DNA from: Kordiimonas sp.
GTDB taxonomy: Bacteria; Pseudomonadota; Alphaproteobacteria; Sphingomonadales; Emcibacteraceae
Direction: 5' to 3'
NCBI GenBank assembly: GCA_002700365.1
Contig: PADB01000010.1
Coordinates: forward strand, 544,504-608,503
DNA length: 64,000 nucleotides
The position numbers were made by a program, and so were the translations under genes. Of the stretch, positions 1 through 64,000 are shown one piece after another. Position 1 is the stretch's first letter. The number at the start of each line of letters is the position of its first letter. Under the pieces are notes generated by a model, which was given only the letters and a program-made list of their open reading frames with translations, had not been told where the DNA came from and ran no database searches.

Positions 1-5
1 GGCGG

Positions 6-374
6 ATGATGGACGATAGTTTAAAAATGAATTGTGTGCAGTTTTCAGGCACCGTGCAGCCAATGGCCCGCAATAGTGCCGAATACACCCGTCTGGGCGG
101 CGCAACACCTTATAACTATACGCAGATAAGGTTAAAGGGGCGCACGAGCCACGGGAAAGACGTCTATATCACCGCCCGCATATATCAGGGGCTAGGCCAA
201 CAATTATTAGCAGAACGCCCACCGCGCCCACGCGATGAAATCAGGGTTATTGGCGAACTGCGCCCCCACCGTGACGGGAAATTATATATCGCCGTCACCA
301 ACCCCAAGGGCCAGCCGCACAGCCTGATTGAATATCTCACCGCCGCCCGCACACTTGAGGATCAGACCTTATGA
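6..374 (+). CDS. Small OB-fold-like (possibly ssDNA-binding) phage protein
   Basis: 122 residues, not firmly recognised. The pattern of an N-terminal 'FSGTV' strand, a central run of alternating hydrophobic residues, a basic loop and 'DEIRVIGELRPHRDGKLYIAV' style strands is like the single-strand-binding OB fold, so a DNA-binding role in the element is plausible but inferred. Two adjacent ATG codons at 6 and 9 and one at 27 are possible starts; the window edge hides most of the upstream region. Its TGA overlaps the ATG of the next gene, so the two are probably translationally coupled. Confidence 0.5.
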   Translation: MMDDSLKMNCVQFSGTVQPMARNSAEYTRLGGATPYNYTQIRLKGRTSHGKDVYITARIYQGLGQQLLAERPPRPRDEIRVIGELRPHRDGKLYIAVTNPKGQPHSLIEYLTAARTLEDQTL

Positions 375-547
375 CGCGCAGACCACGAATTAAGAAAAGC
401 ACCTTATTGGAAATTGCCGACACAATCGGTTTTGTGGTTGTTGTGGCGGTTCTTATCGCTGGACTCTGGCTTGTCGAACCCTTCAACGCCGCTGTGAGTG
501 AAGCAAGGGGATTCACCCCCACCGCTCACAACAATAATTTGAACTAA
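371..547 (+). CDS. Small single-pass membrane protein
   Basis: A 58-residue frame starts inside the stop of the preceding gene (ATGA overlap). It has a basic N-terminus followed by one clear hydrophobic segment of about 18 residues (roughly residues 17-34) and a short polar tail, so it should be a one-span inner-membrane peptide with its N-terminus inside by the positive-inside rule. No family is recognised. The overlap and the well-formed membrane segment are the only support that it is real. Confidence 0.45.
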   Translation: MTRRPRIKKSTLLEIADTIGFVVVVAVLIAGLWLVEPFNAAVSEARGFTPTAHNNNLN

Positions 548-647
548 TTGCCTCTGGGGTCCACGTCGCGCTGCCTCCTAGCGCGTTCTGCACGCCCCAT
601 TGTCCGGTGAAGCGTGGATAGCTGGGCAGATTTTGGAAGAAATAAAC

Positions 648-1202
648 ATGACTATTAACTACAACGCACTTGCTAGAGATATCTTCGAACAAAACAAGGC
701 TATGGGCTGGTGGGACGACATGGACCGTTGTATCTACCAATGCCTGCAACTGGTGATTACCGAAATCGCAGAGGCCACAGAAGGCGAACGCAAGAACCTC
801 ATGGACGATCACCTACCCCACCGCAAGATGGGAGAAGTGGAATTGGCGGACGCAATGATACGTATGCTGGACTTAGGCGGACGTTATGGATGGGAATATG
901 AAGCGGACGATCATATGTTCGAAATGATATTAGGTAGTTATAATAGTTTTCTAGCTCTACCTATCGGCGGCAAGCACTTCCTACTATCGGCTATGGTGAG
1001 TGCATTAGGCACAGACTATAAACACCAACGTCAATCGCGCATTGAAACATTTTATTCAGCCTTTTTGTACTTAGTCGCCAAAACAGCACAGTTCCAAGGC
1101 TACGACCTTGAAGGCGCTATACACGAGAAACTAGCCTACAACCGTACCCGTCACGATCACAGCCGTGAGGCCCGTGCCGCAGAAGGTGGAAAGGCATTTT
1201 AA
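648..1202 (+). CDS. MazG-like NTP pyrophosphohydrolase-type protein
   Basis: 184 residues from the ATG at 648, which has a GGAAGA ribosome binding site; the frame is open upstream to 600 but without one. The all-alpha NTP-PPase signature is visible: E39-x-x-E42 with E45 in one helix and E65-x-x-D68 in the next, the acidic residues that hold magnesium in MazG, dUTPase and HisE enzymes. Such phage proteins hydrolyse nucleoside triphosphates to monophosphates; the substrate here is unknown. The C-terminal tail (YNRTRHDHSREARAAEGGKAF) lies in a direct repeat found again at 2208-2299, where the same frame continues with KESKQ; one extra T in this copy creates the earlier stop. Confidence 0.65.
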   Translation: MTINYNALARDIFEQNKAMGWWDDMDRCIYQCLQLVITEIAEATEGERKNLMDDHLPHRKMGEVELADAMIRMLDLGGRYGWEYEADDHMFEMILGSYNSFLALPIGGKHFLLSAMVSALGTDYKHQRQSRIETFYSAFLYLVAKTAQFQGYDLEGAIHEKLAYNRTRHDHSREARAAEGGKAF

Positions 1203-1229
1203 GGAGAGTAAGCAATGACCCGCGCCGTC
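1137..1229 (+). repeat. 93-bp direct repeat, copy 1
   Basis: Matches 2208-2299 with three substitutions and one single-base insertion. It covers the 3' end of the MazG-like gene, an AAGGAG ribosome binding site and an ATG followed by codons for TRAV. The extra T (run of four T at 1197-1200 against three in copy 2) shortens the MazG-like frame. Confidence 0.95.
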
Positions 1230-1250
1230 CGACCTAGAAGGGAGCAGGAA

Positions 1251-1484
1251 ATGAGTGAGTGGAGACCGATGAACACAGCACCGAAGGATGAGGAAACAAT
1301 CTTGATCACAGTAGCCACAGGTGAAGAATTTCCAGTGAAATTTGACAGTACAGCAGTCGGGTCTTGGGTTGCCACCACTGACGAATATCCAGATTGTTGG
1401 ACGGGTGGCGTTTGTTGGGAAACAAACGAATATTATAGGTCTTCTATGCTCCCTATAGCTTGGCGACCTATCGAGAAGGAATAA
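1251..1484 (+). CDS. DUF551-like small phage protein
   Basis: 77 residues beginning MSEWRPMNTAPKDEE. The opening 'W-x-x-M-x-x-A-P-K-D' and the later 'ILI' strand and 'W-x-P' end are typical of the short DUF551-type proteins common in phages, whose function is unknown. The ATG at 1251 has its own AGGGAG ribosome binding site. A longer start at 1215 exists only because the upstream direct repeat supplies a ribosome binding site and ATG, so I think the extra 12 residues are repeat-derived. It belongs to the AT-rich insert between the two repeat copies. Confidence 0.6.
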   Translation: MSEWRPMNTAPKDEETILITVATGEEFPVKFDSTAVGSWVATTDEYPDCWTGGVCWETNEYYRSSMLPIAWRPIEKE

Positions 1485-1486
1485 TC

Positions 1487-1699
1487 ATGACTAAATTTAT
1501 CAAAGTTCCACTAGTTAGTGATGAGGCGGGACAATATGTAATAATTAATAAGGATATGATCTCTCGCTGTGAATCTTCGTACTCTTTCGACCCAGATAGA
1601 TCAACTACAGATGTCGTTATTGCACATTGTTCACTTGTAAAAGTTGATATGCCTTTAGATAAATTTACAGCACTTCTTACCTCTGAAGGGGATGTGTGA
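1487..1699 (+). CDS. Hypothetical 70-residue protein
   Basis: Starts at the ATG at 1487, two bases after the preceding stop, with GAGAAGGA upstream; the longer TTG start at 1460 would overlap the previous gene. The sequence has alternating charged and hydrophobic residues with no membrane span and no motif I recognise. Its codons are clearly more AT-rich than those of the flanking genes. Its stop overlaps the next start (ATGA-like TGATG), implying one transcript. Confidence 0.45.
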   Translation: MTKFIKVPLVSDEAGQYVIINKDMISRCESSYSFDPDRSTTDVVIAHCSLVKVDMPLDKFTALLTSEGDV

Positions 1700-2202
1700 T
1701 GGCCGTGATCCGGCAAAAGAAAGAGACCCCTCACCGCCCAAAGGTATTAAGCGCACACGATGCGTTAGCCCACGATCTGGCGGCCTATTTAGCACAAAGG
1801 CAGGACTACCGAATTGTCTTTGAAAATATATCTATGGGTGGTCCCGGCAACGTGCGGCCAGATGTGTACGTGCTTCATAAATCATACACCTGCCCTTGCC
1901 CAATAACTTATGAGATTAAAATAAGCCGCTCTGATTTCCTATCAGACATCCGTACACAGAAGTGGCGGGAATATCGCCCATATAGTGAGTGCATCTATTT
2001 TGCGACTGTAGAGGGGTTAATATCCACAGATGAGGTGCCTGACGAATGCGGACTGTTACTTAAAAAGAAATCAGGCTGGCGAACGGCAAAAAAAGCCGCA
2101 CACAGCACACTGGATTCTCTACCTATAACTGTGGCGTCTAAACTTGTGCAGGCGGCGGCGAGCAACAGGCACACCGCACTTGGCCATAGAGAGGAAGAAT
2201 AA
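1699..2202 (+). CDS. MmcB-like PD-(D/E)xK nuclease-fold protein
   Basis: 167 residues from the ATG at 1699, which overlaps the preceding stop. The core 'RPDVYVL' (D55) followed by 'YEIKISRSDF' (E72-x-K74) is a PD-(D/E)xK nuclease active-site arrangement, and the following 'W-R-x-Y' helix and 'VPDECGLLL' resemble the MmcB/DUF6 type DNA-repair proteins found in alphaproteobacteria and their phages. A role in cutting or repairing DNA is inferred from fold only. It ends the insert flanked by the 92/93-bp repeats; its TAA overlaps the ATG of a 28-codon stub. Confidence 0.65.
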   Translation: MAVIRQKKETPHRPKVLSAHDALAHDLAAYLAQRQDYRIVFENISMGGPGNVRPDVYVLHKSYTCPCPITYEIKISRSDFLSDIRTQKWREYRPYSECIYFATVEGLISTDEVPDECGLLLKKKSGWRTAKKAAHSTLDSLPITVASKLVQAAASNRHTALGHREEE

Positions 2203-2288
2203 TGGATTACAACCGCACCCGTCACGATCACAGCCGTGAGGCCCGTGCCGCAGAAGGCGGAAAGGCGTTTAAGGAGAGTAAGCAATGA
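2202..2288 (+). pseudogene. 28-codon stub: duplicated tail of the MazG-like gene
   Basis: The frame opens MDYNRTRHDHSREARAAEGG and ends KAFKESKQ. All but the first two residues repeat the C-terminus of the MazG-like protein at 648-1202, so this is best read as the original 3' end of that gene left behind a cassette inserted between repeat copies. It has an ATG overlapping the previous stop and its own stop overlaps the next start, so it could still be translated and couple its neighbours. Confidence 0.6.
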
Positions 2289-2299
2289 CCCGCGCCGTC
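2208..2299 (+). repeat. 92-bp direct repeat, copy 2
   Basis: Partner of 1137-1229. It contains the same reading-frame tail, the same AAGGAG ribosome binding site and the same ATG with TRAV codons, here opening a full gene at 2285. The two copies are about 1.07 kb apart and bracket three AT-rich genes. Confidence 0.95.
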
Positions 2300-2677
2300 G
2301 CAGCACCAGAACGATGGAGACCGTCAGGCGGGGCGTGGTCGGTGATCGATATCGATAAAGATTGGACGGTATGGCGGAATAGTGAAGGCGTTTTCGCCCT
2401 TTCATCTGTCTGCATCGTTGACAATGGATACCTCCCCCCCCATTGGGAATGGCTTATTTCATTCTCAATGATGGGCCGTTACCGACCATCCAACAAGATG
2501 ATGAAGAAGGTTTTGGAAGAATGGGGGCTTGAAGACTTTGAAGAAGACAATCACGGATGCGGGGTTGCCCGAAAATACTGGATGGCCCGCGACGAAGAAT
2601 ACAGACAACCCTGCCCTTGCAAAGATGAAGAAATGATTACCGAAGGCGATTATCAATATTCCAGGAAGAGACGATGA
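2285..2677 (+). CDS. Phage-type hypothetical protein (DUF7694-like)
   Basis: 130 residues; start ATG at 2285 with AAGGAG eight bases upstream. The central part, 'WLISFSMMGRYRPSNKMMKKVLEEWGLEDFEEDNHGCGVARKYW' in outline, looks like a small family of phage proteins with an 'H/W-x-x-S-F-S...RP' strand and an 'EEDNH...R-x-W' segment (I believe DUF7694), function unknown. No catalytic motif can be claimed. Its end overlaps the start of the next gene by four bases. Confidence 0.5.
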   Translation: MTRAVAAPERWRPSGGAWSVIDIDKDWTVWRNSEGVFALSSVCIVDNGYLPPHWEWLISFSMMGRYRPSNKMMKKVLEEWGLEDFEEDNHGCGVARKYWMARDEEYRQPCPCKDEEMITEGDYQYSRKRR

Positions 2678-2955
2678 CAGCGGAAGAAATTTTATCAGAA
2701 ATCCGTGACGAACTGCGGGCGGCAAATGAAGCCGCGCAGACCACCGCCCGTCAGAATGCTGAAATGTGGACTCTGGCGGATATTGGCGAATACATGGCCC
2801 TGTCTGTCTCGTCAGTCAGGAGTCGCGTCATTACGCATAAGACATTCCCCACCGCCGTCAGGCTGCCTATCAGTGAGAAGGGCCAAGGCCAGCGCCTATG
2901 GCTGTCAAAAGAAGTGAAGGCGTGGATTTTACGCCACCGCGAAACAAAGCATTAA
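2674..2955 (+). CDS. AlpA/excisionase-like helix-turn-helix protein
   Basis: 93 residues. A predicted coiled N-terminal helix (residues 1-28) is followed by 'TLADIGEYMALSVSSVRSRV' (about 33-52), a helix-turn-helix of the MerR/AlpA type, and then 'FPTAVRLPISEKGQ' and 'WLSKEVKAWI', the strand-turn and terminal helix that complete the winged domain seen in excisionases and AlpA regulators. It sits back-to-back with the integrase (tail overlap of four bases), which fits a recombination directionality or integrase-control role; that role is inferred. Confidence 0.65.
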   Translation: MTAEEILSEIRDELRAANEAAQTTARQNAEMWTLADIGEYMALSVSSVRSRVITHKTFPTAVRLPISEKGQGQRLWLSKEVKAWILRHRETKH

Positions 2956-3953
2956 TCCAATTTGGCCGCTAATTCTTCCGCCGTGGCATTATAATAAATC
3001 ATCAGACTGCGCACGTCTCTATGTCCCACCATCCGCGCCAATTCCAGATGTGTTAGTTTCCGCGCCAGCCGCGTTAGGCCCTCATGGCGTGTATCATGAA
3101 AACGCAAATCCTCAATCCCCAGCCCTTTAACCACCTTGCGGAATGCCTGTGCCGCACTGGCTTGCGGATACCTGAAAACCCGCCCCTGTTCCCGCCTTGG
3201 TATCTGTCCTAATAAACGCACCGCTTCACCTGATAAAGGCACATCACGCTTGTCATTATTTTTTGTGTCTAGCAACGTCACAAACCGCCGTTCTAGGTGA
3301 ACTTGCGGCCATTCCAGGCTGTAAATCTCACCTTGGCGCATCGCCGTTTCAATGGCTAACAGAAAGGCAACGGCAAGCTGTTGGCGAGCGGTTATTGCCT
3401 GCCCCGCCTCGTCATAGCCCAAGGCATCAACAATTCGCATTTGCTCGCGGGCAGATATGCGCCGATCGCGGGGGCGGGCTTTATCCGGCAAAGAAACGTC
3501 CCTGCACGGATTTTCATTGATCCAATGCCATTCACGCCTGGCATATTCAATTACGGATGAAATAAGAGTGAACTCACGCCGGACGCTGGCGGGGCTGATA
3601 GGCTTGCCATATTGCGTCTGCCCCTGCAGTGCACGGTCCCGCCAGTCACGCAGATCAGAAGATTTCAGATCCGCTAACTGTGTATAAACCCAGTCATCAC
3701 GGGATAACTTTTCCAGACGGACAGTCTCCCACCGCGCCCCCTTCTTTGTGGGGCTAACTTCCCGCGCGTACCTGTCAAAGGCATCTTTTACAGTTTTGCC
3801 GCGCAGAATTTTGCCGCTCTTGCCGTGCGCATGTTCGGTCTCAACAGCCCATTTTTGGGCTTCAATCTTCGAATCAAATATCTTTGATTTATAGAAGTTT
3901 TTTAACCGCACTTCCGCGCGAAAACCGGTCTTATATTTTCTAATGCTCGCCAT
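2952..3953 (-). CDS. int: Tyrosine site-specific integrase
   Basis: 333 residues from the ATG at 3953 (MASIRKYK, preceded by a G-rich stretch); the frame extends to 3968 without a better site. It has an N-terminal arm-binding region, a core-binding domain (about 55-150) and a catalytic domain with the full set R206, H286-x-x-R289, H311 (VGHRDV) and tyrosine at 320/321 (IYY). It cuts and joins DNA at att sites through a 3'-phosphotyrosine. The gene lies between the phage-like genes and tRNA-Leu, so that tRNA is the likely attB. Confidence 0.93.
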   Translation of the reverse strand: MASIRKYKTGFRAEVRLKNFYKSKIFDSKIEAQKWAVETEHAHGKSGKILRGKTVKDAFDRYAREVSPTKKGARWETVRLEKLSRDDWVYTQLADLKSSDLRDWRDRALQGQTQYGKPISPASVRREFTLISSVIEYARREWHWINENPCRDVSLPDKARPRDRRISAREQMRIVDALGYDEAGQAITARQQLAVAFLLAIETAMRQGEIYSLEWPQVHLERRFVTLLDTKNNDKRDVPLSGEAVRLLGQIPRREQGRVFRYPQASAAQAFRKVVKGLGIEDLRFHDTRHEGLTRLARKLTHLELARMVGHRDVRSLMIYYNATAEELAAKLD

Positions 3954-3968
3954 GCCACCCCCCCGCAT

Positions 3969-3990
3969 CGTGCGTAAATCGTGCGTAAAT
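3969..3990. repeat. Tandem 11-bp repeat (CGTGCGTAAAT x2)
   Basis: Two perfect adjacent copies of CGTGCGTAAAT directly upstream of the integrase start. Short direct repeats in this position commonly serve as arm-type integrase or excisionase binding sites; that function is inferred. Confidence 0.7.
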
Positions 3991-4004
3991 TTTGGTGAAC
4001 TTTA

Positions 4005-4024
4005 AGCATATTTGAGCATATTTG
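4005..4024. repeat. Tandem 10-bp repeat (AGCATATTTG x2)
   Basis: Two perfect adjacent copies of AGCATATTTG, 14 bp beyond the 11-bp pair and 87 bp before the tRNA 3' end. Probably a second protein-binding site of the attachment region, possibly also overlapping the integrase promoter. Confidence 0.65.
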
Positions 4025-4110
4025 TCAAAATCGGCGGGAAGAAAAACACGCTGTGACGCGCAGAATAGCTAGATTTAGGTCGATTTAGTATGATCTGCTA
4101 ATATGTCCAG

Positions 4111-4198
4111 TGGTGCCCAGGAGAAGACTCGAACTTCCACGACCATAAAGGTCACTAGCACCTGAAGCTAGCGCGTCTACCAATTCCGCCACCTGGGC
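4111..4198 (-). tRNA. tRNA-Leu (CAG)
   Basis: Read on the minus strand, an 88-nt cloverleaf starts GCCCAGGTGGCGGAATTGG and ends with encoded CCA. The anticodon loop is CTTCAGG (anticodon CAG), and there is a long variable arm typical of class II leucine tRNAs. Acceptor stem GCCCAGG pairs with the 3' CCTGGGC. Its 3' end faces the integrase, as expected of the element's attachment site. Confidence 0.97.
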
Positions 4199-4499
4199 CT
4201 AACGTTACGAAACGTTGCGCTAGTGATTATGCCTCCCGGCCCCTATTGTCAAGCATCATATGCACAATTGTTGCCGTCAAAGATAGATCGAAAGGCAAAA
4301 GCCCTATTCCCCACAGAAGACTTGCGTAAAGGCTGCGCATTTTCCCTTGAATGACGGGGAAATTATGCTACTCACGGAAGAGAGCCTTTAGATGCCTTAA
4401 TTGTTAGCGCGTCTTTCACAACGGCATAACACAATAATGGCATAAGTCAGCAAATTTGGATTAACTCGCTTAAGCCCACAGACTTTATTGGAGACGATC
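4199..4499. other. Intergenic region, nothing identified
   Basis: About 300 bp between tRNA-Leu and the NDUFA9-like gene. The tRNA promoter must lie in the first part (reading leftward). I see no credible gene, hairpin terminator or repeat; the antisense frame across 4397-4672 is a shadow of the neighbouring gene. Confidence 0.5.
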
Positions 4500-5438
4500 A
4501 TGACAGCACGCCTTGTAACCGTTTTTGGTGGGTCCGGATTTTTAGGACGTGCCGTGGTCCAGCATCTGGCAAAAACAGGGGCACGGGTAAGGGTCGCTGT
4601 GCGCCGACCAAATTCTGCTCTTTTTCTAAAACCGCTGGGTGATTTGGGGCAAATCCAGATTGTACAGGCCAATTTACGCGATGAAAATTCTGTTCGCGCT
4701 GCCGTTACCGGAGCCGATGACGTTGTTAATCTGGTCGGGCTGCTGTATCAAACCGGGCCACAGAAGTTTGATAAAATTCATGCCCGCGGGGCAGGCCTTA
4801 TTGCCCAGGCCTCAAAAGAGGCTGGTGTCAAAAATCTGGTCCATGTCTCTGCCATTGGCGCGGATACTGAATCCGAATCCCAATACGCCCGTAGTAAAGC
4901 CGCCGGTGAGGCCGCCGTACAGTCCGCCTTTCCCACCGCAACTATCCTACGGCCTAGCATTATCTTTGGCCCAAATGACAGCTTCTTCAATCGTTTTGCG
5001 GCCATGGCCTCTCTCTCCCCGGCCCTCCCGCTTATTTGTGGAGAAACAAAGTTTCAGCCGGTTTACGTAGGGGATGTCGCCGCCGCAGTAACAAACGCCC
5101 TGAACAGCCCTAAAGCCGCCGGACAGATCTATGAACTGGGGGGGGCGAATATCTATACATTTAAAGAAATTCTTGAGCTTATCCTCCAGGTCACACAGCG
5201 TAAGGCCATCCTTGTCCCCGTTCCAACGGCCATGGCAAAGGTAAACGCTTTTTTCTTAGGTATGTTACCCAAACCTCTGCTGACCATGGATCAGGTCACC
5301 TTGCTGGAACAAGATAACGTCGTCTCTGTCGGGGCCGCCGGCCTGAACGATCTGGGGGTTACAGAGACACCCGCCGAAGCCATTTTGCCTACGTATTTAC
5401 ATAGCTACCGTAAACTTGGGCAATTTGCTGAAGAATAA
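4500..5438 (+). CDS. Complex I NDUFA9-like NAD(P)-binding protein
   Basis: 312 residues from the ATG at 4500 (GGAGACGATC upstream); a TTG at 4488 is less likely. The Rossmann motif 'VFGGSGFLGRAVV' near residues 7-19, the 'VNLVGLL' segment, 'HVSAIGA', 'YARSKAAGE' (Y/K of the atypical short-chain dehydrogenase site) and 'ILRPSIIFGPND' match the NDUFA9/NADH-binding family. In mitochondria and some alphaproteobacteria this protein is an accessory subunit of respiratory complex I that binds NADPH and has no proven catalytic role. It stands alone here, followed by the convergent uppP. Confidence 0.8.
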   Translation: MTARLVTVFGGSGFLGRAVVQHLAKTGARVRVAVRRPNSALFLKPLGDLGQIQIVQANLRDENSVRAAVTGADDVVNLVGLLYQTGPQKFDKIHARGAGLIAQASKEAGVKNLVHVSAIGADTESESQYARSKAAGEAAVQSAFPTATILRPSIIFGPNDSFFNRFAAMASLSPALPLICGETKFQPVYVGDVAAAVTNALNSPKAAGQIYELGGANIYTFKEILELILQVTQRKAILVPVPTAMAKVNAFFLGMLPKPLLTMDQVTLLEQDNVVSVGAAGLNDLGVTETPAEAILPTYLHSYRKLGQFAEE

Positions 5439-5583
5439 AAACCGCATTAATTCTTTAATTTTTTTGATAAGTCCGGCTCCCAACCAGGCTTATCAACGCA
5501 ACGATGATACTTAACAGCAAAATGAAAACAGTTCAGCCCCAGAGGCCATCACACTATGCTACCGGCCGTGTGTCATCGGATCC

Positions 5584-6390
5584 TTATAGATAAACCCAGC
5601 AGAGCAAACCAATTCCCAGCGCCACCCGGTACCATACAAAGGGAGCCATGCTGGCCCGCTTCAGCCACGCCATTAAACCGGCAATAGCCAATAAGGCGGC
5701 AAAAAAGGCCAGGGTCGCACTGAACAGGGCATCCATACCCAATGTAACACTACCGCTGTGATATAACTTCGCCCCTTCGATTAATCCTGCCGCCAATATC
5801 GTCGGTATCGACATCAACATGGAAAAACGGGCCGCCGCCACGCGGCTGAACCCCATCCCCCGTGCCGCCGTCATTGTAATCCCCGACCGGCTGGTGCCGG
5901 GAATTAAGGCTAACACCTGCGCCAACCCTAGCCAGACGGCCTGGCGTAATGTCACCTGCCCTAAATCGTCTTTTTGCGGCGATTTTAAATCCACAACATA
6001 AAGCAGTAAGCCAAAAATAATGCTGGCCCACCCGATGACTTCAGCCGACCGCAACATGTCATTCCATCCACTCAACGATAAAATACCGCCGACAATCACA
6101 ACAGGAACAGTCGCCACCACCAAAGCCCAGAACAATCCTTGCTCTTCATTTTTATGATGATTAAACGTCAACAACTGCCAGATCGCACGAAATAACCCCG
6201 CCACATCGCGGCGGAAATAAAACATCACCGCCCCCAAAGTCCCCACATGCACCGCCACATCAATTAATATGCCCTGATCCGGCCAATCGGTGAGAACAGG
6301 CACCAAAATCAAATGCCCTGAGGAAGAAATAGGTAAAAATTCTGTAATGCCCTGAACAACAGCCAGAACGAATATATGCAACAGGCCCAA
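5584..6390 (-). CDS. uppP: Undecaprenyl-diphosphatase UppP/BacA
   Basis: 268 residues, eight or so membrane segments. The two family signatures are visible: 'GITEFLPISSSGHLIL' near residues 14-29 (with E17 and the S-S-S-G-H motif) and 'PGTSRSG' near 164-170. The enzyme removes one phosphate from undecaprenyl diphosphate at the membrane, recycling the lipid carrier of cell-wall synthesis, and gives bacitracin tolerance when abundant. Length is normal. It is monocistronic, converging on the NDUFA9-like gene. Confidence 0.95.
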   Translation of the reverse strand: MGLLHIFVLAVVQGITEFLPISSSGHLILVPVLTDWPDQGILIDVAVHVGTLGAVMFYFRRDVAGLFRAIWQLLTFNHHKNEEQGLFWALVVATVPVVIVGGILSLSGWNDMLRSAEVIGWASIIFGLLLYVVDLKSPQKDDLGQVTLRQAVWLGLAQVLALIPGTSRSGITMTAARGMGFSRVAAARFSMLMSIPTILAAGLIEGAKLYHSGSVTLGMDALFSATLAFFAALLAIAGLMAWLKRASMAPFVWYRVALGIGLLCWVYL

Positions 6391-6522
6391 ACAGCCCTCC
6401 CTTTCACCAAAAGATCATTACAACAGAACGATCAAAACGCCTTAATACTCTATTGCCATTTATTGCGCTGTTTATACTGCATATCAGGTAAATAAAAAAG
6501 AAATCCCGTAACAGCACAAAAG

Positions 6523-6539
6523 TGTCGGTTTTTTTTACA
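6523..6539 (+). promoter_or_regulatory. Putative activator site TGTCGGTTTTTTTTACA
   Basis: A 17-bp element identical to 27634-27650. Both copies lie upstream of a sigma-54-type promoter and a PEP-CTERM gene. The start of this copy is 79 bp before the promoter -24 element. It is a natural candidate for the binding site of a sigma-54 enhancer-binding protein, PrsR being the known one for PEP-CTERM systems; the assignment is inferred. Confidence 0.65.
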
Positions 6540-6601
6540 GAATCTAAATCCACTTTATAACAAAATAATATAAGCCATTGTTTTTAATGAATTTATAAAA
6601 C

Positions 6602-6617
6602 TGGCCCCTTACTTGCA
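6602..6617 (+). promoter_or_regulatory. Sigma-54 (-24/-12) promoter
   Basis: TGGCCCCTTACTTGCA fits the RpoN consensus TGGCAC-N5-TTGCA with one mismatch; the invariant GG (6603-6604) and GC (6615-6616) are 12 bp apart. It lies about 50 bp before the start of the first PEP-CTERM gene. Confidence 0.75.
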
Positions 6618-6667
6618 TGTATGCTGGTGTATTGCATCTTGGATCGTTCAATTTCTGGAGGGGAATA

Positions 6668-7429
6668 ATGACCTTATCAATTACTAAAACGCTTGCGACG
6701 GCCGCTGTTGCCGTTATTGCCAGCACAACTATCACTTATGCTGCCGCTATTGATCTGCGGACATGGACCAAAGAAGACTATTCTGGTGGTGCAGGAAGCT
6801 GGGTACCGGAAGCATCAGCCGGTGCCTATGTAGACCAAAACATCAATGGTAACCCTACTGTTTATTACAGTGACTTCGATGCCACGAATAAGCGCGTAGA
6901 AGGTAAAATTCAGGTCCGTACAACAGGCGATGATGATTTTATCGGTTTTGTATTAGGTTGGGATGCGGGTGACTTTACATCTGCAACGGCTGATTACCTG
7001 TTGCTGGATTGGAAACAGGGCAATCAGGGTGCGGCCTCTCGCGGTCTGGCTCTGAACCGCATTTCCGGTCGTCCTGGATCAGCGAACGACTACTGGGCGC
7101 ATATTGGTGGTGTTACAGAACTGGCACGTGCTGCCACATTGGGTGACACAGGTTGGGCTGACAACACTGAATATGAATTCACCATTGATTTCTTTACCAC
7201 AAACGTAAAAGTTTGGGTTGATGGCGTTCTGCAATTTAATATTGCGGGCTCATTCGACGGTGGCGCGGTTGGTTTCTACAACTATTCACAGGGCACCGTC
7301 CGCTACAGCGCATTTGAAGAAACGCAGGCTCCACCGCCTGTGCCCAGCGTTGTTGAGCCTGGTACAGCCGGCCTGATCGGCCTGTCTTTGATGGGTCTAG
7401 CTGCTGCAGGGCGTCGCCGTAAGGCTTAA
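6668..7429 (+). CDS. PEP-CTERM protein with thrombospondin C-terminal (L-type lectin)-like domain
   Basis: 253 residues from the ATG at 6668, which has a strong GGAGGGGAA site. Signal peptide about 1-26. Residues about 65-225 follow the thrombospondin C-terminal domain: acidic 'DDDF-x-GFVLGW' (88-98), 'DWKQG' (114-118), a 'GW' in the middle, and the closing 'GGAVGFYNYSQGTVRYSAFE'. In animals this is a calcium-binding jelly roll. The C-terminus is an exosortase sorting tail: 'VEPG', a hydrophobic span and 'GRRRKA'; the usual first proline of PEP is replaced. Expected fate is export, cleavage by exosortase and attachment at the surface or in a matrix. It is monocistronic with its own terminator. 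Confidence 0.85.
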   Translation: MTLSITKTLATAAVAVIASTTITYAAAIDLRTWTKEDYSGGAGSWVPEASAGAYVDQNINGNPTVYYSDFDATNKRVEGKIQVRTTGDDDFIGFVLGWDAGDFTSATADYLLLDWKQGNQGAASRGLALNRISGRPGSANDYWAHIGGVTELARAATLGDTGWADNTEYEFTIDFFTTNVKVWVDGVLQFNIAGSFDGGAVGFYNYSQGTVRYSAFEETQAPPPVPSVVEPGTAGLIGLSLMGLAAAGRRRKA

Positions 7430-7452
7430 GTCCTGAACAATATCCTGGATGC

Positions 7453-7490
7453 AAAAGCGGCCTCGGATCTTCCGGGGCCGCTTTATTTTT
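7453..7490 (+). terminator. Rho-independent terminator after the PEP-CTERM gene
   Basis: AAAAGCGGCC and GGCCGCTTT pair around a short GA/TC-rich loop, followed by TTTATTTTT. It lies 24 bases after the PEP-CTERM stop and before fzlA. Confidence 0.88.
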
Positions 7491-7529
7491 CTGCTACCGT
7501 TTCCTGAAAAGTAACGTTAAACTGCGGCC

Positions 7530-8198
7530 ATGCGCACAGTTTATCACCATTGGTTTTCCCCCTTCTCCCGCAAAGTCCGCATCGCCCTTTCTGAAAAGGC
7601 GATAGATGCTGACCTTGTCGTGGAAAAGACATGGAACCGCCGCACAGACTTTCTCCGGCTGAACCCGGCGGGGACCGTCCCGGTTATGATCGAAGAAAAC
7701 GGACTTATCCTCGTTGATAGTTACGCCATTTGTGAATACCTGGAAGAGACCGCACCGGAAATCCCGTTATTAGGACAAACGCCAGAAGAACGTGCAGAGG
7801 TCAGACGGCTTGTCAGCTGGTTTGATGTAAAATGTTATGAAGAGGTCACCCGGCTGCTGATTAACGAAAAAGTCCTGAAACGTTTCCTGAAAATGGGCAC
7901 ACCTGATTCGGATGCCATACGCTGTGCCGCCCATAACATCCGTCATCATCTGGGCTATATTCAATATTTGACAGAACGCCGTAACTGGCTGGCCGGACAT
8001 AATTTTTCATACGCAGATATTGCCGCAGCATCTCATCTGTCCTGCATTGATTATTTAGGCGATGTTCCATGGCAGAATTTTGAAGGGGCCAAAGACTGGT
8101 ACATGCGGATCAAATCCCGCCCTAGTCTCCGCCCAATTCTCAAAGACAACATTGCTGGATTCCCACCCGCACCCCATTACAGCAATCTTGATTTCTAA
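7530..8198 (+). CDS. fzlA: FzlA-type glutathione S-transferase-like division protein
   Basis: 222 residues. It opens 'YHHWFSPFSRKVRIAL' (thioredoxin-fold GST start), then 'LNPAGTVPV' and 'SYAICEYLEE' of the GST N-domain; the rest, 'RRLVSWFDVKCYEEVTRLL...EKVLKR' and 'YADIAAASHLSCIDYLGDVPW', matches FzlA. In Caulobacter FzlA binds FtsZ filaments, bends them and is needed for constriction; it is not known to act as a glutathione transferase. The gene lies six bases before queG, a neighbourhood usual in alphaproteobacteria. The identification as FzlA rather than another GST rests on overall resemblance. Confidence 0.8.
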   Translation: MRTVYHHWFSPFSRKVRIALSEKAIDADLVVEKTWNRRTDFLRLNPAGTVPVMIEENGLILVDSYAICEYLEETAPEIPLLGQTPEERAEVRRLVSWFDVKCYEEVTRLLINEKVLKRFLKMGTPDSDAIRCAAHNIRHHLGYIQYLTERRNWLAGHNFSYADIAAASHLSCIDYLGDVPWQNFEGAKDWYMRIKSRPSLRPILKDNIAGFPPAPHYSNLDF

Positions 8199-8203
8199 CG
8201 TCT

Positions 8204-9361
8204 ATGACAAACGCCGGCATAAAAATGACCACGGCGGCCCAAATCACCGCCGACATTCGCGATACCGCCCGTCGCCTGGGTTTTGACGCCGTCGGCATTA
8301 CCCATGCTGATAACCTGACGCAAAATGCCCAATGGTTACAAGATTTCCTCAACCGCCACCATTATGGCGATATGGACTGGATGCAGGAAAAAGCAGACCG
8401 CCGCGCTGATCCCAAAGTTTTATGGCCTGACGTGAAAAGCATAATAATGCTGGCCATGAATTACGGCCCTTCCCATGATCCACGCGACCTGTTGGCCGCT
8501 AAAGAACGGGGCAATATTTCTGTTTACGCCCGGGGCAAAGATTATCATGACGTCATCAAAAAACGCCTAAAACAAATTGCCCGTCACCTGGTCCAACATC
8601 ATCATGCTGATGTGAAAGTCTTTGTCGATACAGCGCCCGTTATGGAAAAACCACTTGCCGCCAACGCCGGACTTGGCTGGCAAGGTAAGCACACCAATAT
8701 GGTCAGCCGGCATTTCGGTTCCTGGCTTTTCCTTGGCTGCATATATACAACGCTTGACCTTCCTTCCGATGACGCCCACAGGGACCATTGTGGTCAATGT
8801 CACGCATGTCTGGATATATGCCCAACCCATGCTTTTCCGGCCCCCTACAAACTGGACGCCCGGCGGTGTATTTCATACCTGACAATAGAGCATAAAGGCC
8901 ATATCCCGCGGGAATTCCGTAATCCCATTGGCAACCGCATATATGGATGTGATGATTGTCTGGCGGTCTGCCCATGGAACAAATACGCCCAAACTGCGCA
9001 GGATGCCGCCTATTTCGCCCGCGCAGAATTACAGGCCCCTCGTCTTGGCGATCTTGCCCGCCTGGATGATGTTGCCTTTCGCCAGATTTTTGCGGGCTCC
9101 CCGATAAAACGATTGGGACGCGACCGTTTTATACGCAATGTTCTCATTGCAATCGGCAACAGCCAAAACCTGGACCTATTGCCCGCCGCGCTTTCTAAAC
9201 TCCGTGATGACAGCCCGCTTGTCCGGGCTATGGCCGTCTGGGCATTAGGCAAACTTATCCCCCTGCCACAATTTAACGCTTTAAGAGCCGACCACCTCAG
9301 CCGCGAGGTCGATCCCGCTGTTCGACAGGAATGGTTCACACCGGAAGGCCCGAACGCATGA
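8204..9361 (+). CDS. queG: Epoxyqueuosine reductase
   Basis: 385 residues. Reduces epoxyqueuosine in tRNA to queuosine, using cobalamin and two [4Fe-4S] clusters. Visible: catalytic Asp in 'VDTAPVMEKPLA' (D142), cluster cysteines C196, C199, C202, C206 ('CGQCHACLDICP'), C222 ('RRCISYL') and C249, C252, C256 ('CDDCLAVCPWNK'), and a C-terminal HEAT-like tail with 'VRAMAVWALG'. Start ATG at 8204; a second ATG at 8225 is possible. It probably shares a transcript with fzlA. Confidence 0.96.
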   Translation: MTNAGIKMTTAAQITADIRDTARRLGFDAVGITHADNLTQNAQWLQDFLNRHHYGDMDWMQEKADRRADPKVLWPDVKSIIMLAMNYGPSHDPRDLLAAKERGNISVYARGKDYHDVIKKRLKQIARHLVQHHHADVKVFVDTAPVMEKPLAANAGLGWQGKHTNMVSRHFGSWLFLGCIYTTLDLPSDDAHRDHCGQCHACLDICPTHAFPAPYKLDARRCISYLTIEHKGHIPREFRNPIGNRIYGCDDCLAVCPWNKYAQTAQDAAYFARAELQAPRLGDLARLDDVAFRQIFAGSPIKRLGRDRFIRNVLIAIGNSQNLDLLPAALSKLRDDSPLVRAMAVWALGKLIPLPQFNALRADHLSREVDPAVRQEWFTPEGPNA

Positions 9362-9440
9362 AACAGATCTCTTAAGTCAGGGACATCAGCGCGCAAGCAT
9401 CTTGCCTAAAGTCCAGGCCACATATTCTAACTGACACCCT

Positions 9441-9491
9441 TCCATATTGATGGCCAGTCCATATTAATAGCCAGCCCATATTAATGTCGGG
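9441..9491. repeat. Three tandem 17-bp repeats
   Basis: Units TCCATATTGATGGCCAG, TCCATATTAATAGCCAG and CCCATATTAATGTCGGG lie head to tail between the queG end and the TPR gene. The third unit runs into the TPR gene's last codons and supplies its stop codon. Confidence 0.8.
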
Positions 9492-10305
9492 TCACACGTA
9501 TATTTTCCGCCGCCTTTGCCGCCAATGGTGTCTGCGGGTATAAATCCACCACCTGTTGCCAATCTGCCAACGCCAGGGGGGTCTCTCCGGTCAGGCGATA
9601 AATGATCCCTCTTTCCAATAACGCCTCGCCATGATCGGGCTGTTGCGACAGAATATGCTGAATATCCCCCATGGCCGCGTCAAATTGTCGCATATCGCGG
9701 TAGGCCTGCCCCCGCAAGAGATAAAAATCTATACGCTCAGGACGTAAAACAATCGCAGCCGTTAAATCAACAACTGCTATATCATAAGCCTTACGTTGGC
9801 CACTGGCGATCGCCCGCGCCCATAACAACGAAGCCCGCTGCCGCTCCGTCTCCACTGTTTCCATTAACGCCGCCGTCAGCGCACTATAAGCCTTATCATA
9901 GTGTCCGGCTGACAACCATGCCTCCCCTTCTTGTGCATAAAGCTGCCACTTCAACACATCTTTGCGATTTTTGGCAAAAGCCCCAAGTCCTTCTCCTAAG
10001 CGCACGGCCTCTGCCAATGCACCCAATTCTTTAGCCGCTTGCACATATTGGCCAAGGACGTATCGGGCCATCGCCTGACAATGTCGGGCGGCCGCACCGC
10101 CGCCGTCACTGTACCAGCGCAGTGCTTGCTGCAATTGATGCGCCGGATCTTCCATCAGTCCCTCCAGGCAGGCCTGATACCGACTCTCGTCTGTCTCTAC
10201 TTCACTGGCGGCCGCCATCTGCTCCATAAAGACAAACATCACGCAGAAAACTATTATCATCTTTAAAAGAAGAGCATAGCCTGCCCATAGTCGTATTTTG
10301 GTCAT
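9481..10305 (-). CDS. Exported tetratricopeptide-repeat protein
   Basis: 274 residues. A basic start and hydrophobic stretch (about 9-32) look like a signal peptide or single anchor. Then come several degenerate TPR helices; the clearest are about residues 125-155 ('EAWLSAGHYDKAYSALTAAL'), 170-235 ('RAYRDMRQFDAAMGDIQHIL' type) and 'LLERGIIYRLTGETPLALADW'. TPR proteins act as scaffolds; the partner is unknown. The stop codon lies in the tandem repeats at 9441-9491. It is divergent from the periplasmic hypothetical gene at 10391. Confidence 0.75.
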   Translation of the reverse strand: MTKIRLWAGYALLLKMIIVFCVMFVFMEQMAAASEVETDESRYQACLEGLMEDPAHQLQQALRWYSDGGGAAARHCQAMARYVLGQYVQAAKELGALAEAVRLGEGLGAFAKNRKDVLKWQLYAQEGEAWLSAGHYDKAYSALTAALMETVETERQRASLLWARAIASGQRKAYDIAVVDLTAAIVLRPERIDFYLLRGQAYRDMRQFDAAMGDIQHILSQQPDHGEALLERGIIYRLTGETPLALADWQQVVDLYPQTPLAAKAAENIRVTRH

Positions 10306-10390
10306 AAAGCCGTTTAATACTTTCTTTCATCAACGTTAGCATTAAGCTGGGGGAGGCATCGATGCAAGTCAACATCAGAAAGGACACACC

Positions 10391-11149
10391 ATGTCTAAAA
10401 ACCCATTGTTAAAGACACTGTCCCGCACGTTCCATCTTTTTTCTATTTTATTATGTGCAACGGTTATGACACATGCTGCTGCCGCCCAGACAACCCTGAC
10501 GAGCGAACCCGTCAGTGAAGACGAAATCACCTTGGAATTGGAAAGTGAGCAATGGCAAACTGCCAGAACCGCGCTCATTTACGTCTCGCTACAGGCAGCC
10601 TTTGATGGCAAAGACGCCGCAGAAGTCCGTCGCAATATCCTCAGCAGCCTTGAAGAGCTTTCTAAAAAAAGCGAATGGCATATTACATCTTTCTCCCGCG
10701 CGCCCGGTGGGGCCGGACTGGAACAATGGACCGTTCAAGCACAAACCCGCCTGGCCGAATCCCAAATTGATGGTATGCGGAAAAAAATTAAATCAAAAAA
10801 CCGACCCGGTTATCAGGTGACGCTTCGTAACGTCTCCTTCACCCCCACCGCAGCAGAAAAACAAACCACTTATTCGAAGCTACGTCAGGATATATACACA
10901 CAGGTCGGCACCGAACTCGCTGCACTAAAAGCCGCATTTCCGGACCGCAACTGGCGTATTCGCCGTATCGACTTTTCCCCTTCAGCTATTCATTACCGCC
11001 GGGCAGAAGCCTTGGATAGCCGTCAGGTCAAAGCATTTAGCGTAGAACGCGCGGCTCCTGCTGCACAAAACAGCAACATGAACGTCTCACAAAAAGTTAA
11101 ATTGCATGCTCTTGTTGTGCTGTCCTCTTCCCACCGGCCTTTGCAATAA
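10391..11149 (+). CDS. Periplasmic hypothetical protein (SIMPL/DUF541-like architecture)
   Basis: 252 residues with a clear signal peptide (about 1-33, ending 'THAAAAQ'). The mature part alternates strands and amphipathic helices: 'TARTALIYVSLQAAFDGKDAAEVRRNI' and later 'LRQDIYTQVGTELAALKAAFPDRNWRIRRIDF' could be the repeated beta-alpha units of SIMPL/DUF541 domains, but this is a fold-level guess. No catalytic residues are seen. It is followed 24 bases later by the NAD-dependent epimerase gene. Confidence 0.5.
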   Translation: MSKNPLLKTLSRTFHLFSILLCATVMTHAAAAQTTLTSEPVSEDEITLELESEQWQTARTALIYVSLQAAFDGKDAAEVRRNILSSLEELSKKSEWHITSFSRAPGGAGLEQWTVQAQTRLAESQIDGMRKKIKSKNRPGYQVTLRNVSFTPTAAEKQTTYSKLRQDIYTQVGTELAALKAAFPDRNWRIRRIDFSPSAIHYRRAEALDSRQVKAFSVERAAPAAQNSNMNVSQKVKLHALVVLSSSHRPLQ

Positions 11150-11173
11150 TAATTCCCTGAGAGACATATTACG

Positions 11174-12064
11174 ATGACCCAGAAACTATTTGCCTTCGGC
11201 CTTGGTTATTGTGCGATGGCACTGATTGAAGAACTGAGCCTCAAGGGCGGCTGGCGTTTCGCCGGCACCTGTCGCCGCGAAGAGCAGGCCGCAGAACTTA
11301 AGGCAAAGGGCATAGAGGCCGTAATCGACGAGCCTATGGGAGGAAATATTGCCGCACTGACCGATGCTCTGGAAGGCACCACCCATATGCTTATTTCCAT
11401 AAAGCCCAATGGGGAAAACGATTCGGTGTTGCGCTATTACTATGATATCCTTGCCGCATTACCGGATCTTGACTGGATCGGGTATCTCAGCAGCACAGCC
11501 GTTTACGGCAACCATCAGGGGGCATGGGTTGATGAAGAAACCCCCCCTACGCCTGGCCTGCCCCGTGCCAAGGCACGCCTTGCCGCAGAGCTGGCATGGC
11601 AGGATTTTGGGACCGCTACCCGTAAGGCCGTAACCTGCTTTCGAATAGCTGGCATTTATGGACCGGGACGGGGACGTAATCAGATTGATAAAATCCGCAG
11701 CGGCCGCGCCCGCCGCATTATAAAGCCCGACCATGTGACCTGTCGTATCCACCGCGATGATATAGTCCAAAGCCTGCGGGCCGCGATCAGCACCCCTGCG
11801 GACCAGCTCTCCCCAATCTATAACCTCTGCGATGATGAACCGGCCCCACCGCAGGATGTCACGGCTTACGCCTGCGGTTTGCTAGGGGCGCCAATGCCCC
11901 CATCTGTTCACATTGACGAGGCTGATCTCTCCCCCATGGCGGCCAGCTTTTATGAAGAAACGCGCCGCGTTTCAAACCGCCGCCTCCGTGAAGAATTAGG
12001 GGTTACATTGCGTTATCCCACATACAAACAGGGACTGGAGGCATTGGCAAAGAACTCAACATAG
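11174..12064 (+). CDS. YeeZ-like NAD(P)-dependent epimerase/short-chain dehydrogenase
   Basis: 296 residues. The N-terminal 'FAFGLGYCAMAL' is a Rossmann G-x-G-x-x-A variant; 'LISIKPNGENDSVL', 'YLSSTAVYGNHQGAWVDE' and 'CFRIAGIYGPGR' follow the extended SDR family typified by YeeZ. 'STAVYG' carries the conserved serine, but the YxxxK tyrosine-lysine pair is not obvious ('LPRAKARLAAEL' has only K), so catalysis is uncertain. Substrate unknown. Such genes are common near fzlA/queG in alphaproteobacteria. Confidence 0.72.
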   Translation: MTQKLFAFGLGYCAMALIEELSLKGGWRFAGTCRREEQAAELKAKGIEAVIDEPMGGNIAALTDALEGTTHMLISIKPNGENDSVLRYYYDILAALPDLDWIGYLSSTAVYGNHQGAWVDEETPPTPGLPRAKARLAAELAWQDFGTATRKAVTCFRIAGIYGPGRGRNQIDKIRSGRARRIIKPDHVTCRIHRDDIVQSLRAAISTPADQLSPIYNLCDDEPAPPQDVTAYACGLLGAPMPPSVHIDEADLSPMAASFYEETRRVSNRRLREELGVTLRYPTYKQGLEALAKNST

Positions 12065-12069
12065 TGACC

Positions 12070-12372
12070 TCAGGCCAATAGCCAGCGATAAATGCCCATC
12101 AGGTTAATCGCAAAATAAATAACGTTCATACTGGTAAGGCTATGCTCTTTCATCAACAGCCCCGCCACTAACCACGACGCGGAAGACACGGCAAATAATG
12201 TATAGCCCCAACCACTTGTAGAGAGGTTTAACGCCAGCCATACCGCCCCTAATGCCCCCGTTATCATGCCCAGCCATTTCAATATAAATGTCACGCTTTG
12301 ACGCGACTGGGGCCACGGGCTCTCATCTGTGCCCAGTGTCGTTCGTATTTTATGCTTTATCATAAAGATCAA
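12070..12372 (-). CDS. Small three-span membrane protein
   Basis: 100 residues; ATG at 12372 or 12363 (MIKHKIRTT). After a polar 25-residue head there are three hydrophobic segments (about 29-47, 52-70, 80-98), and the end 'NVIYFAINLMGIYRWLLA' resembles the repeat unit of PnuC-type carriers, but the protein is only a third of that size. Function unknown. Its start overlaps the yejF stop by four bases, so it may be transcribed with the yej operon. Confidence 0.5.
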   Translation of the reverse strand: MIFMIKHKIRTTLGTDESPWPQSRQSVTFILKWLGMITGALGAVWLALNLSTSGWGYTLFAVSSASWLVAGLLMKEHSLTSMNVIYFAINLMGIYRWLLA

Positions 12373-14003
12373 TCTCGCACCGCATCGGCCGCAACACCTT
12401 CCAAAGAAAGTGAGAACGCCGCTGCAATCAGGGCTTTGGTATAATCTGTTTGTGGTCGTTCAAAAATATCCTCACGCTTGCCGTGTTCTACAACCCGCCC
12501 CTGCTTCATGACAATCACCTCATCAGACAAGGCCCGCACAACCTTCAGATCGTGACTGATAAACAGAAACGACAACTTAAAGCGTTGCTGCAGGTTACGT
12601 AACAAATCGACAACTTGTGCCTGTACCGACATATCCAGTGCCGATGTCGGCTCATCCAGCACAATCAGCTTTGGCCGCAAAATCAAGGCCCGCGCGATAG
12701 AAATACGTTGGCGTTGCCCACCGGAAAATTCATGGGGATAACGGTCTTGTACGTCCGGGTCCAGTCCGACGTCCTTTAACACCGCTGTAATGCGCGCTCG
12801 CCGTTCTGTCTGCGATAATGCGGGTTCATGAACCCTGAGTCCCTCTTCGATAATTTCTGCGACCGACAACCGCGGGCTAAGCGCCCCAAAGGGGTCCTGA
12901 AACACTAATTGCATTTCCCGTCGCAACGCCTTTAATTGATCCTTTTTCTGGGCTTGAATATCCTGTCCTAAATACACGACCCGTCCCGTTGCCCGCACAA
13001 GACGGAGTATCGCCAACCCCAAGGTTGTTTTTCCCGATCCGCTCTCCCCTACAATGCCCAGTGTCTGCCCCTGCTTCAAAGACAGATTAATACCATCCAC
13101 GGCCTTCACATGCCCTACAGTACGCAGGAAAATACCCCGCCGTATCGGAAAATATACCTTCATACCCTCCACGCGCAGGATTTCCGGCGCATTGTCTGGC
13201 ACCACTACCGGGCCGCCCGATGGTTCCGCAGCCAATAACATGCGGGTATAATCATGTTGTGGTTGTGTAAAAAGGGTGGCGCTATCGGCCGCCTCGACAA
13301 TTTTCCCATGACGCATCACACAAACACGGTCTGCCATTTTGCGCACCACACCCAAATCATGCGTAATCAGCAATAACGCCATCCCCAGTTTGCGCTGCAT
13401 GTCCTGTAGCAATTCCAGAATCTGCGCCTGCACGGTCACATCCAATGCCGTTGTCGGCTCATCTGCGATGAGAACGTCCGGTTCATTGGCCAAGGCCATG
13501 GCAATCATCACCCGCTGACGTTGCCCGCCGGACAATTGATGTGGATAGCTTTTCAAACGGCTTTCCGGATCAACTATGCCCACAAGATGCAGTAATTCCA
13601 GGATGCGAACCCGTGCCGCCGACCGGTTGAGACGCCGGTGCAGAGACAACACCTCGCCAATCTGTTTCTCAATTGTATGTACGGGGTTCTGGGCTGTCAT
13701 TGGTTCCTGAAAGACCATCGCAATGCGATTACCCCGCAGTTTCTGCAGAAAGGACGGTGATGCGCCGATCACCTCCTGCCCATCGAATGTGATCGATCCT
13801 GAAGGATGAAAGGCCGCAGGATAGGACAATAGCTGCATAATGGACAAAGCCGATACGGATTTCCCTGACCCGCTTTCCCCGACCAACGCCAATGTCTCTC
13901 CTTTATTTAACGAAAAAGACACCCCCTTCACCGCCTCCACCACCTGACGACCGCTGCGGAAAGACACTTTCAAGTCTTTGACATTCAATAAGTGTTCAGC
14001 CAT
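12369..14003 (-). CDS. yejF: YejF: dual ATPase of a peptide ABC transporter
   Basis: 544 residues from the ATG at 14003 (GGAAGGGGAC site); the frame runs on to 14060 inside yejE. Two complete ABC domains: the first with Walker A 'GESGSGKSVSAL', signature 'LSGGQRQRV' and 'LIADEPTTALDV'; the second with 'GESGSGKTTLGL', 'FSGGQRQRISIARAL' and 'IVLDEPTSALDM'. It hydrolyses ATP at the inner face of the membrane for the YejABEF importer, which brings in peptides (including microcin C in E. coli). Fourth gene of the operon yejA-B-E-F; overlaps yejE by eight bases. Confidence 0.94.
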   Translation of the reverse strand: MAEHLLNVKDLKVSFRSGRQVVEAVKGVSFSLNKGETLALVGESGSGKSVSALSIMQLLSYPAAFHPSGSITFDGQEVIGASPSFLQKLRGNRIAMVFQEPMTAQNPVHTIEKQIGEVLSLHRRLNRSAARVRILELLHLVGIVDPESRLKSYPHQLSGGQRQRVMIAMALANEPDVLIADEPTTALDVTVQAQILELLQDMQRKLGMALLLITHDLGVVRKMADRVCVMRHGKIVEAADSATLFTQPQHDYTRMLLAAEPSGGPVVVPDNAPEILRVEGMKVYFPIRRGIFLRTVGHVKAVDGINLSLKQGQTLGIVGESGSGKTTLGLAILRLVRATGRVVYLGQDIQAQKKDQLKALRREMQLVFQDPFGALSPRLSVAEIIEEGLRVHEPALSQTERRARITAVLKDVGLDPDVQDRYPHEFSGGQRQRISIARALILRPKLIVLDEPTSALDMSVQAQVVDLLRNLQQRFKLSFLFISHDLKVVRALSDEVIVMKQGRVVEHGKREDIFERPQTDYTKALIAAAFSLSLEGVAADAVRD

Positions 14004-15072
14004 GTCGGTCCCCTTCCACGGTTGTACGCGGATCAAAGGCATCGCGGACGGCCTCACCAATAAACACCACCAAGGTCAGCACAACACTTAACGTCACAAA
14101 TGCTGTTAACCCTAACCATGGGGCCTGAAGATTGCTTTTTCCCTGTACCAGCAACTCCCCCAAAGACGGCTGTCCCGGTGGCATCCCCAGCCCCAGATAA
14201 TCCAGCGCGGTCAAGGATGTAATAGCCCCTGTAAAAATGAACGGCAGGAAGGTCAACGTTGCCACCATCGCATTGGGAAGAACATGCCGGGCCATAATTG
14301 CCAAATTCCCCACGCCCAGCGCACGGGCGGCTTTGACGTAATCATAACTGCGTACTTTCAGGAACTCGGCACGCACGATATCTGACAATCCCATCCAGCT
14401 AAAAACCAGCAACAAAAACAGCAGCACCAGAAAACCCGGCGCAAAAATACTGGATAAAATAATCAGCAAATACAATATCGGCAGCCCCGACCAGATTTCG
14501 ATAAATCGCTGCATTAATATATCCGTCCAACCACCGAAATAACCTTGCACCGCGCCGGTTGCAATGCCGATGAAAAGAACACCAACTGTCATACACAGCG
14601 CAAACAGCATGGACAGGCGCAAACCATAAATCAATCGTGCCAGAACATCGCGTCCCTGATCGTCTGTGCCGAGCCAGTTTTCTCCAGACGGCGGCGCCGG
14701 TGCCGGCACCGCAACATCGTAATTAATCGTCTGGTAGCTGTAACGGATGGGAGGCCATAACATCCACCCGCCGCTTTCTGCAATTAATTGCTGCACGTAG
14801 GGATCACGATATTCGGCTTCCGTCTCAAAATCCCCCCCCAATTGGGCCTCTGTGTAAGTTTGAAATATCGGGAAATAGAACTGTCCCTCATGTTGCATGA
14901 TGATCGGTTTATCGTTCGCCACAAAATCAGCCGCCAATGTCACAAACAACAAAGACATAAATAATAACAGCGACAGGAAACCGCGCCGTGAAGACCTAAA
15001 TACCTGCCAGCGTCGGTAATGTAACGGAGAAACCTGCATCCCCAAAAGACTGTATCTGATTGGTGCCTCCAT
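13996..15072 (-). CDS. yejE: YejE: permease of a peptide ABC transporter
   Basis: 358 residues with the layout of the DppC/YejE family: one N-terminal span (about 31-50), a long periplasmic loop ending in 'ENWLGTDDQGRDVLARLIYG', then five spans with the cytoplasmic 'EFLKVRSYDYVKAARALG' EAA-like loop that contacts the ATPase. The start may be ATG 15072 or, by comparison with relatives, ATG 15039 (MQVSPLHYRRW). It overlaps yejF and follows yejB by four bases. Confidence 0.92.
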   Translation of the reverse strand: MEAPIRYSLLGMQVSPLHYRRWQVFRSSRRGFLSLLLFMSLLFVTLAADFVANDKPIIMQHEGQFYFPIFQTYTEAQLGGDFETEAEYRDPYVQQLIAESGGWMLWPPIRYSYQTINYDVAVPAPAPPSGENWLGTDDQGRDVLARLIYGLRLSMLFALCMTVGVLFIGIATGAVQGYFGGWTDILMQRFIEIWSGLPILYLLIILSSIFAPGFLVLLFLLLVFSWMGLSDIVRAEFLKVRSYDYVKAARALGVGNLAIMARHVLPNAMVATLTFLPFIFTGAITSLTALDYLGLGMPPGQPSLGELLVQGKSNLQAPWLGLTAFVTLSVVLTLVVFIGEAVRDAFDPRTTVEGDRHG

Positions 15073-15076
15073 GACG

Positions 15077-16189
15077 TCAGCCCCCCTGATCCTGAGTCTC
15101 GAAGCTGATCCGGGGGTCTACCCAAATATAGGTCAGATCACGCAATAAATTCGCCACTAGCCCTAGCAGGCTATAGATAAATAACGTCCCAAACACCACC
15201 GGGTAGTCCCGGTTCATCACGGATTCGTAACCCAATAATCCCAATCCATCGAGCGAGAAGATCACCTCAATCAATAACGACCCGGTAATGAAGATGGATA
15301 TAAACGCCGCAGGGAATCCCGCCACGACAATAAGCATGGCGTTGCGGAAAATATGCCCGTATAGCACTTTTTTTTCTGTAACCCCCTTGGCCCGGGCCGT
15401 GACCACATATTGTTTGGATATTTCTTCTAAAAATGAGTTTTTTGTCAACAGGGTCAATGTTGCAAAACCGCTTAATACCATCGCAAAGACCGGCAGTACC
15501 ATATGCCAAAGGTAATCGACAATCTTAACCGGCCAGCTATAGCTTTCCCAGTCGGGAGAGACCAACCCCCCAAGCGGGAAAACATCCCAATAACTTCCCC
15601 CGGCAAACAGAACCAGCAGCATCACCGCAAAAATATAACCGGGGATCGCGTACCCGATCAGGATGACGGAACTCGTCACCGCATCAAAACGGGTGCCATG
15701 ACGGACCGCTTTCGCAATCCCCATCGGAATAGAAATCAAATAGACAATTAACGTCGTCCACAGGCCCAGTGAAATTGAAACTGGCATTTTTTCTAAAATC
15801 AGGTCCAGGACATCCGCATTCCGGTAAAAGCTTTCCCCGAAATCAAAACGGGCATAATTCCAGATCATCAATCCCAGTCGTTCATAGGCGGGTTTATCCA
15901 GACCAAATTGGGCCTCCAACTCTTTTAGAAAAGCCGGATCCAGCCCCTGTGCTCCACGATACCCGCTTTCCTGTCCCGCCGTGACCGTCTGCCCGGTTGA
16001 ACTGCCACTACTTTCTCCGCCGCCACTGGCGCCGCCTACAGAGGCCTGCGTATCCAATCCCTGCAGTTGGGCCACAATGCGTTCCACTGGCCCCCCGGGG
16101 GCAAATTGCACAATGGCAAAATTAATAATCATAATGCCCAGAATAGTTGGCACCATTAACATCAACCGTCTCAGAATATATGCAATCAT
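15077..16189 (-). CDS. yejB: YejB: permease of a peptide ABC transporter
   Basis: 370 residues from the ATG at 16189 (perfect AGGAGGGA site). 'MIAYILRRLMLMVPTILGI' gives the first span and 'FAPGGPVERIVAQLQG' the family box; a Gly/Ser-rich periplasmic stretch (about 55-75) is followed by 'GLDPAFLKELEAQFGLDKP', as in E. coli YejB. The EAA-like loop 'QYVVTARAKGVTEKKVL' contacts YejF. Forms the membrane channel with YejE. Starts inside the yejA stop (ATGA overlap). Confidence 0.93.
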   Translation of the reverse strand: MIAYILRRLMLMVPTILGIMIINFAIVQFAPGGPVERIVAQLQGLDTQASVGGASGGGESSGSSTGQTVTAGQESGYRGAQGLDPAFLKELEAQFGLDKPAYERLGLMIWNYARFDFGESFYRNADVLDLILEKMPVSISLGLWTTLIVYLISIPMGIAKAVRHGTRFDAVTSSVILIGYAIPGYIFAVMLLVLFAGGSYWDVFPLGGLVSPDWESYSWPVKIVDYLWHMVLPVFAMVLSGFATLTLLTKNSFLEEISKQYVVTARAKGVTEKKVLYGHIFRNAMLIVVAGFPAAFISIFITGSLLIEVIFSLDGLGLLGYESVMNRDYPVVFGTLFIYSLLGLVANLLRDLTYIWVDPRISFETQDQGG

Positions 16190-18129
16190 GGTTGCTTCCC
16201 TCCTGCCACAATGCGTTGATCCCACCCTGTATCACGCAGCCAACGGATGGAAGCCGTATTCGGTAAGTAAGGAGGAATTACGGCGGGTCGCGCAATATGT
16301 TGCCAACGGCCAATACGGCTATCTGCGGAATGATATTGGGGAATAACATAATGTCCCCACAGTAATACCCGATCCAGGGCATTCACAGCGGTCACCAAAG
16401 AACTTCGGTCCGGCGCAAAAATAATTTTGTCAATCAACGCATCTATCACCGGGTTTTTAATGCCCAGGAAATTACGACTGCCAGACCTGTCTGCAGCCTC
16501 TGACCCCCACATTTCCCGCTGCTCATTTCCCGGAGACGTGCTTTGCAACTGGTTAAAAATATAAATATCAAAATCGTGGTCTAACATTCTGTTCTGATAG
16601 ACAGAAATATCCACAACGGCGATATGCGCACGAATACCAAGTTTTTCCATATGTCGGATCATCGGTTGAATTAAACGCTGGAAACTGGCGTTATAACTGC
16701 CTAACAGAAATTCAATTTCCATCTGCTGGCCTGTTTCCAAATGCGTCAGTACCCCGTCCCGTACATACCATCCAGCCTCTTCCAGCAATCGTTTTGCCGT
16801 CAGCAGATTTGCCCGCCGGCTGACCCAGCCCGGCTCAAAATACGGCACATCATATGCCGTACTGAAAACCTCCGCAGGCAGTTGATCCCGGTAAGGAGTC
16901 AATAAAGCCAGCTCCGCCCCCTTTGGCAGGCCCGTAGCCGCAAGTTCGGAATTATCAAAATAACTTTTTGTCCGGCTATATTGCCCATAAAAGATATTTT
17001 TCTGTGTCCATTCAAAATCAAAACAATACGCCAAAGCCCGTCGCACACGCGGATCGGCAAATTTTTGTCGCCTGAGGTTATAGCCAAAGGCCTGCATCCC
17101 CACGGGGCTTTTATGGGCGATCCGTTCGGTAATCACGCGCCCGTCTTTGGCCGCAGGAAACACATATTCTGTCGCCCACCGTTTGGAACTATTCTCCCAG
17201 ATTAAATCATAAGCCCCAGCCTTAAAGGCTTCGAAACGCGCTGTGTCATCACGGAAATATTCAAATTGAATTGTATCAAAATTGTACTTGCCACGGTTCA
17301 CAGCTAATGCCTGCCCCCAATAATCCTCAACACGTTGAAAAGTAACCGTACGACCGGGGTTTATGGCACTCACTTTATACGGCCCGCTCCCCAAGGGCGG
17401 CACCAGAGTAGTCGCTGTAAAATCTTTATCCTGCCAGTAATGCTGGGGCAATATAGGAAGCGACCCGACAATATAGGGCAATTCATTATTGCCCGCCTGA
17501 TCGAAACTGAATTTAACGCGCCGCGCATCCAAAGCTTCGACCTTGACGACATTCTGATAATAAAAGCGATAGCGGGGCGACCCTTCTTTCATCAGGGTAT
17601 TGAAGGAAAAAATCACATCTTCTGGCGTGATCGGCTGCCCGTCATGCCATCTGGCCTCAGGCCGCAGTGTGAAAATAACCCAACTTTTATCGCGGGGATA
17701 CTCAATCGTCTCAGCGATTAAGCCATATTGGGCACTCGGTTCATCATCCGCCGCCACTGTCAGTGTTTCATACACCAACTGGCCCAAGCCGTTCGCCGAT
17801 ACCCCTTTCAAAATAAATGGATGCAGACTGTCATAGCTTCCCTGTTCAGAAAGGCGCAATGTCCCCCCTTTGGGGGCTTGCGGATTGACATAGTCAAAAT
17901 GGCGAAAATCAGGCGGATATTTAAGTTGCCCCAGAATCGTCACCCCGTGACTTCTGACAACACCATCACGAATGGCCGCGCCCTGCGGTGAAGAGGCCCG
18001 CATATGCTCACGATCATGAGGTAAAACACGATTATCAGCCGCGAGCGCACCCGACATATTCCCCATAAACCACAACAACAGCCCCATCACCCAATGACGG
18101 TACGGCTTACGAAGAAAGTGAGAAAGCAT
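16186..18129 (-). CDS. yejA: YejA: periplasmic peptide-binding protein
   Basis: 647 residues. A signal peptide (about 1-31, 'GLLLWFMGNMSGALAAD') is followed by an extended extracytoplasmic solute-binding family 5 protein: 'GTLRLSEQGSYDSLHPFILKG', 'WHDGQPITPEDVIFSF' and 'NLTAKRLLEEAGW' type boxes. It captures oligopeptides and delivers them to YejB/E. First gene of the operon; the promoter should lie in 18130-18300, but I cannot point to a convincing -35/-10 pair. Confidence 0.93.
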   Translation of the reverse strand: MLSHFLRKPYRHWVMGLLLWFMGNMSGALAADNRVLPHDREHMRASSPQGAAIRDGVVRSHGVTILGQLKYPPDFRHFDYVNPQAPKGGTLRLSEQGSYDSLHPFILKGVSANGLGQLVYETLTVAADDEPSAQYGLIAETIEYPRDKSWVIFTLRPEARWHDGQPITPEDVIFSFNTLMKEGSPRYRFYYQNVVKVEALDARRVKFSFDQAGNNELPYIVGSLPILPQHYWQDKDFTATTLVPPLGSGPYKVSAINPGRTVTFQRVEDYWGQALAVNRGKYNFDTIQFEYFRDDTARFEAFKAGAYDLIWENSSKRWATEYVFPAAKDGRVITERIAHKSPVGMQAFGYNLRRQKFADPRVRRALAYCFDFEWTQKNIFYGQYSRTKSYFDNSELAATGLPKGAELALLTPYRDQLPAEVFSTAYDVPYFEPGWVSRRANLLTAKRLLEEAGWYVRDGVLTHLETGQQMEIEFLLGSYNASFQRLIQPMIRHMEKLGIRAHIAVVDISVYQNRMLDHDFDIYIFNQLQSTSPGNEQREMWGSEAADRSGSRNFLGIKNPVIDALIDKIIFAPDRSSLVTAVNALDRVLLWGHYVIPQYHSADSRIGRWQHIARPAVIPPYLPNTASIRWLRDTGWDQRIVAGGKQP

Positions 18130-18312
18130 ATGCGGTTCTTATCCTGTTGTTCTTCATGACCTGCGCGATGGCTTCACAGAATAATGCATCAACCGTAAAT
18201 GAAAAGCCGAAATGACATCTTGTTGTCACAGGGCTGTAAAACCCTGGCATTCCTTGACCAAGGCCCGATACTGCTTGCCGTCTAAAACTATTCAGCAGTG
18301 CCGCATCATTAT

Positions 18313-18345
18313 AAAAAAAGGCGCACCCCCCAAGGGCACGCCTTT
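18313..18345 (-). terminator. Rho-independent terminator of the cytochrome c gene
   Basis: On the minus strand AAAGGCGTGCCC and GGGTGCGCCTTT form a stem over a short G/T loop, followed by a run of T (plus-strand A 18313-18319). It lies about 25 bases after the cytochrome gene. Confidence 0.88.
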
Positions 18346-18369
18346 CATAAAATTCAATCCGAAAAAACT

Positions 18370-18921
18370 TTATTCTGCGGCGGGCAATGCCGCTGGCAAT
18401 GCCAAAGGCACATCACTGTTTTCCCGTAGATAAGCAATCAACGCCGCGCGCTGCTCAGGTTTTTTCAAACCAGCAAAAGCCATTTTTGTCCCTGGCGCAT
18501 AATCTTTTGGTTTTTTCAGGAAAGCATCCAGGTTTTCATATGACCATTCACCGTCCATGTCCGCCAGCGCAGATGAATAAGAGAAGCCAGCCTTGCCAGC
18601 CTTCGCCGCACCGACAATATTGTATAGGTTCGGGCCAGTTTTATGGGCCCCGCCATTATCCACAGAATGACACGCCGCGCATTTTTTGAATACCTTTGCC
18701 CCTTTGGACGCATCCGCAACAGCCAACAGTTCACCTAATGACGGAAGGTCTTCCACAACCGCAGCAACTGCCCCAGCGGCAGCAGTGGCGTCTTCCACTT
18801 CAACCACATAAGCATTTTGCTCCAGCGGTTCTTGATGATACAGCACGTCACTTAGATTGCTGATCCCGATGACTACTAATACTGCGACCAGCACACCGGC
18901 CAGGATTTTATTCAATTCCAT
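18370..18921 (-). CDS. Membrane-anchored cytochrome c (CycM-like)
   Basis: 183 residues from ATG 18921; a TTG at 18930 has a better-placed GGGAG and could be the true start. An uncleaved N-terminal span (about 5-24) anchors the protein; an Ala/Val-rich linker leads to a class I cytochrome c domain with haem motif CAACH, 'GGAHKTGPNLYNIVG' and the distal methionine in 'PGTKMAF'. It probably shuttles electrons from the bc1 complex to a terminal oxidase at the periplasmic face. CycM-type genes beside pheA are usual in alphaproteobacteria. The C-terminal 'PLALPAALPAAE' tail is low complexity. Confidence 0.9.
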   Translation of the reverse strand: MELNKILAGVLVAVLVVIGISNLSDVLYHQEPLEQNAYVVEVEDATAAAGAVAAVVEDLPSLGELLAVADASKGAKVFKKCAACHSVDNGGAHKTGPNLYNIVGAAKAGKAGFSYSSALADMDGEWSYENLDAFLKKPKDYAPGTKMAFAGLKKPEQRAALIAYLRENSDVPLALPAALPAAE

Positions 18922-19210
18922 GGAGTCCAAGGCTCACTCCCATCGGCTATTTATAAATAGGTTCAATATAAAACAATCACATCCCGCGACATCTGCGGGC
19001 ACGATCATATATTTCAATTTCTCAGCGCATTATGTACTAGGGTTTTTACCCAAGCACAAGAGAGATCATCTATATTTCCCGTTCAGATTGTTTTTTTCTC
19101 CTCCTCTCCCTCAGCTCATCTCGTGATCGCCCCATTGACAGAAAGTCACGGCCTCCCGATACTGCGCCTAATACCATACAAAAGAAATATGCTAATTCGG
19201 ATCACAATAA

Positions 19211-20086
19211 ATGGCGTCTTCCACTTCCTCGCAATCACAGCTTATCGCCTTCCAAGGTGAACCCGGGGCCTATTCTCATTTGGCATGCCGGACCGTTTAC
19301 CCCGATTATGAGGCCCTGCCCTGCCCCACCTTTGAAGAGGCCTTCGCGGCCGTAGAGAACGGACAGGCCGCCCTGGCTATGATCCCCATCGAAAATTCTG
19401 TTGCCGGGCGGGTAGCGGATATCCATCAATTAATGCCCCACTCCGACCTGCATATCATCGCAGAACATTTCCAGCGCATTAATCACCAGCTTCTGGCCGT
19501 TACCGGTGCGACACTGAAGACACTCAAACACGTTCGCAGTCATGAACAGGCCTTGGGACAATGCCGTGCCAATCTGCATGCCTTGGGCCTGCACCCGGTT
19601 GCCTATACGGATACGGCTGGGGCAGCTAAACTGATCGCCGAACAACAGGATCCCAGCATCGGCGCCATCGCCTCCTCACTGGCGGGGGAAATATACGGCT
19701 TGCAATGTCTGCGCGAAGATATCGAAGATGCTTCCCACAATACGACACGGTTTATCATCTTAAGCCCTGAACCTGCGGCCCTGCCCGCCAATAACGGTCC
19801 GGTAATGACCACATTCCTATTTGAAGTTCGTAATATTCCCGCCGCTTTGTATAAGGCACTGGGCGGCTTTGCCACCAATAGCGTCAACATGACCAAACTG
19901 GAAAGCTATCAGCAGGAAGGACGCTTCTTTGCGTCGCAATTCTACGCTGATATAGAAGGACACCCGGATGATCCGGCTGTTAAACTGGCCATGGAGGAAC
20001 TCGCTTTCTTTTCAAATAGCGTGAAAATACTGGGCACTTATCCGCAATCCACATACCGCCAAAAAATGAAGGCGGACCTGCTCTGA
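19211..20086 (+). CDS. pheA: Prephenate dehydratase
   Basis: 291 residues. Converts prephenate to phenylpyruvate in phenylalanine synthesis. The periplasmic-binding-like catalytic domain has 'AFQGEPGAYSHLA' (about 13-25), 'PIENSVAGRV' (59-68) and the catalytic T-T-R-F (178-181). A C-terminal ACT domain (about 198-275) gives feedback control; its usual ESRP motif reads ESYQ (231-234), so phenylalanine binding may differ. No chorismate mutase domain. Stands alone, divergent from the cytochrome gene. Confidence 0.95.
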   Translation: MASSTSSQSQLIAFQGEPGAYSHLACRTVYPDYEALPCPTFEEAFAAVENGQAALAMIPIENSVAGRVADIHQLMPHSDLHIIAEHFQRINHQLLAVTGATLKTLKHVRSHEQALGQCRANLHALGLHPVAYTDTAGAAKLIAEQQDPSIGAIASSLAGEIYGLQCLREDIEDASHNTTRFIILSPEPAALPANNGPVMTTFLFEVRNIPAALYKALGGFATNSVNMTKLESYQQEGRFFASQFYADIEGHPDDPAVKLAMEELAFFSNSVKILGTYPQSTYRQKMKADLL

Positions 20087-20166
20087 CCTGCTGCATATTG
20101 ACCGGTTATAACCCACGGCCTCGGGACCACGCGTTATATCATGGTCCTCGCCGCGCGCTTAATTGG

Positions 20167-21198
20167 CTATTCACCTTCCGCTAACCAGCTATCCAGCAAA
20201 TTGCGCGCAATGGCCACGTCCTTTGGCAGGCGGATGGCCGCCTGCTCCCCCGCCAGCAGTATTTCCCTTATTTCCGCGCGGCTGAACCAGCGCGCATCCG
20301 CAAGCTCCGTTTCATCCAGCGTAATTTCCGTTGTTAAGGCTTCTGCCCGACAACCGATCATTAAATTGGAAGGGAAAGGCCATGGTTGACTGCGTTCATA
20401 CGTCACGTCACCAATGATGATCCCAACCTCTTCTTTCACCTCCCGTCGCACGGCCTCTTCTACGTTTTCTCCGGCCTCCATAAATCCAGCCAGTGCCGAA
20501 TAAAAATGGTCTGCAAATTTGTAATTACGCCCCAAAAGGCATTTATCTTCCCGCACCACCATCATAATCACCACCGGATCGACGCGTGGAAAATGCAATG
20601 CCCCGCATTCCTGATTGACACAACACCGATGCGCCCCTCCTCTGACCATGGTCGTCTTCGCCCCGCAAACCGCACAATGTCCGTGGCGATGATGCCAATC
20701 CAGCAGGCTACATGCCTTACCTAATATCGCCGGCACCCCGTCAATCCCTGCGGCCGTAAGCTGTAAAGCGGCACTGCGTAGCTCCATAAAACGCCGCGGG
20801 GATGCCTCGATGCCCACCCCTTCAACAGGCGCGCTGTCATAACCCCGTCCATTATTTTGCAAAGAATAGATGTCATCGTTTTGCAAAGAGCAAATGTCAT
20901 CGGCCTGCACGCTGTTAATGGCACAGGCAAAATGTCCGATCCCGCTATCCTCACCCAAAAAAACAGCGTCATGAACGGATATGTCCGGCACATCAGATGG
21001 CCGCAGCCAACACAATGCAAGGTCTTCTTGCCCCACAAAAAGAGGTTTTAAATCAAACACTGGCAATATTCGCGCCTGTCCCGATGTCCATTGTGCTGAC
21101 AACCAATCCGGCTGATCCCGGCGATGATCGGCAAAGTCCAGAGGGCTACCCGCAAAAACACTTATCTGTCGGGATATTTGCTTTGTCTGTTGCGACAT
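20167..21198 (-). CDS. nudC: NADH pyrophosphatase / NAD-RNA decapping Nudix enzyme
   Basis: 343 residues. N-terminal domain, then a zinc ribbon (C175, C178, C193, C198), then the Nudix box at 238-260 (G-x5-E-x7-REVKEEVG) and the 'SQPWPFPSNLM' NudC signature. The enzyme splits NAD(H) and removes NAD caps from RNA in E. coli. An 8-residue in-frame tandem duplication (DDICSLQN-DDIYSLQN, residues 100-115) sits in the N-terminal domain and is unusual. Converges on pheA. Confidence 0.93.
   Translation of the reverse strand: MSQQTKQISRQISVFAGSPLDFADHRRDQPDWLSAQWTSGQARILPVFDLKPLFVGQEDLALCWLRPSDVPDISVHDAVFLGEDSGIGHFACAINSVQADDICSLQNDDIYSLQNNGRGYDSAPVEGVGIEASPRRFMELRSAALQLTAAGIDGVPAILGKACSLLDWHHRHGHCAVCGAKTTMVRGGAHRCCVNQECGALHFPRVDPVVIMMVVREDKCLLGRNYKFADHFYSALAGFMEAGENVEEAVRREVKEEVGIIIGDVTYERSQPWPFPSNLMIGCRAEALTTEITLDETELADARWFSRAEIREILLAGEQAAIRLPKDVAIARNLLDSWLAEGE
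20855..20902. repeat. 24-bp tandem duplication inside nudC
   Basis: Two adjacent units beginning TTTTGCAAAGA and ending ATGTCATCG differ at three bases. They keep the reading frame and give the repeated octapeptide in NudC. Confidence 0.85.
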
Positions 21199-21327
21199 TT
21201 TATTCCTTCTGCATCACTTTTATGGCTATGGTGTAAAGGCAACGCTGTCATAGACGACACCACCCTGCTTCACATCACAACGCAGACACATATATAAGAA
21301 TGAAATATTAAAACTATAAGGACATCC

Positions 21328-22140
21328 ATGAAGAAGTTAGCACATGCCGTCATACTCGCCGGTCGCCGCCCCGAAGGAGACCCCGTCGCGGATGCCTATC
21401 GTGTTCCTTTCAAGGCACTTGTCACTTCTGGTAGCCGATTGTTGATCGAACATGTCTGTGACAGCCTTAAACGCAGTGGTCATGTTCAGGCAATGACCGT
21501 GATGTTGCAAAACCCTTCCGCCCTGACATCACGTCCCGAATTGGCAGATTATAATTTGAAGGGGATTAAGTCCGGGGCATCGATTTCAAAAAATATTGCC
21601 TTGGCTATGGATACGCTCCATGACCAGTTCCCCTTACTCATCACAACAGGGGATCATCCACTTCTGCTTCCTGAACATATTTCCACCTTCATCACCGCGG
21701 CAGAGGAAAGTGATGCAGATATTGTCATTGGATTTGCCACGCGTGACACAGTGATGACGGCTTACCCTGAAACACAGCGTACTTGGCTGCAGTTTTCAGA
21801 CGTGACGGTCACAGGTTGCAATCTTTTCTACATCCGCAATGCCAAAACCCGCAAAGTTTTCGAAGTATGGCAGGAAATGGAAAAAGACCGAAAGCAGGCA
21901 ATGAAAATTGCGTGGAAATTTGGCCCGCTGTTTTTCATTCTGATGTTAATGAAATGGATAAGCCTGCCTAAAGCACTGGCCCGACTGGCCCGTCCTTTTG
22001 ACATTAAAATAGAACCCGTTTTGTTGCCCTTTGCAGATACGGCAATAGACGCCGATAAAATCTCTGATATGGAATTGATTGCGGCCATTCTAACAAAGCG
22101 AGAAGTCTTGGCAATGCTGGCGGAAGATGATGATGATTAG
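21328..22140 (+). CDS. MobA-like nucleotidyltransferase
   Basis: 270 residues. 'AVILAGRRP-x4-PVADAYRVPFKALV' is the NTP-transferase start (LAG and downstream K), 'ITTGDHPLLLPEHI' supplies the metal-binding aspartate, and 'VTGCNLFYI' the later core strand. These enzymes transfer a nucleotide from CTP or GTP to a phosphorylated substrate; here the glycine-rich loop is shortened, and the substrate is unknown. A hydrophobic segment (about 190-210, 'FGPLFFILMLMKWISLPKAL') suggests membrane contact. Ten bases before an HAD-IB phosphatase, which suggests a joint pathway. Confidence 0.72.
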   Translation: MKKLAHAVILAGRRPEGDPVADAYRVPFKALVTSGSRLLIEHVCDSLKRSGHVQAMTVMLQNPSALTSRPELADYNLKGIKSGASISKNIALAMDTLHDQFPLLITTGDHPLLLPEHISTFITAAEESDADIVIGFATRDTVMTAYPETQRTWLQFSDVTVTGCNLFYIRNAKTRKVFEVWQEMEKDRKQAMKIAWKFGPLFFILMLMKWISLPKALARLARPFDIKIEPVLLPFADTAIDADKISDMELIAAILTKREVLAMLAEDDDD

Positions 22141-22149
22141 GTATTCCTC

Positions 22150-22830
22150 ATGGCTTTCGTGATCTTTGACCTTGATCGCACTATTACCCGTTTTGGGACA
22201 TATACCCCTTTTTTGGGACGATATGCCTCCCGTCATCAGCCCTTGCGTCTTCTGACTTTACCTGCTGTGCTTTTAGGGATGGCCGCCTACAAAGCTCGCC
22301 TGATAAGGCGCGGACAATTAAAATCCTTTATGCTGTACTGTCTGGCCGGCCCAGTTCACAAAGAAGACTTTTTACAGCATTGTCGTAACTTTGCCCAATG
22401 GATGATCGAAAACCATTGTTATGCAGCGGCACTGGACTGTATTCGCCGTCATCAACAACGTGGCGACACACTTCTTCTCGCCACGGCAAGTTATGATTTT
22501 TACGCAGATGCCTTTGCAGACCTGTTAGGAATTGATCACGTCATCGCGACACAGGCGCAATGGCAAAACGACAAATTACAACCGTCCATCAAGGGGGAAA
22601 ATTGTTACGGCATAGAAAAATACCGCCGCGTTTTAGCATATATCTCACAAATGAGCCGGACATCATCAACGCATGAAACACAACCACAAGATATTTTCTT
22701 TTATACGGATCATCACACGGATATTCCATTACTGCGCGATTGCCACAAAGCTTATGTCGTAAATCCCACGACAAAATTGAAAAGCTGGGCGCAGCACCAT
22801 GAACATGCAGAAATACTCATCTGGACATAA
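22150..22830 (+). CDS. HAD-IB family phosphatase
   Basis: 226 residues. Nucleophile motif 'FDLDRTITRFGTYTPF' (D7, D9), motif II 'LATASYDFY' and motif III/IV with K and 'YTDHHTDIPLL' give a complete HAD site. The helical cap between motifs I and II is of the subfamily IB (SerB-like) type. It should be a phosphomonoesterase, with a substrate likely made or used by the upstream nucleotidyltransferase. Normal length; no signal peptide. Confidence 0.8.
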   Translation: MAFVIFDLDRTITRFGTYTPFLGRYASRHQPLRLLTLPAVLLGMAAYKARLIRRGQLKSFMLYCLAGPVHKEDFLQHCRNFAQWMIENHCYAAALDCIRRHQQRGDTLLLATASYDFYADAFADLLGIDHVIATQAQWQNDKLQPSIKGENCYGIEKYRRVLAYISQMSRTSSTHETQPQDIFFYTDHHTDIPLLRDCHKAYVVNPTTKLKSWAQHHEHAEILIWT

Positions 22831-22923
22831 AATTTCTTGTGCCTAGAATTGCCACTTGCATAGCCAGGCCTTTTATAACGTCATCTGGAAAAGCTTCTCT
22901 CTGCAATCAGTATAAACTAAATC

Positions 22924-22952
22924 TTGAAATCCTGACATATATAGCCCATATA
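22924..22952 (+). promoter_or_regulatory. Sigma-70-type promoter of the SRP RNA
   Basis: TTGAAA (22924-22929), a 17-bp spacer and CATATA (22947-22952), ending a few bases before the first stem of the SRP RNA. Confidence 0.65.
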
Positions 22953-22954
22953 AG

Positions 22955-23052
22955 CCGCGAGAGATTGGTTGGACAGATGACTCGCCAACCCGGTCAGGTC
23001 CGGAAGGAAGCAGCCGTAACGGGATATTCTGGGTCAATTCAGTCTCTCACCA
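22955..23052 (+). ncRNA. ffs: Signal recognition particle 4.5S RNA
   Basis: The apical domain GGTCAGGTCCGGAAGGAAGC-AGCC (about 22992-23015) is the universal SRP RNA helix 8 loop that binds Ffh. Flanking sequences pair into one long hairpin, closed by GAGAGA (22959-22964) and TCTCTC (23043-23048). Ends are approximate. A position directly upstream of dnaX is typical. Confidence 0.93.
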
Positions 23053-23196
23053 TTAACACACACCCCCCGCCAAATTACGAATTGCATTACAGACAGTTTC
23101 TCTCTGGAAATGGGTCATCTGACCTCCTATAGTGATATCAGATGAAACATATACTTTGGATGAATGTGACATATCACATTCTGGCGATATAAACTT

Positions 23197-25098
23197 ATGA
23201 CTGACACGCCTGATAATGCCTACCGGGTTTTAGCCCGCAAATACCGCCCCCGTAATTTTGACGAACTAATTGGACAGGACGCCATGGTGCGGACGCTGTC
23301 CAATGCCATAAAAACAGGACGACTCGCCCACGCTTTTATCCTTACAGGGGTGCGGGGTATCGGTAAAACGACTACGGCCCGCATTATTGCCAAGGCGCTG
23401 AATTGCACTGGCCCGGATGGCAACGGCGGCCCCACCATACAGCCCTGTGGCATATGCGATAATTGTCAATCTATCGCCGATTCCCGTCATGTTGATGTCA
23501 TGGAAATGGATGCCGCCAGCCATACCGGCGTTGATGATATTCGCGAAATTATTGATGGTGTGCGTTATGCCGCCGTTTCCGCGCGGTTTAAAATCTACAT
23601 CATCGATGAAGTGCATATGCTTTCCCGCAATGCCTTTAATGCACTATTAAAAACACTTGAAGAACCACCGGAACACGTCAAATTCATTTTCGCGACCACA
23701 GAAATACGCAAAGTTCCCGTCACCGTGCTCAGCCGTTGTCAACGTTTTGATCTCCGGCGCATCTCAGCCGATGAATTAGTTCTACATTTTAGCGGCATCG
23801 CAGAAAAAGAAGACTGTAAGATTGAGCAATCCTCCTTAAAAATGATTGCCCGTGCCGCCGAAGGTTCCGTCCGTGACGGCCTCTCTTTATTGGATCAGGC
23901 CTTTGCCCATGGTGCCGGCACCGTTGACGACAATCAGGTCCGCGATATGCTGGGTCTCGCGGATCGGGCGCAAGTCCTTGATCTGTTCCGGGCGACAATG
24001 AAAGGCGATGTCCCCACCGCATTGTCTTTATTACGCCAACAATATGACTACGGGGCAGACCCCGCCGTTATCTTACAGGACATGCTGGATCTCACCCATT
24101 GGCTGACCCGATTGAAAGTGGTCCCTGATGCGGGCGAAGACCTTGTCACATCCGAAGCCGAACGCGAAGAAGGGGGCACGATGGCCCAAAGCCTTAGCGT
24201 ACCGCATCTAACCCGCGCATGGCAGATGTTGCTCAAAGGACTGAACGAAGTTCGTAACGCCCCCGCAAGCATTACGGCGGCCGAAATGGTTTTGGTGCGG
24301 CTGGCATACATTGCGGACCTGCCCAGCCCTGGCGACCTGGTCAAACAAATACAAAACAACCCCGCGACAATGACTAACCGGCCAGCGACAGACAATGGCG
24401 GCGGACAGGGCGGCAATAGTGGTGCCCCCTCCTCCCAAACAAATCTTACTGGCCAAAACAGCTCCACCCCTCAGGAGGGAGGACAGGGCATAACAGCCTC
24501 ATTCAATTTGAAGGCCACATCAGCCGTATCGGGCAATTTGACCACCACGCCAGCCTCATTGAGTTCTTCGCCACAAGCACAACTGCATGTTGCGGCCTCA
24601 CAACCCCTGACGGCATCACCGCCTGAAATCACCCCATCGGCCGCGCCGAAATTGGCCGAACCGAAAAATTTTGATGCGCTGCTGGCTCTTTTTGAAGCGA
24701 TGCAAGAACCAAATATCGCCTACCACCTTCGGGACAATACCCATCTGGTCGATTTTAAACCCGGGCGTCTGGATATCCGCCTGAAGGAAAAGGCCCCGCG
24801 CGACTTGCCAGGCCGAATCACACATTGCCTACAACAATGGTTAGGGCGGCGATGGATCGTCAGCCTTTCCCAGGATGAAGGGGCCGACAGCCGCCATAAG
24901 CAAGACACGCAGAATGCACATCAGCTCAGGGAAAAAATCTTACAACACCCGGATATTAAAAAGATCCTGTCTCTATTTCCCGAGGCAGACATCACCGACA
25001 TTCAGAGCCGCCATGAACGGGAATTGGCCGAACAGACCCTTGCGGGGCTGTTAGACATGGGATATGTGGACGAAGAAGACCTTGGATTAAACGATTAA
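23197..25098 (+). CDS. dnaX: DNA polymerase III subunits gamma/tau
   Basis: 633 residues. AAA+ clamp-loader ATPase: 'YRPRNFDELIGQ', Walker A 'GVRGIGKTTTARI' (about 49-61), zinc-binding cysteines (C69, then CGICDNC), Walker B 'IIDEVHMLS' (about 128-136) and sensor 'ATTEIRKVPVTVLSRCQ'. A Gly/Asn/Ser/Pro-rich linker (about 395-490) leads to the tau-specific end that contacts helicase and polymerase. I saw no obvious slippery-heptamer frameshift site. Heads the dnaX-ybaB-recR cluster. Confidence 0.96.
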   Translation: MTDTPDNAYRVLARKYRPRNFDELIGQDAMVRTLSNAIKTGRLAHAFILTGVRGIGKTTTARIIAKALNCTGPDGNGGPTIQPCGICDNCQSIADSRHVDVMEMDAASHTGVDDIREIIDGVRYAAVSARFKIYIIDEVHMLSRNAFNALLKTLEEPPEHVKFIFATTEIRKVPVTVLSRCQRFDLRRISADELVLHFSGIAEKEDCKIEQSSLKMIARAAEGSVRDGLSLLDQAFAHGAGTVDDNQVRDMLGLADRAQVLDLFRATMKGDVPTALSLLRQQYDYGADPAVILQDMLDLTHWLTRLKVVPDAGEDLVTSEAEREEGGTMAQSLSVPHLTRAWQMLLKGLNEVRNAPASITAAEMVLVRLAYIADLPSPGDLVKQIQNNPATMTNRPATDNGGGQGGNSGAPSSQTNLTGQNSSTPQEGGQGITASFNLKATSAVSGNLTTTPASLSSSPQAQLHVAASQPLTASPPEITPSAAPKLAEPKNFDALLALFEAMQEPNIAYHLRDNTHLVDFKPGRLDIRLKEKAPRDLPGRITHCLQQWLGRRWIVSLSQDEGADSRHKQDTQNAHQLREKILQHPDIKKILSLFPEADITDIQSRHERELAEQTLAGLLDMGYVDEEDLGLND

Positions 25099-25136
25099 TC
25101 CAAAAAACGTAAAGCCCGACGAGTAAAGGTAGACGG

Positions 25137-25460
25137 ATGAAAAACTTTACAAAAATGATGAAGCAGGCCCAGCAGATGCAAACCAAAATGGCGCAGATGC
25201 AGGAAGAAATGGCAAATATGGAAATCACTGGCACCGCCGGGGGAGACATGGTCACCGTTACCTTAACTGGCAAGGGTGATATGAAATCCGTTTCCATAGA
25301 CCCCACCCTTTTTTCCAGTGATGACGCCGAAGTGGTTGAAGACCTACTGGTGGCCGCCCACAATGACGCCAAGTCAAAACAAGAAGCCAAAATGCAAGAA
25401 CAGATGGCGGAAATGACCGGAGGCCTGCAATTGCCCGATGGTTTTCAAATGCCATTCTAA
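25137..25460 (+). CDS. ybaB: YbaB/EbfC nucleoid-associated protein
   Basis: 107 residues. A Met/Gln-rich N-terminal helix ('MMKQAQQMQTKMAQMQEEM') leads to the strand core 'GTAGGDMVTVTLTGKGDMKSVSIDP' and a C-terminal helix, the EbfC dimer fold that clamps DNA without strict sequence preference. It lies between dnaX and recR as in most bacteria, 38 bases after dnaX. Confidence 0.93.
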   Translation: MKNFTKMMKQAQQMQTKMAQMQEEMANMEITGTAGGDMVTVTLTGKGDMKSVSIDPTLFSSDDAEVVEDLLVAAHNDAKSKQEAKMQEQMAEMTGGLQLPDGFQMPF

Positions 25461-25515
25461 ATTTCTGCATGTGAAGGCATAATTTCGCCCATCGCGGCTT
25501 AACAAGGAAACATCC

Positions 25516-26124
25516 ATGGCCCGTTCCGCCAGCTATGGTACTGAAATTGAAAAACTCATAAACTTGCTCGCCAAACTGCCCGGCTTAGGGCCACGTTCCG
25601 CGCGGCGCGCTGTACTGCAATTGGTCAAAAGAAAAGACAGCCTCATGCGTCCCCTGGCGCAGGCATTGGCCGAAGTCGCAGAACATGTCCATCCCTGTAG
25701 CCAGTGCGGTAATCTGGATACAACCGACCCCTGTCATATCTGTGAGGATAGCAGGCGTGACCCGGGCACCATTTGCGTCATCGAAGATGTTGCTGACCTG
25801 TGGGCATTAGAACGGGCGGGGGCTTACCGCGGACAATATCATGTCCTGGGGGGCACACTTTCCGCATTGGACGGCATTGGCCCTGATGACCTTACCATTG
25901 ACACCTTGCTGGAACGAGCTGCCTCCCCAGACGTGCAGGAAATCATTATTGCCACCAATGCAACCGTTGACGGCCAAACCACGGCCCACTACCTGACAGA
26001 ACGTCTTTCAACTACAGGGGTTCGCACATCGCGACTTGCTCATGGCGTACCTGTGGGCGGGGAACTGGATTATCTGGATGACGGCACGCTCATGGCGGCC
26101 CTTAAATCCAGACGCCCATTTTAA
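25516..26124 (+). CDS. recR: Recombination mediator RecR
   Basis: 202 residues. HhH region '[19 protein letters not shown]' (about 18-36), zinc finger C61, C64, C73, C76, then the Toprim domain ('[22 protein letters not shown]'), and the '[16 protein letters not shown]' end. With RecO/RecF it loads RecA on gapped DNA. Its last four bases overlap the convergent membrane-protein gene. Confidence 0.96.
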
Positions 26125-26822
26125 ACCGTTGCCATAAGATCATAAAATCTTACACCCACCAGAAAGACAATCACAATCGCCCCACATCGCCGATATACAT
26201 GTGCGGTTTGTTCCACCATTCCTCCCGGCAAGAAAACATCCACCAACGGAAAAATCAGTCGCAAACCCCCGACGACAACCAAAAACGCTAATAAAAGTAC
26301 CTCACGCATCCATACCCCGCTTTGCAAGGCAGATATCTCTCTCGTGAAGAAAAAACACAAAACGGCACCAACGGTCCACAACAACAATTGTCGTAATCCA
26401 GCAAATAAAACTGTTTTATCCAAGGCATGGTCCGGGGCTGCAATCACAATAAAAATGCTACAGAATATCTGCCCGATGAAAATGATGGCCAAAGCCACAA
26501 CGGAACTCAGCGCCATTAGTATGAGACTGCCGCTAAAGAAGTATACTTTGACCAAAAGCCCCCCGAACACAATATAAAGGGCCAGATAACAGGCTCCCAT
26601 GCCCGCAGGCCAGTGTATCCCCCGCTTTGCTGCAGCGCGTAGTGCCATTCCCCCCATCACGCCCCATCCCAGGGCGCAGCCATAAAGAGAAAAGCCCTCA
26701 AATAATACATCATCATGCCATGCCGCCATGGCAAACGGCACATACAGCCCCAACACCAATAGACCCCCAACCATAGTTGGCGCAAGGGGCACCCCCCATG
26801 ATGCAAATGATTTCGACATCAT
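26121..26822 (-). CDS. Multi-pass membrane protein, unknown function
   Basis: 233 residues (ATG 26822 or 26819) with about seven hydrophobic segments and short charged loops. I do not recognise a family. It lies seven bases downstream of the NnrU gene on the same strand, so the two may be cotranscribed and functionally linked; its own sequence shows no metal- or haem-binding motif beyond scattered histidines. Confidence 0.55.
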
Positions 26823-26829
26823 ATGCGTG

Positions 26830-27504
26830 CTATTTCATTAAGGGACTAATGCTGAATAAGTCAGGATGATAATAAAACATCAGTGCATAAAGGATCACAG
26901 CGATAACAGGGCGAAGAAGACCGATTTCTTTTAGCGATAATTGTTGTCGCCCCTGCACTATCGCCAAAAAAGGAATATTGGAGGTAGTCGCAGCAAAATC
27001 TCCCCATGCTTCCCCACACCGGACCTCTTTGCGGGCCTCTTGCGGTAACGTCCCCCCAAGCCCCACAAATATAAACGTCCCGAAAAAGATCAATGACGCC
27101 TCGTCACCATTGACCAACAAATGACCCGCCGCCCATAAGGCAATCCCCCAAAACAACGGATGGCGTGTAATCCGCACCCAGCCATAAGGGGGTTCCACAA
27201 CCCGGTCCGCCATGTTCATCGCCATAGGGTTTCGCACCCCGATACCACCGACAACAAACAGGAAGCCTAACAATACCAACACATGCGTTACATACATAGT
27301 CCAGGCCCCAAAATCCCATAACCACACATATTCCGCGCGGCCATAAGCCCGGCACATCCACACAAAGGTTATCAAGGCGACAATGGAATAAATCGCGCGA
27401 TAAAGCTTTTCTCCCATACCCCGCACCATAATTCCACGTAACGGCGTTGCCGATATATAATGTGTCACCGCAAAAGCAACCGCTGCGGCCAGTAATTCAC
27501 TCAT
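26830..27504 (-). CDS. NnrU family membrane protein
   Basis: 224 residues from ATG 27504 (GGGGAGGA site; the frame continues to 27555). 'THYISATPLRG', 'YRAIYSIVALITFVWM' and 'GWVRITRHPLFWGIALWAAGHLLVNGD' match NnrU and its relative Z-ISO/isoprenylcysteine methyltransferase fold. NnrU was first found beside nitric-oxide reductase genes, but no such genes are present here, and its function is unproven. Six or so membrane spans. Confidence 0.82.
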   Translation of the reverse strand: MSELLAAAVAFAVTHYISATPLRGIMVRGMGEKLYRAIYSIVALITFVWMCRAYGRAEYVWLWDFGAWTMYVTHVLVLLGFLFVVGGIGVRNPMAMNMADRVVEPPYGWVRITRHPLFWGIALWAAGHLLVNGDEASLIFFGTFIFVGLGGTLPQEARKEVRCGEAWGDFAATTSNIPFLAIVQGRQQLSLKEIGLLRPVIAVILYALMFYYHPDLFSISPLMK

Positions 27505-27633
27505 ATAAACGTCCTCCCCGATCGTTCTTTTCGGGCACATGATGTTGGAAAACACTGCCGCTGTAAAGCATTGTCCTCATGCCGCTCTGGTATTATTTAC
27601 GTGACGCATCAACCATTCAAAATGGTACAAAAC

Positions 27634-27650
27634 TGTCGGTTTTTTTTACA
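27634..27650 (+). promoter_or_regulatory. Putative activator site TGTCGGTTTTTTTTACA
   Basis: Identical over 17 bp to 6523-6539. Starts 69 bp before the -24 element of the next promoter, ten bp (about one DNA turn) less than in the first copy, so the site would face the same side of the helix. Confidence 0.65.
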
Positions 27651-27702
27651 ACTACGTTCTTCATATTAATGAATACTTAACCATATCAACACCTTACACC
27701 CA

Positions 27703-27718
27703 TGGCACTATTTTTGCA
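27703..27718 (+). promoter_or_regulatory. Sigma-54 (-24/-12) promoter
   Basis: TGGCACTATTTTTGCA matches the RpoN consensus TGGCAC-N5-TTGCA exactly, 30 bp before the second PEP-CTERM gene. Confidence 0.85.
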
Positions 27719-27748
27719 TTATGCCCATATGGATAATGGAGACACCAT

Positions 27749-28393
27749 ATGAGCAAAAAATATTTATCACTTATTTTTGCGGCCGCACTGTTTATCGGTA
27801 GCAGTGTGACAGCAAATGCCGTCCCGATTACGGGTTTGTTTAATACCGGCGTTGACGGCTCTGGCAATGTATTACCTAACGGCAGTCTGGATCCGCATTA
27901 TACTGTTCTGGAAAATGGCAATGCGCCCGCGGTTTTATTAAGCAGCCCGCATGGAACTTATATTCCCAACAGTGCGAGTTCAAAATGGGTCTGGCAACAA
28001 TCAAATGGTCTGCCGATCAATGTCAATCGTACGTTCCGGTTAACCTTTGACCTGTCCGGCCTCGATCATACATCCGCCAACATCAGCGGTCTGTGGGCTG
28101 TGGACAACCGTGGTCTGGATATCCTTATCAACGGCAATAGCACCGGGAATACCAACGGCGGCTTCCGCGCCTATTCACCGTTCAGCATTAACAGTGGCTT
28201 TGTCGCTGGCATCAACACACTAGACTTTGTGACCAATGACTTTGGCGGCCTTGCGGCCTTCCGTGTTGACAGCATTGCAGGTACGGCCAACGTATTACAA
28301 CCACGTCCAAATGATCGTGTTAATGAACCTGCTGGTCTGGCATTGATAGGTCTGTTCGCGCTGGCGGGTATGGCCGCGCGTCGCCGTCGCTAA
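27749..28393 (+). CDS. PEP-CTERM sorting-domain protein
   Basis: 214 residues. Signal peptide about 1-24 (cut after 'TANA'), an all-beta middle of about 160 residues with 'FRLTFDLSGLD...ISGLWAVDNRGLDILINGNSTG', a carbohydrate-binding-like jelly-roll pattern often seen in PEP-CTERM proteins, and a C-terminal sorting tail: 'NEPAGL', hydrophobic span, 'ARRRR' (about 191-214). The mature protein should be processed by an exosortase not present in the window. The gene has its own sigma-54 promoter and terminator. Confidence 0.85.
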   Translation: MSKKYLSLIFAAALFIGSSVTANAVPITGLFNTGVDGSGNVLPNGSLDPHYTVLENGNAPAVLLSSPHGTYIPNSASSKWVWQQSNGLPINVNRTFRLTFDLSGLDHTSANISGLWAVDNRGLDILINGNSTGNTNGGFRAYSPFSINSGFVAGINTLDFVTNDFGGLAAFRVDSIAGTANVLQPRPNDRVNEPAGLALIGLFALAGMAARRRR

Positions 28394-28445
28394 CATTGAC
28401 ACCCGCTAGGGCCTTTATCGCCCTAACATTTGTGCGCAATTCACA

Positions 28446-28476
28446 AAAAAACGGCTCCTTATACGGAGCCGTTTTT
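28446..28476. terminator. Bidirectional rho-independent terminator
   Basis: AAAAACGGCTCC and GGAGCCGTTTTT form a perfect stem around TTATAC. It serves the PEP-CTERM gene on one side and rmuC on the other. Confidence 0.92.
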
Positions 28477-28506
28477 GCGTTCGGTTTACCCGCACAGCCC
28501 AATAGT

Positions 28507-29658
28507 TCAAAGCGGTAACAGTTTCTCCGCTTCGTTCTCTTCTTTGTCTTCTAATTGTAATTCTTCAATCTTTTCGGCACGGCGACTGATCTTGCCGCTA
28601 CTGGTCGTAATTTCACGGATGTCTTTTTCCGCTAGAGAAAAATGTTTATCCAGATTTTCAACCCGCTTATTCAACCGCCCTACGTCTTCTGTCAGCTTAC
28701 CCACTTCTTGTTGAATCACCCCGGCCTGTTCACGCATGCGAGCATCTTTTAACACCGCCCGCACTGTATTCAGCGTCGCCATTAACGTTGTCGGGCTGAC
28801 AATCCACACCCGCGCTTTGTAGGACTTTTCCACGATATCAGGGAAACTGGCATGCAGTTCCGCATACACAGCCTCGGACGGCAGGAACATAAGCGCACTT
28901 TCCGCTGTCTCCCCTGGCAGGATATATTTTTCGGATATGTCTTTAACATGTTTGAGCAGGTCATTCGTAAAGGTTTTCCGCGCCTGCAACAGTCCCGCAT
29001 CATCTTCGGCATTACGCAGGCCGTGATAACTTTCCAGCGGAAATTTTGCATCCACCACAATCGGCCCCGGCGGATTGGGCAACAAAATCATACAGTCCGC
29101 ACGCTTGCCGTTGCCCAATGTTGTCTGAAAACTATACGCATTGGGCGGCAGGGCATTTTGCACAATGTCATTTAACTGTACTTCGCCAAAAATACCGCGC
29201 GCCTGCTTATTAGAGAGAATATCCTGCAACCCCACCACCTGACCGGACAGTTCAGTGATATGCTTTTGCGCCTCATCAATCACCGCCAACCGCGTTTTCA
29301 AATCCGTAAGGCTTTCGGTGGTGTTTTTCGTGGTCTTATCCAGGCTTTCCCCCAAACGCTGGCTGACCTTATCAAAACGTTCCTCTAAGGTCCGGGTCAG
29401 TTCCGCCTGTGATTTCGTGGCACTGTCCATTAACTGTGCCACTCGGCCCTCCAATGTAGAGGTCGTCTGTATCATATTTAACAACTGTTGTTGTGTGGCT
29501 TGCTGGGCAGCGTCCTGCAGGGTCGCCTGTGTATTCTTCTGCTCTTCTATCTGTGCGCTATAGGCCCGCCCCTGTCGTTGTAAAACAATCATCAGGATAA
29601 TCCCCAAAATTACGGCAAATCCCCCGCCGATTAATAATCCCAATGTTAGATCATTCAT
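28507..29658 (-). CDS. rmuC: RmuC recombination-limiting protein
   Basis: 383 residues from ATG 29658 (MNDLTLGLL, GAGAAAGG site); the frame continues to 29748. One N-terminal membrane span (about 5-27), a long coiled coil (about 28-130), then the RmuC nuclease-like domain: 'RGIFGEVQLNDIVQNALPP', 'ADCMILLPNPPGPIVVDAKFPLESY' (D and D-A-K of a PD-(D/E)xK-like core) and 'MFLPSEAVYAELH'. It limits recombination at inverted repeats in E. coli. Divergent from def. Confidence 0.92.
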   Translation of the reverse strand: MNDLTLGLLIGGGFAVILGIILMIVLQRQGRAYSAQIEEQKNTQATLQDAAQQATQQQLLNMIQTTSTLEGRVAQLMDSATKSQAELTRTLEERFDKVSQRLGESLDKTTKNTTESLTDLKTRLAVIDEAQKHITELSGQVVGLQDILSNKQARGIFGEVQLNDIVQNALPPNAYSFQTTLGNGKRADCMILLPNPPGPIVVDAKFPLESYHGLRNAEDDAGLLQARKTFTNDLLKHVKDISEKYILPGETAESALMFLPSEAVYAELHASFPDIVEKSYKARVWIVSPTTLMATLNTVRAVLKDARMREQAGVIQQEVGKLTEDVGRLNKRVENLDKHFSLAEKDIREITTSSGKISRRAEKIEELQLEDKEENEAEKLLPL

Positions 29659-29750
29659 AGAATAGCCTTTCTCACTTTTCCCGGAATAGAACTGAACTTG
29701 ACGCATTCCTCCGAACATATTACCTAGCAAGAGGAAGAAGGAAAGCATCT

Positions 29751-30272
29751 ATGGCTATTTTACCAATTCTGACAGCACCCGACCCACGGTTAAAGACTGT
29801 ATCATCCCCCGTTGATACAGTGGATGATAAATTGCGTCAGTTAATGGATGACATGTGCGACACAATGTATGATGCGCCGGGGATTGGTCTGGCGGCTATT
29901 CAGGTCGGGGTGGCAAAACGTGTGTTGGTCATTGACCTTCAGGAAGAAGAAGGTGTGCGCAACCCGCAGTTTTTTGTAAACCCGCAGATCATCTGGACAT
30001 CCAGCGAGGATATCAGCGTCTATAACGAAGGCTGCCTTTCGGTCCCTGAACAATATGCAGAGGTCGAACGTCCTGCTGAATGTATTGTTCAGTATCTGGA
30101 TTACCACGGTAAACCACAGGAACTTTCCGCACATGGTCTGATGGCCACCTGTCTGCAACATGAAATGGATCATTTGGACGGCATCTTATTTGTGGATCAC
30201 TTGTCCAGCATTAAAAGGAATATGATGATCCGTAAGGTCAAAAAATTGGTCAAGGCCCGCACAGCCGAATAA
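29751..30272 (+). CDS. def: Peptide deformylase
   Basis: 173 residues. All three motifs are intact: G44-I-GLAA, E93-G-C95-LS and Q-H137-E-M-D-H141, which hold the catalytic metal and general base. It removes the formyl group from new proteins at the ribosome. First of def-fmt-truA; fmt starts 21 bases later and supplies the opposite reaction on initiator tRNA. Confidence 0.97.
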   Translation: MAILPILTAPDPRLKTVSSPVDTVDDKLRQLMDDMCDTMYDAPGIGLAAIQVGVAKRVLVIDLQEEEGVRNPQFFVNPQIIWTSSEDISVYNEGCLSVPEQYAEVERPAECIVQYLDYHGKPQELSAHGLMATCLQHEMDHLDGILFVDHLSSIKRNMMIRKVKKLVKARTAE

Positions 30273-30293
30273 ACACCATAAAAGGATCATGAT

Positions 30294-31226
30294 ATGACCC
30301 GCCCTTTACGTCTGGCCTTTATGGGCACGCCTGATTTTTCTGTTCCGACATTGGCTGCCCTGTTAAAGGCTGGCCATAATGTCGTGGCTGTCTATAGCCA
30401 ACCCCCCCGTCCTGCAGGCCGGGGGAAGAAACTGCGGCCAAGCCCCGTGCAGGCCTTTGCCGAAAAACATGACATTCCCGTCTTCACACCCCTCTCCCTG
30501 AAGCAACCCGCCGAACAACAGGCCTTTGCCGACCTGAATCTCGATTGCGCCGTGGTCGTGGCCTACGGCCTGATCCTGCCGCAAGCCATTCTTGATGCCC
30601 CCAAACATGGCTGCCTCAACGTCCATGCCTCCCTGTTGCCGCGCTGGCGCGGGGCCGCACCTATTCACCGCGCCATAATGGCCGGGGACAAAGAGACCGG
30701 TGTGGACATCATGCAAATGGAAGCAGGGCTGGATACCGGCCCCGTCTTACTGGAGAAAAAAATCACCATTCAACCCGGTGATACCACGGGCATATTGCAT
30801 GAGCGTCTGGCCGACTTGGGCGCTAAAGCCATTATTCCGGCATTGGATGGCTGGACCAATGGCAGTATCACCGCCCGCCCGCAAGCGGAAGAGGGCATCA
30901 TCTACGCCCATAAAATTGACAAGGCCGAGGCCCACATCGACTGGGGCAAAAGTGCCGAAGTCATCCGCAATCAAATTCACGGCCTCAGCCCCTTCCCCGG
31001 GGCCTGGACCACAATGGGCGGCGAACGCCTGAAAATCCATAAGGCAGAGGTCGTCGAAACATCAACCGAAGCGCCCCCCGGCACTATTATTGATACGCCA
31101 CTGACCATCCAAACCGGCGCAGGTGCCCTGCGCCTCATCAGCCTGCAGCGCGCAGGCAAGGGCGCCATGGATGCAGAAGAATTCCTGCGCGGCTTCCCAC
31201 TGGAAAAGGGGGCCGTCTTTGACTGA
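30294..31226 (+). CDS. fmt: Methionyl-tRNA formyltransferase
   Basis: 310 residues. Formylates Met-tRNAfMet with 10-formyl-THF. N-terminal formyl-transferase fold with the loop '[14 protein letters not shown]' (about 39-52), catalytic N109-x-H111 in '[16 protein letters not shown]' and D147 in 'GLDTGP'; C-terminal OB domain from about 205. Overlaps truA by eight bases if the TTG start of truA is right. Confidence 0.97.
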
Positions 31227-32040
31227 TAAAACCCCATCCCCAGCCGAAGCCCCTGACGTGGCAGACGACAACACCCCCCTCCACCGTTACCGCATGGTCA
31301 TTGAATATGACGGCACGGAACTTTATGGCTGGCAGTTCCAGCCTGAGCTGCCCACCGTCCAAGGCCTGCTGGAAGACGCGACACAGAAACTCTGCGGTCA
31401 GCTCTGCCGTTATCAGGCCGCAGGCCGGACCGACGCCGGCGTTCATGCGCTGGGTATGGTGGTGCATGTGGACCTGCCGAAACATTATGGACCGTTCAAG
31501 GTCTGGGAAGCGCTCAACTTCTTCCTCATGGACGGGCCGGTGTCCATCCTGTCGGTGGACAAGGTGGATGAAAGCTTCCACGCACGATTTTCCTGCACCC
31601 GCCGCGCGTACTGCTATCATATGGTCAGCCGCCGGGCACCGCTCTCCATTCTGCGGGGCAAGGCCTGGCAAGTCAAAGCCCGCATGAATCTGGACGCCAT
31701 GCGTGACGCGGCAAAGGTGCTGATCGGCACCCATGATTTCACCACCTTCCGCAATACGGAATGTCAGTCAAAATCCCCGGTCAAAACATTGGACCAACTG
31801 GATATCAGTCAGGATGGCGACAACATCTATTTTCATGTGGCCGCCCGCAGCTTCCTGCATCACCAGGTGCGTTCCATGGTGGGATGCCTGTGGCTGGTGG
31901 GACGCGGCAAATGGCAAACCCGCGATATGGTCGCGGCACTGGAAGCCCGCGATCGTCAGGCCCTGGGCTATAACGCCCCACCCGATGGTCTCTACTTCCT
32001 CAGCGCCGATTTTGATAGCGAAACCCCTACTGAATCTTAG
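31219..32040 (+). CDS. truA: tRNA pseudouridine(38-40) synthase
   Basis: Read as 273 residues from TTG 31219, which follows an AAGGGGG site and overlaps the fmt stop; the alternative ATG 31294 ([13 protein letters not shown]) would give 248 residues with no clear binding site. The core has '[21 protein letters not shown]', the catalytic aspartate in '[13 protein letters not shown]', and '[15 protein letters not shown]'. Modifies U38-U40 in the anticodon arm. The extra N-terminal residues are acidic/proline-rich and not conserved. Confidence 0.92.
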
Positions 32041-32045
32041 GGCTA

Positions 32046-32693
32046 TTATGGGCCTGCGGTGGCCCCCATCTGGCGGATTTGTTCAATGGTTTCCGGGCTG
32101 AGTATAAACAGCAGCAGAATATAAAACACCTCGGTAAAGGCGATTTCAAAGACCACAAAACCCACAGCCAGCCAGCCGCTGATCTGTAATGATGTCTTGA
32201 AAATAAACCACAGATACATCAACAAAACCACGCGGGTCAGCAGCAACATTAACGATGAAATGGTGTCCCCCACAATGCCGGATGTCGCCAGAAAGAACAC
32301 CGGGATCAGGATCGCCAGCATAATGACACTGGCCCAATTATAGGCCACCACCATGGGCACATAATTCTGTGCCACATTCATAAACCGGGTCAGATAAAGC
32401 ATCACTACAGCCATCAACGGCAGAATGAAAATGAACTTCAGCACGTTCACCAACATTGGAATGTCCAGTTGTTGGCCGTTCATTTCCAGGACATCAGGTT
32501 GCATCGCCATCAGCAGCGCATAAAGCGGAGCAGAGACCAGAATAGCCGAAAACGACCGCCAGAAACCTTCCGGACTGTAATCCAGATATGTCATGCCCTG
32601 TGGATTAAAACGGGCCAGTTGCCACGCCCCATACAGGTTGCGATAAAAATTCTGAACTAAGCCTGTCTGGCCCGGTACTTCATTGTCGTTCAT
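32046..32693 (-). CDS. Membrane protein of the truA-dapE neighbourhood (YIP1-like)
   Basis: 215 residues with five to six spans from about residue 45. The cytoplasmic start 'NLYGAWQLARFNPQGMTYLDYSPEGFWRSF' precedes the membrane part. The overall layout is like small Yip1-domain proteins, but I cannot confirm it, and no function is known. It lies 13 bases downstream of dapE and ends five bases from the truA stop (convergent). Confidence 0.6.
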   Translation of the reverse strand: MNDNEVPGQTGLVQNFYRNLYGAWQLARFNPQGMTYLDYSPEGFWRSFSAILVSAPLYALLMAMQPDVLEMNGQQLDIPMLVNVLKFIFILPLMAVVMLYLTRFMNVAQNYVPMVVAYNWASVIMLAILIPVFFLATSGIVGDTISSLMLLLTRVVLLMYLWFIFKTSLQISGWLAVGFVVFEIAFTEVFYILLLFILSPETIEQIRQMGATAGP

Positions 32694-32706
32694 GATCTAT
32701 GATCCT

Positions 32707-33897
32707 TTAGACCGCCCTGTTTTCATCAAAGAAACCGCGCAGAATTTCTGTATAAATGTCCGCTAATTTTTCTATGTCGGACACGGCCACCTGTTCATCC
32801 ACTTTATGCATAGTCTGGCTAATCAGACCAAATTCCGAAACCGGGCAATAATTCTTAATAAAACGCGCATCCGATGTACCACCGGTAGTTGACAGTGCCG
32901 GTTGCTGCCCGGTCACTTTACCAACAGCCCCGGCAATCAAATCGCTTAAATAGCCGGGTGGCGTCAGAAAGGCATCACCGGACACCTGAACTTTGCACGT
33001 CACATCACTGCCCTCTGGCCCCTGGGCCTTAACAGCATCACAAATGCGCTGCACTTGTGTTATCAAATCATCCGCGGTCTGTTCAGTATTGAAACGGATA
33101 TTAAACCGACATTTGGCTTCGGCCGGGATCACATTGGTGGCCGTATTGCCCACCTCAATCTCGGTTATTTCCAGATTGGATGGCTGGAAATGGTCATTGC
33201 CCTGATCCAGCGGCAACGCGTCCAGCCCGTTCATAATCTGCAACAGACGCGGGATCGGATTATCCGCCAGGTGTGGATAGGCCACATGACCTTGCGTGCC
33301 CGCCACGGTGATCCAGCCATTCATGCTGCCCCGACGACCAATCTTGATCATATCCCCCAACACGCTGGGGTTGGTCGGCTCCCCCACCAGGCAGAAGTCC
33401 AGTTCTTCTCCCTGTTCTTCCAGCCATTGCAGCATCTTCACCGTGCCGTTGATGGCCACACCTTCCTCGTCTCCGGTAATCAAAAAGCTAATAGACCCGG
33501 GCAGGCTGGACGCTTCTTTTTCCCTTAACAAGCGCGATGTCGCCGCCACAAATGCCCCAATGGCCCCTTTCATATCCACCACACCACGACCATGCAGGCG
33601 ACCGTCAGAAATTGTGGCGGCAAAGGGATCATGGGACCAGTCCCCTGCATCCCCCACTGGCACGACATCGGTATGTCCCGCAAAGCAAAAGTTTGGCCCC
33701 GCCGTACCCAGACGGGCATAAAGGTTATCGACGTCGTCCGTTCCCTCTTCAGAAAACGGCAAACGTGTACAAACAAACCCTAACGCCTCCAACGCCTGCT
33801 GCAAAACGTCCAGTGCCCCGGCATTAGCCGGGGTCACACTTGGGCACCGCACCAGGTCCTGGGTTACTTTAACGGCATCATAAAGTGGCAAGGACAT
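32707..33897 (-). CDS. dapE: Succinyl-diaminopimelate desuccinylase
   Basis: 396 residues from ATG 33897; a TTG at 33921 is a weaker alternative. M20-type zinc hydrolase: '[12 protein letters not shown]' (metal His-x-Asp), '[15 protein letters not shown]', catalytic 'TGDEEG' and the dimerisation domain '[22 protein letters not shown]', then '[12 protein letters not shown]'. Releases LL-DAP from its succinyl form for lysine and peptidoglycan. Follows dapD by 41 bases. Confidence 0.96.
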
Positions 33898-33938
33898 TCG
33901 TTTCGCTTTGCATAAGTTCAAAATCGCTGTTGTGACAA

Positions 33939-34784
33939 TTAATCACGCAGTAATTCATTAATAGACGTTTTTGATCGTGTCTTTTCATCGACACGTTTCA
34001 CGATGATGGCCGCATACAGGCTTGGCCCCGGTGTACCATCCGCCAGTGGCTTGCCCGGCAATGTGCCCGGCACCACAACAGAATAAGCCGGCACGCGCCC
34101 CATAAAGACTTCACCGGTTTCACGATCTACAATCTTGGTCGATGCACCGATATATACCCCCATAGACAGCACGGCACCTTCTTCCACGACAACACCTTCA
34201 GCCACTTCGGAACGCGCCCCGATGAAGCAGTTATCTTCAATGATTACCGGTCCGGCCTGTAATGGCTCCAGCACGCCACCAATCCCGGCACCACCGGAAA
34301 TATGCACATTTTTACCGATCTGCGCACAGGACCCAACAGTAGCCCATGTGTCAACCATGGTCCCGCTATCCACGTAAGCACCCAGATTAACAAAACTCGG
34401 CATTAGCACCACACCCGGCGCGATATAGGCAGAACGACGCACAACAGAGTTTGGCACCGCGCGGAAACCTGCTTCAGAAAATTCAGCTTCGCCCCAGCCC
34501 TCGAATTTGGATGGTACTTTATCCCACCAGTTGGTGTTCTCACCCGGCCCACCGGCGATAGTTGTCATGTCATTCAGACGGAAAGACAACAGCACGGCTT
34601 TTTTCAACCACTGATTAACAACCCACTCACCGCTTTCTTTGCTGGCAACGCGCGCCTGACCGCTATCAAGCTGCGACAGAGCCGCTTCGATTGCATCGCG
34701 ATACTCTCCAGTTGTCGCCGGGGTAATATCATCACGGGCGTCCCACGCCGCCTCAATAGTTGTTTGTAATGCTGCGTCCGTCAT
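33939..34784 (-). CDS. dapD: Tetrahydrodipicolinate N-succinyltransferase
   Basis: 281 residues. An alpha domain, then a left-handed beta-helix of hexapeptide repeats (about 110-235: '[24 protein letters not shown]' style) that forms the trimer active site, and the '[14 protein letters not shown]' end. Adds succinyl-CoA to tetrahydrodipicolinate, the step before DapC/DapE. Probably one operon with dapE. Confidence 0.97.
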
Positions 34785-34925
34785 GTAACAGTCCTTTATA
34801 CTTTATCTTTTCAGCCATTATCATCATGGCACTGACACCGATATTCTGCGGAACAATACTAACCCCGCCGCGCCTGTCAACAAAACACCGTGACTGATGT
34901 ACAGATCCGCCGCGAAAAGCCCTCT

Positions 34926-35609
34926 TTAGACTTCATTCTCTGATGTTTTCTCTTGCCCCGCCCATTCAAGCCAGACTGTCAAGTCCTCTATAACATAATC
35001 CACGGCCTGCGGGTCACGACCCTCGGCCGACCAGTCATTGTGGGTCGGTAACCAGGCCGTAGTCATCCCCATACGCGCCGCCGGGATCAGGTTTCGTGCG
35101 ATGTCTTCAATCATCAGGCTGCATTTTGGCTCCAAACCAAACTTCGCCAGCATTTTTTCATACGTTTCCGGGGCCGGTTTAGGCATAAATTCTGCGTCAA
35201 TAATATCAAATATACCGCTGAAATGATGGCCAATGCCCAAACGATCCAATACCTTTAGCGCATAATCTGTCGAGGCATTGGTAAAAATAACTTTTCTCCC
35301 CTCCAATTTTGTTAGCGCGGCATCTAATCCCTGATTCGACTGCAAGACCGACATATCCACATCATGAACGAAATCAAGATAGCCATGTGGGTCAATATCA
35401 TGTTCTACCATCAATCCCTTTAAGGTCGTCCCGTAACGCCGGAAATAATCTTTCTGCACACTGCGCGCCTGATGAAAATCCACCGCCAATAATTGTTGAA
35501 TATACGCTGCCATTAACCGGTCCACCTGCCCAAAAAGGTCTGTTGTTGCCGGATACAACGTATTATCAAGGTCAAAAACCCAACTGTCTATATGTCCAAC
35601 ACGCTTCAT
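34926..35609 (-). CDS. Pyrimidine 5'-nucleotidase (HAD family)
   Basis: 227 residues. Motif I 'WVFDLDNTLYPATTDLF' (D13, D15 region), the Lys/Arg-rich cap 'YFRRYGTTLKGL', motif II 'VIFTNAS', and 'KPAPETYEKML'/'IEDIARNL' for motifs III-IV: the SDT1/YjjG-like branch. It should remove phosphate from pyrimidine nucleoside monophosphates. This gene beside dapD/dapE is a standard alphaproteobacterial arrangement. Confidence 0.87.
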   Translation of the reverse strand: MKRVGHIDSWVFDLDNTLYPATTDLFGQVDRLMAAYIQQLLAVDFHQARSVQKDYFRRYGTTLKGLMVEHDIDPHGYLDFVHDVDMSVLQSNQGLDAALTKLEGRKVIFTNASTDYALKVLDRLGIGHHFSGIFDIIDAEFMPKPAPETYEKMLAKFGLEPKCSLMIEDIARNLIPAARMGMTTAWLPTHNDWSAEGRDPQAVDYVIEDLTVWLEWAGQEKTSENEV

Positions 35610-35876
35610 TCAGCCAATACCGATTTTTGCATATGTCATCGCCCCGTGTAATTTATCGTGTAGTTGTTTGAAGAAGGGCTTGGTTTTTATCCTGCCCTTT
35701 TACAGGCCTTTGCCGCGCACAAGCCTTATCTGTCAATATCTGCATTCCGTTTACGTGGTATATCCATGAATGGATGCAATATTCCAACAAAATGACCGAT
35801 TATTAAACCCATATTAAGGGTGTCGCCCTACAGTGAAGAACAACGAAATGGGGTCATCCACCAAACCGGGTTTTTT

Positions 35877-37763
35877 ATGTGCGCTGAAATTACGAACATT
35901 ACAGATATTCGCAGACAAAATGCGGAACATATACAAACTCCTGACCACCCACAGGCCGTTCTTGACACCAACATGGTGATGGACAGCTATGGCGGGCCGG
36001 CACTCCTGCTCGACGAAAATTTTCATATCCTGCGCCATAATGACAATGCCGATATCATTTGTCACGCACTGGCCGATCACCATCCTGTCCTCTTCAGCCA
36101 CCTCACCCGGAGCCTGAATACCCGCACCATATCAACATTTAAATGCACGATCGAAGACCAAAACCCCGGTGCCACACCCTCACAACGTCATTTTGAAATG
36201 ACGGTTTTCCCGACCCAATATGGTACAAACCCGCCCGCGCAAAACGTCAACGGCGGAACCACACGCGGACAGCATATGCTGGTGCTAGGCCGGGAAACGA
36301 CACTGGAACAAAGCATCACAACGGCATTAGTCACCTCCCGACAGATGTTTAAAGATCTGGTTACTTGTTCACATGATTTTGCCTGGGAAACGGATCAGAA
36401 TGGGCATTTTAACTACATCTCACCACAAGGAGCTTTGGGCTATACGGCACATGACCTGAATAAAAAATCAGCTGAAGACCTGTTCTTGGCAGACACAGAT
36501 AACACGCAAAACCCGTTCCCGTTTATCACCCGCCGCCCTATTGATACGGTTCAATATCAACTACGGCGAAGCGATGGCAGCCGGGCTTATGTACACCTTT
36601 CCGCCATACCTATCACCGGGGCAGACGGCCAATGGCAAGGCGCGCGGGGTGTCTGCCGGGATATCAGCCAGCAGCGCGAACGTGACGCCGCCTTACAGCG
36701 CGTCCGGCATCGTGAACATGTACTGGCCCGTATTGTAACGGCAATGCGTGAAACCCCACAACCCGAAGACATGTTCGCCCAGGCCGCCGAAGCCTTGCTG
36801 GAATCTATCCCCGCTGCCGATCATTGCTACATCTTGATGCGCCAGCCTAAGGGGTTACGACACAACGATACACTGCTGCTGGCCCATATTGGCCCCACCG
36901 ATGACCCAGACTTGACTGCATCCCTTAAAAATATCGTTTGTGAGGCCTGGCGGCAAAACCCACTGGATATGGCTCAGTTGACGTCCACGTCATTATTGCC
37001 GAACAACGACATTAATGAACAAGAACGATCCTGTTTATCCGGTTTCTGTCTTTATCAGAATGAATTTAATGGGGCTGTGCTTCTGGTCCGGAACAGCACT
37101 GCAAATTCTGCTCTTGTGCATCAGGACGGGCATTGGGCAGTCGACGAAGAACGGTTAATGACTGGCGTTGCCGGGCATCTGGCCATAGCCATTGACCAAT
37201 ATCAAAGCCATGAAGAACTACACAGACTGGCCCATACGGATGAACTTACCGCCCTCATGAACCGCCGCGCTTTTACAGCAGAAATGATCCGGCGTCTTTC
37301 GCCCTCCCAACGTAATGGTCGTCCCGGTGCCTTGCTCTATATTGACCTGGATAACTTCAAAGCCGTTAACGACCAAAAAGGTCATGGCTGTGGTGATGAT
37401 GTTCTCCGCCGACTGGGGGAACTGTTAAACAGTCGCACCCGTACCAGCGATCTTGCCGCGCGTTTGGGCGGTGATGAATTCGCCTTGTGGATGGATGATA
37501 TAGACGCCGAAGGGGCGCGTGAAAAAGCCCTACAACTATTATCTTTCAAGGAAGACTTGCGCGCGTACAGCGGGGATACAAATCCGCCACTTTCTTTATC
37601 TGTCGGCATTTGCATGACAGACCCCCACCGCCGGCAAAACCTAAGCCAGTTATTAGAGGCCGCGGATAATGCCCTTTACGATGTCAAAAAGCGGGGTAAA
37701 GGCGCTCTGACCATCATCGATACCGCATCCGCCACTGACCGGAGCAACCACCATGTTGAATAA
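35877..37763 (+). CDS. PAS-GAF-GGDEF diguanylate cyclase
   Basis: 628 residues from ATG 35877; a GTG at 35820 would add 19. Order: a poorly conserved N-terminal PAS-like region, a clear PAS/PAC (about 155-285, 'FAWETDQNGHFNYISPQGALGYTAHDL'... 'GVCRDISQQRERD'), a GAF-like sensor (about 300-440) and a C-terminal GGDEF (about 455-610). The active site is intact ('RLGGDEFALW') and the allosteric I-site RxxD ('RTSD') lies five residues ahead, so it should make c-di-GMP from two GTP with product inhibition. No EAL domain, no membrane span. Overlaps the DUF2336 gene by 11 bases. Confidence 0.88.
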   Translation: MCAEITNITDIRRQNAEHIQTPDHPQAVLDTNMVMDSYGGPALLLDENFHILRHNDNADIICHALADHHPVLFSHLTRSLNTRTISTFKCTIEDQNPGATPSQRHFEMTVFPTQYGTNPPAQNVNGGTTRGQHMLVLGRETTLEQSITTALVTSRQMFKDLVTCSHDFAWETDQNGHFNYISPQGALGYTAHDLNKKSAEDLFLADTDNTQNPFPFITRRPIDTVQYQLRRSDGSRAYVHLSAIPITGADGQWQGARGVCRDISQQRERDAALQRVRHREHVLARIVTAMRETPQPEDMFAQAAEALLESIPAADHCYILMRQPKGLRHNDTLLLAHIGPTDDPDLTASLKNIVCEAWRQNPLDMAQLTSTSLLPNNDINEQERSCLSGFCLYQNEFNGAVLLVRNSTANSALVHQDGHWAVDEERLMTGVAGHLAIAIDQYQSHEELHRLAHTDELTALMNRRAFTAEMIRRLSPSQRNGRPGALLYIDLDNFKAVNDQKGHGCGDDVLRRLGELLNSRTRTSDLAARLGGDEFALWMDDIDAEGAREKALQLLSFKEDLRAYSGDTNPPLSLSVGICMTDPHRRQNLSQLLEAADNALYDVKKRGKGALTIIDTASATDRSNHHVE

Positions 37764-39006
37764 AATTCTTAATCGTTTGCAGGGAAAACAAGATACGTCG
37801 CCTATTTCATATGAAAAGGCCCGGGGTATTCTGGAAAACCGGGCTGAGACGGAAAAAATCACTCTCGCACAGCACCCCGAAACACAACCGGAAATTTTAT
37901 ATTATCTGGCAACAGATGATGCTAAAGACGTCCGTCAACATATTGCCGCAAACCCCGCCACCCCAATTCAGGCCGACCAAATTCTGGCGGATGACAGCAG
38001 CGAAGATGTCCGTGCCGAACTGGCCCGCAAAATTGCCCGGCTTGTGCCTGATTTGACCCGTGAAGAACAGATCACAGTCCGGGAAAAAGCGATTGAAATT
38101 CTAGAAAGCCTCGCAAAGGATCAAATGCCCCGCGTGCGGCGTATTATCGCCGAAGAGCTAAAATCATCTCACAATGCTCCTCGCCACATTATCCGGCAAC
38201 TGGCGCAAGATATGGAGCTGGTTGTCTGTGCCCCGGTATTACAGTATTCTCCCTTACTCAGTGAAAGTGACCTGAAAGAAATCATTGCCGCGACAACGGT
38301 GACAGGTGCCTTAAGTGCCATCGCTAAACGCGCAGACGTCACAGAAAGTCTGGCGGATGCTATTGCCGGATCGTTAGACATTCCGGCTGTCGCCTCTCTA
38401 CTGGCAAACCCCAATGCACAAATTCGCGAAGACACGCTGGATATGATAATCGATCACGCTCCAGAAGCAACGCAGTGGCATGACCCCTTAGCCAAGCGGC
38501 CAAACCTTTCTGTCCGTGCGATCAAACGTATTGCTGGTTTTGTTGCCTCGTCCCTGATCGACATTATGGTACAAAATAATAAATTATCCACGGAAGTCGC
38601 CGACGAACTGCTACGTAATGTGCGCCAGCGCATACAGGATGAAAGTATTTCCGCTGATGACGAAGAAACCCTTGCCAAGCAGGCACAAGACCTTCACAGC
38701 AAAGGGGCGCTGGATGATGAATTCATCACCAATGCCGCACAGAATAAACAACGAGAACTGCTCTGCCAATGTCTGGCCCAGATGACGTCTTTCTCCGTTT
38801 CCTCCGTGCGACAAATCCTCTCCAGCCGTAAAGGGGCCCGCATTACGGCCCTTACCTGGAAAGCAGGACTGAATATGCGAACCGCATTGGTGCTACAAAC
38901 TGATCTGGCGCATGTCCCGCCGGAAAACTTCCTGAGTGCCAAAGGAGGAAGTGACTACCCCATGTCGGTACAGGAAATGGAATACGAACTGGCGTTATAC
39001 GAATAA
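37753..39006 (+). CDS. DUF2336 helical-repeat protein
   Basis: 417 residues. Entirely helical, with HEAT-like units such as 'TLAQHPETQPEILYYLATDDAKDVRQHIAANPATP' and 'ELARKIARLVPDL', as in alphaproteobacterial DUF2336 proteins; function unknown. Its start lies inside the end of the diguanylate cyclase gene, so it is translated from the same mRNA and is a reasonable partner or effector, which is inference. No signal peptide or span. Confidence 0.82.
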   Translation: MLNKILNRLQGKQDTSPISYEKARGILENRAETEKITLAQHPETQPEILYYLATDDAKDVRQHIAANPATPIQADQILADDSSEDVRAELARKIARLVPDLTREEQITVREKAIEILESLAKDQMPRVRRIIAEELKSSHNAPRHIIRQLAQDMELVVCAPVLQYSPLLSESDLKEIIAATTVTGALSAIAKRADVTESLADAIAGSLDIPAVASLLANPNAQIREDTLDMIIDHAPEATQWHDPLAKRPNLSVRAIKRIAGFVASSLIDIMVQNNKLSTEVADELLRNVRQRIQDESISADDEETLAKQAQDLHSKGALDDEFITNAAQNKQRELLCQCLAQMTSFSVSSVRQILSSRKGARITALTWKAGLNMRTALVLQTDLAHVPPENFLSAKGGSDYPMSVQEMEYELALYE

Positions 39007-39115
39007 CACCCAAAATGCATAAAGCCTGATATGCAAAAAGTTGTATCCAGATATTATGCTCAATAAGTTATTGGCCGCAGGTGACCGATAAGCCCGTTAA
39101 CCTCTATCGAATAAC

Positions 39116-40042
39116 TTATGCCGGGTCCCGTTGAATGAGCGTCCCGGCCCCATGTTCTGTGAATATTTCTAATAACACCGCATGTTCAACCCGGCCGTCA
39201 ATAATCACCGATGCACCAACGCCTTTATCTACGGCCTCCAAACAGGTTTCTATCTTGGGGATCATACCCCCATGAATGGTCCCGTCATCTATGAGTGCTT
39301 GCGCATCCTGTTCGTTCATTTCTGTAATAAGATTGCCATCCGTGTCCAATACGCCGGCCACATCCGTTAACAACAACAGTCGTTCAGCCCCCACCGCCGC
39401 TGCAATAGCCCCCGCCATCGTATCGGCATTAATATTATAGCTTTCCCCATTTTCCCCTTGCCCTATGGGCGCGATAACGGGGATCACGTCAGACTTTTCA
39501 AATACTTCCAACAAATGAGGATTTACTTTTTTCGGGGTTCCCACATAGCCTAAGTCTATTACCTTTTCGATATTGGAATCCGGATCTTTTTTGGCCCGCT
39601 GTACGGGAGCCGCCAGCACAAGAGAGCTATCCTTTCCTGACAGTCCCACAGCATTACCACCAACACGGTTAATATTTGCAACGATGGACTTATTAATGGA
39701 GCCACTTAATACCATTTCGGCCACTTCCACGGTGGCTTTGTCTGTGACCCGCAAACCATCGACAAAATTGCTCTGAATTTGCAGCCGCTCTAACATTTTA
39801 CCGATTTGCGGCCCGCCCCCGTGAACAACAATCGGATTGATACCAACCTGTTTCAGCAACACAATATCATGGGCGAAACTTTCCGCCAGCTTGTCATCTC
39901 CCATGGCATGACCGCCATATTTAATCACAAAGGTTTTGCCATTATAACGCCGCATATAGGGAAGTGCCTGAGACAGCGTCCGTGCTTGCCGGAACCAGAT
40001 CTCTTTTTGCTCTTCTAGATCAGCCATTTTCTTTTCAGTCAT
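39116..40042 (-). CDS. argB: Acetylglutamate kinase
   Basis: 308 residues, start ATG 40042 with AAGGGGAAG. '[12 protein letters not shown]' (about 38-49) and '[15 protein letters not shown]' (about 69-83) bind ATP and acetylglutamate; 'VSGKD'-type loop and 'LTDVAGVLD' complete the amino-acid kinase fold. Second step of arginine synthesis. The N-terminal extension helix suggests the hexameric, arginine-inhibited form. Last gene of the rpmH to argB run, about 130 bases after engB. Confidence 0.96.
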
Positions 40043-40172
40043 GATCTTCCCCTTTTGTGTTCAGGACCACCCCAGCATATACCGTACGGCGAGAGAGGCC
40101 CATTTATCACATCATTGTTATTTATCACATACAGATCCCATAACCGCAATCTACGGAATTGCCCATAAAACC

Positions 40173-40841
40173 TTACTGTCCCGCAAGCTCTGCCACGATG
40201 GCCCGCACTTCATCAATACCATCACCCTTGACCGCACTGGTCAGAATAACATCGGGGTGCGCTGCTACTCTTTTACGGATATCTTCTTTGACCCGGGTCA
40301 CGATTTGCTTTTTTTCTGACAATTTCAGCTTATCTGCTTTTGTCAGAATAATCTGATAAGATACAGCGGCTTCATCCAGCATCGCCATGATATCCAGATC
40401 AGACTGTTTAATGCCGTGGCGGGCATCTATCATAATCAATACACGCCGCAATGTGGCCCTGCCGCGAAGATAGGCTTTTAACAATGCCGTCCACTGTTCC
40501 ACCAACGAGCGGGACACTTTGGCATATCCATATCCGGGCAGATCAACCAGATACAACCCTAAAGCCTGCGGATCACCCAACGTGAAGAAGTTCAACTCCT
40601 GAGTCCGGCCCGGTGTATTTGATGTCCGCGCTAATGACTTACGGCGGGTTAGCGCATTAATCAGGCTAGACTTTCCCACGTTGGACCGCCCGGCAAAGGC
40701 AACCTCCACTCTGTCCGCAGAAGGTAACCCTTCCAGGGCCACAACGCCTTTAAGAAAATCACAATTCTGCGCAAAGAGAAGACGCCCTTTTTCTAATCTG
40801 GCCTCTTGCTCTTCTACCGATAAGACGTCCGGATTATTCAC
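40173..40841 (-). CDS. engB: Ribosome-biogenesis GTPase EngB/YsxC
   Basis: 222 residues from a GTG immediately following the yidC stop. G1 'GRSNVGKSSLI' (51-61), G3 'DLPGYGYAKV', G4 'TKADKL'. Needed for large-subunit assembly. The abutting stop/start implies translational coupling to yidC. Length is normal for the family. Confidence 0.95.
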   Translation of the reverse strand: MNNPDVLSVEEQEARLEKGRLLFAQNCDFLKGVVALEGLPSADRVEVAFAGRSNVGKSSLINALTRRKSLARTSNTPGRTQELNFFTLGDPQALGLYLVDLPGYGYAKVSRSLVEQWTALLKAYLRGRATLRRVLIMIDARHGIKQSDLDIMAMLDEAAVSYQIILTKADKLKLSEKKQIVTRVKEDIRKRVAAHPDVILTSAVKGDGIDEVRAIVAELAGQ

Positions 40842-42551
40842 CTAAGCTACTGCCCCCTCACGCCGCATAATGACATATTGCTGCGCAATCGTAAGAACAT
40901 TGTTCCATGTCCAGTAGATCACCAGCCCTACCGGGAACGGCGCCAGAATAATGACAAAAATAAGCGGCATGAACATAAATAGTTTAGCCTGCATCGGATC
41001 CGCAGGGGCAGGATTCAATTTTTGTTGCCCATACATACTCAATCCCATCAATATCGGCCAAATCCCGATCACCATAAAGGACGGTGGATCCCAAGGGATC
41101 AAACCGAAAAGATTGACGAATGTAAGAGTATCCGGTGCTGACAAATCATTCACCCAGCCAAAGAACGGCGCATGACGCATCTCAATGGTGACAAACAGCA
41201 CTTTATAAAGCGAGAAAAAGACCGGAATTTGCAACAGAATCGGCAGACATCCCGCAAGCGGATTAATTTTTTCCGTCTTATACAATTCCATGGTCGCCTG
41301 CTGCTGCTTGACCTTATCTTCCGCGTACTTCTCACGGATTTCCTTCATTTTCGGGGCCAGCAACTTCATTTTCCCCAATGCACGATATGATTTGTTCGCC
41401 AACGGGAAGAACAGGATTTTAATCAATACCGTCAACACCAAAATCGACACACCAAAGTTACCAACATAATCATTGATATGATCCAGGGCATAGAAAATCG
41501 GTCTGGTCAGCCAGTAGAACCAACCCCAGTCAATCGCCAGATCAAAATTACTGATCCCCATGCTGCTCTCATATTTATCAATGAGAGACACTTCCTTGGC
41601 ACCTGCAAAAAGGCTTGTCTGTTCAACCATCGTTTGACCGGGGGCCAACACCTTCTGCATCCCCATAAAGTCAACCTGGTAACGGTTTTTACCGTTCACA
41701 ATACGATGCTGGGTATGTGCAACAAAATTTTGTTCCTGATCTGGAATCATGGCCACTAACCAATATTTATCAGTTATCCCGAGCCAACCACCATCACTGC
41801 TTTTCAGCTCAATAGTGGGGTCGTCTTCCATATCGTCATAATCAATTTCTTCCAACACACCGTCAAAAACCCCAAGCGCTCCTTCATGGAGAATGTAAAA
41901 TCCACTGGTCTCAGGACGGCCTTCACGCGAAATTAGACCATAGGGGGCCAGCACGACCGGTGAAGCGGCCTGGCTTTTAACAGTCTGGGTGATGGTGAAC
42001 ATATAGTTTTTATCCAGACCAATCACTTTCGTAAAAAGCAAACCGGAACCGTTATCCCACGTTAACGTCACAGCTTCTCCCGGACGCAATTCCGTTTTAT
42101 CCGCTTTCCAGACCGTTGTTGCAGAAGGAAGGGCCTGTGTATCGCCTTCCAGTCCCAACCAGTTAAATTCCGCATAATAGGCTTCACCAGTCCCCCGGGG
42201 CTGTAACAAAGTCACCGGTGACGCATCGTCCTCCAATGAATCGTTATAATCCGCCAGCACCACATCATCTATGCGGGCGCCCGTTAATGAGATGGACCCG
42301 TTAATACGTGGTGAAATAATATTGATACGCTGCCCGCTATTGCTCAAGACTTCTTCACGGCTTTGAAATACGGGGGTCACTTTGACCTGCTGTTGCAGCG
42401 CCGCCAGTCCCATATCCGCACTTTGCTGCGCATTTAGCTGTGCCTGACGGGCCTGCTCTTCCTTAGCCGGTTTAAGATAGAAGAAATCGAACGCTAGCAT
42501 AATCAGCAAAGAGACGGCCAATGCCAACAGGAGATTACGGTTTTCTTGCAT
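40842..42551 (-). CDS. yidC: Membrane protein insertase YidC
   Basis: 569 residues. N-terminal span (about 5-23), a large periplasmic beta domain (about 60-340) and the five-span 60KD_IMP core with 'ALDHINDYVGNFGVSILVLTVLIKILFFPLANKSYRALGKMKLLAPKMKEI' and the conserved Arg-containing groove. Inserts and folds inner-membrane proteins with or without SecYEG. Gram-negative type (long periplasmic domain). Confidence 0.97.
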   Translation of the reverse strand: MQENRNLLLALAVSLLIMLAFDFFYLKPAKEEQARQAQLNAQQSADMGLAALQQQVKVTPVFQSREEVLSNSGQRINIISPRINGSISLTGARIDDVVLADYNDSLEDDASPVTLLQPRGTGEAYYAEFNWLGLEGDTQALPSATTVWKADKTELRPGEAVTLTWDNGSGLLFTKVIGLDKNYMFTITQTVKSQAASPVVLAPYGLISREGRPETSGFYILHEGALGVFDGVLEEIDYDDMEDDPTIELKSSDGGWLGITDKYWLVAMIPDQEQNFVAHTQHRIVNGKNRYQVDFMGMQKVLAPGQTMVEQTSLFAGAKEVSLIDKYESSMGISNFDLAIDWGWFYWLTRPIFYALDHINDYVGNFGVSILVLTVLIKILFFPLANKSYRALGKMKLLAPKMKEIREKYAEDKVKQQQATMELYKTEKINPLAGCLPILLQIPVFFSLYKVLFVTIEMRHAPFFGWVNDLSAPDTLTFVNLFGLIPWDPPSFMVIGIWPILMGLSMYGQQKLNPAPADPMQAKLFMFMPLIFVIILAPFPVGLVIYWTWNNVLTIAQQYVIMRREGAVA

Positions 42552-42580
42552 TTATCTTTCCAAATTCTGTTGGGCCTGAC

Positions 42581-42892
42581 TTATCCCTCAGGACCTTCTT
42601 CTTTCTGCGGTGACGCATCGCTGGCCGCCTTATCGGCCTGATGCATAGCTGCTTTATATCCCATCCACTGTGTTGGCACAGGATCATATCCATGTCCGTC
42701 CCATGGCTGGCACCGACATATCCGACAGATTGCTAACCAACCGCCCTTTACACCACCATATTTCTTAATGGCCTCCAGAGCATAATCGGAACATGTCGGC
42801 AAATAACGACAACGCGGTCCCAGCATTGGGGAAATGCCATATTTATAAGTGTAGATAACAGCTTTCAAGACATAAGATAGCGGACTGACCAT
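42581..42892 (-). CDS. yidD: YidD membrane-insertion efficiency factor
   Basis: 103 residues from ATG 42892 (AGAGGAATAAG site, one base after the rnpA stop). 'YKYGISPMLGPRCRYLPTCSDYALEAIKKYG' with the paired cysteines and 'RICRCQPW-x-GHGYDPVP' are diagnostic. A small inner-membrane-associated protein that assists YidC. Always found between rnpA and yidC in such clusters. Confidence 0.95.
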   Translation of the reverse strand: MVSPLSYVLKAVIYTYKYGISPMLGPRCRYLPTCSDYALEAIKKYGGVKGGWLAICRICRCQPWDGHGYDPVPTQWMGYKAAMHQADKAASDASPQKEEGPEG

Positions 42893-42893
42893 C

Positions 42894-43517
42894 TTATTCC
42901 TCTTTCTCTGCATTTTTTACACCCCGATTTGGTCCTCTGCGGGCCTTACGTGGCTTTTTTCCTGATGTGAATACTCTATCCCCAGACCCCGTTTTCCCCT
43001 TCACTGGACGCCTGCGCGGCGCATTTACCTTTGATATCGCCTGCTCTAAATCGCGAATCATCTGCGTAAAAGACACTGTTACTGTCTCTGGGCGTCCGAT
43101 AAGCACATAATCATAATCCTCACGTGCAAAATGCGGTAAAACCTGACGTGCCGCTTCGCGCAAACGGCGGCGGGCCCGATTACGGGCCACCGCATTGCCG
43201 ACTTTTTTGCTGGTGGTAAAGCCAACACGTGGCCCTTTTCTCCCCCCAAAGCCCTTCATATCTCGCGCTGTGCCCCCCGAAGAAACATCAGCAGAACTTC
43301 CGGATATACCCACTGTACGCTGGTCATTACCGTCCGGGGTGTTCTGCATTCTTGGCAAGCCTTGTAAAATTAAACTCCCCGTGGCCCATTTATTGCGGCC
43401 CGCCGCCACCCGTAAAAATTCACGCCGCCTTTTCAATACGACCAAACTTGTCACTTGCCCAGAAGCGTCCTGCCCCTCAGACTTTGACATTTCATCGTTC
43501 GTTGTCAATTTTACCAT
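42894..43517 (-). CDS. rnpA: RNase P protein component, unusually long
   Basis: Read as 207 residues from ATG 43517; ATG 43490 or a TTG at 43556 are alternatives. The start 'LKRRREFLRVAAGRNKWATGSLILQGL' and the RNR box 'VGFTTSKKVGNAVARNRARRRLREAARQ' are clear. Between them lies about 45 residues of Gly/Ser/Asp-rich sequence instead of the usual short loop, and there is a basic tail of about 40 residues after the fold. Binds RNase P RNA to mature tRNA 5' ends. Follows rpmH. Confidence 0.92.
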   Translation of the reverse strand: MVKLTTNDEMSKSEGQDASGQVTSLVVLKRRREFLRVAAGRNKWATGSLILQGLPRMQNTPDGNDQRTVGISGSSADVSSGGTARDMKGFGGRKGPRVGFTTSKKVGNAVARNRARRRLREAARQVLPHFAREDYDYVLIGRPETVTVSFTQMIRDLEQAISKVNAPRRRPVKGKTGSGDRVFTSGKKPRKARRGPNRGVKNAEKEE

Positions 43518-43602
43518 CTTCACAACGCATCCCGGCCTAAAAACAGAAACCGGCAACTGATTACTCAGTGCCGGTCCCGTTTAATTGTTCTTTTAGCGTC
43601 GT

Positions 43603-43737
43603 TTATGCTGAAAGACGCTTACGTCCTTTTGCACGGCGATTGGCAATCACACGGCGACCACCCACAGTCGCCATACGGGACCGAAAGCCATGACGACGTT
43701 TACGAACCAGAACACTTGGTTGATATGTACGTTTCAC
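43603..43737 (-). CDS. rpmH: Ribosomal protein bL34
   Basis: 44 residues, [20 protein letters not shown] to RKRLSA, from a GTG with an AGGAGA site. Full-length, normal bL34. The GTG start is common in alphaproteobacteria. Heads the rpmH-rnpA-yidD-yidC-engB-argB run. Confidence 0.98.
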
Positions 43738-43834
43738 AGTATGTCTCCTGATATATCGCTATCAAAATCGCTATTTTCTTCGATGACAGCGAAAGGCACC
43801 GGGATATTCCCAACGCGGTAAAACTAAGCCCCGC

Positions 43835-43863
43835 TGTATAGTGATAAAATATGTACGAGTCAA
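43835..43863 (-). promoter_or_regulatory. Sigma-70-type promoter of rpmH
   Basis: On the minus strand TTGACT, a 17-bp spacer and TATACA: nearly ideal. It would give a leader of about 90 bases before the rpmH GTG. Confidence 0.82.
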
Positions 43864-44007
43864 TGCTCGCAACAAAAATAATCCAACCTGCGCCTGATCA
43901 CGGATTAGTGAAGGACTTTGTATATTATCTGCCTCATACTACAACTATAATATTAAATCTAAACACACAGCACCATTGCATCAACCTGCCATCAAAGGGA
44001 CAAAAAA

Positions 44008-44799
44008 GTGTCAGAACCTGATCCGCACCCATACACGGATATGGTCGATCAAAACGGCACCCATAACGGCACCGGACATCGGTGGCCTCGTTGGCTTCCC
44101 CTGACGATATTAGCCGGAGGGCTGGTCCTGTTTTTTGGTCTGGATGGCACGCAGCTTATCTCTTTGCAAACCCTTGCCGATCATAAGGACGATTTACAAC
44201 AGTTTTTAAGACGTGCCCCGATACTCACTCTACTATTATATATGCTGAGCTATATTGTTGTGGTCGCCTTTTCCTTGCCCGGTGGGGCTGTCATGACAAT
44301 TCTAGGCGGATTTTTATTTGGTACCCTGCTCGGCGGTATAATTGTTGTCTTTGCCGCCACCATTGGGGCCACTGTTGTCTTTCTTGCCGCACGCACGGCC
44401 TTTCATGACCGTCTCGCCACAAAAGTCAGTCCCTGGATAAAACGCTTTGAACAAGGTTTTCAGGATGGTGCCGTAAGCTATCTGCTTGTCCTACGGCTGG
44501 TTCCTGTTTTCCCCTTTTTTATCGTTAACCTTGCCCCGGCCTTTCTCGGCATCTCCCTACGTCTTTATATGTTCACCACCTTCATCGGCATTATTCCCGG
44601 CAGCTTTGTCTACGCCAGTATCGGTAATGGGCTGGACGCACTTCTGACCGCCGGACAAAACCCTGACCTTGGCTTGATTTTCCAGCCCGCTGTCTTGATG
44701 CCCCTACTGGGCTTATCTGTATTAGCCTTACTACCCCTGATTTATAAGAAAGTAATTCAACATAAAGGACAGACACATGACCGATCTTCTAAAAACTGA
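44008..44799 (+). CDS. TVP38/TMEM64 (DedA-superfamily) membrane protein
   Basis: 263 residues from GTG 44008 (AAAGGGAC site). A polar 28-residue head, then about six hydrophobic segments with the family's 'VVAFSLPGGAVMTILGGFLFG' re-entrant loop (about 95-115) and 'RLVPVFPFFIVNLAPAFLGI' (about 162-181). This superfamily is linked to lipid scrambling or polyprenyl-phosphate recycling. Its end overlaps the flavoprotein gene by 23 bases; such pairs are frequent. Confidence 0.85.
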   Translation: MSEPDPHPYTDMVDQNGTHNGTGHRWPRWLPLTILAGGLVLFFGLDGTQLISLQTLADHKDDLQQFLRRAPILTLLLYMLSYIVVVAFSLPGGAVMTILGGFLFGTLLGGIIVVFAATIGATVVFLAARTAFHDRLATKVSPWIKRFEQGFQDGAVSYLLVLRLVPVFPFFIVNLAPAFLGISLRLYMFTTFIGIIPGSFVYASIGNGLDALLTAGQNPDLGLIFQPAVLMPLLGLSVLALLPLIYKKVIQHKGQTHDRSSKN

Positions 44800-46207
44800 C
44801 CTTTGTGTAATCGGGGCAGGTTCTGGCGGGTTGTCGGTTGCGGCTGGTGCCAGCCAGATGGGTGCCGATACCGTTCTGGTCGAAGCTGAAAAAATGGGCG
44901 GAGACTGTCTGAATTACGGCTGTGTACCGTCAAAAGCCCTTCTGGCTGCGGGCCATGCGGCACACCGCCCCACACAACTCGCCGCATTCGGCCTCTCCCG
45001 CCCGGCCACAGAAATTAATTTTTCCGCTGTTCATCAACATGTGCATGATGTGATTAAGACGATTGCCCCCAACGACTCTCGTGAACGCTTCACCGGCCTT
45101 GGCGTCAATGTCATTACGGCCACCGGGCAATTTATCGACCGCCAAACACTGCAGGCGGGTACGCAAAAAATTCGTGCAAAACGTTTTGTTATCGCCACGG
45201 GATCAAAACCCGCAATCCCGCCACTTCCGGGACTGGATAAAGTTCCTTATTTAACCAATGAGAATATTTTTGACCTAACGACATGTCCTGAACATCTCAT
45301 CATCATCGGCGGTGGCCCCATCGGTTTGGAAATGGCCCAGGCATTTCACCGGCTGGGGGCCAGAGTAACCGTTCTGGCACTTGCCTTCATGGAACAGGAC
45401 GATCCGGAAATGAGTAACCTGCTGTTGGCTCAGTTACGTGAGGAGGGTATTGATCTTCGCACCATAACAGCGATCGAAGATATCCACCATGATGCCGATC
45501 ACGGCTATACTATTGAACATCTTATTAAAGGACAGGACCACCGTATCCATGGCAGTCATCTATTGGTGGCTACAGGGCGCACGCCTAATCTTAGTGCCCT
45601 AAATCTTGATGCCGCCAAAGTGGACCATGACGCCCGCGGCATCACAGTCAATAAACGCTTACGCACGTCTAACCCGCGCATCTACGCCATTGGCGATGTT
45701 ACGGGCGGTTATCAATTCACCCATATGGCTGGATATGACGCTGGTATCATTATTCGCAACATCTTATTTCGCATACCTTCCAGTGTCGATCACCGCGCAG
45801 TCCCCCGCGTGACCTTCACAGATCCAGAAATGGCCCATGTCGGACTGCGCGAAGATCAGGCGCGCGAAAATCATGGCCAGGATTTACGCATATTACGCTG
45901 GCCATTTTCAGAAAACGACCGCGCACAGGCCGAACGCCACACCGGCGGAATGATTAAGGTCGTGACGACACGGCGGGGGAAAATTCTGGGAGCCACTATC
46001 ATCGGCCCGCATGCCGGCGAAGTTATCCAGTCCTGGCAGCTGGCGATCAGTCAAAAATTAAACATTTCCGCCATGGCAAATATGATTGCCCCTTATCCCA
46101 CATACGGGGAAATCAGCAAACGTGTTTCCGGGAGCTTTTATACCCCCTCCCTGTTCAATGAAAAAACCCGTAAGATGGTACGAATACTGTTTAGAATGCT
46201 GCCCTGA
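44777..46207 (+). CDS. MerA-like FAD/NAD(P) disulfide oxidoreductase
   Basis: 476 residues. FAD motif 'CVIGAGSGGLSVAAGA' (about 10-25), redox pair in 'GGDCLNYGCVPSKALL' (about 46-61), NAD(P) motif 'IIGGGPIGLEMAQAF', and 'RIYAIGDVTGG'. The C-terminal active-site segment reads 'APYPTYGEIS': where dihydrolipoamide dehydrogenase and glutathione reductase have His-Pro, there is Tyr-Pro, as in mercuric reductases. No MerA N-terminal metal domain and no C-terminal cysteine pair, so mercury reduction is unlikely; substrate unknown. Middle gene of a three-gene operon. Confidence 0.85.
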   Translation: MTDLLKTDLCVIGAGSGGLSVAAGASQMGADTVLVEAEKMGGDCLNYGCVPSKALLAAGHAAHRPTQLAAFGLSRPATEINFSAVHQHVHDVIKTIAPNDSRERFTGLGVNVITATGQFIDRQTLQAGTQKIRAKRFVIATGSKPAIPPLPGLDKVPYLTNENIFDLTTCPEHLIIIGGGPIGLEMAQAFHRLGARVTVLALAFMEQDDPEMSNLLLAQLREEGIDLRTITAIEDIHHDADHGYTIEHLIKGQDHRIHGSHLLVATGRTPNLSALNLDAAKVDHDARGITVNKRLRTSNPRIYAIGDVTGGYQFTHMAGYDAGIIIRNILFRIPSSVDHRAVPRVTFTDPEMAHVGLREDQARENHGQDLRILRWPFSENDRAQAERHTGGMIKVVTTRRGKILGATIIGPHAGEVIQSWQLAISQKLNISAMANMIAPYPTYGEISKRVSGSFYTPSLFNEKTRKMVRILFRMLP

Positions 46208-46220
46208 AGACAGGTTCAAT

Positions 46221-47660
46221 ATGCCTTTAAAACGCAAATTTTCCCCACTGGCCAGAAGCCTTTCAACGCGCCTTTTATTACTGACCATTTCTTTTGTGAT
46301 GCTGGCAGAGGTTCTGATTTATCTGCCCTCTATGGCCCAATACCGCAAAACATGGCTGGAAGAACGATTGGTCGCGGCGCAAATTGCCTCACTCGCGATC
46401 GAAGCCGCCCCGGACTATATGGTCAGTGAAAAATTGACCCGTGAATTGCTCAGCACCGCCGGTGTAGAGGCCATTATTCGCAAACGCGCTGACAACAAAC
46501 AGATTGTGTTGGGGCAGGAAGCCCCTATGAAACTTGTCGGTCGTTACGACCTGCGTGAGGCTAGCGCACTCACACTAATGAAAGATGCGCTATTGACCAT
46601 GCTGCGTCATCTTACAATGCAACAGCATGACTTTTCACTGATCGAAGTCACTGGTTATGCCCGAAGCGGCACCCAGGAGGTCGTTCAGATATCCTTGCGC
46701 GAAGAACCTTTATGTCATGCTTTATTTCTTTATTCCCGGAACATCTTGCTATTATCCATTATTATTTCACTGATTACAGCAGGACTAGTATTCCTCAGCT
46801 TACATACGCTGATGGTCCATCCTATTCGCCGTATTACTGAAAGCATGGTGCGTTTCCGCGAAGCCCCCGAAGACAGCAGTAATCGCCTTCCCCCTTCCAG
46901 TCGAAAAGATGAAATCGGGACAACCATGCGCGAACTCGTAGAATTACAGGACCAACTCCGGCAAGCCTTAAATCAAAAGACCCATTTGGCCCATTTGGGG
47001 ATTGCCGTCAGCAAAATTAATCACGACCTGCGCAATATTCTGGCCAGTGCCCAACTTGTATCAGACCATTTGTCGACGCTAGATGATCCTATTGTCCAAA
47101 AAATGGCCCCCCGACTGTTCGGGGCCGTAGACCGGGCCATCGCCTTATGCGAAAACACACTGCGCTATGGCCGGGCACAGGAACATCCGCCAGTCTTCGC
47201 CCCTATCGCACTTAAAGAACTGGTCAATGACGTCACTTTATCTTTGGGACTCGATTCCCATAACACAATAAAAGTGGACAACAACATCGCTGATGACCTT
47301 GTCATTAATGCGGATACCGATCAACTGTTTCGTATTTTTCTGAATTTAGGTCGTAATGCGCAACAGGCCATGCCCCATGGCGGCACGCTTACATTTCATG
47401 CCCAACAGACAACCACAGCCCTGCAGATCGATATCATGGATACCGGCAAAGGGATCCCTGATAAAATCCGTCCTTATTTGTTTCAACCGTTCTCTGGCAG
47501 TGCCAACGGGGGCAGCGGGCTGGGCCTTAGCATCGCAAAAGATTTAATTAAGGGCCATGGGGGAGAGCTCATATTATTGCATAGCGATCAGCATGGCAGT
47601 TGTTTCCGATTAACTTTCCCGGCCCATGTCATTATGTCGTCCGCAAAAACAAAAAAATGA
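46221..47660 (+). CDS. Sensor histidine kinase
   Basis: 479 residues from ATG 46221; the frame is open back to 46086 inside the previous gene. Two spans (about 15-37 and 170-193) bracket a periplasmic sensor of about 130 residues, followed by HAMP (about 195-250), a DHp helix with the phospho-acceptor in 'KINHDLRNILASAQL' (about 278-292) and an HATPase with 'NLGRNAQQAM', 'DTGKGIP' and 'GSGLGLSIAKDLI'. No response regulator is adjacent. The link to the upstream membrane protein and oxidoreductase suggests it senses something they handle; this is inference. Confidence 0.88.
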   Translation: MPLKRKFSPLARSLSTRLLLLTISFVMLAEVLIYLPSMAQYRKTWLEERLVAAQIASLAIEAAPDYMVSEKLTRELLSTAGVEAIIRKRADNKQIVLGQEAPMKLVGRYDLREASALTLMKDALLTMLRHLTMQQHDFSLIEVTGYARSGTQEVVQISLREEPLCHALFLYSRNILLLSIIISLITAGLVFLSLHTLMVHPIRRITESMVRFREAPEDSSNRLPPSSRKDEIGTTMRELVELQDQLRQALNQKTHLAHLGIAVSKINHDLRNILASAQLVSDHLSTLDDPIVQKMAPRLFGAVDRAIALCENTLRYGRAQEHPPVFAPIALKELVNDVTLSLGLDSHNTIKVDNNIADDLVINADTDQLFRIFLNLGRNAQQAMPHGGTLTFHAQQTTTALQIDIMDTGKGIPDKIRPYLFQPFSGSANGGSGLGLSIAKDLIKGHGGELILLHSDQHGSCFRLTFPAHVIMSSAKTKK

Positions 47661-47809
47661 CACAAACAATACAAAAAGAAATGCCTTTGAAATTATTGAT
47701 ATTGCATTGCACAATAATTGCGGTACCATAACAAATGGATGTTATCCACACTTATGGAAATTGTCATACATAGAACGACAGCGGCGACAGAGACGGTTAA
47801 GGGATAAAT

Positions 47810-48451
47810 ATGGGACACATCATTACCATTGCCCAACAAAAGGGTGGAGCCGGCAAAACCACAGTCACTATCCAACTGGCGATGGCCCTCTATGCCGCAG
47901 GGCGCAGTGTCGCATTGTTAGATAGCGACCCCCAAGGCAGTCTTGCCACATGGTTTGAATTTCGACAAAATAACGGCCTCCCCTGTGAAAGGCTCAGCCA
48001 GCGGCAAGCCGAAGGATGGCGGCTATCCAGCGAGGCCAGGCAATTAGCAAAAGATCATGATTATGTGTTTATTGACACGCCACCTCATGCGGAAAAGACC
48101 GCCATTGACGCTATTAAATTATCCGACATCGTCTTGCTTCCGGCGCAGCTCAGCCCCATGGATATCTGGGCTGTAAATCCCACGCTGAACATGGCCCGGG
48201 GCCAAAGCCGTGATTTCTATTTGGTACTCAATCGGGTCCCGCCCCGTGGAAAAATGGCCGAAGAATTACGCCACGCCTTGGGGGCCTTTGATGTTCCCGT
48301 CTTCCAGAGCAGTTTAGGAAACAGACAGGACTTTGCCTCCAGTCTGATTTTAGGAAAAGGTGTCATTGAATCTGCCCCGCGCGGCCGCGCAGCTGCAGAA
48401 ATAAAAGCTCTGGCCAAAGAACTGGAAAAAGAAATCAAAAGCCGCGCCTAA
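47810..48451 (+). CDS. Orphan ParA-family ATPase
   Basis: 213 residues. Deviant Walker A 'QQKGGAGKTTVTI' (about 9-21), 'LLDSDPQGSLATWFE' (about 41-55) and 'DYVFIDTPPHAEK'. Such short ParA/MinD-type proteins position cargo on the nucleoid or membrane. No ParB is next to it, so it is not the main chromosome partition gene; a role with the upstream kinase is not shown. It converges on ggt, five bases apart. Confidence 0.85.
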   Translation: MGHIITIAQQKGGAGKTTVTIQLAMALYAAGRSVALLDSDPQGSLATWFEFRQNNGLPCERLSQRQAEGWRLSSEARQLAKDHDYVFIDTPPHAEKTAIDAIKLSDIVLLPAQLSPMDIWAVNPTLNMARGQSRDFYLVLNRVPPRGKMAEELRHALGAFDVPVFQSSLGNRQDFASSLILGKGVIESAPRGRAAAEIKALAKELEKEIKSRA

Positions 48452-48456
48452 AATAC

Positions 48457-50310
48457 CTACTGTTCTTTTCGCAACGGGTCTTTGATCACGACGTGTCGGC
48501 CTACTTTAAATTGCCCTTCACGTCTGGGATCCGCGCCCCCTGTCAGATGTCGTATCATAGGCCCTGATGCAGGCTGCAGATATTCAATCTTCACCCCGTG
48601 CAGACCGCTATTTAAAGTCCGTTGTTGCACCACATGGCCTTTTGCCGCCAAGGCCGCCTGTAACTCTGTGACCTGATCTGCCCGCTCTAAATATGTCTGC
48701 CCATTTTTATTCAGGAAATGGGGCTGGCTAATAGCCGTCCGCACATCCATTTCCCAATCCAGTATATTAATTAAACTCTGCGCCACATAGCCGATGATAT
48801 TACTTCCTCCCGGCGACCCTATGGCCAGAACAGGTCGTTTTTCGCGGTCCAACACAATCGTTGGTGACATTGAACTGCGCGGCCTTTTTCCCGGGGCTAA
48901 TGCATTGGCGACAGCCACACCCTCACGTTCTGGTACAAAAGAAAAATCCGTCAGTTGATTGTTGAGGAAAAACCCCCCGACCATGACACGACTGCCAAAG
49001 GCATTTTCCACGCTAGACGTCATAGAGACGACACGTCCCGCACCATCAACAATGACAAAATGCGTTGTCGATGGTAATTCCGGCGTATAGCCATTGACAC
49101 GCGCAAGGGGATGATCCGTTGGCGGCTCACCGGCAACGGCTTTGCCCATGGCCTTGCCTGCATCAATAAGGGCAGACCGCTCTGCTAAATAGCTTTTATC
49201 AATCAGTCCATTCGTTGGCACGGTCACAAAATCGCCATCCGCAACATAGCGGTTTCGGTCGGCAAAGGCCAATCGGCTTGCCTCTAATATGAGATGTATA
49301 GCCTCAGGATCGTTCGGCGGATATGTTGCGAGCTCAAATCGTTCCACCATTCCTAAAATGGCGGCAACAGTTGTCCCCCCCGAAGAGGGCGCAGGCATCC
49401 CGCAAATATGCCATATACGATACGCCCCACATACAGGGGCGCGGACCTTTGCCTCATAAGCCCCCATATCTTCAAGGCTGAGATGTCCGGGGTTTGAAAC
49501 CGCCTGTTGAACGGCCGTCACAATATCCTGCGCCAACGCCCCTGTATAGAACGCCGCGGCCCCCTCACGAGCCAGCATTTGTAAACTTGCGGCATATTCA
49601 GGATTCTTGAGACGATAACCCACAGGATGCGCCCCACCGTCCATATCGTAAAAATAGGCCCGGGCTTTGGGCATTTTTCGTAATAACGGGTCACGATCCA
49701 ATAAATAATGCAGCCGCGGGGTCACCAAAAAACCTGCCTCTGCCAATTTTATAGCCGGGTCAAACAATCGCGCCCACGGTAATACGCCATAACGGGCATG
49801 GGCTTTTGCCAACAGCGCCACAACGCCCGGCGTCCCCACAGAATGCCCCCCTAAGACCGCGTCGTAAAATCCATCGCGTCCCTTTCCGGCGTAACGCGCA
49901 AATTGGTCTGGACGGCTAGACGATGGCGCCGTTTCCCGTCCGTCAAAGGCCGATAGCTTCTCCCCCTTTGCCGCCGGATCAAAATGCAGCATAAACCCAC
50001 CGCCCCCAATGCCTGATGACTGCGGTTCAACCAACCCTAAGACCAGCTGCATAGCTATCGCGGCATCAACCGCGCTTCCCCCCGCGGCCAGAATTTCGTC
50101 CCCCGCAGCCGCAGCCAAGGGATGCGCCCCGGCAATAGCATAATCCGTGCCGGGCACTCTTTTTGGCCGCTCTGTGCCGGACACCACCGGATGGGCCTCT
50201 TCCATACCCCCGGCCTGAACGTTAAAGGCCACTGCCCCCCACGTCAGGACCAGCATGAGTGTGATTTTAACTGTAATCGCAACGCTATTACGCCATGACG
50301 CGTCCGCCAT
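48457..50310 (-). CDS. ggt: Gamma-glutamyltransferase
   Basis: 617 residues. Signal peptide about 1-34. The proenzyme cuts itself before the nucleophile Thr in 'ELPSTTHFVIVD' (about T415), giving large and small subunits; 'SGIGGGGFMLHFD' near 99-111 and 'GSPGGSNIIGY' in the small subunit are substrate loops. It hydrolyses or transfers the gamma-glutamyl group of glutathione in the periplasm. Length and motifs are normal. Confidence 0.95.
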   Translation of the reverse strand: MADASWRNSVAITVKITLMLVLTWGAVAFNVQAGGMEEAHPVVSGTERPKRVPGTDYAIAGAHPLAAAAGDEILAAGGSAVDAAIAMQLVLGLVEPQSSGIGGGGFMLHFDPAAKGEKLSAFDGRETAPSSSRPDQFARYAGKGRDGFYDAVLGGHSVGTPGVVALLAKAHARYGVLPWARLFDPAIKLAEAGFLVTPRLHYLLDRDPLLRKMPKARAYFYDMDGGAHPVGYRLKNPEYAASLQMLAREGAAAFYTGALAQDIVTAVQQAVSNPGHLSLEDMGAYEAKVRAPVCGAYRIWHICGMPAPSSGGTTVAAILGMVERFELATYPPNDPEAIHLILEASRLAFADRNRYVADGDFVTVPTNGLIDKSYLAERSALIDAGKAMGKAVAGEPPTDHPLARVNGYTPELPSTTHFVIVDGAGRVVSMTSSVENAFGSRVMVGGFFLNNQLTDFSFVPEREGVAVANALAPGKRPRSSMSPTIVLDREKRPVLAIGSPGGSNIIGYVAQSLINILDWEMDVRTAISQPHFLNKNGQTYLERADQVTELQAALAAKGHVVQQRTLNSGLHGVKIEYLQPASGPMIRHLTGGADPRREGQFKVGRHVVIKDPLRKEQ

Positions 50311-50426
50311 TCACTCTCTCCCTATTGCCACGCTCTTGCATATCCTGTGCCCGGATCCACCAATGCTCTTTGGCCCCGCCCGCCGGCGATGGGCTGGTGC
50401 ACATGCCATCTTTTTCCACGGCCAAC

Positions 50427-51155
50427 TCAGGGCCGTCCTAATGCTGAAAATTTTTCTTTGTCCTGCTGCAATTTGGCCTGTGCCGAAGATAAAACCCCCG
50501 CGACCCGCTGGGATAGGCCGGCTATATAAGACACAATTTGCACATTCTGAGCAGTGACCGCCTTACCCTCAATCAACTGCGCCGCCTGACGGGACTGCAT
50601 TTCTATTTGCCGCACGGCACGGGCCATCAGATCCACCTGACTTTCCTGGCGGCTTAAATTGATCTGCGCGCTATTCCATTCTTGTTGACGCGATCCGGCT
50701 GATGCCGGTTGTCTGGCCAACAACGCGAACTGTTGTGCCAAATCCTCCCTGATGCCTTTTATTATTGTCCGGTATTCTTGTATCTCTGCCGCTTTGGCAT
50801 CAGCGGCGCGACGTTGGGCCGCCAAATCAGCCGCTAATCTTGATAGGGCATTCTCTTGCGCTTTTTGTCCATCTGCGGGGGACCTTCCGGATATTGTCTC
50901 GGAACCTTCTATTGTCTTGGAATCCGCCCTCTTCACCGCGGCCTCTTTGCTGTCCTCATCGGCCACGGTTTGGGCTGTCCCGTTTTGGTCATCACTACTG
51001 TTTTGGTCCGAAGCGATAATCTTTTGTTGTGTTGACTCCAGCCTCTCCCAGGCATCCCCCTCACTTAATGAGGGCCAGTCACGACTACAGGCCGCGGCCC
51101 CCATCAACGCGAACGCCACCCCAAACCTTAAACAGTAAAAATGAAAACCCCGCAT
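50427..51155 (-). CDS. Putative lipoprotein with coiled coil
   Basis: 242 residues. 'FALMGAAACSRD' (C23) is a plausible but imperfect lipobox. A polar, Asp/Ser-rich stretch (about 30-95) is followed by a long helical, Gln/Ala-rich coiled coil (about 98-235). No family recognised. Likely tethered to the outer or inner membrane as a spacer or scaffold. It lies about 120 bases upstream of ggt on the same strand. Confidence 0.55.
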   Translation of the reverse strand: MRGFHFYCLRFGVAFALMGAAACSRDWPSLSEGDAWERLESTQQKIIASDQNSSDDQNGTAQTVADEDSKEAAVKRADSKTIEGSETISGRSPADGQKAQENALSRLAADLAAQRRAADAKAAEIQEYRTIIKGIREDLAQQFALLARQPASAGSRQQEWNSAQINLSRQESQVDLMARAVRQIEMQSRQAAQLIEGKAVTAQNVQIVSYIAGLSQRVAGVLSSAQAKLQQDKEKFSALGRP

Positions 51156-51446
51156 TTATATTCCTTAAAATTTCCGGAAAATTTCCAGCATTTTTGTATC
51201 ATCGCCAGAGTAAACAAAGCATGCCCATACAACAAGGCCCTCTGGCAACAGATAGAACCTTATTCACCAGCCCTCATAAGATAAAGTCGGGAAACCGTTG
51301 CCTCAGTAAAAAGCAGTGGCTTAAAAATAAATGACAAAAAAATGACTTTTCTCTACAGACAGGGCTTGCAATCCCCCGGCTTTAGGATTAGTTTCCGCTT
51401 CGCGCAGGCAATCATGCATTGCCCCGCGCCATTTGCCTTTGGCGAA
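51156..51446. other. Intergenic region with likely tRNA-Arg promoter
   Basis: About 290 bp between the lipoprotein gene and tRNA-Arg. TTGCAA (near 51367) with TTAGTT 16 bases on could be a weak promoter for the tRNA. I see no gene. Confidence 0.35.
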
Positions 51447-51523
51447 GCACCGGTAGCTCAGCTGGATAGAGCACTAGACTACGAATCTAGGGGTCGGGAG
51501 TTCGAATCTTCCCCGGTGCGCCA
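51447..51523 (+). tRNA. tRNA-Arg (ACG)
   Basis: A 77-nt cloverleaf starting GCACCGGTAGCTCAGCTGG, with anticodon ACG in loop CTACGAA, a standard T-arm and encoded CCA. The first anticodon base is expected to be changed to inosine. Its 3' two-thirds overlap the end of the serine recombinase frame on the other strand. Confidence 0.97.
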
Positions 51524-53033
51524 TTTTGTTTTCACCCCCGGAAATACCACCTAACGCTTTGAAAGGTAAGGTAGTTTCGGGGGTTCGAAAACCTTCCCCA
51601 CGTACATACGCTAATCTGTCTGCAAAAGTAAGTTTCATCACTGCATGACGGTCTTCAATGCGCTCTGAAGCCCAGAGTTCATGCGGGTTTGAGAGAAAAT
51701 CCATTGCGGTTCGAAAACTTTCATCAAAGCCTCTTAACGGACGGCCACAATTGGCGACTTTTTCCTGCATTATCTGCTTTTCGAGCTGGAGTTCACCGAT
51801 ACGTTTCTCATAGGCGCTGACCACCGCCGTTGATTCTGCATCCACGATACGATCCAGCAATTGCTCGATCTTCTTCTCGGTCTTATTCATTTCCAACTGA
51901 AGCGATTTGCTGTGCGTCTTCTGGTATTCAACACGGTATTCCCACAGCTCTTTAAACATTGCAAGTGCGAGATTAAATAGCTCTTTGGTAGGCTTGAGAG
52001 ATAACAGGAACTGCTCGAACTCCCCCTCAATCACTTCGCGCCGAATAGACTTGCGATAGCTGGAACAGCCCTTCTTGAAGCACATATAGTAAGGGTGGTG
52101 TGCTTTCTTACCTTTTGACCAGCAGGCCGTCAGGTTATGGCCGCATTCGCCACAAGAAACAAATCCACGCAACGGAAAATCCAGGTTTATATCTTTGCGT
52201 GCCGGAGCATAGGCATTACCTTTCAGGCGGTCTTGTATCTTTTTATAGGTTTCAAGGGTAATTAATCCTTCATGCCGTCCAGGGCGCAGGTTCACGCCCC
52301 AGTCAGCAGATTCGACGTATCCGGCATATAACACCTTGGTTAGCAGATCGGTCACGCGCTGATTGCGGACTTCGCCTTTGCGGTCTCGTGGGTAGTTGGG
52401 GAAGGATTCCAGGAAGCGTTTAACCTCTACCTGCAACTGGAAGCGGCCAGAAGCATAGCCTTCCAAGGCTTCTTGAATAATGCTGGCGATAGGCTCATCG
52501 CGTTCCAGTATTTTGCCCTGGCCAGAGGTTTTCTGGTATCGGTAGCCCACTGGAGCCTGGAATACCCAGTAGCCGTTCTTGAGGCGAGATTTCATGCGGT
52601 TGAGCGTTTGTTCAGAGTTCTTCTGCCGCTGGTGCTGCGATACGCTGGCCAGCAGATTCTCTACCAATACACTGTCTGAATCATCGCCAAACTCAATGGA
52701 TGGCGATTCCAGTGTTGCACCTGCCTTGGCAATAGCGCCTCTAAGCTGGAGGTGAGCATCCAGGCCGCGAGCCAGCCTGGAGATGTCATCAATGATGGCC
52801 ACACGCGGGTTTTTGCGGTTCTTGCTCATATGCGCCAGCATCGCTTGCATTCCAGGACGCTTGATCAGGCTACCGGATACATCATCGGTAAAGACCTTTT
52901 CGACTTCATAGCCTTTATATTTGGCGTATTCACGGCAGCGTGTTTCCTGAGAGCCAAGGCCATCGCCCCGCGTCGTCTGTGTTTTATTGGATACGCGGCA
53001 ATAGATGACAGCCTTTTGTACGTTAGTCGTCAT
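51474..53033 (-). CDS. Large serine recombinase
   Basis: 519 residues from ATG 53033 (GGAGGA six bases upstream; ATG 53045 also possible). Catalytic domain with the nucleophile in 'AVIYCRVSN' (S15) and 'IIDDISRLARG'; recombinase domain from about 170; zinc ribbon 'CGECGHNLTACWSKG...YYMCFKKGC' (about 300-330); a coiled coil (about 365-425). It should integrate and excise the island. The last 16 codons (MAHRGRFELPTPRFVV) are the complement of tRNA-Arg and the stop lies in the anticodon stem, so the C-terminus depends on the attachment site. Overlaps the upstream accessory gene. Confidence 0.93.
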   Translation of the reverse strand: MTTNVQKAVIYCRVSNKTQTTRGDGLGSQETRCREYAKYKGYEVEKVFTDDVSGSLIKRPGMQAMLAHMSKNRKNPRVAIIDDISRLARGLDAHLQLRGAIAKAGATLESPSIEFGDDSDSVLVENLLASVSQHQRQKNSEQTLNRMKSRLKNGYWVFQAPVGYRYQKTSGQGKILERDEPIASIIQEALEGYASGRFQLQVEVKRFLESFPNYPRDRKGEVRNQRVTDLLTKVLYAGYVESADWGVNLRPGRHEGLITLETYKKIQDRLKGNAYAPARKDINLDFPLRGFVSCGECGHNLTACWSKGKKAHHPYYMCFKKGCSSYRKSIRREVIEGEFEQFLLSLKPTKELFNLALAMFKELWEYRVEYQKTHSKSLQLEMNKTEKKIEQLLDRIVDAESTAVVSAYEKRIGELQLEKQIMQEKVANCGRPLRGFDESFRTAMDFLSNPHELWASERIEDRHAVMKLTFADRLAYVRGEGFRTPETTLPFKALGGISGGENKMAHRGRFELPTPRFVV

Positions 53034-53364
53034 GTATTCCTCCATTCGGTGTTAATCGTTCGTCCTGCCCATCTTTGCCGGAATCAGGCCCTGTGTCTGG
53101 CTCTTGCTCGGATGCGGAAAGGAGTTGAATTGAATCTCCCCCAAATCCCAGATCAACGAAAGCCGCCATTATCAGCCACAGGCTTTTTAATAATTCAGCT
53201 TCTTCATCCGGTGTTAAATCAAATTCCTGCACATGCTCGCGATACTTTTCAATATCGCATTTTGGCGGTTCGATCACAGGTAATGTTTGAGAAGAAGCCC
53301 ATTCTTCAGTCAACTTGAACTTATCTATATCAGTCAATGGTCTTCCTCCTTTCGCGGTAGACAT
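53023..53364 (-). CDS. Small accessory protein of the recombinase
   Basis: 113 residues from ATG 53364 (MSTAKGGRPLTDIDKFK); the frame extends to 53439. Acidic, helical, with 'FDLTPDEEAELLKSLWLIMAAFVDLGFG' in the middle; no known domain. It overlaps the recombinase start by 11 bases, so the two are made together; a recombination-directionality or regulatory role is possible but unproven. Confidence 0.55.
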   Translation of the reverse strand: MSTAKGGRPLTDIDKFKLTEEWASSQTLPVIEPPKCDIEKYREHVQEFDLTPDEEAELLKSLWLIMAAFVDLGFGGDSIQLLSASEQEPDTGPDSGKDGQDERLTPNGGIHDD

Positions 53365-53561
53365 ATCACCAGCTTTGAACTGGCAACCTGAAAAGGATGA
53401 GAAAAGCGACGCAAAAGTATTGTGCAAATAAAAGTGCAAAATCTTTTGTCTTTGGAAGACGAAATCGCAAGTAAAGAAACTGCGATGCGTAGCATATCTA
53501 TATTCATTTTACGGTCTCATCCGTTAATAAAATCTTAATTTATTTCGTATAGGCCAATTTT

Positions 53562-54005
53562 TTATCGCTCCAAACTTGGCTCTGACAGCCGATTTTGTTG
53601 CGGCGAAATCAGCCGTTGTGTTTCAAATAGCCGGACTTTTTCGGCTCGTTGTTCTCGAATCCACTCCTGGTTAAACGAAGTTCTTTTCAAGTAATGGGCA
53701 TAACTTGGCTTTAATTCAGGATGGGGTTTTTGACGCTTTACCATTTGCGAGCCATTGCGACCGTCATCTCTGTTGCGATCACCGTCATTCAAATCATGCG
53801 CTGTCGGTTTTTCTACGCGATCATTTGCTGCAATAAAATGCCCTCGAACAGACCCCGCCCGCCGTAAACTGGGCGGGGCCTGTTCTCGCAGAGACGGCTC
53901 GCTCATGGCAAAGCTAATGCTTTGCCTTTCGCTATCTTGCGCGGCCACGACCTTCTTTCCTCTCAGAGCTGCGCTCTGAAGTTTCAGCCTGGCGTTCATC
54001 TTCAT
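53562..54005 (-). CDS. Hypothetical basic protein
   Basis: 147 residues (ATG 54005 or 53999). Rich in Arg, Lys, Gln and Ser, with a helical end 'SFNQEWIREQRAEKVRLFETQRL'; no recognised domain. Its first 74 bases overlap the end of the previous gene in another frame. It could be a nucleic-acid-binding or mobilisation helper, but nothing proves it. Confidence 0.45.
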   Translation of the reverse strand: MKMNARLKLQSAALRGKKVVAAQDSERQSISFAMSEPSLREQAPPSLRRAGSVRGHFIAANDRVEKPTAHDLNDGDRNRDDGRNGSQMVKRQKPHPELKPSYAHYLKRTSFNQEWIREQRAEKVRLFETQRLISPQQNRLSEPSLER

Positions 54006-54216
54006 AAGAATTCATGCGTTCATCACGCAATTCTCGAAGTGTCACGCGGCCATCGACTGGTGTAGCATCAAGTTGCAGGTCAATGCCTTGACCGTCACGA
54101 TGCCCCCAGGCTGCACCCACCTTATTCCAATCGCCTTTGCCATCGCGTGTATCACGTACGGAGTACGCGATAAAATCCGGCTTGCGCCCAACGCTATCAT
54201 TTTCTTTCTCACTCAT
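53932..54216 (-). CDS. Conjugative-element small protein (OB-like 'KPDFIAYSVRD' family)
   Basis: 94 residues from ATG 54216. 'KPDFIAYSVRDTRDGKGDWNKVGAAWGHRDGQGIDLQLDATPVDGRVTLRE' matches a family of small proteins (pattern: A-Y-x-V...W-x-x-I/V-G-A-A-W-x-H-x-D-G-x-G-x-x-x-x-L-x-A-x-P-x-D-G) found often in plasmids and integrative elements next to transfer genes, function unknown. The charged tail overlaps the next gene. Confidence 0.6.
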   Translation of the reverse strand: MSEKENDSVGRKPDFIAYSVRDTRDGKGDWNKVGAAWGHRDGQGIDLQLDATPVDGRVTLRELRDERMNSYEDERQAETSERSSERKEGRGRAR

Positions 54217-54300
54217 AATCAATCTCCACCTAGCCTTCACAAATATTGAAAAGTGTTGTCAGCCGAAGGCCATTGCTGACAAATCTGATTACCAATCTGT

Positions 54301-54579
54301 TTAATGCTTCCGCCTGTCGATAATGGTTAAGACAGGACAATCACCACTTTCGCGATACCGGACAAAACCTCTTGAACCGATATACTGGCAGTCGATCATG
54401 TAGCGATAGGAGCCGTGCTGTTGGTAGGTGTATTGCCAACGCAAATGAGGCCCGATGGGTGAAACTAAAAATGCTGCAAGCAAAAGCAGAGGCCAACGGC
54501 TGATAATTCCTGCAATGCTGCGGATGAAAGCAGCAAAAACCTTCCCCCACCGAATACGTTTGGGTTTGTAATGGCTCAT
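54301..54579 (-). CDS. Small membrane protein of the island
   Basis: 92 residues. Basic start, one or two hydrophobic stretches (about 13-47, 'FAAFIRSIAGIISRWPLLLLAAFLVSPIG') and a polar C-terminal domain with two cysteines (C64, C81 region) that should be periplasmic. Starts inside the end of the coupling-ATPase gene (four-base overlap), so it is part of the same operon. Family unknown. Confidence 0.5.
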   Translation of the reverse strand: MSHYKPKRIRWGKVFAAFIRSIAGIISRWPLLLLAAFLVSPIGPHLRWQYTYQQHGSYRYMIDCQYIGSRGFVRYRESGDCPVLTIIDRRKH

Positions 54580-56327
54580 TGATAATCACCCCCGCGAAGT
54601 CTGATTTTCACTTTTTTCAAGAAAGGTTTCTTATGAAATGGATTTATGTCAGCCTGCTCTCTCCATGGTTCTATCTCTGCATAGGAAACTGGCTCTGTTA
54701 AAACTGGAGGGAGATCATTCACGATTAGAATTCCGTTTTTGAGTCGGCGGACTTCATCAGGCTTTAGCAGCAGCCTTTCGGATTCATTGGTGCTTTCTTT
54801 GTATTCGGCCTCAGATTTTGAAAAGCTGGAGGCCATCACGCTTTGTTCGCCAAGCAAGTCACTTATAATCTTCAATGTTTTTGGGGATTTTTGGCCAGGT
54901 AAGAATTCCTTTATTTGAGTTTCAGAAAGGAGTGTCTCGACAATAGTTTTTCCATAGCGCTTTTCAAAAGCTGTGAAATTTTGGAGGTATATTTTTAGCC
55001 TTGCTCCATAGCCTCTAGCCCACGTAAGAAGCCCTTCAAGATCAAATATTTTGAAGTTTGCTGCCTCATCCATTAGGAAGTAGACAGGGCAATCTTTGTC
55101 AGGATGCCTTTTTATTTCGGTTAGTACACACCACTGAATTAATCCTATATATTTTGAGTATGTTTCAAGCTTGCTTGGGTCAATAACTATCAAGAGGGTT
55201 GTGGGGCTTTGTGCATCTTTAAGGTCACTCATGCTGAATGTCGATCTTCTTAATGAACGAGATAAAGTTCCGAATGAAAACGCAGATATCGAAAGCTGAG
55301 CGGCTGAAAGAAAGGAGTCGAAGGTCTTACTCTCTCCACCTTTCATGAGATCAAGAATGCTTTTACACTGACCACGTAGCCAGCGAACAAACTCTGCAAG
55401 CTCTTGAATTTCGTGGACCTTTGCCCAAGTACATTTTTCAATCGGCATTGGCCCATCGGATAAAGGCTGCCCCTCTAAGTCAATGCCTACTACCCAGCGA
55501 AGGTTATGTTCTAATGCTTCTCTATCATCGACCATCAAAGCAACAGACATTAATAGAGCATCTCTGCCCTCGATCATGCACTCGATAAGCATCGCTATAC
55601 CGATGCATTTACGTGCACCATCACGCCAGTAGCTATCGTCTTTACTACTTTCAGCGGGCTCAGGTAGTAACTGATTGTTGATTTCTTTCAGGTCGTCTGG
55701 AACGTCTAGCAGACCTCCAGGCCTCTCCATATCAACGGCTATAATGTCTAGTGGGTTATAGCAATCGCCATCTCCCAGAATTTCGTGCCAGATTTTTCCA
55801 GGATTAAGAATTCGAACTTTTTCGTTACGCGCTTCCAGAGGCTTTTTTAAAACACAACTAAGCTCGCCTTTAAAATCGTTGATTACTTTTGATTTTTTGA
55901 TCGACAATGCATTCGTAATTACACTGTATATTCCCTTGCCTGATCCTGCTGGCCCCACGGTAAGAGAATTGGATTCAAAATCGATAAATAAAGGTTTTTC
56001 GCTGTCAGCTGTGCGCCCATGAAATGGCCCGGATTCCTCCTTGCAAATAACACCTTTTAAATCCTTATATGTTCCCCACTTGGCCGTTCCGCCTTTCCCC
56101 GTAGACTTATGAGCACTCAGCCATTCCAGAAAAATTGCTAGGTAGTTCAAAAATTGAATAAAAACGCGCAAAGCGAACAACGCTGTGAACCCATATAAAA
56201 CGGCAGGCAGCCATTGCAGCTCGCCGCCGATATTGAGTTCACCAGCCTGATAACTACCCCAGGCCAACAAGCCAGTGATAATTAAAAGGCTTGGGAAGTG
56301 TTCTGCTTGCTGTCCGCTTTGGCGCAT
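54576..56327 (-). CDS. VirD4/TraG-like type IV coupling ATPase
   Basis: 583 residues from ATG 56327 (GGGGA nearby). Two N-terminal spans (about 12-30 and 45-70), then 'KGGTAKWGTYKDLKGV', Walker A 'GPAGSGKG' (125-132) and Walker B 'VYFLMDEAAN' (D420, E421), 'LQNFTAFEKRYG' and 'LLSETQIKEFLPGQ', the hexameric coupling-protein fold that hands DNA-relaxase complexes to a secretion channel. Neither partner is visible here. It overlaps the membrane/VWA-like gene upstream and the small membrane gene downstream. Confidence 0.88.
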   Translation of the reverse strand: MRQSGQQAEHFPSLLIITGLLAWGSYQAGELNIGGELQWLPAVLYGFTALFALRVFIQFLNYLAIFLEWLSAHKSTGKGGTAKWGTYKDLKGVICKEESGPFHGRTADSEKPLFIDFESNSLTVGPAGSGKGIYSVITNALSIKKSKVINDFKGELSCVLKKPLEARNEKVRILNPGKIWHEILGDGDCYNPLDIIAVDMERPGGLLDVPDDLKEINNQLLPEPAESSKDDSYWRDGARKCIGIAMLIECMIEGRDALLMSVALMVDDREALEHNLRWVVGIDLEGQPLSDGPMPIEKCTWAKVHEIQELAEFVRWLRGQCKSILDLMKGGESKTFDSFLSAAQLSISAFSFGTLSRSLRRSTFSMSDLKDAQSPTTLLIVIDPSKLETYSKYIGLIQWCVLTEIKRHPDKDCPVYFLMDEAANFKIFDLEGLLTWARGYGARLKIYLQNFTAFEKRYGKTIVETLLSETQIKEFLPGQKSPKTLKIISDLLGEQSVMASSFSKSEAEYKESTNESERLLLKPDEVRRLKNGILIVNDLPPVLTEPVSYAEIEPWREQADINPFHKKPFLKKVKIRLRGGDYQ

Positions 56328-56331
56328 AGCA

Positions 56332-57189
56332 TTAGTCCCCGATAACGCCGTGACGGACTCGCACGAAGCTCGGATTAGCCGCACCATTTGAAATTAAATA
56401 GTCTTTCCAAAATCGACGCAGTTCTTCCTCGCTATAGCAGTGCGAAAGATCGCTCACACCGTAGCCATGGCGTTGGATCATGAGAACCTCTACGTCAATA
56501 CCTTCCAGTGACTCGGGCTTTAAGCGACCGTAGATGGACTTTTTCTTGAAAATAGAAAAAGGCGGCATGTCGTTTTTTGTGCGGCAAAACTGCACCGTGT
56601 CGCTGTTCTGGATCAAATCGCTGGCAATAACCAAGCGATCACCAGGGCGTAAAGGGTGGAAGCGGCGAATGCCTTGCACCATTTCCAATATGGGTGACTG
56701 ATAGCGCTGCCTGCTATCGGTGTTTGGTGAAAGTATTTCTGCCATGGCAGGCGCAAATTTGTGCTCAAAGAGTCTTTCTTTTTGCCTGTCCAAAAATCCG
56801 CTGGTTGCAGCATCGGCATTGACGGCTTCAATCTGAGCCGGATTGCTGGCTTGCCCACAAACATGAAAGCGCGGTTTGGGCACAGAGCCAATCTGGTCTT
56901 CAGCCGTTGTCACTACGCTTAGCCGCTCATTAAATTCAAGCTTGCTATAGAGCTGGTTAAAATAGCGAAACAAAGAGCGGGTTTGTTCTTCGTTGAACTT
57001 AGGCTCACTCACATCAACCAAAACCACGGTTTGGCGCTGCGGCGCTTCTGCAAAGCAGCCATACTCATCGGCAGTGGCTTTACCCATCGACTGCCACGTA
57101 ATGTACCCAAGCCCACCTATACCAACTGCTAAAACAGAAGAAAGGCCAACGGTTTTCAGAATATTGTTACTGCGTGAACGTCTTCTCAT
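56332..57189 (-). CDS. Membrane-anchored VWA-like protein
   Basis: 285 residues. Basic head, one span (about 11-31), and a periplasmic domain with 'RQTVVLVDVSEPKFNEEQ' at the start and 'RPGDRLVIASDLIQNSD' later, like the strand-D-x-S and central strand of a von Willebrand A fold (MIDAS only partly present: D-x-S-x-P). Function unknown. ATG overlaps the stop of the upstream gene (ATGA), and its end precedes the coupling ATPase start by four bases. Confidence 0.6.
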   Translation of the reverse strand: MRRRSRSNNILKTVGLSSVLAVGIGGLGYITWQSMGKATADEYGCFAEAPQRQTVVLVDVSEPKFNEEQTRSLFRYFNQLYSKLEFNERLSVVTTAEDQIGSVPKPRFHVCGQASNPAQIEAVNADAATSGFLDRQKERLFEHKFAPAMAEILSPNTDSRQRYQSPILEMVQGIRRFHPLRPGDRLVIASDLIQNSDTVQFCRTKNDMPPFSIFKKKSIYGRLKPESLEGIDVEVLMIQRHGYGVSDLSHCYSEEELRRFWKDYLISNGAANPSFVRVRHGVIGD

Positions 57190-58457
57190 GACTTACCTCC
57201 AGCAGGTGAAGTAGCGGTTTGAAAAATACTGGTAAGGCGATTTACCGCTCGGTTCTTCTCAAGCAGTAATTCAGATTTGTGCGAGGCCAACTCTGGCAGT
57301 GAACGAAAAGCAGGAATATCGACATCTAAATACTTTTCGAAGGACACCATTTGATGCAGTGTCTCGATTGGCACTTCCTGCTCTTCGCCAGCTATACAGC
57401 GATATGTCGTGATGAGTTCGGCGAGTTCGCCACGGCAATGGGTTTCAGCGTCTCTTACTGATTGTTCAAGCTGGCGACGTGCATCCAAACATGAAGAAAC
57501 AGCCTTGTTGTATTGCTCGACGGTTTTCTTCTGGCTCTTCACCGGAGATTCAATTTCCTTTTCCGCATCCTCGAAATAGACGGTTATTTCTTCCTGGTAG
57601 TAATCCAGCGTGTCTTGCACATCATCTTTCGCCGCAGCTTCAGCCCGCTGCAATCGACCGATTTCAGGGTATGGGCAATCAAAACTGTGAATGCCCTTGT
57701 GGAAGGAAATAACGCTCATGCAGCCACCCATCAGAATCAAAAAAATCGCTTCAGGGGTTTGCAGCATTTGCCAATAAGCCAGCGGTGAATGACTGACCGC
57801 TTCAATAGTCTCCTGTGCTCGTACCAGCCCAACAGTGACGTGGAAAAAAACCATCAAAGCGATAAAGCCATAAAACTGGTATTTGGCTTTGGTACGCTTT
57901 TTCTTGAAATGGGCATCGCTGCTGCCCAGGGCGTTTGATCCATAATTCAAATAGCGACCAATAAAAAATCCCGCGCAGGCAGATACGGCGACATTGGTCA
58001 TGGAGATAAGAAAACTGGTGAGCAATGCGGCGGCTGGCCCTGCCACCATATGCGCATTGGAGAAGAAAGCCGCGTTCAGCAATGCCTCAGCGAATACCAT
58101 CACCAGAAGGATCAGAATGCTATTAACCACTGACTTGTCATTGATCGACCCAACGTAGCCATGCTGGAGCTGAGCCGCCTGCAAGGATTTCTTGGTAAAT
58201 CGTTGGGTTTGAACCTTGTCGCTCAAGTCCTGCTCGGCACAGGTGTAGAGGTATTCCAAATCATCGCTTTGGCGGGAGGGAACCGCCTCCCGCTCGGCTA
58301 GGTCGGGGCTAAGCTTCTCGGCTTCAGCGCATTTGCGCTTCAGATCAAAAAGCTTCTGCTGGATTGGCCTCTCGTACTCAGAGAGGAGTTTCTGAAACTG
58401 GCCGTCTAATTTTTGACCAATTACTGCCTGTAGGGCTGTTCTTTCGTAGCTGCTCAC
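57186..58457 (-). CDS. Four-span membrane protein with coiled coils
   Basis: 423 residues from GTG 58457, which has a perfect GGAGG five bases upstream; ATG 58490 would add 11. A helical N-terminal region (about 1-115), four spans (about 118-140, 150-175, 205-225, 240-258) and a second long coiled coil (about 275-370). No family recognised. First gene of the VWA-like/coupling ATPase operon; all three likely form one membrane complex, by inference from overlaps. Confidence 0.6.
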   Translation of the reverse strand: MSSYERTALQAVIGQKLDGQFQKLLSEYERPIQQKLFDLKRKCAEAEKLSPDLAEREAVPSRQSDDLEYLYTCAEQDLSDKVQTQRFTKKSLQAAQLQHGYVGSINDKSVVNSILILLVMVFAEALLNAAFFSNAHMVAGPAAALLTSFLISMTNVAVSACAGFFIGRYLNYGSNALGSSDAHFKKKRTKAKYQFYGFIALMVFFHVTVGLVRAQETIEAVSHSPLAYWQMLQTPEAIFLILMGGCMSVISFHKGIHSFDCPYPEIGRLQRAEAAAKDDVQDTLDYYQEEITVYFEDAEKEIESPVKSQKKTVEQYNKAVSSCLDARRQLEQSVRDAETHCRGELAELITTYRCIAGEEQEVPIETLHQMVSFEKYLDVDIPAFRSLPELASHKSELLLEKNRAVNRLTSIFQTATSPAGGKS

Positions 58458-58586
58458 ACTGACCTCCAATATATCCGGCGTTCTGCCCATGGATTTCGAT
58501 GTTTGCTACTATGCAGCTACATAAAACGAACAAGATAGAACCCAAACTGCGTACAAAGTGCGAACAATCACACGGTCGGCGGAGCA

Positions 58587-59528
58587 ATGAATCAGAAAAA
58601 AGCGAAGGTTCTGATTAAGGACTACTTACGGGAAAGTGGCCGCACAGGCGTGACCAGCCTGATGCGTGACCTGGCAAAATTTAATGGGGGAACCATTTTT
58701 TCGAAAAGAACACTGGAAAAATGGTTAAAAGAACAAGACAGGCAACTTAACGACCACAACTGGGAACCCGTTAAAAGCTTTATCGAGTCCGATAAGTTCA
58801 AAAGCCTTGTCGATTATGCGAATGAAGGCAGCGCCGAAGAGCGCTTGAAGCAGGTTGCCGAAGGATTCATAGCGCTCTACGGGAAAATTGAACATCCCGA
58901 TGGCATGTACATTCTGCCCTCCCGAATTAAAGAACAGGGAATGATCGCCGTTCGCGACCTTGACGGGAACTGGGAAAACATTCCAAACCAAGCCGACCGA
59001 GATGTACCGCGTACCATCTGTAAAATGGAGCCTATCCCTGGAACACGGTACGCCAAATTCGCTTATTTGGCGTTATTCCGCTCACGGCAAATTTCGGCCA
59101 CAGGATTGGTAATCTACCTCAATAGCGATGAGCTGGAGGAATACGACTACTGCCATATGTTCGTATTACAGCTTTGGCGAAGGCGAGACCCGCAAACAGG
59201 CTCGAATATGCCAGGCGAATTAACTTTTCTGATCGATGGAAAAGACCAGCCGGAATTTTCTATATCCAATGTTCTCAACCAGTATTTTTATAAAAATACC
59301 GATCCTGTCGTTACCAGAGGTGGTGTGAAGTACGAGGCCACGACAAACCCCGAAACGGAAGAGACTGAGCTGACGGGAAAACTCTCTGCTAAGCAGACCT
59401 TCAAATTCGCGTTCAACTCAACGGCTGGGAGCACCGTTTTGTTGAAGAAAAACAAAAGTCCCATTGCCGAAGAAGAGAAAATTATTGATCAATTGCTAGA
59501 GGACGTGCTACCCCATGGTTATGCCTAA
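58587..59528 (+). CDS. Putative regulator, divergent from the membrane module
   Basis: 313 residues. The first 50 residues ('KVLIKDYLRESGRTGVTSLMRDLAKFNGGTIFSKRTLEKWLKEQ') read as a helix-turn-helix-like region; the rest is an unrecognised mixed alpha/beta domain with 'GMYILPSRIKEQG' and 'YAKFAYLALFRSRQISATGLVIYL', perhaps ligand-sensing. ATG with a GGAG site. The 130-bp gap to the divergent GTG start of the four-span gene is the natural place for its operator. Stop overlaps the ankyrin gene start. Confidence 0.5.
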   Translation: MNQKKAKVLIKDYLRESGRTGVTSLMRDLAKFNGGTIFSKRTLEKWLKEQDRQLNDHNWEPVKSFIESDKFKSLVDYANEGSAEERLKQVAEGFIALYGKIEHPDGMYILPSRIKEQGMIAVRDLDGNWENIPNQADRDVPRTICKMEPIPGTRYAKFAYLALFRSRQISATGLVIYLNSDELEEYDYCHMFVLQLWRRRDPQTGSNMPGELTFLIDGKDQPEFSISNVLNQYFYKNTDPVVTRGGVKYEATTNPETEETELTGKLSAKQTFKFAFNSTAGSTVLLKKNKSPIAEEEKIIDQLLEDVLPHGYA

Positions 59529-59892
59529 ACCCAAACTGTTTGGGCGGAAAGGGACAGCAGTGCCGCCAGATGTGCCAAATATATTTACGGCTGCGGAAAA
59601 CGATGACGTGAAAGCACTTGATATTGCTCTTCAACATTATGATGTGAACGAGCAAGACGAGAGTGGTTTAACGGCGCTTCACTATGCCGCAAGCACACTG
59701 TCTAACCGCGCAATAGACCGCTTGCTGAACGAACCTGGTATAGATGCGTCAATCGCAGATGATTTTGGCAGAAGCGCTGCAACAGTTGCCTATGAATGCT
59801 GGAATGACCTAGCAGATCGCGTTGTCGAGAAACTGAATCCACATTGCTACCCCTGGCTTTACGAGACACCCGAAGACGGCGTGGCTCCATAA
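59515..59892 (+). CDS. Small ankyrin-repeat protein
   Basis: 125 residues. After a 20-residue head come about two to three ankyrin units: 'IFTAAENDDVKALDIALQHYDVNEQD', 'SGLTALHYAASTLSNRAIDRLLNEPGIDASIAD', 'FGRSAATVAYECWNDLADRVVEKL'. Binds proteins; partner unknown. Overlap with the upstream gene suggests it works with the putative regulator. Confidence 0.75.
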   Translation: MVMPKPKLFGRKGTAVPPDVPNIFTAAENDDVKALDIALQHYDVNEQDESGLTALHYAASTLSNRAIDRLLNEPGIDASIADDFGRSAATVAYECWNDLADRVVEKLNPHCYPWLYETPEDGVAP

Positions 59893-60509
59893 AAGCTTGC
59901 TCCGGTAGAAGCGCAACTACGGTCGGCCTTTTCATTTGTGCGCAGCACAATTCCATAGAAGCTAAGCCCCTGGAATCTAGCGATAATGGTGGAAAGGACG
60001 ACCGCAAGATGTGTATGTACTACGTTCATACCATCTTGGCAGGGAGATCACTGCCGTTCTCCCGTGCACCCTCTGGGCCGCTCTACGCTTCCCTTGGTTC
60101 CTCTCGGAACACTGCGATCAGACAAGAGCTGTGTGGTGCTTATCAGGCATCGAGCCATTACAGCACCAGCAAACGATTGGCCGTTTTATCACCATTTGGG
60201 GAGCCGCCGAGCTACCCCAAGACCCCATGGCAAAGGTTGAGATTTCAGCTCTCCCCCTTTGATCCCCCATCGACCATTGAGCATTTCATAGCCCCTTGGA
60301 ACCCTCGATGATTTCATCAAGACCAACCGTGCGCCGTTTGGATACCGTAAGCATTTCGCTGCTTAACCTCGACCACTGTTTCGCCAGTGGAAGGCGACCA
60401 AGGGAAGCCCTTGGATGCTGTGGTTATAAAAACACCAATTCTCATATCTTCGGTTGTGGGTTCCCATATTTTACCCTATTCTCTCTGAAGAGAATCAGGC
60501 ACTTACGGC
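59893..60509. other. 617-bp region without a supported gene
   Basis: Short frames cover it in all directions but none has a ribosome binding site, known domain or consistent codon use. A perfect palindromic CCAAGGG-AAG-CCCTTGG stretch lies near 60397-60413. A short frame ending 'TLDDFIKTNRAPFGYRKHFAA' (about 60300-60364) looks like the tail of a lost gene. It must contain the promoter for the restriction genes. Confidence 0.45.
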
Positions 60510-60689
60510 ATGACAGATCAAATTTTGACCTTAAAAGAAGTGGCAGCCTACTTGAAGCTTGCTGAGAAGACCGCCTACAAATTAGCCGCTGCCGGGAAGT
60601 TGCCCGGTTTTAAGGTGGGTGGCAGTTGGCGATTTAAGCAAGAAGATGTAGAGAATTGGATTGAAGAACAGAAGCAGAAACGATCATAA
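60510..60689 (+). CDS. Helix-turn-helix (excisionase-type) protein of the restriction operon
   Basis: 59 residues. 'TLKEVAAYLKLAEKTAYKLAAAGKLPGFKVGGSWRF' followed by 'EDVENWI' is a complete MerR/excisionase-family DNA-binding domain ('helix-turn-helix 17' type). It lies 20 bases before the restriction endonuclease gene. Such small proteins are common at the head of restriction or defence operons and may control their expression, like a C protein; this role is inferred. Confidence 0.8.
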   Translation: MTDQILTLKEVAAYLKLAEKTAYKLAAAGKLPGFKVGGSWRFKQEDVENWIEEQKQKRS

Positions 60690-60709
60690 GACGGAAATGA
60701 CAAAAACAA

Positions 60710-63700
60710 ATGTCTGATGAATTTTTTAAAAAGCCAATACTAAATTCGCCCTATGAATACCCGTCTGCCCACTGGGAGATGGAAGAGGGCCTGCCTACCC
60801 ACAATATCGTCAATTCACGAAGACGGGCAGAATTCATTACGCCCATCCCAAAGCCTAAAAAACGCAAAGATGCCAAGTCGAAGGACTTGTTCGATGAGAG
60901 TATGGGTTTAGGCGATGGTTCGCAAAAGTACGATCCAATATCCATCATCAATGAGTTGCGAACCTATGTAGACGCTTGGCGTGTTCTGCCCAGCGAAAGA
61001 GATTGGATGGTCACTCCTGATACCGCCCGCTTACTCAAGCACTGGCGGCATTATGAATTCAATGGAATCCGCCCTTTCTTTTGTCAGGTAGAAGCCGTTG
61101 AAGTGGCAATTTGGCTGACGGAAGTTGCCCCCAAAATGGGCAAGTCAGGAAAAAAGTTTCTCGATTACTTGACCAGCGCCAATGAAGACGCAAACCCAGG
61201 CTTGATGCGACTAGCACTCAAACTGGCTACTGGCGCGGGAAAAACTACCGTTATGTCGATGCTGATTGCATGGCAAACGGTAAATGCGGTGCGCCAGCCA
61301 AGCAGTAAAAAATTCACTCGTGGCTTCCTGATTGTCGCACCAGGCTTGACGATTAAAGATCGACTGCGCGTACTTCAGCCTAACGACCCCGATAGCTACT
61401 ATCAAAGCCGTGAAATTGTCCCAAGCGATATGCTGGCTGATTTAGAGCGGGCTAAGATCGTGATTACAAACTATCACGCATTCAAATTACGTGAGCGTGT
61501 GGATATTTCCGCTGGGGGGCGAGCGCTGCTCAAAGGCAAAAGAGGCGAAGACCTAAATACCCTGGAGACAGAGGGTCAAATGCTCCAGAGAGTGGTTCCT
61601 GAATTGATGGGTATGAAGAACGTCATGGTGCTAAATGACGAGGCCCATCACTGTTACCGAGAAAAGCCTGGGGAAGATGAGGAAGGTGATTTAAAAGGCG
61701 ACGAAAAGAAAGAAGCAGACAGCAATCGTGAAGCTGCTCGCCTATGGATTTCAGGGTTGGAAATCCTTGCAAAGAAACTTGGCATTAACCGAGTTATTGA
61801 TCTTTCAGCGACACCGTTCTTCTTGAGTGGCTCCGGTTATGCCGAAGGAACGCTATTCCCCTGGACAATGAGCGATTTCTCACTCATGGATGCCATTGAA
61901 TGCGGAATTGTCAAATTGCCGCGTGTTCCGGTGGCCGATAACATACCAGGCGCAGAAGTACCAGTATTCCGTGAACTATGGAAACATATTGGGCCGGAAA
62001 TGCCCAAAAAGGGACGAGGTAAAGGCCAAGCGCTCGATCCTTTAAGTATTCCGAGTAAGCTAAAAACAGCACTCGAAGCGCTGTACGGGCATTACGAAAA
62101 AACTTTCGAGCTGTGGGAAAAAGAAGGCATAAAAGTCCCGCCGTGTTTTATTGTTGTTTGTAACAATACCTCAACGTCGAAGCTGGTTTTTGACTATATC
62201 TCAGGCTTTCATCGTGAAAACGAAGACGGTTCGACCGAACTTGAAAATGGCCGATTAAAACTCTTCAGAAACTTCGATGACCACGGAAATCCGCTAGCCA
62301 GACCAAACACGCTGCTTATTGATAGTGAGCAACTGGAATCCGGTGAAGCCTTGGATACAAATTTCCGCGCTATGGCTTCAGATGAGATTGACCGCTATCG
62401 TCGCGAAATCATTGAGCGAACCAAAGACGTTCGCGCAGCAGATAACATCACAGACCAAGACCTCCTTCGCGAGGTAATGAATACCGTAGGAAAATACGGC
62501 GCACTGGGTGGCAATATCCGTTGTGTAGTATCGGTTTCGATGCTGACTGAAGGATGGGATGCCAACACAGTTACCCATGTTTTGGGTGTAAGAGCATTCG
62601 GTACGCAGCTCCTTTGCGAGCAGGTAATCGGTAGAGCGCTACGACGCCAATCCTACGACCTTAATGAAGAGAACCGCTTCAATGTCGAATATGCTGACGT
62701 TCTAGGTATCCCCTTTGACTTCACCGCCAAGCCTGTTGTCGCACCGCCGCAGCCACCACGAGAAACCATTCACGTTAAAGCTGTTCGCCCTCAGCGTGAC
62801 CACCTCGAAATCCGTTTTCCGCGTGTAACCGGCTATCGTGTTGAATTACCGGAAGAGCGATTAACCGCAGAGTTCAATGAAGACTCCATTCTTGAGCTAA
62901 CCCCCGAACTGGTCGGCCCATCCGTTACCCAAAATGCTGGCATTATTGGTGAAACAATTGATCTAAACCTAATTCACACTGGCGATTTAAGACATTCCAC
63001 ATTACTTTTCAATCTCACTCAACGCCTGCTTTACACCAAATGGCGAGACCCTGGTGAGGAGCCAAAACTACACCTATTCGGCCAGCTCAAGCGTATTACC
63101 AAACAGTGGCTCGATGGCTGTCTGGTATGCAAAGGTCAGACGTATCCTGCGCAGCTCATGTATCAGGAGCTGGCGGATATGGCCTGTTCGAGAATAACCG
63201 CTGCCATTACCCAAGCCGAGCAAAATAAAGACAGGCCGATTAAAGCGCTACTCGATCCCTATAACCCAACAGGCTCGACAATGCATGTCAGCTTTAATAC
63301 CTCGAAAACCGAAAGGTGGGAAACCAACCCACTGAAATCGCATATTAACTGGGTGATCCTCGATAGTGATTGGGAGGCTGAGTTTTGCCGTGTTGCCGAG
63401 TCACATGAGCGTGTGACCGCCTACGTTAAAAACCATAGCCTTGGTTTAGAGGTTCCGTATCGCTATGGTTCAGAAACCAGAAAATACAGGCCGGACTTTA
63501 TTGTTCAGATCAACGATGGCAATGAAGACCTACTAAATCTCGTTGTTGAGATTAAAGGCTACCGCAGAGAAGATGCTAAAGAAAAGAAACTCACGATGGA
63601 TACCTACTGGATACCAGGCGTAAACAATTTAAAAAGTTATGGCAGGTGGGCCTTTGTTGAGTTTGGGGATGTGTTTGAGATGGAGCATGATTTTAAAAAG

Positions 63701-63757
63701 AAAGTCGAAGAGCAATTTAATAAGATGATAGAAACAGCGTTGGGGAAAGGACAATAA
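60710..63757 (+). CDS. BPTD_3080-like restriction endonuclease (type III Res-like helicase-nuclease)
   Basis: 1015 residues. An SF2 helicase with Walker A 'ATGAGKT' (173-179), DEAH box (310-313), 'DLSATPF' (motif III) and 'QVIGRALRR' (motif VI), then a C-terminal nuclease with 'YRPDF' (D929) and E947-x-K949, a PD-(D/E)xK site. The layout matches Res subunits of type III and related restriction systems; I believe it belongs to the BPTD_3080 family. With the methyltransferase that follows it should cut unmodified incoming DNA. Complete, no frameshift. Confidence 0.88.
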   Translation: MSDEFFKKPILNSPYEYPSAHWEMEEGLPTHNIVNSRRRAEFITPIPKPKKRKDAKSKDLFDESMGLGDGSQKYDPISIINELRTYVDAWRVLPSERDWMVTPDTARLLKHWRHYEFNGIRPFFCQVEAVEVAIWLTEVAPKMGKSGKKFLDYLTSANEDANPGLMRLALKLATGAGKTTVMSMLIAWQTVNAVRQPSSKKFTRGFLIVAPGLTIKDRLRVLQPNDPDSYYQSREIVPSDMLADLERAKIVITNYHAFKLRERVDISAGGRALLKGKRGEDLNTLETEGQMLQRVVPELMGMKNVMVLNDEAHHCYREKPGEDEEGDLKGDEKKEADSNREAARLWISGLEILAKKLGINRVIDLSATPFFLSGSGYAEGTLFPWTMSDFSLMDAIECGIVKLPRVPVADNIPGAEVPVFRELWKHIGPEMPKKGRGKGQALDPLSIPSKLKTALEALYGHYEKTFELWEKEGIKVPPCFIVVCNNTSTSKLVFDYISGFHRENEDGSTELENGRLKLFRNFDDHGNPLARPNTLLIDSEQLESGEALDTNFRAMASDEIDRYRREIIERTKDVRAADNITDQDLLREVMNTVGKYGALGGNIRCVVSVSMLTEGWDANTVTHVLGVRAFGTQLLCEQVIGRALRRQSYDLNEENRFNVEYADVLGIPFDFTAKPVVAPPQPPRETIHVKAVRPQRDHLEIRFPRVTGYRVELPEERLTAEFNEDSILELTPELVGPSVTQNAGIIGETIDLNLIHTGDLRHSTLLFNLTQRLLYTKWRDPGEEPKLHLFGQLKRITKQWLDGCLVCKGQTYPAQLMYQELADMACSRITAAITQAEQNKDRPIKALLDPYNPTGSTMHVSFNTSKTERWETNPLKSHINWVILDSDWEAEFCRVAESHERVTAYVKNHSLGLEVPYRYGSETRKYRPDFIVQINDGNEDLLNLVVEIKGYRREDAKEKKLTMDTYWIPGVNNLKSYGRWAFVEFGDVFEMEHDFKKKVEEQFNKMIETALGKGQ

Positions 63758-63758
63758 C

Positions 63759-64000
63759 ATGGCGAGAACGACAAAACCCAAAGCCAAGAAGCAGGTCGAA
63801 ACCCTTACCCACGAAGATGCATCACGTAAGAACATTCCGACTGCCGAATATGAAGCGGTGCTTCATGAGAAAGACAAAAGCTCAGTTCGTGTTGCTTACG
63901 AGCGCCGTAACCGTGACCTCGACCCTCAATTAGTCTGGCGCGGAAAAGATGAGCAAGATTGGTCTGATCTGGTTGTCCACGCGCCGCCACTTTATATCCA
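63759..64000 (+). CDS. DNA methyltransferase of the restriction system, 5' part
   Basis: The first 80 residues; the gene runs off the window. Start ATG 63759 one base after the res stop (GGGGAAAGGACAATAAC upstream). After a Lys-rich head, 'ASRKNIPTAEYEAVLHEKDKSSVRVAYERRNRDLDPQLVWRGKDEQDWSDLVVHAPPLYIQ' matches the N-terminal region of adenine-specific methyltransferases that accompany such endonucleases. The catalytic motifs lie beyond the edge. Confidence 0.8.
   Translation, partial: MARTTKPKAKKQVETLTHEDASRKNIPTAEYEAVLHEKDKSSVRVAYERRNRDLDPQLVWRGKDEQDWSDLVVHAPPLYI

Follow-up and report, generated by a model that had tools for sequence, protein, structure and literature searches.

The PEP-CTERM-like genes of the window (the whole stretch of 64,000 nucleotides that was analysed) are very probably driven by a phase-locked PrsR/sigma-54 enhancer switch, in which the DNA between activator box and promoter would be bent, most likely by IHF. 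The arrangement consists of a 17-bp box, a -24/-12 promoter and, in part of the spacers, an IHF-like element between the two, and the distance from box to promoter follows a comb with teeth about one helical turn apart. As an element, this is not new: a PEP-CTERM cis-regulatory site composed of a motif 1 and a motif 2 and linked to PrsR, PrsK and PrsT was reported by Haft et al. (2006; PMC1569441), so the window element is a further case of it, and the comb and the third element are the new part. No report of helical phasing at PEP-CTERM sigma-54 sites was found in open-licence PMC papers; the comb and the IHF-like element at these promoters are likely, although not certainly, unreported so far.

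In the window, the 17-mer TGTCGGTTTTTTTTACA occurs twice without a mismatch, each time upstream of a -24/-12 promoter and a PEP-CTERM-like gene (Table 1), just as the first-pass annotation had noticed, and there is no third copy in the window within three mismatches. In 100 shuffled windows, the mean number of matches to the 17-mer was 0.28, with at least two in a single shuffle, while the gapped pattern of box, spacer and promoter was found twice against 0.01 expected from shuffles. The promoter called after the box is indeed there at both sites, with the spacing as the one point to be corrected: both promoters read TGGC-N7-TTGC instead of TGGC-N8-TTGC. Both sites also agree with the description by Haft et al., having a motif 1 that ends in TTTACA, a motif 2 (GG/GC), a spacer between 32 and 92 nt and a distance from promoter end (TTGC) to start codon (51 nt for gene 1 and 31 nt for gene 2) inside the reported range of 23 to 221 nt.

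Table 1. Predicted regulatory elements and genes at the two window sites (positions are those of the window).
Feature	Position	Strand	Remarks
PrsR box (Haft motif 1), predicted, TGTCGGTTTTTTTTACA	6523..6539	+	Centre at about -97 from predicted transcript start
IHF-like element TAAGCCATTG (YAAN4TTG)	6571..6580	+	Starts 31 bp 5' of TGGC; read by eye; putative IHF binding
Sigma-54 -24/-12 promoter TGGCCCCTTACTTGC	6602..6616	+	Predicted transcript start near 6628; spacer of 62 from box
Gene 1, exosortase-substrate-like, 253 aa	6668..7429	+	Signal-peptide-like N-terminus; C-terminus VVEPGTAGLIGLSLMGLAAAGRRRKA
PrsR box, predicted, identical 17-mer	27634..27650	+	Centre at about -87
IHF-like element TATCAACACCTTA, fits WATCARN4TTR	27684..27696	+	Starts 19 bp 5' of TGGC; read by eye; putative IHF binding
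Sigma-54 -24/-12 promoter TGGCACTATTTTTGC	27703..27717	+	Predicted transcript start near 27729; spacer of 52 from box
Gene 2, exosortase-substrate-like, 214 aa	27749..28393	+	Signal-like N-terminus; C-terminus NEPAGLALIGLFALAGMAARRRR

The open reading frame listed for gene 1 starts at 6617, adjoining the -12 element and lying 5' of the position where transcription is predicted to begin; translation probably starts at the ATG at 6668, 3' of GGAGGGG (6657 to 6663). Against a TIGR02595 cut-off of 16, gene 1 scored 14.4 to 14.5 bits as a protein and 16.8 bits in the genome search, and gene 2 scored 14.6 bits in the genome search; this is a short model, which also matched weakly in 12 of the 14 control genomes, in two of them above the cut-off. 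By score, the PEP-CTERM calls for both genes are borderline; the anatomy of the tails appears typical, with VEP or NEP (an acidic residue plus proline), a hydrophobic helix and RRRK or RRRR. The gene 1 product also matched the Pfam thrombospondin C-terminal region (TSP_C) at 24.8 bits, slightly below the cut-off of 25.6. Its neighbors are a BacA-family protein (Pfam PF02673; 5584 to 6387, minus strand) and a glutathione S-transferase (7530 to 8195, plus strand).

The 17-mer had been thought to be limited to these two genes, a view that the source genome (2.40 Mb) contradicts, with three exact copies and seven matches within two mismatches (reversed-pattern control, one). The dedicated PrsR/RpoN regulon of exosortase substrates that had been proposed is supported: all seven matches precede what look like exosortase-substrate genes, as do all 11 matches to the gapped box-and-promoter pattern (reversed control, none); at a 12th gene the box is weaker. 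The spacers of these 12 genes measure 52, 53, 62 (four times), 63, 63, 65, 72, 84 and 86, one of the values of 62 (that of the weaker box) having been obtained by subtracting printed positions. TIGR02595 gave 13 matches in this genome, 11 of them above the cut-off; 11 of the 13 have a box and promoter (spacers of 52, 53, 62, 62, 62, 63, 63, 65, 72, 84 and 86), and no box was found at the other two, C4:212823 and C5:109138. The latter PEP-CTERM-like gene follows a boxed gene of the same strand at a distance of about 220 bp, and the two may be cotranscribed. Conversely, the box copy at C5:129200 precedes a gene ending in VPVPVAAWFFGPALLGLAGLRKIKK that is absent from the TIGR02595 matches.

The regulators and the sorting machinery that the first-pass annotation suggested looking for (prsK, prsR, rpoN and an exosortase) were all found above cut-off. 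In NCBIfam, PrsR scored 708 bits (cut-off, 502.6), PrsK 713.9 (300) and PrsT 660.5 (312.2), and on contig C1 PrsT, PrsR, PrsK and an EpsB_2 transferase are adjacent in a row. RpoN is present (444 bits; cut-off, 277.35), as is exosortase A (TIGR03109, 306.7 bits; cut-off, 208), whose frame also encodes an EpsI domain. Eight neighboring proteins of the XrtA system are likewise above their cut-offs, namely, an export protein, a chain-length determinant, a tyrosine kinase, an outer-membrane protein, an ATPase, a deacetylase, a FemAB protein and an amidotransferase. Neither random scatter of the motif away from exosortase substrates nor lack of an RpoN or PrsR homologue, the two outcomes named beforehand as speaking against a regulon, was seen. 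Such a site had also been presented as something new in an alphaproteobacterium. Rhodospirillum rubrum belongs to this class. The set of Haft et al. (2006) already contains that species (PMC1569441), and the claim of novelty falls.

Spacing was compared across 40 relatives from the same order, 150 genomes from one order of a different class and a phylum-wide draw of 249 genomes, using a gapped pattern that accepted any spacer from 37 to 97 bp. The own-order set yielded 142 sites in 22 of the 40 genomes (reversed control, none) and the other-class order 89 sites in 38 of the 150 genomes (reversed control, four). There is next to no chance that the 17-mer is a fortuitous or low-complexity T-tract match, for all its eight consecutive thymines: the shuffles gave an expectation far below the observed count, and the 142 own-order sites stand against no reversed-control match, so that this candidate was rejected. 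Once identical sequences had been merged, the 254 sites listed became 253; the scan behind them covered loci L001 to L136 and L222 to L405 (320 loci, with L137 to L221 outside it), and three outer copies of doubled boxes entered the set by way of overlapping stretches.

The spacers of the 253 sites form teeth at 43, 50 to 55, 61 to 66, 72 to 76, 83 to 87 and 94 to 96 bp, and three sites fall between teeth, with spacers of 46, 68 and 92. In both large sets, the values cluster around 52, 63, 74, 85 and 95, and the intervals between are nearly empty. The resultant length R was 0.82 for the own order (142 sites) and 0.80 for the other order (89 sites), against maxima of 0.30 and 0.36, respectively, in 1,000 jittered controls each. 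Teeth set by the other-order sites captured 134 of the 142 own-order sites, the remaining eight having spacers of 72 (three sites), 76 (three sites), 92 and 94. A sorting-signal open reading frame, recognized by an ad hoc rule (proline, 15-residue hydrophobic stretch and basic tail) and not by a curated model, was present within about 500 nt of 177 of the 253 sites, and all 177 are on the comb, the teeth of which come from the same data. Among the on-comb sites, 70 of 247 have no recognized sorting-signal frame; some of these stretches end early and some hold other genes. Counts based on 247 sites omit six with spacers of 39, 41, 42, 46, 68 and 92, none of which has a sorting-signal frame and of which those of 41 and 42 adjoin the 43 tooth. 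In the phylum-wide draw, which added 23 sites with two reversed-control matches, the periodicity was not significant (R of 0.46; largest null value, 0.62). Counting three sites already included elsewhere, nine of the 26 sites from this draw have a sorting-signal frame, all nine on the comb; since the other 17 have none, part of the draw resembles chance matches.

A comb might also be inherited, a few ancestral promoters with a few spacer lengths having been copied many times so that the phase would carry no function. It is true that 85 of the 253 sites can be chained together as a single loose DNA cluster and that, of 81 homologous gene pairs, 57 show a spacer difference of at most 3 bp. However, the comb is retained when each DNA cluster is reduced to a single site (which leaves 99 sorting-signal sites, all outside the gaps), and its teeth are common to two orders of different classes. 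Moreover, homologues that change their spacer do so mainly by 10 to 13 bp (12 pairs) or 19 to 23 bp (11 pairs, five of which compare only the two copies of doubled boxes), with a single pair differing by 7 bp. Finally, the distance from box to start codon, which would be inherited equally well, showed no periodicity among 162 genes, and neither did that from the -12 element to the start codon, so the phase is a property of box and promoter. Mere inheritance is therefore very improbable, and we retain functional phasing as the preferred reading. For the 99 sites kept as one per cluster, the fitted slope was 10.82 +/- 0.11 bp per turn (residual SD, 1.2 bp), an error that ignores relatedness; plain period scans of the two large sets peaked at 10.78 to 11.02 bp.

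The presence of the box follows that of PrsR. Sites were found in 21 of the 28 relatives with PrsR above cut-off and in one of the 12 without, as a single site with a spacer of 92, in a gap; each of these 12 genomes does keep a PrsR-related match at an E value of at most 1e-100, possibly a PrsR fragment in two of them (G019 and G025). There is little chance that another NtrC-type activator of the genome binds the box in place of PrsR: seven further proteins match TIGR02915 below the cut-off, but the sites track PrsR above cut-off, and Haft et al. had arrived at PrsR by phylogenetic profile (PMC1569441). PrsR is kept as the probable activator. Against it, seven PrsR-containing genomes lack a box of the standard form, six of them belonging to one genus. 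In five of these six genomes, a variant box, GTAA-N7-TTACA, gave eight matches with spacers of 62 to 75, all on the comb, which precede three sorting-signal genes, four members of a short secreted-protein family and one other open reading frame (which may be chance). Across the 40 genomes the variant pattern matched 16 times against 12 in the reversed control, little above it, so that the variant box rests on spacing and gene context. At four loci (L228, L229, L231 and L237), the variant box precedes genes for secreted-looking proteins of 125 to 137 aa that end in NGREDAARALSEFGMD or similar.

Boxes are sometimes doubled. An inverted second box lies 19 to 20 bp (about two turns, center to center) 5' of the main box at 13 of the 247 sites, and a direct second copy at 20 bp was seen at three of the 247. 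The reversed box was also considered as an alternative orientation and rejected: it gave 25 matches (reversed control, none), of which 17 adjoin a forward box. As judged by eye from the printed sequences, 13 of these forward boxes have TGTC and four are one letter off, and the other eight of the 25 have no forward box beside them. A separate observation concerns on-comb boxes before short proteins that lack a sorting tail and have twin-arginine-like N-termini (RRR, followed by a KxGAxxAP-type stretch), found both in the own order (L263:2191-2574, L302, L070, L071 and L257) and in the other order (L111, L350, L123, L376 and L392). None of the five scanned with NCBIfam scored above cut-off, and neither of the two scanned with Pfam gave a match at an E value of 0.01. 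These proteins likely form a second branch of the PrsR regulon.

Within the spacers, the string YAAN4TTG stands out: it occurs in 95 of 247, being absent from the other 152, against a mean of 16.8 and a maximum of 28 in dinucleotide shuffles. Both large sets contribute (60 of 139 own-order sites and 32 of 88 other-order sites). The string starts 30 to 33 bp before TGGC in 73 of its 99 occurrences and at 41 to 43 bp, one turn further, in nine, and it is phased relative to both box and promoter. Reversed, YAAN4TTG corresponds to the beginning of WATCARN4TTR, the IHF consensus quoted in the accessible part of PMC7962754; the forward form, CAAN4TTR, is less enriched (46 of 247; shuffle mean, 17.0), and the strict reverse and forward forms occur in 28 and 7 of the 247 (shuffle means, 1.4 and 1.1). 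Read by eye, window site 1 is a relaxed match to the IHF consensus and site 2 a match to WATCARN4TTR; among nine other spacers of the source genome, four have the reverse form, one the forward form and four neither.

The placement of IHF between activator site and sigma-54 promoter is described as a common design in the same text (PMC7962754), which makes IHF the likely binder of the middle element, as far as can be judged from sequence. That the element is instead a generic AT-rich bend, or a site for HU or another nucleoid protein, is unlikely, although it deserves attention; it would leave the PrsR/sigma-54 part standing. The spacers are AT-rich and the strict forms are few, as such a bend would have it, but the string is specific in its N4 gap (7 occurrences with an N3 gap, 14 with an N5 gap and 18 for the reversed string, compared with 99), and both the phasing and the sigma-54 precedent argue for IHF.

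With IHF as the probable bending protein, the switch could work as follows. PrsK presumably phosphorylates the response regulator PrsR, which would bind the 17-bp box about 80 to 130 bp 5' of the transcript start. The intervening 43 to 96 bp would be bent, most likely by IHF, allowing the AAA+ domains of PrsR to contact sigma-54 RNA polymerase at -24/-12 and open the promoter; the PEP-CTERM product would then be handled by the exosortase XrtA. At separations that work, the faces of the helix occupied by box, bend and promoter would stay the same. The persistence length of DNA is about 150 bp. A loop of 43 to 96 bp is shorter than this and therefore stiff in twist, so that only fixed-face separations should work; selection may purge the other spacings, with whole-turn insertions and deletions remaining. 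We thus infer from the DNA that PrsR and IHF bind, that the region loops and that the phase is a selected property. The fitted step falls between the repeat of free DNA (about 10.5 bp) and the 11.08 to 11.60 bp fitted to lac loops in vivo, as given in the part of PMC1762422 available, and an intermediate step of 10.8 bp is what is expected for supercoiled DNA.

On the scale of genomes, the comb strongly indicates that a sigma-54 activator has to bind on a particular DNA face with respect to its promoter, and spacer length becomes a test of a candidate PrsR site. It predicts that 5-bp insertions abolish PEP-CTERM expression and that insertions of 10 to 11 bp do not. IHF is added as a likely partner, and other secreted proteins appear to be indicated in the PrsR regulon. 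We lean, with some reservation, towards a wider view in which PEP-CTERM promoters of the Proteobacteria form a rigid, three-part, phase-locked complex of PrsR, IHF and sigma-54 polymerase, with spacings as a whole-turn comb; the comb would then be a natural ruler of the helical repeat in the cell and a sharp filter for the regulon, including its secreted proteins other than PEP-CTERM. The result of worth is the phase rule together with the third element, both inferred from sequence.

Aquincola tertiaricarbonis is a betaproteobacterium. Its pepA is a PEP-CTERM gene with a mapped -24/-12 start, RpoN1 dependence and a predicted upstream enhancer (PMC9850573); what is available of that report concerns another organism and a single gene, without an analysis of spacing. 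IHF-assisted sigma-54 promoters (nif and others) share the order of activator site, IHF bend and -24/-12 promoter (PMC7962754, in part), and differ in that, at PEP-CTERM promoters, the IHF component is a prediction. The phase principle has a precedent in the Vibrio qrr enhancers (LuxO/sigma-54), 61 natural sigma-54 enhancers with comb-like loop lengths of about 80 to 120 bp that cluster about 11 bp apart (PMC4740811, Nat Commun 2016, in the accessible text). Those enhancers belong to a single genus and to a different activator and regulon, whereas the present comb comprises 253 sites in two classes, with three in gaps and a phased middle element. The closest relative is the site of Haft et al. 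(2006), likewise a 17-nt motif ending in TTTACA and sometimes repeated, with a sigma-54 motif 3' of it, before PEP-CTERM genes; PrsR, PrsK and PrsT are also encoded by adjacent genes in the source genome. The available text of that paper gives the spacer as a mean of 62.8 nt with an SD of 10.6 and a range of 32 to 92, and in that text there is neither a third element nor any wording on helix, period, face or phase (PMC1569441). Beyond that description, the sites reported here have a quantized spacer, a phased IHF-like element, box pairs 19 to 20 bp apart that are mostly inverted and, in one genus, a variant box.
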